In this document: positions 1 through 21,102 of the stretch, one piece after another | Position numbering within the stretch: position 1 is the first letter of the stretch | Layout: each line of letters starts with the position of its first letter | Source: a virus | DNA length: 21,102 bases | IMG/VR virus record: IMGVR_UViG_3300021140_000045 | Span: 1 to 21,102 of that record | Strand: one strand, 5' to 3' | Position numbers and translations under genes: made by a program | The notes under the pieces: generated by a model | The model's database searches: none | Told to the model about the DNA's origin: nothing | What the model saw: the letters and a program-made list of their open reading frames with translations, nothing else

Positions 1-944
1 AAATTTACCCAAGCCTCATCGTTCTTGGGTAGGTACTTGAAGAGTCCGTCCTCCATCATCATTCTCATCAAGTTTTTGTATCCACGGTCTGTGGGGTCTA
101 TTGTATCTGTATGTATCTGTTCCACAAGTTCTTTACCATCATCAGTGATTAAAGGATTGTGAAGATTCACGATTTTTTTGTTTGTTTCAAAGAATTGTTC
201 TCCAAATGTACCGCTTTTAGTTTTACCAATCAAAATGTTCTCTAACGCCTTTGGTTTTTTCTTTTGCTCAATATTTCGTGCGTTATCCAAGATTTCTTCG
301 ATAGTACATGATTTCACTAACAATTCGGGAAACAATTTGACCAAAGTCTTTTCTCCCAACATTTCTATACCATCTATATTGTCGGACTTATCCCCCGTTA
401 GAATCTTGGTTAATAAGACGTTTTGGTGGGGTATGTTGACCTTATTAATAGTAATCATGTCTCCATACCTATAATATTGTTTAGAGGTCGGAGAATAGAT
501 GGTTACCCGTTCTGATATAAGTTGAGTTAAGTCTTTGTCCGCAGAAAAAATTATAATTTCTTCATCGACAGACAATTTGGTATAGTAAGCAATAAGGTCA
601 TCCGCTTCGTTGTTAGCCATTTCAACTTGACGCACGAATATCTCCTCAAGGTATTGTTTAACCCGAGACTTCTGTTGAAGATATGATTCGTACTTAAACT
701 CATTCATATCTTGACGACGATTCGCTTTGTATTGGGGATAGATAGATTTACGAATAGATGAGTTAGAGTTTCCATCCCAAAATACCACAACCTTATCGTG
801 ATTGTGTTCTTCTAAAAATTTTCTCAAGATGTTTATAAAATGGTAGATTCCACCTAAGTGGTCTCCACCATTATACAACTCCTTTACTCCATGAAATCCT
901 ATCTTGAACAGATTGTCTCCGTCCACTAATAACGTTTTAATCAC
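1..944 (-). CDS. 5'-3' exonuclease, T4 RNase H / Pol I 5'-nuclease family (3' end cut by window edge)
   Basis: Translating the minus strand from a GTG at 944 gives 314 codons that run off the left edge. All acidic metal-binding clusters of the FEN/PIN 5'-nuclease family are visible: LLVDGD near residues 5-10, FWDG near 55-58 followed by an arginine/lysine-rich YPQYKANR segment (69-76), EADD at 113-116, SADKD at 134-138, and the helix-three-turn-helix entry GDKSDNIDG at 184-192 followed by GEKT. In T4 the counterpart (rnh) removes RNA primers and flaps during lagging-strand synthesis, acting with gp32. That fits its place directly after gp32-like and UvsX-like genes, 29 nt beyond the UvsX-like stop codon. 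No ATG is available in frame near the start, so GTG is the best choice. An open frame continues upstream into the neighbouring gene, so the exact start is not certain. The family call is secure; T4 rnh orthology is inferred from context. Confidence 0.9.
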   Translation of the reverse strand, partial: MIKTLLVDGDNLFKIGFHGVKELYNGGDHLGGIYHFINILRKFLEEHNHDKVVVFWDGNSNSSIRKSIYPQYKANRRQDMNEFKYESYLQQKSRVKQYLEEIFVRQVEMANNEADDLIAYYTKLSVDEEIIIFSADKDLTQLISERVTIYSPTSKQYYRYGDMITINKVNIPHQNVLLTKILTGDKSDNIDGIEMLGEKTLVKLFPELLVKSCTIEEILDNARNIEQKKKPKALENILIGKTKSGTFGEQFFETNKKIVNLHNPLITDDGKELVEQIHTDTIDPTDRGYKNLMRMMMEDGLFKYLPKNDEAWVN

Positions 945-973
945 AATTCGTGATTTAAGTGTGAAATAATAAA

Positions 974-2005
974 CTAGTCTTCTTTTTCTTCTTTCAGAGT
1001 AAAATCACCATCAGTTCCGATAATATCTTTCCAATAGTCAGCATACTCTTTTTTGTATTTCTCCAACGAAACTTTTTCTTCAGATGCCTCTTTACCTCCA
1101 ATGAATCCGTGTGGTGTAACAATAATCTTTCCATCGTCATAACCCAATCCATTGATGTGGTTCTTCATTACTGAAACTTTTGTTCTTGACGCAAACTTAA
1201 TAGTTCTTTTGTCTTTGGTCGCAGTAATCTTAGTTGTTCCTGCACCTTTTTGATTACCAAACAAAAATACCAAAGATGAGTTTAACCAAATCGCTTCGCC
1301 ACCCTTAGCCTTAATTTTAGGTTGTCCAAATGGATTATCAGGAAGTTCAACCCAAGGTTGATTAACAATAACCAAAGTGTTTTCATATTTTGAGTCAGCT
1401 TTACGAGACCCTGAAATACGTTGGTTAATACCCATTCCAATTTTATCTGCTAAAGTAGATGCATTGTGTTGCTTTCCACCTTTTCCTTCATAAGTCATCT
1501 TACAAGGAACTGAACCAACCGAATCCCATAGGAACAACAAACTATAATCCAATTCACCTTTTTCTTGAGCATCCAACAAACTATTAATGTAGTCAGTTAT
1601 TTGTTCAATATACTCAAAGTTATTATTGAATATATAAAATCCATCCCAATCCAATTCACCCGTTTCTTCATCAACAACTTCTTCACATTGGAACCCCATC
1701 AATTTGGCATGTTCGAAACTCCATTTCTGTTCAGTAATAATGAACACAGGAAGGATACCTTTATTCTGAGCATCAACTGCCGTTTTCACCAAAGCTGTAG
1801 TTTTACCAGTATCGGAGTGACCCAAGAACATGTTAAGATGTCCAATGGCTGGACCAGGAAGTCCAACGGCATCCAAGAAATCAGGACCTAAGTCGAAAAA
1901 TCTTTGTGGTTTATACTTTGCTGAAGTAGAAAATTTTTTCTTCAGACTTTCGAAATCGTTTTTCTTAATTGCCATAAGGTTAGGGAAATGAAACTCGGAC
2001 ACCAT
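974..2005 (-). CDS. uvsX: UvsX/RecA-like recombinase
   Basis: This 343-aa protein is a RecA-fold ATPase that would form a filament on ssDNA and drive strand exchange in recombination-dependent replication and repair. Visible motifs are Walker A GHSDTGKT (62-69), the catalytic glutamate in IITEQ (89-93), Walker B LLFLWD (156-161), an NQPW segment near 215-218 close to the L2 loop, and a KNHINGLGYDDGK stretch near the C-terminus of the core typical of UvsX-type proteins. The C-terminal tail is acidic and lysine-rich (LKEEKED). It follows the gp32-like gene by 26 nt and precedes the 5' nuclease, a replication/recombination cluster. The start is ambiguous. The longest frame begins at 2005, but that ATG sits in a hairpin loop. 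A second ATG at 1975 (MAIKKNDFES) skips ten unremarkable residues and may be the true start. Confidence 0.93.
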   Translation of the reverse strand: MVSEFHFPNLMAIKKNDFESLKKKFSTSAKYKPQRFFDLGPDFLDAVGLPGPAIGHLNMFLGHSDTGKTTALVKTAVDAQNKGILPVFIITEQKWSFEHAKLMGFQCEEVVDEETGELDWDGFYIFNNNFEYIEQITDYINSLLDAQEKGELDYSLLFLWDSVGSVPCKMTYEGKGGKQHNASTLADKIGMGINQRISGSRKADSKYENTLVIVNQPWVELPDNPFGQPKIKAKGGEAIWLNSSLVFLFGNQKGAGTTKITATKDKRTIKFASRTKVSVMKNHINGLGYDDGKIIVTPHGFIGGKEASEEKVSLEKYKKEYADYWKDIIGTDGDFTLKEEKED

Positions 2006-2020
2006 AATAGTATCCGAGTT
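1992..2020 (-). promoter_or_regulatory. Hairpin around the recombinase start codon
   Basis: Perfect 8-bp inverted repeat AACTCGGA / TCCGAGTT with a 13-nt loop. The loop contains the first possible ATG (2003-2005) of the recombinase gene. On the transcript it lies 11 nt after the SSB stop codon. It could block initiation at that ATG, act as a weak intercistronic terminator (the following T-tract is poor), or act as a processing site. If it is a terminator, translation probably starts at 1975. The stem is seen directly; its role is inferred. Confidence 0.5.
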
Positions 2021-2031
2021 ATTTTATTTAA

Positions 2032-2880
2032 TTAGAACGGAAGGTCTCCGTCAGGTTCGTCGTTAGATTGTGGGTCTACATATGTAGATTTTTTGGAACC
2101 TCCACCGAATGATTCGGTTTCAACTGAACTGTCTCCGTAAACGTATCCACCTTTATCCGAATCCCACTTAGGAGTTTCTCCTCTTGCAATTGCCTCAAGG
2201 TAATCAACAGGTTTCTTAGAATAAACATCCAACCATGTCAACTCATCTTCCATCCAAGCCTTTGCTTGTTGTTTATCTTCATGTACGGGTGTTGGGTCAT
2301 CATACATAATAGTTGAAACTGTTGTGTATTCTTTACCCTTTGGAGTTTTTGCTTTAGCAAGTTCAATGACTAAGTCACGTCCTTTTTCAGGGTCAGTAAT
2401 GTCTCCTTTGTTTCTCCAAATAGGAATAATTTTGTCAAGGATTCCATCATTCTTGAAGTTGTGTTTGAATCTCCAAAACTTTGGACCATCTTCCTCGTGG
2501 TCTCTATCAATTACTTTCACAATATAGAATTTTCGTGAACGATACTGAGCTGCCAATAATTTGTCAGACTCTTTACCTGTAGACATCAATTCTTCGTAAA
2601 CCTCATTCAAAGGTGAACGTTCGTTGTCATTTTTTCCTGGATCGTAGAATTTCTGCCACTGTCCACCCACTTGAATTTCATGATACCATGCTTCTTTGAA
2701 TGGTGATGAACCATCTGGTGTAGGGAGAATTCTAACTCTTCTCTGTCCTGATTTCTCTTTATCTCCTAAAATTAAAGCGAAATACTTTTTCATTCTTTCG
2801 TCTTGCGACATTTTCGATTGGGCCCCGCCCCCTTGTTGATTTTTTTCGTACTGTGCCAATACGGCGTCTAATGAACTCAT
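2032..2880 (-). CDS. 32: gp32-like single-stranded DNA-binding protein
   Basis: This 282-aa protein resembles T4 gp32 (301 aa) in length, layout and neighbourhood. It would coat ssDNA at the phage fork and interact with the recombinase and nuclease encoded just downstream. The N-terminus is short and basic/polar with a Gly-Gly-Gly patch (17-19). The core carries the expected aromatic/basic segments, for example QYRSRKFYIVKVIDRD (about 112-127) and FWRFKHNFKNDGILDKIIPIW. The C-terminus is a Gly/Ser linker and acidic tail ending DEPDGDLPF. The protein contains no cysteine, so it lacks the zinc ligands of T4 gp32, and its last residues look like the bacterial SSB protein-docking tip (DDDIPF). 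A host-type promoter lies about 35 nt upstream, so this gene probably opens the replication operon. There is no Shine-Dalgarno; the leader is A-rich. Confidence 0.82.
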   Translation of the reverse strand: MSSLDAVLAQYEKNQQGGGAQSKMSQDERMKKYFALILGDKEKSGQRRVRILPTPDGSSPFKEAWYHEIQVGGQWQKFYDPGKNDNERSPLNEVYEELMSTGKESDKLLAAQYRSRKFYIVKVIDRDHEEDGPKFWRFKHNFKNDGILDKIIPIWRNKGDITDPEKGRDLVIELAKAKTPKGKEYTTVSTIMYDDPTPVHEDKQQAKAWMEDELTWLDVYSKKPVDYLEAIARGETPKWDSDKGGYVYGDSSVETESFGGGSKKSTYVDPQSNDEPDGDLPF

Positions 2881-2915
2881 AGTTTTTTATAGATTAAATT
2901 AATAAATTGTTTATA

Positions 2916-2946
2916 CAAATATAAGTAAAACTGTGACTATGTCAAA
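2916..2946 (-). promoter_or_regulatory. Bacteroidetes-type housekeeping promoter for the SSB-recombinase-nuclease operon
   Basis: On the minus strand, TTTG (2946-2943) is followed by exactly 19 nt and then TATATTTG (2923-2916). This matches the established Bacteroidetes sigma-ABfr consensus TTTG-N19-TAnnTTTG at -33/-7. Transcription would begin near 2910, leaving a leader of about 30 nt before the ATG at 2880. It lies just after the terminator of the upstream unit, where a promoter is expected. Confidence 0.8.
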
Positions 2947-2950
2947 TAAA

Positions 2951-2974
2951 AAAAGGTACCATGAGGTACCTTTT
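2951..2974 (-). terminator. Rho-independent terminator after the structural operon
   Basis: A perfect 10-bp stem AAAAGGTACC / GGTACCTTTT with a 4-nt ATGA loop, followed on the minus strand by further T residues. It lies 17 nt beyond the stop of the 227-aa gene and before the SSB promoter, marking the boundary between the virion and replication modules. Confidence 0.82.
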
Positions 2975-2991
2975 ATGTAGTTTGTCCGATA

Positions 2992-3675
2992 TTACCTGAA
3001 CGATGTCTTATAGACTTCGTTGTCCATTCCTCCACCAGGTTGGAAGGAATTTTTAATGTCACTTACATTAATATCAGTAACTTCGTCTGAAGTTAAAACA
3101 TAATCATTTTTTCCGGTCTTTTCCATTTCTTCTGACTTATCATCGAAAAATTGTGAAAGTTTTTGACTGAATGGATAAGAGTCATATGTTCTCAACTCTA
3201 ACTTTTCTTGTGGAGTTTTTTCTCTATATTTTTCAATCTTATTCTCAAGAGAGTTAAGTTTGTTCATGATGTTATCCATCTCACCTAACTTAGATTGTAA
3301 ATCATTAAGTTGGTTGAATAAGTTATTGAAATACTCTTCTTGTTTGGTTTCAATATTTTTTTGTGAATCAACCAATTCAGTGATATCTAATTCTTCAGAA
3401 CCTGATTCGTCTCCTCCTTCTTGTGATTCACCTTCATCATCAATTTTCTCAACGTCAGGATCTGATTCAACATCAATAGGTTGTGGTTCATTTGAAGGTG
3501 CAGGTGGAGGTGTTGCTTCAGCAGGTGCGGGTGCAGGTGCTGGTTCCGCTCCTGGTGCTGGTGCCAATGCCCCTAATACATCCTCTTCAGGAGCCGCACC
3601 TACTTGTTCTAAAATATACTGATTGATTTTTCTATGTCTTTCAATCTCCTTGATAATTTTTTTATCTAAACTCAT
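2992..3675 (-). CDS. Hypothetical protein with Ala-Pro linker, acidic region and coiled coil
   Basis: I do not recognise a family for this 227-aa protein. Residues 1-24 form a charged, probably helical segment. Residues 36-63 are an Ala-Pro-rich linker made of repeated AP units. Residues 68-100 are strongly acidic (Asp, Glu, Ser, Gly). Residues about 101-152 have leucine/asparagine-rich heptad-like spacing typical of a coiled coil. The C-terminal 70 residues are mixed and end PGGGMDNEVYKTSFR. No membrane segment or signal peptide is visible. It starts 3 nt after the stop of the 74-aa gene and is the last gene before a terminator, so it is co-transcribed with the tail genes. A structural, scaffold or bridging role is possible but not shown by the sequence. 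Confidence 0.8.
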   Translation of the reverse strand: MSLDKKIIKEIERHRKINQYILEQVGAAPEEDVLGALAPAPGAEPAPAPAPAEATPPPAPSNEPQPIDVESDPDVEKIDDEGESQEGGDESGSEELDITELVDSQKNIETKQEEYFNNLFNQLNDLQSKLGEMDNIMNKLNSLENKIEKYREKTPQEKLELRTYDSYPFSQKLSQFFDDKSEEMEKTGKNDYVLTSDEVTDINVSDIKNSFQPGGGMDNEVYKTSFR

Positions 3676-3678
3676 TGG

Positions 3679-3903
3679 TTAACCATTTAATAATGTTTTT
3701 ATTCCGTTAGCGGTTTCTACTCTAACCTTTCTGTTGGCTGTAGTTTGATGACCTGCTCTTTCGATAAGACCGTCTCTTTCTCTCACTGTGTAACAATCAC
3801 CTGTATCCAAGTCACAAACTTGTTTAGTTCCGTCTCCGTTGTCTTCCTGTGAAAATCTTACAGATTTACCAAGATAATTGTCTAATGCTGATTTAATGTT
3901 CAT
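3679..3903 (-). CDS. Small hypothetical protein (74 aa)
   Basis: The ATG at 3903 gives a soluble 74-aa protein beginning MNIKSALDNYLGKSVRF. It has a CDLDTGDC motif (two cysteines six residues apart, near 30-37) and a basic C-terminal half. I do not recognise it. A longer reading from 4032 (117 aa) would overlap the end of the 2579-aa gene and adds a non-conserved-looking hydrophobic N-terminus. The shorter start is preferred because it lies just after the giant gene's stop with a leader carrying the TATTTAT motif found before other virion genes. It is 3 nt from the following 227-aa gene, suggesting coupled expression. Confidence 0.75.
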   Translation of the reverse strand: MNIKSALDNYLGKSVRFSQEDNGDGTKQVCDLDTGDCYTVRERDGLIERAGHQTTANRKVRVETANGIKTLLNG

Positions 3904-3910
3904 AAGAATC

Positions 3911-3924
3911 TTTTTATATAAATA
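3911..3924 (-). promoter_or_regulatory. Putative late promoter/operator motif (variant)
   Basis: On the minus strand this reads TATTTATATAAAAA, with TATTTAT starting 21 nt before the ATG at 3903. It resembles the TATTTATnnATAAAA element before other virion genes but has two fewer spacer bases; the palindrome is TTTAT/ATAAA with no gap. Confidence 0.4.
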
Positions 3925-3934
3925 TGTTGTTATG

Positions 3935-6900
3935 TTATAAAGTGAATGGATTACTTGTTGCGGTAAATGTACCAGAGTTGTCAGCATTTTCATAAATGAC
4001 CGATAAAACAAATCGACCACTAGAATTAACATCTATCACGTTTGTATATTTGGTGTCTGGGTTATTTGTTATAGTTATGTTCAATGGAATAGTTTGTTTT
4101 GAACCCTCGGCAACGAAAACTTTAGATATTTTACAAAGTGGACAATTAAATCTATAAGTGATAAATCCTCCATCAGGTCTTCTAATATTATAATACAATG
4201 GTCCTTGGAAACTCGGTAATGTAACATCAGTACTTCTCTGAATGAACGATAATGACCCTTGAGGTTGCACCCCTGTTTCGGAAGATGGAACTATCATTCG
4301 GAACCTAACTGATTTAGTATCATCTTTTGGATTCTTTTCTCTATTTTCAGGTCTAGCACGTAAATAAATTGATGTACTAATTTCCAATCTCTTTCCTTTT
4401 TCCATCTCAAGTACCTCACTAAACTCCGCATCAATAAACTGTTGTCTAGTAATTGAGAAAGTTTGTCCATCGGGAGATACAAAACCTAAAAGTTTAGACG
4501 ATTCTGACGTTTCAATTGAAGTTCGAGTAACCGTATTATTAGGCCCCACTTCAATGAGGTCGATAATATAACTGTATTCTACTTGAGGCTCTATTTTCCA
4601 TACCCCACCTACATAATCATTTTGATCCACTTTAACTGTTAAAATTTCAGTACCAAGTTCATTATCAATTTTTTCAGAAATAAACATAGGTGGATTTAAC
4701 ATAGTTTCTTGAAGATTGGCGCTACCGCTTACATTCTCTTGTTCAGAAACCGGAATAACTTCTGTAGTCTTAGTATCCTCGTAACCTCCAGGTGATGATG
4801 TTGTGGTATTCTGTAGTGCCGGATTAAATGTAAAATCTACTAAACTTTCAAAATTACCATATTCAGTTGTAACTGTTATTCTTCCTGTTGCAACATTTTG
4901 TCCTTCAGGGATTTGAATTTCAGGTAGAATAAATCTTAATGTTTCAGAATTGAACACTGTAATATCCTTCAACTCAACATCTTTATTAATTACTGTGATT
5001 GATTTCAAAGACTCAAAATTTCTACCATTCACTTGAACAATCGTACCCGTAAATCCTGCAGATGGTGAGAATGTAGATAAAACTGGTGGTGGACAAGTTT
5101 GACCGATAGTTGGAGTTACAGTTGGTGTTTGTTCTTGGTTTCCGTTGTTCTCATTATTTTCAATATCTTTAAGTATTTCGTTCTTTGTCTTCAATCCAGA
5201 TTCCGCAGCCGAAGTTAAAGCCTTGTCAAATGTTTGTTTAGTCTGTAAAAATTCGTTTTCATTTTCATTATAGTATTCTTCAGAAATGTTATCCACAGGC
5301 CAATGACAAACATAATACTTTGTTAATCCAAGCCGGACTATTCTATCAAGATTGCTTCGAAGTCTTCCAGCCATAAATTGGATATATTTGTCTAATGAAT
5401 CAAAATGAGCAATTGGTTCTGAGGACGCGTTTCCCGGATTAGTTCGTACGTTAATACAACTATATCTTTTTTCTAAAAGTGAAACCTGCCCAAACCAATC
5501 TTGACTCAGTGATAATGTTGCAAAATTATTGTTCCATCCGTTGAACATTCCAGCACCTGTATTAGAAGCTTCTTGATAAGTTCTGATGTAAGAAATAGTA
5601 TATATCGCAACTTGTAAATCAACGTTATTAGGAATTAACCTTTTCAACGCCTCTGCAAAAACTTGTGGAGTCATTTCAGTCAATGTCGCATCAACCGCTT
5701 CATATCCACCATTAGTGTACACAGGTGCAGTTATTTTTGAACTACAAGAATTTGTTGTGTCTTTTGTGTTATCCGCCTGTTGTACGACTTGGGCTGATTT
5801 AACATTATCAGTTGTTGCACTAATTTTTACTTGGTCCTTATTTATCTTCAGTATCTCTTCTAACTTTGTAATCAAATTTTGATTAATACTTTGTAGGAAA
5901 CTATCTATAGTAGGTAAATCGAAATAACCTTGTCTTGTTCCATCAAATGTAGTTTGAAACGACCCTTGTTGAATCGAGTGATTTACCTCCGTAATCAAGT
6001 ATGGTCCATCAAACATAGGAACATGTCGTAAATTAAAATACATTGTAGGTTGTATTAACGCATTTCCCAAACTCGTTATCGAACATTTATATGACCTATT
6101 TTTATACAAGTTATATAAACTATTATTTTGTGTTGCTATCTGTCTACCTGAAGCTTGATTTGCCATGTCAAGTTGAACGTTAATCGATTCAGATGTTGCC
6201 ACCCCATTATCTTGTGAAACAGATAATGCATAAAATATGTTTTGGTTTCTAATCCCCACATCAACATTGAATCCAACGCACTTGTTTGAAAGAGCCCAGT
6301 CTTTTTTTCCTTGTTGGTCTTCTAACAATGGATTACCAGATGACCTTCTCATCTCAAATGCATCATCTCTATATTTGGAATCTCCTTTAGGTAATTTCAA
6401 ATATTGTGAAGGTTTTCCTGCATAGAAGCAAACCATCTTTGGTCCCGAATTTCTATAATCAACATCTAAAAATGTTCCCCATAAATTATTTGCAAATTGT
6501 TCAGGTCTATCAAGTCTTGGAGTAGCCGTCACATCAACATCTTGAATATTGTAAAAATTCACATATGCTGGAAGTGGCATCACAACAAAATTATTTTTAA
6601 TCAAAATACCACTTATAAAAGTGAAAACACTCATTGCTTGATTAAGAGAAAAATCTCCAGGAGTTTTACCTCCAACACCAAACATGTATTTCAAATCAAA
6701 AATATCGAGTAATATACTATCTCCAATATTTCTCGATGCTCTATCCAAAAACAACATATCTTCAAATAGAGTTTTGGTTTTCCAATCCCCACCAGATATC
6801 CACTTGTCATTCAATGATTTGAAAACTTCATAATTTTCTACCTTACTTTGGTCTCCAGTAATAACACTATTAATTACACGTTCAGGTAATTGTACTTGGT

Positions 6901-9900
6901 CTGGTAGTCCATTTGGTGGTGGTTGTCTCAATCTAGTTAGAACTCCATTCAAAAAGTTGTTTTGTATTAGTGTTTCTCTCTCAAGATATTGATTTAGTTG
7001 ATTTTGGAATTGGATTGCATTCAGATTTGGATTATTTAATTTCTGAGTAGCATACATTTTAATAATTGGTGCTAACAATGTAACATTCTCACTAGTAAAT
7101 GATATATTGTTATCGATAAAAAAATCTGTAATATATGACCCAATTGAACTATATCTAACGTTGGGGATTGTTGAGAACCCTACTTCTGTTTCCAAAGCTG
7201 TCCAAGCTTGTCTATTATTGATTTGAGATTGACTTAATAATAAATTACCCCCAGCGCTCGGAAGAGAATTAGGTACGTAAGGTTCAAAAGTAATGGGGTC
7301 TACAACTTCCTGAGTATTATTATGAGATAAGTAAGAATCAAAAATTCTCCTTTCGTAGTTGGACGGATTACCATATTTGAATATTACATCATATTCCATA
7401 AATGATTTTATACCATTTTGAAATAATGAATATTGATTGTTAATCACATTGTTGAAATATAATTCGTCAGTTTCTGTTTGTATTTTAGCAGGAACTACCA
7501 TTAAACTTCTGAATAATGATTGGAAGTTTTTGAAAGTTGCATTTGGGTCAACAGGAGATTGTCCAAACGTGACAATATTTCTCCCTGTTGAAGCGTTACC
7601 AATTGGTTTACAAAAATTCAAAAACTCAGTTTCAAACGAATCTAAAATTTTCTTTTCGAAAACAGAAAACACTTCTTCTATTTTTGTATAGTTGTCTTGT
7701 GTTAGAAAATACAATGGTGTTTGGCTGTTGCCAGTCGTGATTGAAGTTAAATAGGAATCTGGTTCAGGGAATACCAACTGATTACTATCGAAATATCCAA
7801 AATTAGGTGCCGACCATAAACATCTTACCGACCCATTGTACATGTTTGGATTGTTAGTCAAATCCACAACAGTTGCTGGAGATGTTGTTTGCGCGCTCAA
7901 ACAAGAATCAACAGTTTGATTGAATGGTGTTCCAAACGACGGAATTACGAAATAATCATCACCTACAGTATTATCTTTAGGGTTACAATCAACTGGAGGT
8001 CTGATAGTTATGTTTGGTAATAAAATTGACCATGTAGTCAATCTTAAATTTTTATCCCCTTGTTTAGCACTATTAATGTTTGATGAACTGAAATTATATA
8101 ATTTCATACCATAATTAACACTCTGTTGGATTTCCTCACTTGTATAATTTTCGTACAAATCATATCCGTTTAGAAAAACGTTGAAGTCATTAATAACTTT
8201 AGGATAAAATCCGACTTGCATCTGAATTTGAGTAACATCTTCGCTTTGAAGTGTTATTTTTGTATCTACGTTTGAATACTTGAATTCATACGTTTCGGTT
8301 ACAGCACTTGTAACAGGATAGTAATTACCCGCATAATCAAAGTTTTTCCAAGCACTTTCTAATATATCAACATTCGACTCTTTGTATTTTTTGTACCTGT
8401 GCCAAATCGAACCATATTTTAGAATCCAAGCATATGGTAACTTGTGGATTGCTCCAAATTTTTTGAATGTTGATGATATGTAATCCAAATCGGTTGTAAT
8501 ATTGTTAGAAACAGATTTGTATTTTTCTCTCAATGTTGCCAAAGGTAATGAATTCAAGAACATATATGCAGCTTGAACATATGGATAGGTGATTCCTGAC
8601 AATCTAGAATTATAAACTCCGTTTTGCACAGCATTTATAAAGTAAGGTGTATTCAACATTGATGTGGTACTTCTTGGACTGAACGCTCTTGTCGGAGTGG
8701 TACCGTTAATATATCCTTCAGTCGCAACAAAATCCTGAGGGTTTCTATTCAAGTAGAACGCATTGAGTCCAAGTGGTCCATATGTTGTATATGTAGAAAG
8801 CCCAGTCGTATCAATAGTTCCTGTTGGATTTTGATTTAATATATATGAAAAATTTGTTACAGGTCTATTCGTTGTGTAGTTATACACGTCAGTAAAGTTT
8901 GCAATAATTCTTCTTTGCTCGAAAATAGTTAAAGACTTGTTTGTATTATAAACTTGATTGGATAAGGCACTATTTCCTTGATTCAAATTGTTAAGACACC
9001 AAGTTTGGTCTGTGTATGGTAAAGTATCAACAATTAAAGGGTCATTTGGCGCATTGACCACTAAAGATCTTAATGCCTCTGATTTTGTTGCGGTTTGAGG
9101 TATTTTACCTAAATCCAAAGTACTGAGAATTGAAAAGGAGTTTTCAGTTATTCTCTTAATATAGGGAGTAACAAAAAAATCTCTAATAAAATCTTGATAT
9201 GCTCTACCTGTTCCTGAGTTTGATATTGTCCTCAAAAATTCAGGATAGTCTTTAGCATTCAGATTAAAGTTTTTAAGTTTTAATGTTAAGTAGGGAGAAC
9301 TTATTCCAAGTTTTGAAATAATATTATTTGCTTCCGCCTCAATGTTTAATGTAATTAATTCATTAATCTGATTTGTGTTTGCTCTTATGAATCCAGAATA
9401 ATGTGAAGTTAAAAATTGTCTCTCCCATATTTCATAAAAAAACTTTATTTCTTCTTTGTTTGAATAAGCCAATCCTACCGACGGGAATTCGATTGCATTG
9501 ATATTAATAATATTGGTATCCCGTTCATTATCTAACGGTGGAGGGGCACTAGGATTTTGAAACTTTTGAGTCAACCCTTTCATATATTCCTCAACAAATT
9601 CAACTTCAGGCCATTTGTCGAAAAGATATCCTTGAGTCAAATCAACGACAGATGGGTCCGCAATGTATTTTAATTGAAATTTGTTTTTTTCATCTTGGGT
9701 TTCAACAAAAAATTGCGGCCATGGATACACAGGTATCTCAGCTAATTTTAGTCCAGTTTCTTCTTCAAATGCGTTTGCTGCTAATTTCAAATCATCTTGA
9801 GAGTCCGAACTTGGTGCTGAGGCTAAGTCATTATAAATTGCTTGTTTTCTTACTGGGTCGTATTTCACATCCCATGCATTTGTATGAACATCATCCAAAA

Positions 9901-11674
9901 GACGAATAAAACCCTCTGCGGATGCCATAATAACCGCTAACATATTTCTTACTGTAGGCTTAAAACCGATTCCAGTCGCGGTATCCTCAACTTTTCTTAA
10001 GAGAGCCGTAGAAATTTGACTTTCGTAATCAGATAGTTTTTTGTTAGCCTGAGTTTCGAGTAATGTGATTTGTTTATCAAATCTTCCTTCATCTTCAAAT
10101 ACAAACCATTTTTCTTTAACCAAAGTACCCTTAGACAAGAGTTCTAGTGTTTCAATAATTCCAGATGGGGTTTTAGGTAATTCTATAGAAGTTGGGACAA
10201 AAAACTTTGTCAAATTAATCTTCGTCTGTGTCTCATCTATAGCACTAGGATTTGCGATTCCAGTCTGAATTCTAGTTGTTTCTCTCCAATTTATTTCTGA
10301 AAACACCGGAGCCGTTGTTTCAATCATGTCATACTTTATAGGGTTTGGTATCGGAGCGGCACCTTTAGAACCTAAAGTCGGATTACTTGCCAAAGCATCA
10401 TTAAATTTTACAATATCCCCTTGTAGTTGAGTTATCGCAGTTTCTTTAGCTTCTTTTGACAAGTCTTTGAATACGTATAATTTTTGACCTGTTTTAAGAA
10501 CTATTGGCTTAGTATTCAAATTAACGTTAAACCAAGATGTATTTGACCCTCTTACTGCAGTAAAGTATTGTGTGAGAACAGATTTATAATTTCTTATATT
10601 CGTTAATGATTCAACTTCAGTTTTGTCAAATGAATCTGCAATTAGTTGTTCAAAAGTCTCCAACTTATTCATAAGTTGTACTAATGTCAATTCAGGAAAG
10701 TCGGGAGCAATTAACCCTTTAGCTTTGTATTCACTATAAACTTCTATTATTTTTTGATACCCTTTTTCCGCAACAAGTTGAGTAACCACCGCTTCATTAG
10801 AACCTAAATTATTAGCTCCCCTTTCAGCTTGAGTACTTGCTTGAGACTCCGCAGCCTTATTAGGTTGTTGTGGCCCATCTACTGTTTGAGTAACATCAAA
10901 CCTTTGACTGTACATGTGTGGCGCCGCCAATAGGTGACCCATAGAAACTTCATTCAAGATATTAAATTTATATCCGACAAAATTTAATCTAACCTGATAA
11001 TTTCCGCTAAATCCATTAAACGAAGCATGGAAATTTTTTAAGTTAAGTTGATATCTAATTGCTTGTCCATAATACCCTTTTAATGTAAGATAGAATTGTG
11101 GGTATGGTAAATTAAAAAATACAGAATATGGGGAATTATTCCCTAATTGAAATAATCCTTTTCCTTGGACATCTTCTAATAACATTTCTACCGTAGGAAT
11201 GAAACTTGATGACGTTTTTATATTAATTGACGTAATTCCTAACAATCCATTATCAATTATGTCTTTTTGATTTACAACCGTGTCAAGTATATAGGGGTTA
11301 CTATTATCTGTCGCAGGTTGGGTTATTGCCGCTTTTTGATTTTCCCCTTTGAACTGTGTTGTATTTTCTCCAGTTAACTCGTCATAATATCCTGTTCCAA
11401 TATATGAATTTTTAGTCGGTTTCAAGAAATTCATTTTTGCAACAGAGATAGTCCCGATTCTATCATTAGGACTTCCACCAACCGATAATTTTGTTCTTGG
11501 TAAAACATCAGCTTCCAAATTGGCATACATGACAAGATTTTCGTGGTCGACAAGCCGTTCTCTAATGTTTCCAAAATTATCTGTAGTTTTGTTAGGGTCG
11601 ACTACAATAATATTGTTTTCGTCCAACTCAACTAAAATATTTCCACTTGTGTCCGCTTGTGTGTTACCTACCAT
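3935..11674 (-). CDS. Giant baseplate/hub-type structural protein with TIG domain (2579 aa)
   Basis: This is the largest gene here and almost certainly a virion baseplate component. The N-terminal region (about 150-260) carries a conserved-looking block: VEMLLEDVQGKGLF, SPYSVFFNLPYPQFYLTLKGYYG, then NYQVRLNFVGYKF, which I associate with hub-type baseplate proteins of T4-like myoviruses. Residues about 260-1500 are Asn/Thr/Tyr-rich and unrecognised. Residues about 1875-1920 (MFDGPYLITEVNHSIQQGSF.TTFDGTRQGYF) resemble the end of a hub-like fold. Residues about 1990-2125 vaguely resemble a glucosaminidase/lysozyme-like domain. Residues about 2193-2280 are a TIG/IPT beta-sandwich (FSPSAGFTGTIVQVNGRNF onward), followed by further beta-rich sequence and a C-terminal CPLC. 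It overlaps the gp53-like gene by 11 nt, so the two are probably translationally coupled. The baseplate role is a confident inference; the exact T4 counterpart is not clear. Confidence 0.8.
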   Translation of the reverse strand: MVGNTQADTSGNILVELDENNIIVVDPNKTTDNFGNIRERLVDHENLVMYANLEADVLPRTKLSVGGSPNDRIGTISVAKMNFLKPTKNSYIGTGYYDELTGENTTQFKGENQKAAITQPATDNSNPYILDTVVNQKDIIDNGLLGITSINIKTSSSFIPTVEMLLEDVQGKGLFQLGNNSPYSVFFNLPYPQFYLTLKGYYGQAIRYQLNLKNFHASFNGFSGNYQVRLNFVGYKFNILNEVSMGHLLAAPHMYSQRFDVTQTVDGPQQPNKAAESQASTQAERGANNLGSNEAVVTQLVAEKGYQKIIEVYSEYKAKGLIAPDFPELTLVQLMNKLETFEQLIADSFDKTEVESLTNIRNYKSVLTQYFTAVRGSNTSWFNVNLNTKPIVLKTGQKLYVFKDLSKEAKETAITQLQGDIVKFNDALASNPTLGSKGAAPIPNPIKYDMIETTAPVFSEINWRETTRIQTGIANPSAIDETQTKINLTKFFVPTSIELPKTPSGIIETLELLSKGTLVKEKWFVFEDEGRFDKQITLLETQANKKLSDYESQISTALLRKVEDTATGIGFKPTVRNMLAVIMASAEGFIRLLDDVHTNAWDVKYDPVRKQAIYNDLASAPSSDSQDDLKLAANAFEEETGLKLAEIPVYPWPQFFVETQDEKNKFQLKYIADPSVVDLTQGYLFDKWPEVEFVEEYMKGLTQKFQNPSAPPPLDNERDTNIININAIEFPSVGLAYSNKEEIKFFYEIWERQFLTSHYSGFIRANTNQINELITLNIEAEANNIISKLGISSPYLTLKLKNFNLNAKDYPEFLRTISNSGTGRAYQDFIRDFFVTPYIKRITENSFSILSTLDLGKIPQTATKSEALRSLVVNAPNDPLIVDTLPYTDQTWCLNNLNQGNSALSNQVYNTNKSLTIFEQRRIIANFTDVYNYTTNRPVTNFSYILNQNPTGTIDTTGLSTYTTYGPLGLNAFYLNRNPQDFVATEGYINGTTPTRAFSPRSTTSMLNTPYFINAVQNGVYNSRLSGITYPYVQAAYMFLNSLPLATLREKYKSVSNNITTDLDYISSTFKKFGAIHKLPYAWILKYGSIWHRYKKYKESNVDILESAWKNFDYAGNYYPVTSAVTETYEFKYSNVDTKITLQSEDVTQIQMQVGFYPKVINDFNVFLNGYDLYENYTSEEIQQSVNYGMKLYNFSSSNINSAKQGDKNLRLTTWSILLPNITIRPPVDCNPKDNTVGDDYFVIPSFGTPFNQTVDSCLSAQTTSPATVVDLTNNPNMYNGSVRCLWSAPNFGYFDSNQLVFPEPDSYLTSITTGNSQTPLYFLTQDNYTKIEEVFSVFEKKILDSFETEFLNFCKPIGNASTGRNIVTFGQSPVDPNATFKNFQSLFRSLMVVPAKIQTETDELYFNNVINNQYSLFQNGIKSFMEYDVIFKYGNPSNYERRIFDSYLSHNNTQEVVDPITFEPYVPNSLPSAGGNLLLSQSQINNRQAWTALETEVGFSTIPNVRYSSIGSYITDFFIDNNISFTSENVTLLAPIIKMYATQKLNNPNLNAIQFQNQLNQYLERETLIQNNFLNGVLTRLRQPPPNGLPDQVQLPERVINSVITGDQSKVENYEVFKSLNDKWISGGDWKTKTLFEDMLFLDRASRNIGDSILLDIFDLKYMFGVGGKTPGDFSLNQAMSVFTFISGILIKNNFVVMPLPAYVNFYNIQDVDVTATPRLDRPEQFANNLWGTFLDVDYRNSGPKMVCFYAGKPSQYLKLPKGDSKYRDDAFEMRRSSGNPLLEDQQGKKDWALSNKCVGFNVDVGIRNQNIFYALSVSQDNGVATSESINVQLDMANQASGRQIATQNNSLYNLYKNRSYKCSITSLGNALIQPTMYFNLRHVPMFDGPYLITEVNHSIQQGSFQTTFDGTRQGYFDLPTIDSFLQSINQNLITKLEEILKINKDQVKISATTDNVKSAQVVQQADNTKDTTNSCSSKITAPVYTNGGYEAVDATLTEMTPQVFAEALKRLIPNNVDLQVAIYTISYIRTYQEASNTGAGMFNGWNNNFATLSLSQDWFGQVSLLEKRYSCINVRTNPGNASSEPIAHFDSLDKYIQFMAGRLRSNLDRIVRLGLTKYYVCHWPVDNISEEYYNENENEFLQTKQTFDKALTSAAESGLKTKNEILKDIENNENNGNQEQTPTVTPTIGQTCPPPVLSTFSPSAGFTGTIVQVNGRNFESLKSITVINKDVELKDITVFNSETLRFILPEIQIPEGQNVATGRITVTTEYGNFESLVDFTFNPALQNTTTSSPGGYEDTKTTEVIPVSEQENVSGSANLQETMLNPPMFISEKIDNELGTEILTVKVDQNDYVGGVWKIEPQVEYSYIIDLIEVGPNNTVTRTSIETSESSKLLGFVSPDGQTFSITRQQFIDAEFSEVLEMEKGKRLEISTSIYLRARPENREKNPKDDTKSVRFRMIVPSSETGVQPQGSLSFIQRSTDVTLPSFQGPLYYNIRRPDGGFITYRFNCPLCKISKVFVAEGSKQTIPLNITITNNPDTKYTNVIDVNSSGRFVLSVIYENADNSGTFTATSNPFTL

Positions 11675-11987
11675 AATAATAAAAATGATTTTCTAATGCC
11701 GCCTTATAGTCCTGTAAAGATGGTAATAACGGAAATGGGATAATCAATACAGCTCCGTCATAAATATTATTTTCAAGACCTCCAAATTGAGGATTCGCCT
11801 GAAGGATTAACCAGCTAAATACAGGTGAGTTATAAAATTCTTGTGAAACTTTATCTAATCTACTTTTAGCGACTTTATAGATAAATGCTTTATCCGTAGG
11901 TTTTTGAGGCAAGTATACAAAGGGGACAACTGTTTGTTCCCCATTAATAAGAAAATCACTATATCTATTCCAATATTGATATGCCAT
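11664..11987 (-). CDS. 53: gp53-like baseplate wedge protein
   Basis: This 107-aa protein begins MAYQYWNRYSDF and contains RLDKVSQEFYNSPVFSWLILQANPQFGG followed by a DGAVLIIPFP element. That is the LysM-like arrangement seen in the T4 gp53 family of baseplate wedge proteins. T4 gp53 is 196 aa, so this one is about half the size and consists mostly of the conserved part. It is wedged between two giant baseplate genes: its ATG overlaps the stop of the 1708-aa gene (TAATG) and its own end overlaps the start of the 2579-aa gene by 11 nt. The tight packing implies translational coupling and fits joint assembly into one baseplate. Confidence 0.75.
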   Translation of the reverse strand: MAYQYWNRYSDFLINGEQTVVPFVYLPQKPTDKAFIYKVAKSRLDKVSQEFYNSPVFSWLILQANPQFGGLENNIYDGAVLIIPFPLLPSLQDYKAALENHFYYYGR

Positions 11988-14900
11988 TAGTTAAGTTTTG
12001 CTTTAGATATATATGCACCTGTGCTGTTTCCATTCAAATCATTCCAAGTTAATACATTTGTATTTTGATTGGTTGTATTTGCCAAACCTTTTATCATATT
12101 TTCTTGAGATTTTTTCTTAGTATCATCCGCAGTATTTTCTGATGTGAAAGTGAAATTTCGTTGTTTGCTAATATCGAATGGAGTATAAATTAAATAATCT
12201 TTTAAGTCATTTTTTTCTAAACTTTCCACAAATGATTTTGAAATATTATTCTCTTCCAAGAAAACTGGTCTTACCGTTGCAATCCAATATGTATCAAATA
12301 TTACCTCAATGTCAACAGACCCGTCTCCAAGTAACGCTTGGTTACCAAGAATATTCCCAATAAGTTCTTGCTTGAATGTTTCATATTTTTTTTCGTCAAT
12401 TACATCATCAGAAATAATCATATAAACTCTTCTAAAAGGATATTTTTCAACATTATCATCAAACAAAGGATTTTTGCTAAACGGTAAAAAAACTTTTTGT
12501 ACCGTAACATCATCTGCTTTCCCATTATCAGTTTCGAATACCAAAATTCCTTCATAGTTAGTCTTAGTTGCGGGATAATCAAAACTTGTTTTTGCTTGGA
12601 TAATATTATTAAAATTAGTAATATCTATTTGGATTTTAGTCGCATCTTCGTCTAGTTCGAGATATGTATTGGTGGCCCCCGTAGATGTTGGATGGACATC
12701 TGTCGTTCCAGATGTTACGTATATTCTGACAGGGCCATTTTTAGCTTGAAGTCCATCTGTACCTCTTTCATCGTCGGTTGGATCAAACAGTATTGTGTTT
12801 AATCTACCGAGAGTTTGAAGGTATGTTTGTTGTTGATTTACCAAACTTTGTGTTATAGTTGAAATTCCGTTTTGAAAAGACCCACGTTTTCTTGACACAA
12901 AATTTATATAATTTTCTTTCAAAACCCTAATTAACTTGGGTGATAAATTTTTGGAGGGTTCTGAAACAAATTGAATAAACCCTTCATCACCATCCTTGAT
13001 ATTTTTACTAAGTTCTGCAAAGATTTCATCAAATCTTTTCTCAACATTATTAGGTTTTCCGAACAACACTAAAGGGTTAGTATTAATACTCAAATTTCCT
13101 TGTGTATAATTTCGTTCTAACATCCACTGTTGTCTAACTGCGTTATTGTATTGATTTATAGTTTCTTTAGTTTTATTAACAACATTTGTAAAATATGTTT
13201 GAGTATCACTAACAACTCTACCCATAAATTCACTATAACTTATAACACCCGTTGTGATTCCACTTACATCTATTGAAGAACTAACTATCGCGCCAATAGT
13301 ATTATTGTTATCTTGACCATTATTTGGTGCGGCACTATTGACACCAGGTATTGGTGGTGGAACTTGACCAGCTAAAAATATTTGGTCTAATATTTTTGAA
13401 GACTCAATATCCGTGGCATCTGCCCTATCATCATAAATTTCTGTATTAGCATAATAATTGAAGGTCAATGCATTCTGTAACTTATCAACCGACTCTTTCA
13501 ATCCACTACCTCCAACAAAATTAAATGATAATGTGACGTTTGCAATCATTGGTTGAACACCAATTCCTTCAGGATTGATATCTAACCCTTCATAATTGAT
13601 TGCTAACGATGTAGGAATAATCTTTGTATTATAAAAATCACCTACTCTCAACACTAACACCGGTGGTGCTCCAAATGACGTGTTAGTTGCGTTATCATAC
13701 TGTAATTCCTGTTTACCACCCGGAGTAGATTGTTTAACTGTTGGTATTGTATCACCAGGTCTCATACACTGTTGTAAAAACGTCAACCTTGAATTTAATC
13801 CTTCAGGTGTCATAGAATGAAAAGATGGTTGAAAAAACTTCAACTTGTCTTTCAAATTATCATAAACCATCGGAGTTTCAGATTTGATAGTTTCAAAATA
13901 ATCACACTCGGATAATAAAGCTCTGACGACTTTTTTTGTAATATTATCTCTTGGTTCCCATCGTGGTTCAGTAGTAGGCTCAGGCACAGTCTGAGTGACA
14001 ACATTTCCAATTAAAATTGGGATTGTACCTGAACTTGTGGTGGGATTTGTCTGTCCTCCTGGTGTTCCTTCACCATTAGGCCCTGTCTGTGGAGCCTTTA
14101 AGTTTGGAACTATCTTTGAAATAAATGACCTTCTACAAGCCATTGCCCCAACTGTAAAAACTTCCTTAGCTCCAACTGGAGTATCACCTCCATCCGCACT
14201 TGGACTACTATCGCTACAATCAAATGTTTTTCCATTAGGCTCAAGTGAATCAATATATGGACCTTTGGTCAAACTGCTTTTCTTAGGATTAGATACTGCC
14301 ACTTCTCCGAGGGCTCCAGCTCTATCGGGACCAGTGCCAGTGTCTTCCTTAACCATCAAACGGTTTTGAGTCATAAATGTTTTTGTTGCATCGTTCTCCT
14401 GAAAAAATCTTACCGTTGCATCAATTCTACGTTTTGATAATTCAAGATTATATGATTCAGTTGCAGGAGCGGAACAACTCGAACTGACATATACTGTTAC
14501 AGTTCCTTCATTGTTTTGCAATTGTTTACCTAAATCAATTGCAAACTCATTCATAGATTCGTAATTTGGAGTGACTACTGTATCAAAAAAAGTCTTTGTT
14601 TCTTGAGCATTTGTCTGTTTGGAATACGTTTGATTAACCTCATCAGCGTATCTTGGGTATTCGGTAGCATAATTTATACTTGTTTTTGGTAGGGGATAAT
14701 TATTTCCAAAATAAAATCCTAGTTGTAAATATTTGTCGAAGTTTAAGTTTGTATTTCCACCTGCACCCTCTTGAGCGAGTGGTTGGTCTCCTCCATTAGG
14801 TGAGAATGCTCCTGATTCTATGGTTCCACGAGTATATACAATTTGTTCTCGGGTCATTTCCTTTGAAGAAATTGCTTGTTGTAATTCGAACAAATCATTT

Positions 14901-17113
14901 GGATTTACTGTTACATATTTTTTTGCTAACTCGTAGATATCATATTTTCTACATCCAGCAAAAAATGATTCTAAAATACTGTCAACACGAGTCTTGTTTG
15001 TTTCGTTACCCAAAACTTTATTCACAATGACATTAAGAACTGATGGATGGTCTACTACTATTTTCCATTGTAGTGACCCTGTTCTTGATGTATTTTTATA
15101 AGTATATATTGGTTCAGGTCGTCCCAAAAAGTCAGATTGATTCCAATTTGATGATATGTTTTCACTGAATGTTAATCCATATGGTGGAAACCACATAACT
15201 CTACCATCGTTAGGACCTCTCTCACAAACAGGTAAATCAGACGTTGAAAATCCTGGAGTACTAGATGTTCTCCATGCCAAGTTCTCTAATGAAAACATAT
15301 ATTTTTTGGCGACCGCATTATTTATTGTACCAACAATATTCGTTGAATCCTGTCCACCTTCTTGTTTGTTTGGCACAATATTCAAATTATATGTTTTATC
15401 TAATACGGAATAAGCAAATCTTCTACCTTCAGTTGTAATACCATCTTGTTTCTGTAAGTCGTTATACTGTAGATATGGTAAATCTTTAGCAAAAACACGA
15501 CAATACTCAGTACCTACCTCTTGGCCAATAGCACCAACGTATCGATAAACTCTTGAACCTTTAGTAAGTTCTTTATATCCATCATTGAATACTTTACTTA
15601 CTTGGTCTATCGCATTTCCAACGTGTTGAAGACGTTTACCTCCTTGAGGTTGGCTATCAATTATTCTTTGTGTTTTGTCAAGGATAGAACCGTCTCGGAA
15701 TTCGTTATTGACTGACTCCGTATTAACGTAAGACGATGGTCTAAAGTCCTCATCTTGATTAGTAACCTCACCACCAATACCAACTTTTTTACCAGCATTA
15801 CCTCTGTACTTAGGTGAAACCCAAGTAAATCCACCTTCAATACCTCCACCATTACTATATGTCGGCCCATTCGCACCAAGTCTTATTGATTGACTTGGTC
15901 CTTCATACAACTGTGCCAACTCTGAAGGACCATAGACAGGTGACTGTTGTTCAACACCAAATTGGTTAACTGGAACATCTCCTACAGGAGAAAATACTTG
16001 GGATGGGTTAGAAGTTATACTTCCAACATAAAAGTTACTATTATCAGATACTGTACCTAAAAGAGTACCACCTACCCTTTGGAAAAAGTTTCTTGGAAAA
16101 TTAGGTTTGTATCTGTTGAAATCTATGTTCTTAAACAACCTAGACCTTTGTCCCGCACCCATGTTATTAAACATGATTTGAGATCCAGTCTCACCACCAC
16201 CCATTAATCGATTGAAGAATCTACCAACACCACTTTGTCTAAAAGCATTGGATAGTTGTTGTATTGTAGTTGGCTGACCTAAAGTAGTATTTGGGTCAAA
16301 ATAAGACCCTGGTATAGGTGATACCGGTAATATACTTCCTCCAAGTCTTAAGGCAAAGTTTGTCGCAGCAAGTATTGGATTTGCGGTTACTGTGATTGTA
16401 TAAACAGGCTCAATGATAGGAACAACACCTGTTAATATATTAACAATATCAGTACCACTAGAAACGTTAAGAATATTTGCCCTCCCTAATGTATCTTGTC
16501 GTATTTGTGCTGCAATCCTGTCTCGGAACTCTTTCCTAAGAGTTTGTGCCCCTAAACGTGCAATGAATGAATCTTGACTTAATAAACCGTTACTTCCACC
16601 TGGATCTGGTGATAATAAAATAGAAACTGGAGTATAAGTTGAAGATACAAACGTTGTTGGATATGGTTGATTATTTTGAGTATTTGTGGATATAGGACGA
16701 TTTAGTGAACCAAAAAATTCAGCACCGTCTAATGCAACTTCATTTCCATTTGAAAAAACGTTTAGAGGTTTCCACTTTTGAGATTCTGGTAACGATTGAC
16801 CTACGATATTTGCATCTTGGTATCCATATTCACCCTCATTTGATTTTGTATTAAGTAATGCTCCTGGATCTGGTACTTGCTCATATCCACCCTCGTTACC
16901 ATATTGGTTTAGTGGATATAATTTATTGGCAAAAGAGGGTTCATCAATCAATTTATCAGGACTATCTTGAACTGAAGAATTCGATTGAACGTATTCCGTA
17001 TCGATTGGTTGTGTTGGTCTATTTGGGGCTTTTGCATAGGGTGTTAAATTCCTAGTCAAAAGTTTTTTTCTAAACCCCTCTGAATTTGCTAAATCTAATA
17101 ACGGACTTGCCAT
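11987..17113 (-). CDS. Large tail/baseplate structural protein with OmpA-like domain (1708 aa)
   Basis: No single T4 counterpart is evident. The N-terminal part is Asn/Gln/Pro/Gly-rich with few motifs. The segment GLTFSENISSNWNQSDFLGRPEPIYTYKNTSRTGSLQWKI (around 650-690) and the later INYEGLDINPEGIGVQPMIANVTLSFNFVGGSGL...LQNALTFNYYANTEIYDDRA (about 1170-1230) look like conserved phage baseplate sequence. Between them, about 838-1000, is an OmpA-like peptidoglycan-associated domain: VTVYVSSS..SYNLELSKRRIDATVRFF, then GEVAVSNP and a terminal ACRRSFISKI strand. The gene follows the tape measure gene and overlaps the gp53-like gene by 1 nt. It would act in the virion, possibly touching the periplasmic cell wall during infection. 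The baseplate assignment rests mainly on context. Confidence 0.75.
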   Translation of the reverse strand: MASPLLDLANSEGFRKKLLTRNLTPYAKAPNRPTQPIDTEYVQSNSSVQDSPDKLIDEPSFANKLYPLNQYGNEGGYEQVPDPGALLNTKSNEGEYGYQDANIVGQSLPESQKWKPLNVFSNGNEVALDGAEFFGSLNRPISTNTQNNQPYPTTFVSSTYTPVSILLSPDPGGSNGLLSQDSFIARLGAQTLRKEFRDRIAAQIRQDTLGRANILNVSSGTDIVNILTGVVPIIEPVYTITVTANPILAATNFALRLGGSILPVSPIPGSYFDPNTTLGQPTTIQQLSNAFRQSGVGRFFNRLMGGGETGSQIMFNNMGAGQRSRLFKNIDFNRYKPNFPRNFFQRVGGTLLGTVSDNSNFYVGSITSNPSQVFSPVGDVPVNQFGVEQQSPVYGPSELAQLYEGPSQSIRLGANGPTYSNGGGIEGGFTWVSPKYRGNAGKKVGIGGEVTNQDEDFRPSSYVNTESVNNEFRDGSILDKTQRIIDSQPQGGKRLQHVGNAIDQVSKVFNDGYKELTKGSRVYRYVGAIGQEVGTEYCRVFAKDLPYLQYNDLQKQDGITTEGRRFAYSVLDKTYNLNIVPNKQEGGQDSTNIVGTINNAVAKKYMFSLENLAWRTSSTPGFSTSDLPVCERGPNDGRVMWFPPYGLTFSENISSNWNQSDFLGRPEPIYTYKNTSRTGSLQWKIVVDHPSVLNVIVNKVLGNETNKTRVDSILESFFAGCRKYDIYELAKKYVTVNPNDLFELQQAISSKEMTREQIVYTRGTIESGAFSPNGGDQPLAQEGAGGNTNLNFDKYLQLGFYFGNNYPLPKTSINYATEYPRYADEVNQTYSKQTNAQETKTFFDTVVTPNYESMNEFAIDLGKQLQNNEGTVTVYVSSSCSAPATESYNLELSKRRIDATVRFFQENDATKTFMTQNRLMVKEDTGTGPDRAGALGEVAVSNPKKSSLTKGPYIDSLEPNGKTFDCSDSSPSADGGDTPVGAKEVFTVGAMACRRSFISKIVPNLKAPQTGPNGEGTPGGQTNPTTSSGTIPILIGNVVTQTVPEPTTEPRWEPRDNITKKVVRALLSECDYFETIKSETPMVYDNLKDKLKFFQPSFHSMTPEGLNSRLTFLQQCMRPGDTIPTVKQSTPGGKQELQYDNATNTSFGAPPVLVLRVGDFYNTKIIPTSLAINYEGLDINPEGIGVQPMIANVTLSFNFVGGSGLKESVDKLQNALTFNYYANTEIYDDRADATDIESSKILDQIFLAGQVPPPIPGVNSAAPNNGQDNNNTIGAIVSSSIDVSGITTGVISYSEFMGRVVSDTQTYFTNVVNKTKETINQYNNAVRQQWMLERNYTQGNLSINTNPLVLFGKPNNVEKRFDEIFAELSKNIKDGDEGFIQFVSEPSKNLSPKLIRVLKENYINFVSRKRGSFQNGISTITQSLVNQQQTYLQTLGRLNTILFDPTDDERGTDGLQAKNGPVRIYVTSGTTDVHPTSTGATNTYLELDEDATKIQIDITNFNNIIQAKTSFDYPATKTNYEGILVFETDNGKADDVTVQKVFLPFSKNPLFDDNVEKYPFRRVYMIISDDVIDEKKYETFKQELIGNILGNQALLGDGSVDIEVIFDTYWIATVRPVFLEENNISKSFVESLEKNDLKDYLIYTPFDISKQRNFTFTSENTADDTKKKSQENMIKGLANTTNQNTNVLTWNDLNGNSTGAYISKAKLN

Positions 17114-17119
17114 TTATAT

Positions 17120-17134
17120 TTTTATTAATAAATA
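17120..17134 (-). promoter_or_regulatory. Putative late promoter/operator motif
   Basis: Minus strand TATTTATTAATAAAA, starting 21 nt before the ATG at 17113. It matches the TATTTATnnATAAAA element shared by other virion gene leaders and includes the palindrome TTTAT-TA-ATAAA. Confidence 0.5.
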
Positions 17135-17151
17135 GGTTATGGTTGTTTTTT

Positions 17152-17159
17152 TATTTATA
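17152..17159 (-). promoter_or_regulatory. Exact T4 late-promoter octamer TATAAATA
   Basis: The minus strand holds TATAAATA just after the tape measure stop codon, 38 nt before the ATG of the 1708-aa gene. In T4 this octamer is the complete late promoter recognised with gp55/gp33 and the sliding clamp. In AT-rich DNA it may occur by chance, and the neighbouring TATTTATTAATAAAA is a competing candidate. Confidence 0.35.
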
Positions 17160-17163
17160 AATT

Positions 17164-19011
17164 TCAGTAGGTAGACGCTCCTCCACCTCTAAACACGTTA
17201 TCAGGACGAGTAACTCTAACTATATAATCCTTAAACTTATCTTCATTCAATTTATCTGAAATAGTTTTTGAAATTTGTTCTTTTTGTTCGGAACTTAAAC
17301 CTGTTGGTAAATCTTGGAAATTCACGTTTACCTTTATTTCCCCAAGTAACTCAATTAGACTCTTTTGTTCTCTTACTTGACCCTCTACAGTACCTAAATT
17401 TCGGTTTGCTCCCCGCATCCCTTCAGCTGTGATATTTGTCCAAAAATCATCTTCGGTCGTTGTTCCTCCTTTACCATCAGGTATTGGAGATAAATTAGTT
17501 GCAAACTTTGCTAACATAGCATCAACATTACCAACCAAACTTGCAGCAAATCCTCCCTTCTCCTCTAATTTTTTCTTTATGTCTGTTCCAATATTACCAA
17601 AAAGTGTAAGGGCTTCACTTCCTAATTCTTTAATATTTCCCGCAGATACTTTACCTAATTCGGCCATAGCACCCATAATATCCCCCGAGGCAATTTTTGC
17701 TTGAATTTCTTTATTATTAGCAATGTCACCTGTCTTACCCTCACTTATCTCCCTAATTTTGTTTTTCCCTTTTTCTGTTGTTAGTTGCCCAGTAGTTGCC
17801 TCTCCAACAACATCTACACCTGTTCTGGCACCTTCAATAATATTTCGGATGTTTTTGTCGGTCAAAACACCACCTAATAAAGAGTAATTTATTGATGCAA
17901 GATAACTCGAACTAAGTTCGTCGATTGATAATTGTGCCTTAGCCAAATCTTCAAGTGTTTTTGGTCCATTTTTTTGTTCATCAATTAATTCATCTAATTG
18001 TTCTTGATTAAGTTCCCCTAATTTGACATAATCTTCTTGTCCTTTAATTTTAACTTCATACTCTCCTCCTTCACCCATTCTACCAATATTGGCAAGATAT
18101 TGTTTGTCCTCTTCGTTTTCAAACGCGAGGCTAGGACTTATTTGAGATAGTCTTTCATCCAACTCGGCAGCAGCTAATCCCAACTTACTCATTTCAGCGG
18201 CACTTACATTTGTTTGTTGTTGTATTTCTCTTAGAGTTAAAACACCTTGAGGGTTGATTTTGAATGTTTTAGTCTTTTCATCAAAATAAGTAAACTGTTT
18301 TGCAACATCAACTAAACTGTCTTGTAATTCTCCTGGGTCATTAATTGATGCATTCATTAGTGCAAACGGGTCCACTAAATTTCCCGCCGCAACTCCAAGT
18401 CTTTGAAAAGCGGATGCAACTTCGATTGCGCCCTCTGGTGATATTACTTTTTCAGCTAATTCAAAAGTTTGTTTCATATCAAATCTCAACAGTGAAGCTT
18501 GGGCCGCCATTTTCGTTAAACCTTGAACTCCACCTTCAAATTGAAAACGGTTCATTTGGGCCATATTGTCAGTCACATCTTTCATGACTTGTTTGGCATT
18601 CGCTCCAATACTTCTTACATAGTTGATTGAATCTTCGAGACTTTCTCCCATTTCTCCTATTCCAACACCAACATTCATAAATGCAGTTGAAAGTTCACCA
18701 GCATTTATATTTAGAAGTTTGTAAGCGGCAACTAACTCTCTTGTATTTTCTGTAGTCTCAATAACATTTCTTCGAGATGATATTGCAATACCTTCAATTT
18801 GTTTCCCTAAATTTGGTAAGTCCACACCAAAGGCTCTTACTTGAGGTAAAACGTCAGTAATTGATTGTTGGAATTCAGTTACTCTTTGTCTCCCTTGAGT
18901 AAAGGTCGAAAGAATTTGACCAGATAATTTATCTAAACCTTTTCGGACAGCATCAATATCAAAATTTTCAGCTTCAGGTTTGTCTGCTCCGGGTGAGTCT
19001 TGAAAGAACAT
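17164..19011 (-). CDS. Tail tape measure protein
   Basis: This 615-aa protein has the tape-measure look: long helical, low-cysteine sequence with repeated Ala/Gly/Leu-rich amphipathic stretches over the first 450 residues (for example LDKLSGQILSTFTQGRQ, NTRELVAAYKLLNINAGELSTAFMNVGVGIGEMGESLEDS, VASAFQRLGVAAGNLVDPFALMNASINDPGELQDSLVDV). A Gly-rich region near 480-530 precedes a charged C-terminus ending FRGGGASTY. Its size is close to T4 gp29 (590 aa). With the usual ratio of about 1.5 angstrom per residue this predicts a tail near 90 nm. It lies between the gp26/gp51-like assembly genes and the baseplate genes, the normal place for a tape measure gene. A terminator hairpin and a TATTTAT motif precede it, so it probably starts its own transcript. 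Confidence 0.85.
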   Translation of the reverse strand: MFFQDSPGADKPEAENFDIDAVRKGLDKLSGQILSTFTQGRQRVTEFQQSITDVLPQVRAFGVDLPNLGKQIEGIAISSRRNVIETTENTRELVAAYKLLNINAGELSTAFMNVGVGIGEMGESLEDSINYVRSIGANAKQVMKDVTDNMAQMNRFQFEGGVQGLTKMAAQASLLRFDMKQTFELAEKVISPEGAIEVASAFQRLGVAAGNLVDPFALMNASINDPGELQDSLVDVAKQFTYFDEKTKTFKINPQGVLTLREIQQQTNVSAAEMSKLGLAAAELDERLSQISPSLAFENEEDKQYLANIGRMGEGGEYEVKIKGQEDYVKLGELNQEQLDELIDEQKNGPKTLEDLAKAQLSIDELSSSYLASINYSLLGGVLTDKNIRNIIEGARTGVDVVGEATTGQLTTEKGKNKIREISEGKTGDIANNKEIQAKIASGDIMGAMAELGKVSAGNIKELGSEALTLFGNIGTDIKKKLEEKGGFAASLVGNVDAMLAKFATNLSPIPDGKGGTTTEDDFWTNITAEGMRGANRNLGTVEGQVREQKSLIELLGEIKVNVNFQDLPTGLSSEQKEQISKTISDKLNEDKFKDYIVRVTRPDNVFRGGGASTY

Positions 19012-19020
19012 AGTTGATTA

Positions 19021-19035
19021 TTTTATCTATAAATA
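19021..19035 (-). promoter_or_regulatory. Putative late promoter/operator motif
   Basis: Minus strand TATTTATAGATAAAA, starting 24 nt before the tape measure ATG and directly after the preceding terminator. It matches the TATTTATnnATAAAA element and contains TTTAT-AG-ATAAA. Its position between a terminator and a gene start supports a promoter role. Confidence 0.55.
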
Positions 19036-19036
19036 T

Positions 19037-19062
19037 AAAAGGACTGATTTTTCAGTCCTTTT
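19037..19062 (-). terminator. Terminator overlapping the end of the gp51-like ORF
   Basis: A perfect 11-bp stem AAAAGGACTGA / TCAGTCCTTTT with a 4-nt loop, followed by a T/A-rich stretch on the minus strand. The stop codon TGA of the gp51-like frame (19052-19054) is part of the stem. It closes the gp26/gp51-like unit. The symmetric A and T arms mean it could work in both directions. Confidence 0.8.
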
Positions 19063-19231
19063 TGTTTAGTTCAACCCATTTATCTAAAAGATACTTCCTA
19101 ATGAATATTGGCATTATTAAAAAATCAGAATAAGATATATTCAAAAGTGTTTTCAGAAAGTAAAATTCATCTATTTGTCCTTTCCTATAATCAGAAGAAA
19201 GGGCGAAAAAAGTCAACCCCAAACCCAACAT
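19052..19231 (-). CDS. 51: gp51-like tail/hub assembly ORF, in the +1 frame relative to the gp26-like gene
   Basis: A short ORF overlaps the 3' end of the gp26-like gene in the +1 frame and ends in the terminator stem. From the ATG at 19231 it encodes 59 aa. The part beyond the overlap reads DEFYFLKTLLNISYSDFLIMPIFIRKYLLDKW onward. It has an aromatic helix, an 'MPI..R..L' segment and a charged lysine-rich tail, which resembles the small gp51-type hub assembly proteins that follow gp26 in T4-like phages and the C-terminal extension of tail assembly chaperones. It may be made from its own ATG, or as a C-terminal extension of the gp26-like protein by +1 frameshifting at 19205-19211, giving about 293 aa. 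The frame has no stop between 19231 and 19054. Coding status is well supported by the protein-like sequence; the gp51 name is tentative. Confidence 0.65.
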   Translation of the reverse strand: MLGLGLTFFALSSDYRKGQIDEFYFLKTLLNISYSDFLIMPIFIRKYLLDKWVELNKKD

Positions 19232-19934
19232 TGACTGTTAGTTTCTCTCCTGATGGGGCTATTACTGTTCTCGTTAAATCTAATTTAGGTTCATTATCAT
19301 CCATGAACTTTCTAATATATTTTGAATCTGCAATTGGCATTTGGTCTACAAACTTGGCGATTTCAGATTTGTCTGTTATCCCATTTACCTCTGTAATTTG
19401 TTTGTTCAACCTCCAAGTAACTTTTGGTGCAGTCCTTCCTTGAGGATACGACTCCGACATTTTTTGAATCTCTAAAATCTCACCATAAGTTAAAGGTTTT
19501 ATCTTTACAGTAGTTTGAGACTTTGGTAACATAGTTACAAAAGTTCCATCATCCAATGGTTGTTGTCCTTTAATAACATCTAATTCATCTAATCTGACAT
19601 TCCCTTTGAATGGCTTTTTTGTAATTGGGTCAACTAAGTTCAAATCCATTTCAGGCCCAAACGATGTATTTCTTAAAAAAATTAATATTGATTCAACATC
19701 TCCTTCTAATAAATCTTCAATACGAACATCTGGTTCATAGATTTTAGATCTTAATAAAATTTGAGTCATGTCGTTACCGCCAGCCATGAGGATGTTTTCA
19801 TCATTCGCTGTAAGATATCCAACTTTGATAGATTTTTTCTTATTCTTATAAAAGAGACCTTGTGTCGGTAAAGGCACAACGTCATGAGGTAACGAAAAAT
19901 TTGATTGTCCGTGTTCTTTTGCTTGATTATCCAT
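19191..19934 (-). CDS. 26: gp26-like baseplate hub / tail assembly protein
   Basis: This 247-aa protein fits the T4 gp26-type baseplate family. It has a low-complexity start, the LPTQGLFY motif (22-29), the LTANDENILM segment (41-50), LLEGDVESILIFLRNTSFG (75-93), and a middle with LKPLTYGEIL-like sequence (KIKPLTYGEILEIQKM, 144-159). T4 gp26 is 208 aa and acts in assembly of the central hub. Here the gene sits between the tail tube and tape measure genes, exactly where tail assembly chaperones lie in siphoviruses and many myoviruses, so a chaperone role around the tape measure is equally likely. The last five sense codons follow a run of six T residues, and a second frame continues past its TGA, suggesting a frameshifted longer product. 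The preceding hairpin ends 8 nt before the ATG. Confidence 0.75.
   Translation of the reverse strand: MDNQAKEHGQSNFSLPHDVVPLPTQGLFYKNKKKSIKVGYLTANDENILMAGGNDMTQILLRSKIYEPDVRIEDLLEGDVESILIFLRNTSFGPEMDLNLVDPITKKPFKGNVRLDELDVIKGQQPLDDGTFVTMLPKSQTTVKIKPLTYGEILEIQKMSESYPQGRTAPKVTWRLNKQITEVNGITDKSEIAKFVDQMPIADSKYIRKFMDDNEPKLDLTRTVIAPSGEKLTVNVGFGVDFFRPFF
19202..19214 (-). other. Candidate programmed +1 frameshift site
   Basis: On the minus strand the zero frame reads GAC TTT TTT CGC, giving Asp-Phe-Phe-Arg four codons before the TGA. If the Phe-tRNA on the second TTT slips forward one base it pairs with TTC, its preferred codon, and reading continues GCC CTT TCT TCT in the gp51-like frame for 50 residues. 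The next zero-frame codon is CGC, likely rare in this AT-rich genome, which could cause the pause. No standard -1 heptamer is present in the right phase. Seen in the sequence; function inferred. Confidence 0.5.
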
Positions 19935-19941
19935 ATAAAAA

Positions 19942-19974
19942 TTTAACCGTAAAGTTTAGTGCTTTACGGTTAAA
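19942..19974 (-). terminator. Strong hairpin after the tail tube gene
   Basis: A perfect 13-bp inverted repeat TTTAACCGTAAAG / CTTTACGGTTAAA with a 7-nt loop, followed on the minus strand by a T-run (AAATTTTTATAT). It lies 41 nt beyond the tail tube stop and only 8 nt before the gp26-like ATG. It looks like a rho-independent terminator limiting read-through from the abundant tail tube transcript. Its closeness to the next gene means it could also be a 5' stabilising or attenuating hairpin. Confidence 0.75.
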
Positions 19975-19990
19975 TATAATTGTATTTGAA

Positions 19991-20002
19991 TTTTAATAAA
20001 TA
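19991..20002 (-). promoter_or_regulatory. Weak copy of the TATTTAT motif
   Basis: Minus strand TATTTATTAAAA between the tail tube stop and the 13-bp hairpin, 68 nt before the gp26-like ATG. It keeps TATTTAT but not the full palindrome. A transcript starting here would carry the hairpin at its very 5' end. Confidence 0.25.
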
Positions 20003-20015
20003 GTATCTTGATAAA

Positions 20016-20504
20016 TTAGTAAACAAGTACGCAACGATCCATTCTAAGTGTTGCGTTAATTGTTGCTAGTCCGTCTTGTGCGTAACTCAAAGCGTTGAAG
20101 TTCACATCAGTCAAAAATGTTCCATAAAGAATCCATTTTTCTACAACAACACCAGTTGGGTCCAACATTTCGAGGTCAACATCTTTTTTATAACCTGCAG
20201 CATAACCCATACGACCTGTTACAGATTCAGCATGTAAACGTACCCACTCCATAAGAGCCTGAGCCGCTGAAGGTCCAATCGGATCTCTAAACACCGCTGG
20301 AATTGTTTGCCAAGTGAATTTACCCGCAACATAAGTTTCAGTATTCAAGAAAGGAATTGGAACGGGGTTTATAATAATATGTGGTCTTGCAGAAGATTCA
20401 ACAAACCATTCATTTATACCAAGTGATGATGGAAACCTCAGGATAAAACGATTCTGTCGTTTTGGTTCGTAAGGAATCGGCATTTTCATTAACAAATCAG
20501 CCAT
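20016..20504 (-). CDS. 19: Tail tube protein, T4 gp19 family
   Basis: This 162-aa protein matches T4 gp19 (163 aa) in length and pattern. The N-terminus has PYEPKRQNRFILRFPSSLGI and VESSARPHI, the start of the tube beta-barrel; FLNTETYVAGKFTWQTIPAVFRDPIGPSA follows; then the helix ALMEWVRLHAES; and the C-terminal strand region EKWILYGTFLTDVNFNALSYAQDGLATINATLRMDRCVLVY. Hexameric rings of this protein stack to form the inner tail tube. The gene has its own leader with the TATTTAT motif and an A-rich initiation region with no Shine-Dalgarno. It is followed by a strong terminator, as expected for a highly expressed single-gene unit. No sheath gene is in the window. Confidence 0.9.
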   Translation of the reverse strand: MADLLMKMPIPYEPKRQNRFILRFPSSLGINEWFVESSARPHIIINPVPIPFLNTETYVAGKFTWQTIPAVFRDPIGPSAAQALMEWVRLHAESVTGRMGYAAGYKKDVDLEMLDPTGVVVEKWILYGTFLTDVNFNALSYAQDGLATINATLRMDRCVLVY

Positions 20505-20531
20505 GTGTTTTTAATTTTTTTGTTTTTGTTA

Positions 20532-20546
20532 TTTTATTGATAAATA
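20532..20546 (-). promoter_or_regulatory. Putative late promoter/operator motif
   Basis: Minus strand TATTTATCAATAAAA, starting 42 nt before the tail tube ATG. It matches the shared element TATTTATnnATAAAA and contains the palindrome TTTAT-CA-ATAAA. Confidence 0.5.
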
Positions 20547-20597
20547 TATCCTTTCACAAAAATTTTTCTATTTACTTTTTTTTTGAAAACGATATTC

Positions 20598-21102
20598 TTA
20601 CTTAACTTCCTGCTTAACTCCTCCAGCAGTAGAATAAGTCTTTACTATATTATCTGGTTTATTTTTGAAGTGTTTTTGCATTACTTCTATATTTTTTGGA
20701 TCATCGTCACTAAATCCTATAGATAAGTTATCTGGATTAAATTTATTACTAATATCCTTTTTTAAGAATACTCTTTTATTTAATACTGCCGCCATTGCTT
20801 TAATGTAATTTACAAAAGCTTCCATAGCCTCCACTTTAGCTTCTTCAGGATTAACCGCTCCTTGGTCATCACCAAAAGACACTGGATGGTACTTATTAAG
20901 TTCCAAATATGACTTAATTAATTCTTCATCACTCATTTCATCTTCACCTATAAAAGACCTATATTTTTTAAGATTTTTAATTAACTCGTCTTTATCGATT
21001 CCGTTGAACCCTTCTATAATATAATTATAAATCGCTTGTTTTATTGTATCGGGATTATGCCCTCTTGCAGTAATAATTGAAAAAATAGAACCATTATTTA
21101 TA
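20598..21102 (-). CDS. C-terminal part of a probable HAD-superfamily hydrolase (5' end beyond window)
   Basis: The frame is open to the right edge, so this is the last 167 residues of a longer protein, not a 112-aa gene starting at 20936. Near the cut end, GSIFSIITARGHNP looks like HAD motif II (hydrophobic strand ending in a Thr). Further on, LKK near residues 113-115 could supply the motif III lysine, and IGFSDDDPKNIEVM (about 128-141) looks like acidic motif IV. Motif I with the nucleophilic Asp would lie outside the window. Such phosphatases or phosphotransferases occur in T4-like phages, but the substrate cannot be told from this fragment. It precedes the tail tube gene by about 90 nt, which hold only AT-rich sequence and the TATTTAT motif. 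The HAD call is tentative; the coding call is firm. Confidence 0.6.
   Translation of the reverse strand, partial: INNGSIFSIITARGHNPDTIKQAIYNYIIEGFNGIDKDELIKNLKKYRSFIGEDEMSDEELIKSYLELNKYHPVSFGDDQGAVNPEEAKVEAMEAFVNYIKAMAAVLNKRVFLKKDISNKFNPDNLSIGFSDDDPKNIEVMQKHFKNKPDNIVKTYSTAGGVKQEVK

Follow-up and report, generated by a model that had tools for sequence, protein, structure and literature searches.

We propose that a short box, TATTTAT preceded by any base other than T (V-TATTTAT), is very probably the T4-type late promoter element of a group of Bacteroidota phages, where it would be read by a diverged gp55-like sigma factor on the host RNA polymerase. The box is conserved in orthologous leaders, concentrated ahead of virion genes and held at preferred distances from their start codons. 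From these comparisons of sequence we infer a role in initiating transcription, recognition by the gp55-like protein and action late in infection.

Copies of the box in a phage tail module

The DNA analysed here (the window) is an entire IMG/VR virus record of 21,102 bases and is probably a genome fragment. Every identifiable gene is encoded on the minus strand, where a T4-like tail module is followed by a replication operon encoding SSB, a UvsX-like recombinase and an exonuclease. The tail module comprises the genes for the tail tube (20016–20504; phrog_4542), a gp26-like baseplate hub (19191–19934; PF12322, phrog_150), a 615-aa product in the tape-measure position (17164–19011), a 1708-aa virion-module protein (11987–17113), a 2579-aa tail protein (3935–11674) and a wedge protein; a 74-aa gene is found at 3679–3903. 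No family match was found for the 615-aa product, nor any match by tblastn against phage records; judged by synteny with Flavobacterium phage immuto alone, it would be the tape measure.

Immuto is the closest cultured phage by UvsX (42% identity, and 39% for the tail tube) and, within the group, the only one with a family A DNA polymerase. Relatives of the window are very common in aquatic metagenomes, with at least 598 tail-tube relatives in IMG/VR and at least 585 relatives of the gp55-like sigma described below, on contigs of up to 321 kb. The lineage may overlap with the recently described ‘moraphages’ of Bacteroidota, which have a sigma factor among their common genes and genomes of up to 307 kb, the largest in that paper (PMC12619734); no promoter work on moraphages was found in the literature. 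Three sigma-bearing contigs measure 321,283 (L196), 317,210 (L199) and 309,177 bases (L223), so the family with the gp55-like sigma takes in jumbo phages.

An earlier note on this DNA had described TATTTAT followed by an A/T-rich ATAAAA in four gene leaders. These copies are present on the minus (coding) strand, exact at 20532–20546, 19021–19035 and 17120–17134 and shortened at 3910–3924. Within them, TATTTAT lies at 20540–20546 ahead of the tail tube gene (preceded by A, with 42 nt from its first T to the start codon), at 19029–19035 ahead of the tape-measure-like gene (start codon 24 nt downstream), at 17128–17134 ahead of the 1708-aa gene (21 nt) and at 3918–3924 ahead of the 74-aa gene (21 nt). 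Transcription of these genes would start at about 20534, 19023, 17122 and 3912, respectively. The tape-measure copy does lie between a terminator and the gene start, as had been noted: the box is directly behind an intrinsic hairpin with a T tract (GGACTG AAAAAT CAGTCC TTTT; 19037–19058, minus strand), and relatives are arranged likewise.

Allowing two or fewer mismatches, the 15-mer occurs 14 times in the window compared with 5.8 expected (sd 2.5), a count reached in none of 100 shuffles, and its three zero-mismatch copies each stand ahead of a virion gene. Five of the six sense-strand copies of TATTTAT are in leaders and one (11760–11766) is within a gene. Using an order-3 model trained on the gene-called leaders, however, the four copies found in those leaders did not differ significantly from the 2.0 expected. 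The window alone is therefore suggestive only, and the comparative evidence decides.

The weaker copy reported at 19991–20002 contains an exact TATTTAT (19996–20002, minus strand) ahead of the gp26-like gene, although it is conserved in only 7 of 60 distinct orthologous leaders. It sits upstream of a terminator-like hairpin and is probably not the promoter of that gene. The hairpin (TTTAACCGTAAAG...CTTTACGGTTAAA followed by T's; 19942–19974, minus strand) is immediately followed by the ATG of the gp26-like gene, and its stem is kept in relatives with letters changed on both sides. It resembles a terminator that follows the tail tube gene, in which case the hub gene would need read-through. A second conserved block, AAGTAAATAGAAAAATTTTT, is found at 20558–20577 (minus strand), ~12–31 nt upstream of the tail-tube box; at three loci of relatives (L069, L073 and L080) the late box is absent and a block like AAGTAAATAGAAAAATTTTT immediately precedes the ATG.

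Conservation, gene class and spacing of the box

Footprinting across 80 relatives of the tail tube region, counting distinct leaders, revealed that the box is kept in 55 of 58 tail-tube leaders while the flanks drift, and in 38 of 38 leaders of the 1708-aa gene. It was also present in seven of nine tape-measure leaders of relatives, some of whose starts are uncertain. None of 25 relatives has a box in the leader of the 2579-aa gene, which is operonic, and no orthologous leaders of the 74-aa gene were found among the loci of relatives.

For the remaining analyses we pooled 13 sequences, namely the window, 11 related contigs (48–142 kb) and the isolate immuto. Across this set, the conserved unit is a single box. 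In a logo of 253 leaders, T precedes the 7-mer in 6%, A-rich DNA lies 11–13 nt beyond the first T and no conserved −35 element is seen. The GC content 15–18 nt upstream of the box (about −30 to −27) is 16% compared with 28% nearby (p = 4e-16), matching the AT-rich −28 motif of Flavobacterium promoters (PMC6847099). Of the element in the earlier note, the first half thus stands, whereas the ATAAAA half and the proposed palindrome, TTTAT-NN-ATAAA, are not conserved and drop out of the signal: TATTTAT occurs in 50 of 66 virion leaders of the window and its relatives, the full TATTTATnnATAAA in only 9, and the spacing of the second half is variable. When tail-tube leaders are set side by side, the second half drifts in position while TATATTTAT stays fixed.

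TATTTAT was found 265 times in 36.2 kb of leaders, whereas 1.08 Mb of coding sense strand contains 176 copies, making it ~45-fold denser in leaders; its reverse complement has 81 copies in leaders, and the box is thus oriented with the gene. The possibility that the box is as common inside genes therefore does not hold. No enrichment was found in 50-kb stretches of the Bacteroidota phages phi38:1 and phiST or of RM378, with 0, 1 and 0 leader boxes, respectively.

Genes were classed by blastp to immuto, according to whether the best match fell inside or outside its two virion blocks. The box was found in 50 of the 66 virion leaders and in 5 of 50 replication and other leaders (Fisher p = 4.5e-13), in agreement with the earlier view that it precedes virion rather than early genes; for its reverse complement, the counts were 6/66 and 1/50. 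With the deposited annotation and gene starts of immuto, the corresponding counts were 22/38 and 11/78 (p = 2e-6). By gene, the box is present in the leaders of the immuto 81944 baseplate ortholog (8/8), tail sheath (8/8), tail tube (10/11) and portal (4/4), and in none of those of SSB (0/10), UvsX (0/9) and the major capsid protein (0/4). The major capsid leaders (immuto NC_055915, 126896–128506, and its orthologs in G001, G003, G004 and G005) are without the box in all five phages and are A-rich, and this gene is probably transcribed from the upstream head gene.

The host −7 element, TAHHTTTG, shows the opposite pattern, occurring in 1 of 66 virion leaders and 11 of 50 others, although it was not found in immuto leaders. 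By the published consensus (PMC6847099), a host-type (Bacteroidota) promoter precedes the SSB gene of the window (2916–2946, minus strand; TTTG at 2943–2946, 19 nt, and TATATTTG at 2916–2923), and the SSB leader has no late box. Both results are in keeping with the suggestion that the replication operon uses a host-type promoter.

Measured from the first T of the box, the start codon lay 11–13 nt away in 52 of 256 leaders (23, 18 and 11 leaders at 11, 12 and 13 nt), 8–10 nt away in two and 14–16 nt away in six, with a second peak at 21 nt (31 leaders) and a tail at 42 nt. The reverse-complement control was flat. Counted by gene family, 2 were at 8–10 nt, 23 at 11–13 nt, 2 at 14–16 nt and 43 at 17–26 nt. 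Among 91 gaps with an intrinsic terminator, the box was downstream of it in 35 and upstream in 5. The simplest reading is that RNA would start 11–13 nt after the first T, because of which start codons are almost never closer than 11 nt; the peak places the box at about −12. Where the ATG is itself 11–13 nt away, a leaderless class of late mRNAs is predicted, and approximately one-fifth of box genes would have their ATG at +1. Since 87% of predicted transcripts in F. johnsoniae have leaders >10 nt (PMC6847099), such a class would be a trait of the phages.

Immediately after the gp55-like sigma gene comes a small conserved gene whose product begins MPRPQ (G001, 95633–96004; G003, 63897–64262; G004, 101758–102120; G012, 6670–7035). 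In all four contigs the box precedes its ATG by exactly 11 nt, and the gene is probably leaderless. The 11-nt peak recurs at the sigma-neighbourhood loci, where it is not independent, because all surround one locus, and is probably dominated by this gene.

A candidate late sigma factor and likeness to T4

The late sigma factor family phrog_234, chosen by means of T4 gp55, matched a 240–255-aa open frame in 6 of 12 records (G001, G003, G004, G005, G012 and immuto). Single-sequence matches to gp55 were weak (E 6e-5 to 8e-3) and the profile–profile probability was 22%. In the family built around this protein, phrog_234 matched 32 of 36 members (E up to 0.1, best 4e-5), most of them only over about positions 63–128 of the profile, and Sigma70_r2 matched 20 of 36. 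The sole PDB sequence match was T4 gp55 (E 0.2). A structure model (pLDDT 76) best matched gp55 in the open complex (7d7c chain F; Z 10.3 over 127 residues), and most of the next-best matches were other sigma factors; helical folds easily reach middling Z, and a Foldseek search with the complete model returned no match with E below 0.001. The last 100 residues are helical, with a sigma-54 chain and sigma-A region 4 as their best matches (Z 5.4), too weak to name the domain. Several libraries thus agree, at distant homology, on a gp55-like sigma in the relatives; since the gene is absent from the window, we infer its presence in this very phage from them.

Searches with PF02916, PF09116 and PF00712 gave no credible match to a gp45-type clamp in the group, where the clamp may be diverged or the contigs incomplete; PF02916 and PF09116 do match T4, our positive control. 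A weak PF00712 match in G004 was rejected as it falls in an open reading frame that is epimerase-like by its sequence, and phrog_12791 had no match anywhere, controls included.

T4 late promoters consist of TATAAATA followed by AT-rich DNA and lack a −35 element (PMC2988020), and known T4 relatives keep TAAATA, including CTAAATA in Aeh1 (PMC1524935). The arrangement here is alike in having a single 7–8-bp box about one turn upstream of the start and no −35 (PMC2988020, PMC1524935), AT-rich DNA downstream, a place ahead of virion genes and a phage sigma with a gp55-like region-2 fold; measured from start-codon spacing, the co-oriented box lies at about −13 to −6. It differs in the box itself, TATTTAT(A), where TATTTATA set in register with TATAAATA is changed only at two central bases, and in the sigma, a protein of ~250 aa that carries a C-terminal helical domain where T4 gp55 has its gp45-binding tail. 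In virion leaders of the group, TATAAATA and CTAAATA were each found in 2 of 66, whereas T4 late-gene leaders contained TATAAATA in 8 of 34 and TATTTATA in 2 of 34. Reverse-complementing TATAAATA also gives TATTTATA; we read the box as a sense promoter because it points the same way as its gene and the spacing was measured to that gene. Aeh1 offers a parallel, identified in silico, of a T4-type phage with a diverged gp55 and a changed late box, although it retains the TAAATA core (PMC1524935) and here the core itself is changed. We found no TATTTAT phage promoter in the literature. The best reading is that the signal would be a T4 late promoter with a changed box, not a separate kind of promoter.

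In the proposed mechanism, V-TATTTAT would serve as a −10-type box. Start-codon spacing places it between about −12 and −6 relative to the implied start of transcription; AT-rich DNA flanks it around −30 to −27 and again where transcription would begin, and it has no −35 partner. A gp55-type phage sigma of ~250 aa, with region 2 and the C-terminal helical domain, would take over the host RNA polymerase from the host sigma late in infection and read the box of late genes, while early and replication genes would keep host-type TAHHTTTG promoters. Box genes with their ATG 11–13 nt from the box would be made as leaderless mRNAs. It is possible, though doubtful, that this is a clamp-independent branch of the T4 type, in which a gp55 with two domains, region 2 and a region-4-like one at the C terminus, reads TATTTAT without gp45 and drives conserved leaderless virion mRNAs.

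Competing explanations and meaning

The earlier proposal of a different late signal or the binding site of a phage regulator is supported by leader classes, density, spacing and the gp55-like sigma in relatives. The box could instead be recognized by the host sigma as a weak form of TAHHTTTG, perhaps aided by an activator from the phage. Its initial TA, corresponding to T−12 and A−11 of the F. johnsoniae housekeeping promoter, and the T four bases on are common to the host element, and both have AT-rich DNA around −28 (PMC6847099). Yet the box lacks the near-invariant host T−7 and G−5, having A at −7 in every copy and G at −5 in 4%, and the two elements mark different gene classes. As these phages encode a gp55-like sigma and no conserved activator site was seen upstream of the box, we regard recognition by the host sigma as improbable. 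An operator for a repressor or activator at late genes, suggested by the palindromic look of three window copies, is less likely still: the second half is seldom present, the element is directional and its closest approach to the start codon is fixed, and nothing else conserved nearby could be the promoter.

Proximity to start codons, together with the use of A-rich leaders instead of Shine–Dalgarno sequences in Bacteroidota (PMC6847099), would also suit an RNA element in late mRNA leaders, either a translation signal or a processing site. Two narrow distance classes and a 42-nt tail do not fit ribosome contact, however, and boxes occur directly behind terminators, are accompanied by AT-rich DNA 15–18 nt upstream and are lacking from early genes of the same phages, leaving this account very little probability. 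Chance copies, which the earlier note had allowed for given the AT-rich composition, can be set aside almost entirely. Although leaders are very AT-rich and the count in the window's leaders was not significant, such an origin is refuted by the orthologous leaders of the tail tube and 1708-aa genes, and the density, class and spacing tests also argue against it.

We found no description in the literature of gene control in these abundant aquatic phages. The T4-type late promoter reading would make the box a ready marker of late genes and a source of start-site predictions. A sigma–promoter pair that differs from that of T4 would also make the evolution of gp55 specificity, and the need for a replication clamp in late transcription, testable in the cultured Flavobacterium phage immuto.

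Follow-up and report, generated by a model that had tools for sequence, protein, structure and literature searches.

Probable +1 frameshifting in a gp26-like gene of a T4-related virus, giving short and long tail assembly chaperones

Near the end of a gp26-like gene in the viral DNA analysed here, ribosomes very probably slip forward by one base, giving a short and a long form of one tail helper protein. This is how we read the gene and its relatives at the level of sequence, and we put the probability that one gene yields two tail assembly chaperones through a +1 slip near its end at about 84%. The arrangement is of a known general kind, since long-tailed phages generally, "except T4", obtain a short and a long chaperone through a shift close to where the short gene ends (PMC5009743). 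The part of which we found no report in the literature searched is the +1 mode in the gp26/gp51 family.

The gp26-like gene and its second frame

The window, by which we mean the whole 21,102-base contig analysed, comes from a large T4-related virus of bacteria. Its T4-type genes lie on the minus strand and include an exonuclease, a UvsX-like recombinase, a single-strand binding protein, baseplate genes and a tail tube gene. The last of these (gp19-like, 20016-20504, minus strand; phrog_4542 tail tube protein, E 2.5e-21) is upstream of the gp26-like gene (19191-19934, minus strand). On the other side stands a 615-residue putative tape measure protein (17164-19011, minus strand), so named for its position; similarity and family searches with it gave no match, and the genes at the corresponding place in Flavobacterium phage immuto and Listeria phage LIS04 are annotated as tape measure. 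The 247-residue product of the gp26-like gene matches both PF12322 (T4_baseplate; E 5e-9, 36.5 bits against a cut-off of 24.5) and phrog_150 (E 1e-13), and PF12322 is matched by 51 of 62 relatives as well.

Codons 241-248 of this gene read GAC TTT TTT CGC CCT TTC TTC TGA (19214-19191, minus strand). The 0 frame does end near TTT TTT CGC, as the original prediction had it, with the correction that the stop (TGA, 19193-19191) is the fourth and not the fifth codon after CGC. The +1 frame is open from a stop upstream of an ATG at 19231 to a TGA at 19054-19052, and beyond the presumed shift site (GAC TTT TTT CGC, 19214-19203, minus strand) it encodes 51 residues (FALSSDYRKGQ...VELNKKD; 19207-19055, minus strand), our candidate C-terminal domain. 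Its stop codon lies inside a terminator-like inverted repeat followed by a T-run (19063-19036, minus strand; stem AAAGGACTGA...TCAGTCCTTT), found by direct reading of the sequence; the earlier description of a frame running some 50 residues into a terminator stem thus proved accurate in its coordinates and frames. CGC had also been guessed to be rare, and the main ORFs of the window (approximately 6,824 codons) contain it once, at the shift site, which is also their only in-frame TTT-CGN; CGT is used 29 times.

In the mechanism that we propose, most ribosomes would remain in the 0 frame and stop at 19193-19191, releasing the 247-residue short chaperone (TAC-N). A fraction would stall while the P site holds TTT and the A site the rare CGC, for which about half of the close relatives have CGT, and the Phe-tRNA, which reads both UUU and UUC, would slip one base forward, from UUU to UUC or already on the first UUU, with translation resuming at GCC in the +1 frame. 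Re-pairing of the P-site tRNA one base on is possible in the window (TTT to TTC or TTT), and the TTC-TTT-CGT variants of relatives permit it too. The shifted product (19934-19052, minus strand), a presumed long chaperone of 293 residues (TAC-NC), would read ...VGFGVDFFALSSDYR across the junction and would carry an extra three-helix domain (TAC-C) made only after the shift. No conserved RNA structure was found downstream of the site (mean z -0.5 to -0.1), which leaves the rare A-site codon as the best candidate for a stimulator, if there is one; no clear upstream stimulator was found either. The slip itself, the exact codon at which it takes place, its efficiency and the chaperone function of the products are what we infer from these observations.

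A slip of the same type is established for influenza A PA-X, at UUU_CGU (PMC3498833), and there, as we propose for the window, a P-site Phe-tRNA slips on UUU_C while the A site is occupied by a CGN codon for Arg. Influenza A is, however, a eukaryotic virus and the gene is unrelated; in the present case a second Phe codon precedes the site, and UGG takes the place of CGN in a large part of the family. Among phage structural and tail-assembly genes, +1 shifts have been described for Listeria phage PSA and, as a likely case, for the tail chaperone of halovirus HSTV-2 (PMC5009743). PSA slips on proline codons in its capsid and tail shaft genes, unlike the window, and the likeness to the HSTV-2 chaperone is drawn from that review's description.

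Other features of the window may be recorded here. Its main genes have no Shine-Dalgarno-like motif upstream, and their leaders are A/T-rich, like those of Bacteroidota phages. A giant protein of 1708 residues in the baseplate region has a weak Pal/OmpA-like match at approximately residues 860-911 (14381-14536, minus strand; TIGR02802, E 0.12; NF033763, E 0.013), and a 2579-residue protein of the hub region (3935-11674) seems, by eye, to contain an IPT/TIG-like stretch (FSPSAGFTGTIVQVNGRNF...).

Conservation of the overlap and other routes into the second frame

Comparison with close relatives, taken as the best 80 of 165 found in IMG/VR (75-100% identity), argues strongly for the +1 reading. 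All 80 keep the 247-codon 0 frame, the motif TTTTTTCG[CT]CCTTTCTTCT (TTTTTTCGY, invariant), a TGA or TAA at the 0-frame stop and the open +1 frame. When the 47 distinct sequences are scanned along the whole gene in 8-codon windows, entropy is lowest in those that begin at codons 239-240, and from codon 239 on the mean codon entropy is 0.26 bit, against a gene mean of 1.25. Downstream of the 0-frame stop, dN/dS is 0.087 for the +1 frame, as compared with 0.85 and 1.97 for the other two, which means that the extension evolves as a protein under purifying selection. The conservation of overlap and site is far beyond chance and, judged by these patterns of substitution, both frames are coding.

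A break in frame at a homopolymer can always raise the thought of a sequencing or assembly indel within a single in-frame gene, such runs being indel-prone. Here the same break is common to hundreds of independent contigs and to complete isolate genomes whose local sequences differ, and the relatives had in effect already refuted an artefact of this kind; we give it next to no chance.

The original prediction offered simple overlapping genes as its own alternative, with the +1 protein translated separately from the ATG at 19231-19229 (minus strand); such a product would have 59 residues. In favour of this, 36 of 37 distinct close sequences have a +1-frame ATG upstream of the T-run, and the C-terminal domain is annotated as a separate small gene in many phages. 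Yet one close relative (L007) has a TAG directly after that ATG, in an open stretch with no other start, and among distinct distant relatives the overlap contains no ATG in 62/82 and 19/26 cases, and neither ATG, GTG nor TTG in 22/82 and 11/26. Moreover, the T-run is the most conserved stretch although a separate gene would need none, and T4 gp51 has the domain within one polypeptide. On the sequences, then, independent starts are excluded in many relatives; the ATG is rejected as the start of a separate gene, being unusable or absent in so many of them while T-run and overlap are conserved, and overlapping genes strike us as distinctly improbable.

Translational coupling would have ribosomes terminate at 19193-19191 and restart nearby in the +1 frame. 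The overlap would allow such termination-reinitiation, and in some of the relatives with a -1 overlap, discussed below, the stop overlaps an ATG (TAATG). In the window, however, the sole +1-frame ATG downstream of the stop is that for the Met of DFLIMP, leaving only about 18 residues, and coupling explains neither the conserved T-run nor the fused form in T4 gp51; we hold it to be very improbable indeed.

The +1 slip draws further support from more distant relatives, since a +1 overlap is found in 109 of 112 distant viral contigs: all 80 of those near immuto and 29 of the 32 near Bacillus phage SP-15. It is seen also in Microcystis phage Mel-JY01, uncultured phage LR756508, Streptococcus phage GXN1 and Listeria phage LIS04, and in five contigs binned with WOR-3, Alphaproteobacteria, Woesearchaeota, Flavobacteriales and an unnamed bacterium. 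The sites fall into types: TTY-TTT-CGN in the window and SP-15 groups, TTT-TTT-TGG or TTT-CTT-TGG in the immuto group, and, at a few sites among the +1 relatives, TTA-TTT-AAT.

These variants bear on a further alternative, in which ribosomes enter this frame by shifting -2, or RNA polymerase slips on the T-run and so alters the number of Us. The six-T run of the window would permit both, and phage Mu is a described case of a -2 shift. However, 33 of the +1 loci have no T-run longer than 3-4 near the site, as in GAA TTC TTT CGT, which makes polymerase slippage unlikely there, and a -2 slip at that sequence would bring the Phe-tRNA onto TCT, a mispair, where the +1 move from TTT to TTC pairs perfectly. 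We consider both of these routes improbable.

Seven gut-type loci (L255, L256 and L258-L262), from gut Bacteroidota-type bins and one Gastranaerophilales bin, have the C-terminal domain in neither shifted frame; perhaps they have another solution, or the domain lies elsewhere. The SP-15-type relatives (L182-L213) carry a CPxCG...C-x-x-C zinc-ribbon-like motif in their short form, which the window group does not have. A scan with XacN1 as query returned no loci.

Kinship with T4 gp26 and gp51, and predicted folds

Both gp26 (208 aa) and gp51 (249 aa) of T4 belong to PF12322/phrog_150; phrog_634 is a further family listed for the T4 pair. The former ends at position 235 of the 282 in the profile and the latter reaches 280; gp51 is thus itself PF12322 plus an extra C-terminal domain, with the unshifted product of the window corresponding to gp26 and the shifted one to gp51. 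A fusion of gp26-like and gp51-like frames had been proposed, and one shifted product is indeed what we would expect, but not one in which a complete gp51 follows a gp26. The two T4 proteins are paralogues that match the window's single gene, gp26 as its short and gp51 as its long form, and the C-terminal domain of gp51 is in line with the domain in the window's +1 frame. T4 gp26 still ends ...KEFFELL, with TTC TTT.

Establishing the link for the C-terminal domain itself required pooled profiles of relatives, since the window's +1 piece of 51-59 residues had no significant match in family scans and no BLAST hit to T4 gp51; the expected match of the +1 ORF to gp51 families therefore appears with the pooled domains and not with the single piece. 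Pooled +1 and -1 C-terminal domains match the gp51 C-terminus (Prob 86%, E 5.5e-6), the +1 group matches the -1 group (E 3e-6) and the -1 group matches gp51 (E 3e-9). As a control, 100 column shuffles were made for each of these pairs of C-terminal domain profiles, and the real scores of 28.9-42.4 compare with a shuffle maximum of 17.5; the +1 C-terminal domains alone against gp51 score weakly, 18.0 against a shuffle maximum of 15.4. The fused products, taken as a profile, cover most of the length of gp51 and extend into its C-terminus (Prob 90%, E 1.5e-6). At the level of these profiles the homology with gp26/gp51 is established. When 62 C-terminal domains were scanned against PHROGs, the most-matched families were "tail assembly chaperone", with 12 of the domains, and "baseplate hub assembly catalyst", with 6, each match being weak.

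The short form and the C-terminal domain were folded apart with AlphaFold, and both predictions are confident (mean pLDDT 88 for the former, and 91.7 for the latter, which forms three helices). Against the PDB, the short form has its most probable match in 2ob9, the tail assembly chaperone of HK97, a weak match (prob 0.47, E 0.89) between a modelled fold and a known one that is suggestive only; when predicted viral structures are searched instead, it matches gp26-type proteins of the baseplate hub. A structure search with the C-terminal domain found proteins named as tail assembly chaperones at ranks 8-9 (E ~3). Taken together, the place of the gene, its weakly matched fold and the motif at the C-terminus suggest a tail assembly chaperone.

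What these proteins may do is suggested by phage lambda, where gpG and gpGT are a short and a long form from one gene, with the shift near its 3' end and the gene between those for tube and tape measure, an arrangement like that proposed for the window. Lambda shifts by -1 and the window presumably by +1, the likeness being one of gene arrangement. By this analogy, many copies of the short form would coat the tape measure protein and the extra domain of a few long copies would recruit the tube protein, the two products thus presumably acting as chaperones of tape measure and tube proteins.

Shift direction across the family

Overlaps in the -1 direction occur in Kyanoviridae, Ackermannviridae, Schizotequatrovirus, XacN1, Atu_ph07 and others. 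These phages have a two-part gene like that of the window, for the most part with the same T-run, but their 0 frame is phased T TTT TTC G, with the domain in the -1 frame, in contrast to TTT TTT CGC and the +1 frame in the window. Cyanophage S-CAM22 illustrates this well: the nine bases TTTTTTCGC are common to it (L239, 4665-4684) and to the window (19211-19203) in opposite phase, the cyanophage having a 0 frame of T TTT TTC GCA with a -1 domain, where the window has TTT TTT CGC with a +1 domain.

Vladimirov et al. (2022), as summarised in PMC10885494 and PMC12846349, identified the chaperone genes of T4-like phages and proposed separate short and long genes rather than frameshifting; PMC12846349, in the statement concerned, also credits them with poly-T -1 signals in T4-like phages. 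By that account (Vladimirov 2022, cited in PMC10885494) T4 relies on a pair of genes and does not frameshift, whereas the window has one gene with a +1 overlap.

In a tree of 79 short-form sequences, the +1 loci split off (99% SH-aLRT) from the side holding most of the -1 phages, and gp26 and gp51 form a sister pair (89%) nested among the latter. XacN1 and Atu_ph07, with -1 overlaps, fall on the +1 side on long branches, and may be misplaced. On balance, we think it probable that one family has come to its short/long pair by three routes: a +1 shift in the clade of the window, a -1 shift on TTTTTTCG in the other phase in cyanophages and others, and gene duplication in T4, whose gp26/gp51 pair is nested among the -1 users, which would make the T4 "exception" a derived replacement of frameshifting.

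In cyanophages and other phages, the small ORFs that go by the name "gp51" or "hub assembly catalyst" consist of the C-terminal domain by itself. Five that are annotated "baseplate hub assembly catalyst (gp51)" (L243 2217-2402, L244 2214-2375, L246 2337-2504, L249 2193-2372 and L242 4309-4482) connect with the gp26-like gene through a -1 frame that is open, and are probably misannotated as separate genes. Many annotations would thus need correcting, whether they give the short form only or the C-terminal domain as a gene of its own. For bacterial +1 sites of the UUU-CGN type, the family also provides a large set of natural variants. T4 is the textbook exception to chaperone frameshifting (PMC5009743), and the locus described here would, with its relatives, place the T4 pair in a family of ribosome slippage whose direction differs by clade; gp26 and gp51, hub assembly proteins of little-known mechanism, would thereby gain a testable role and a history.
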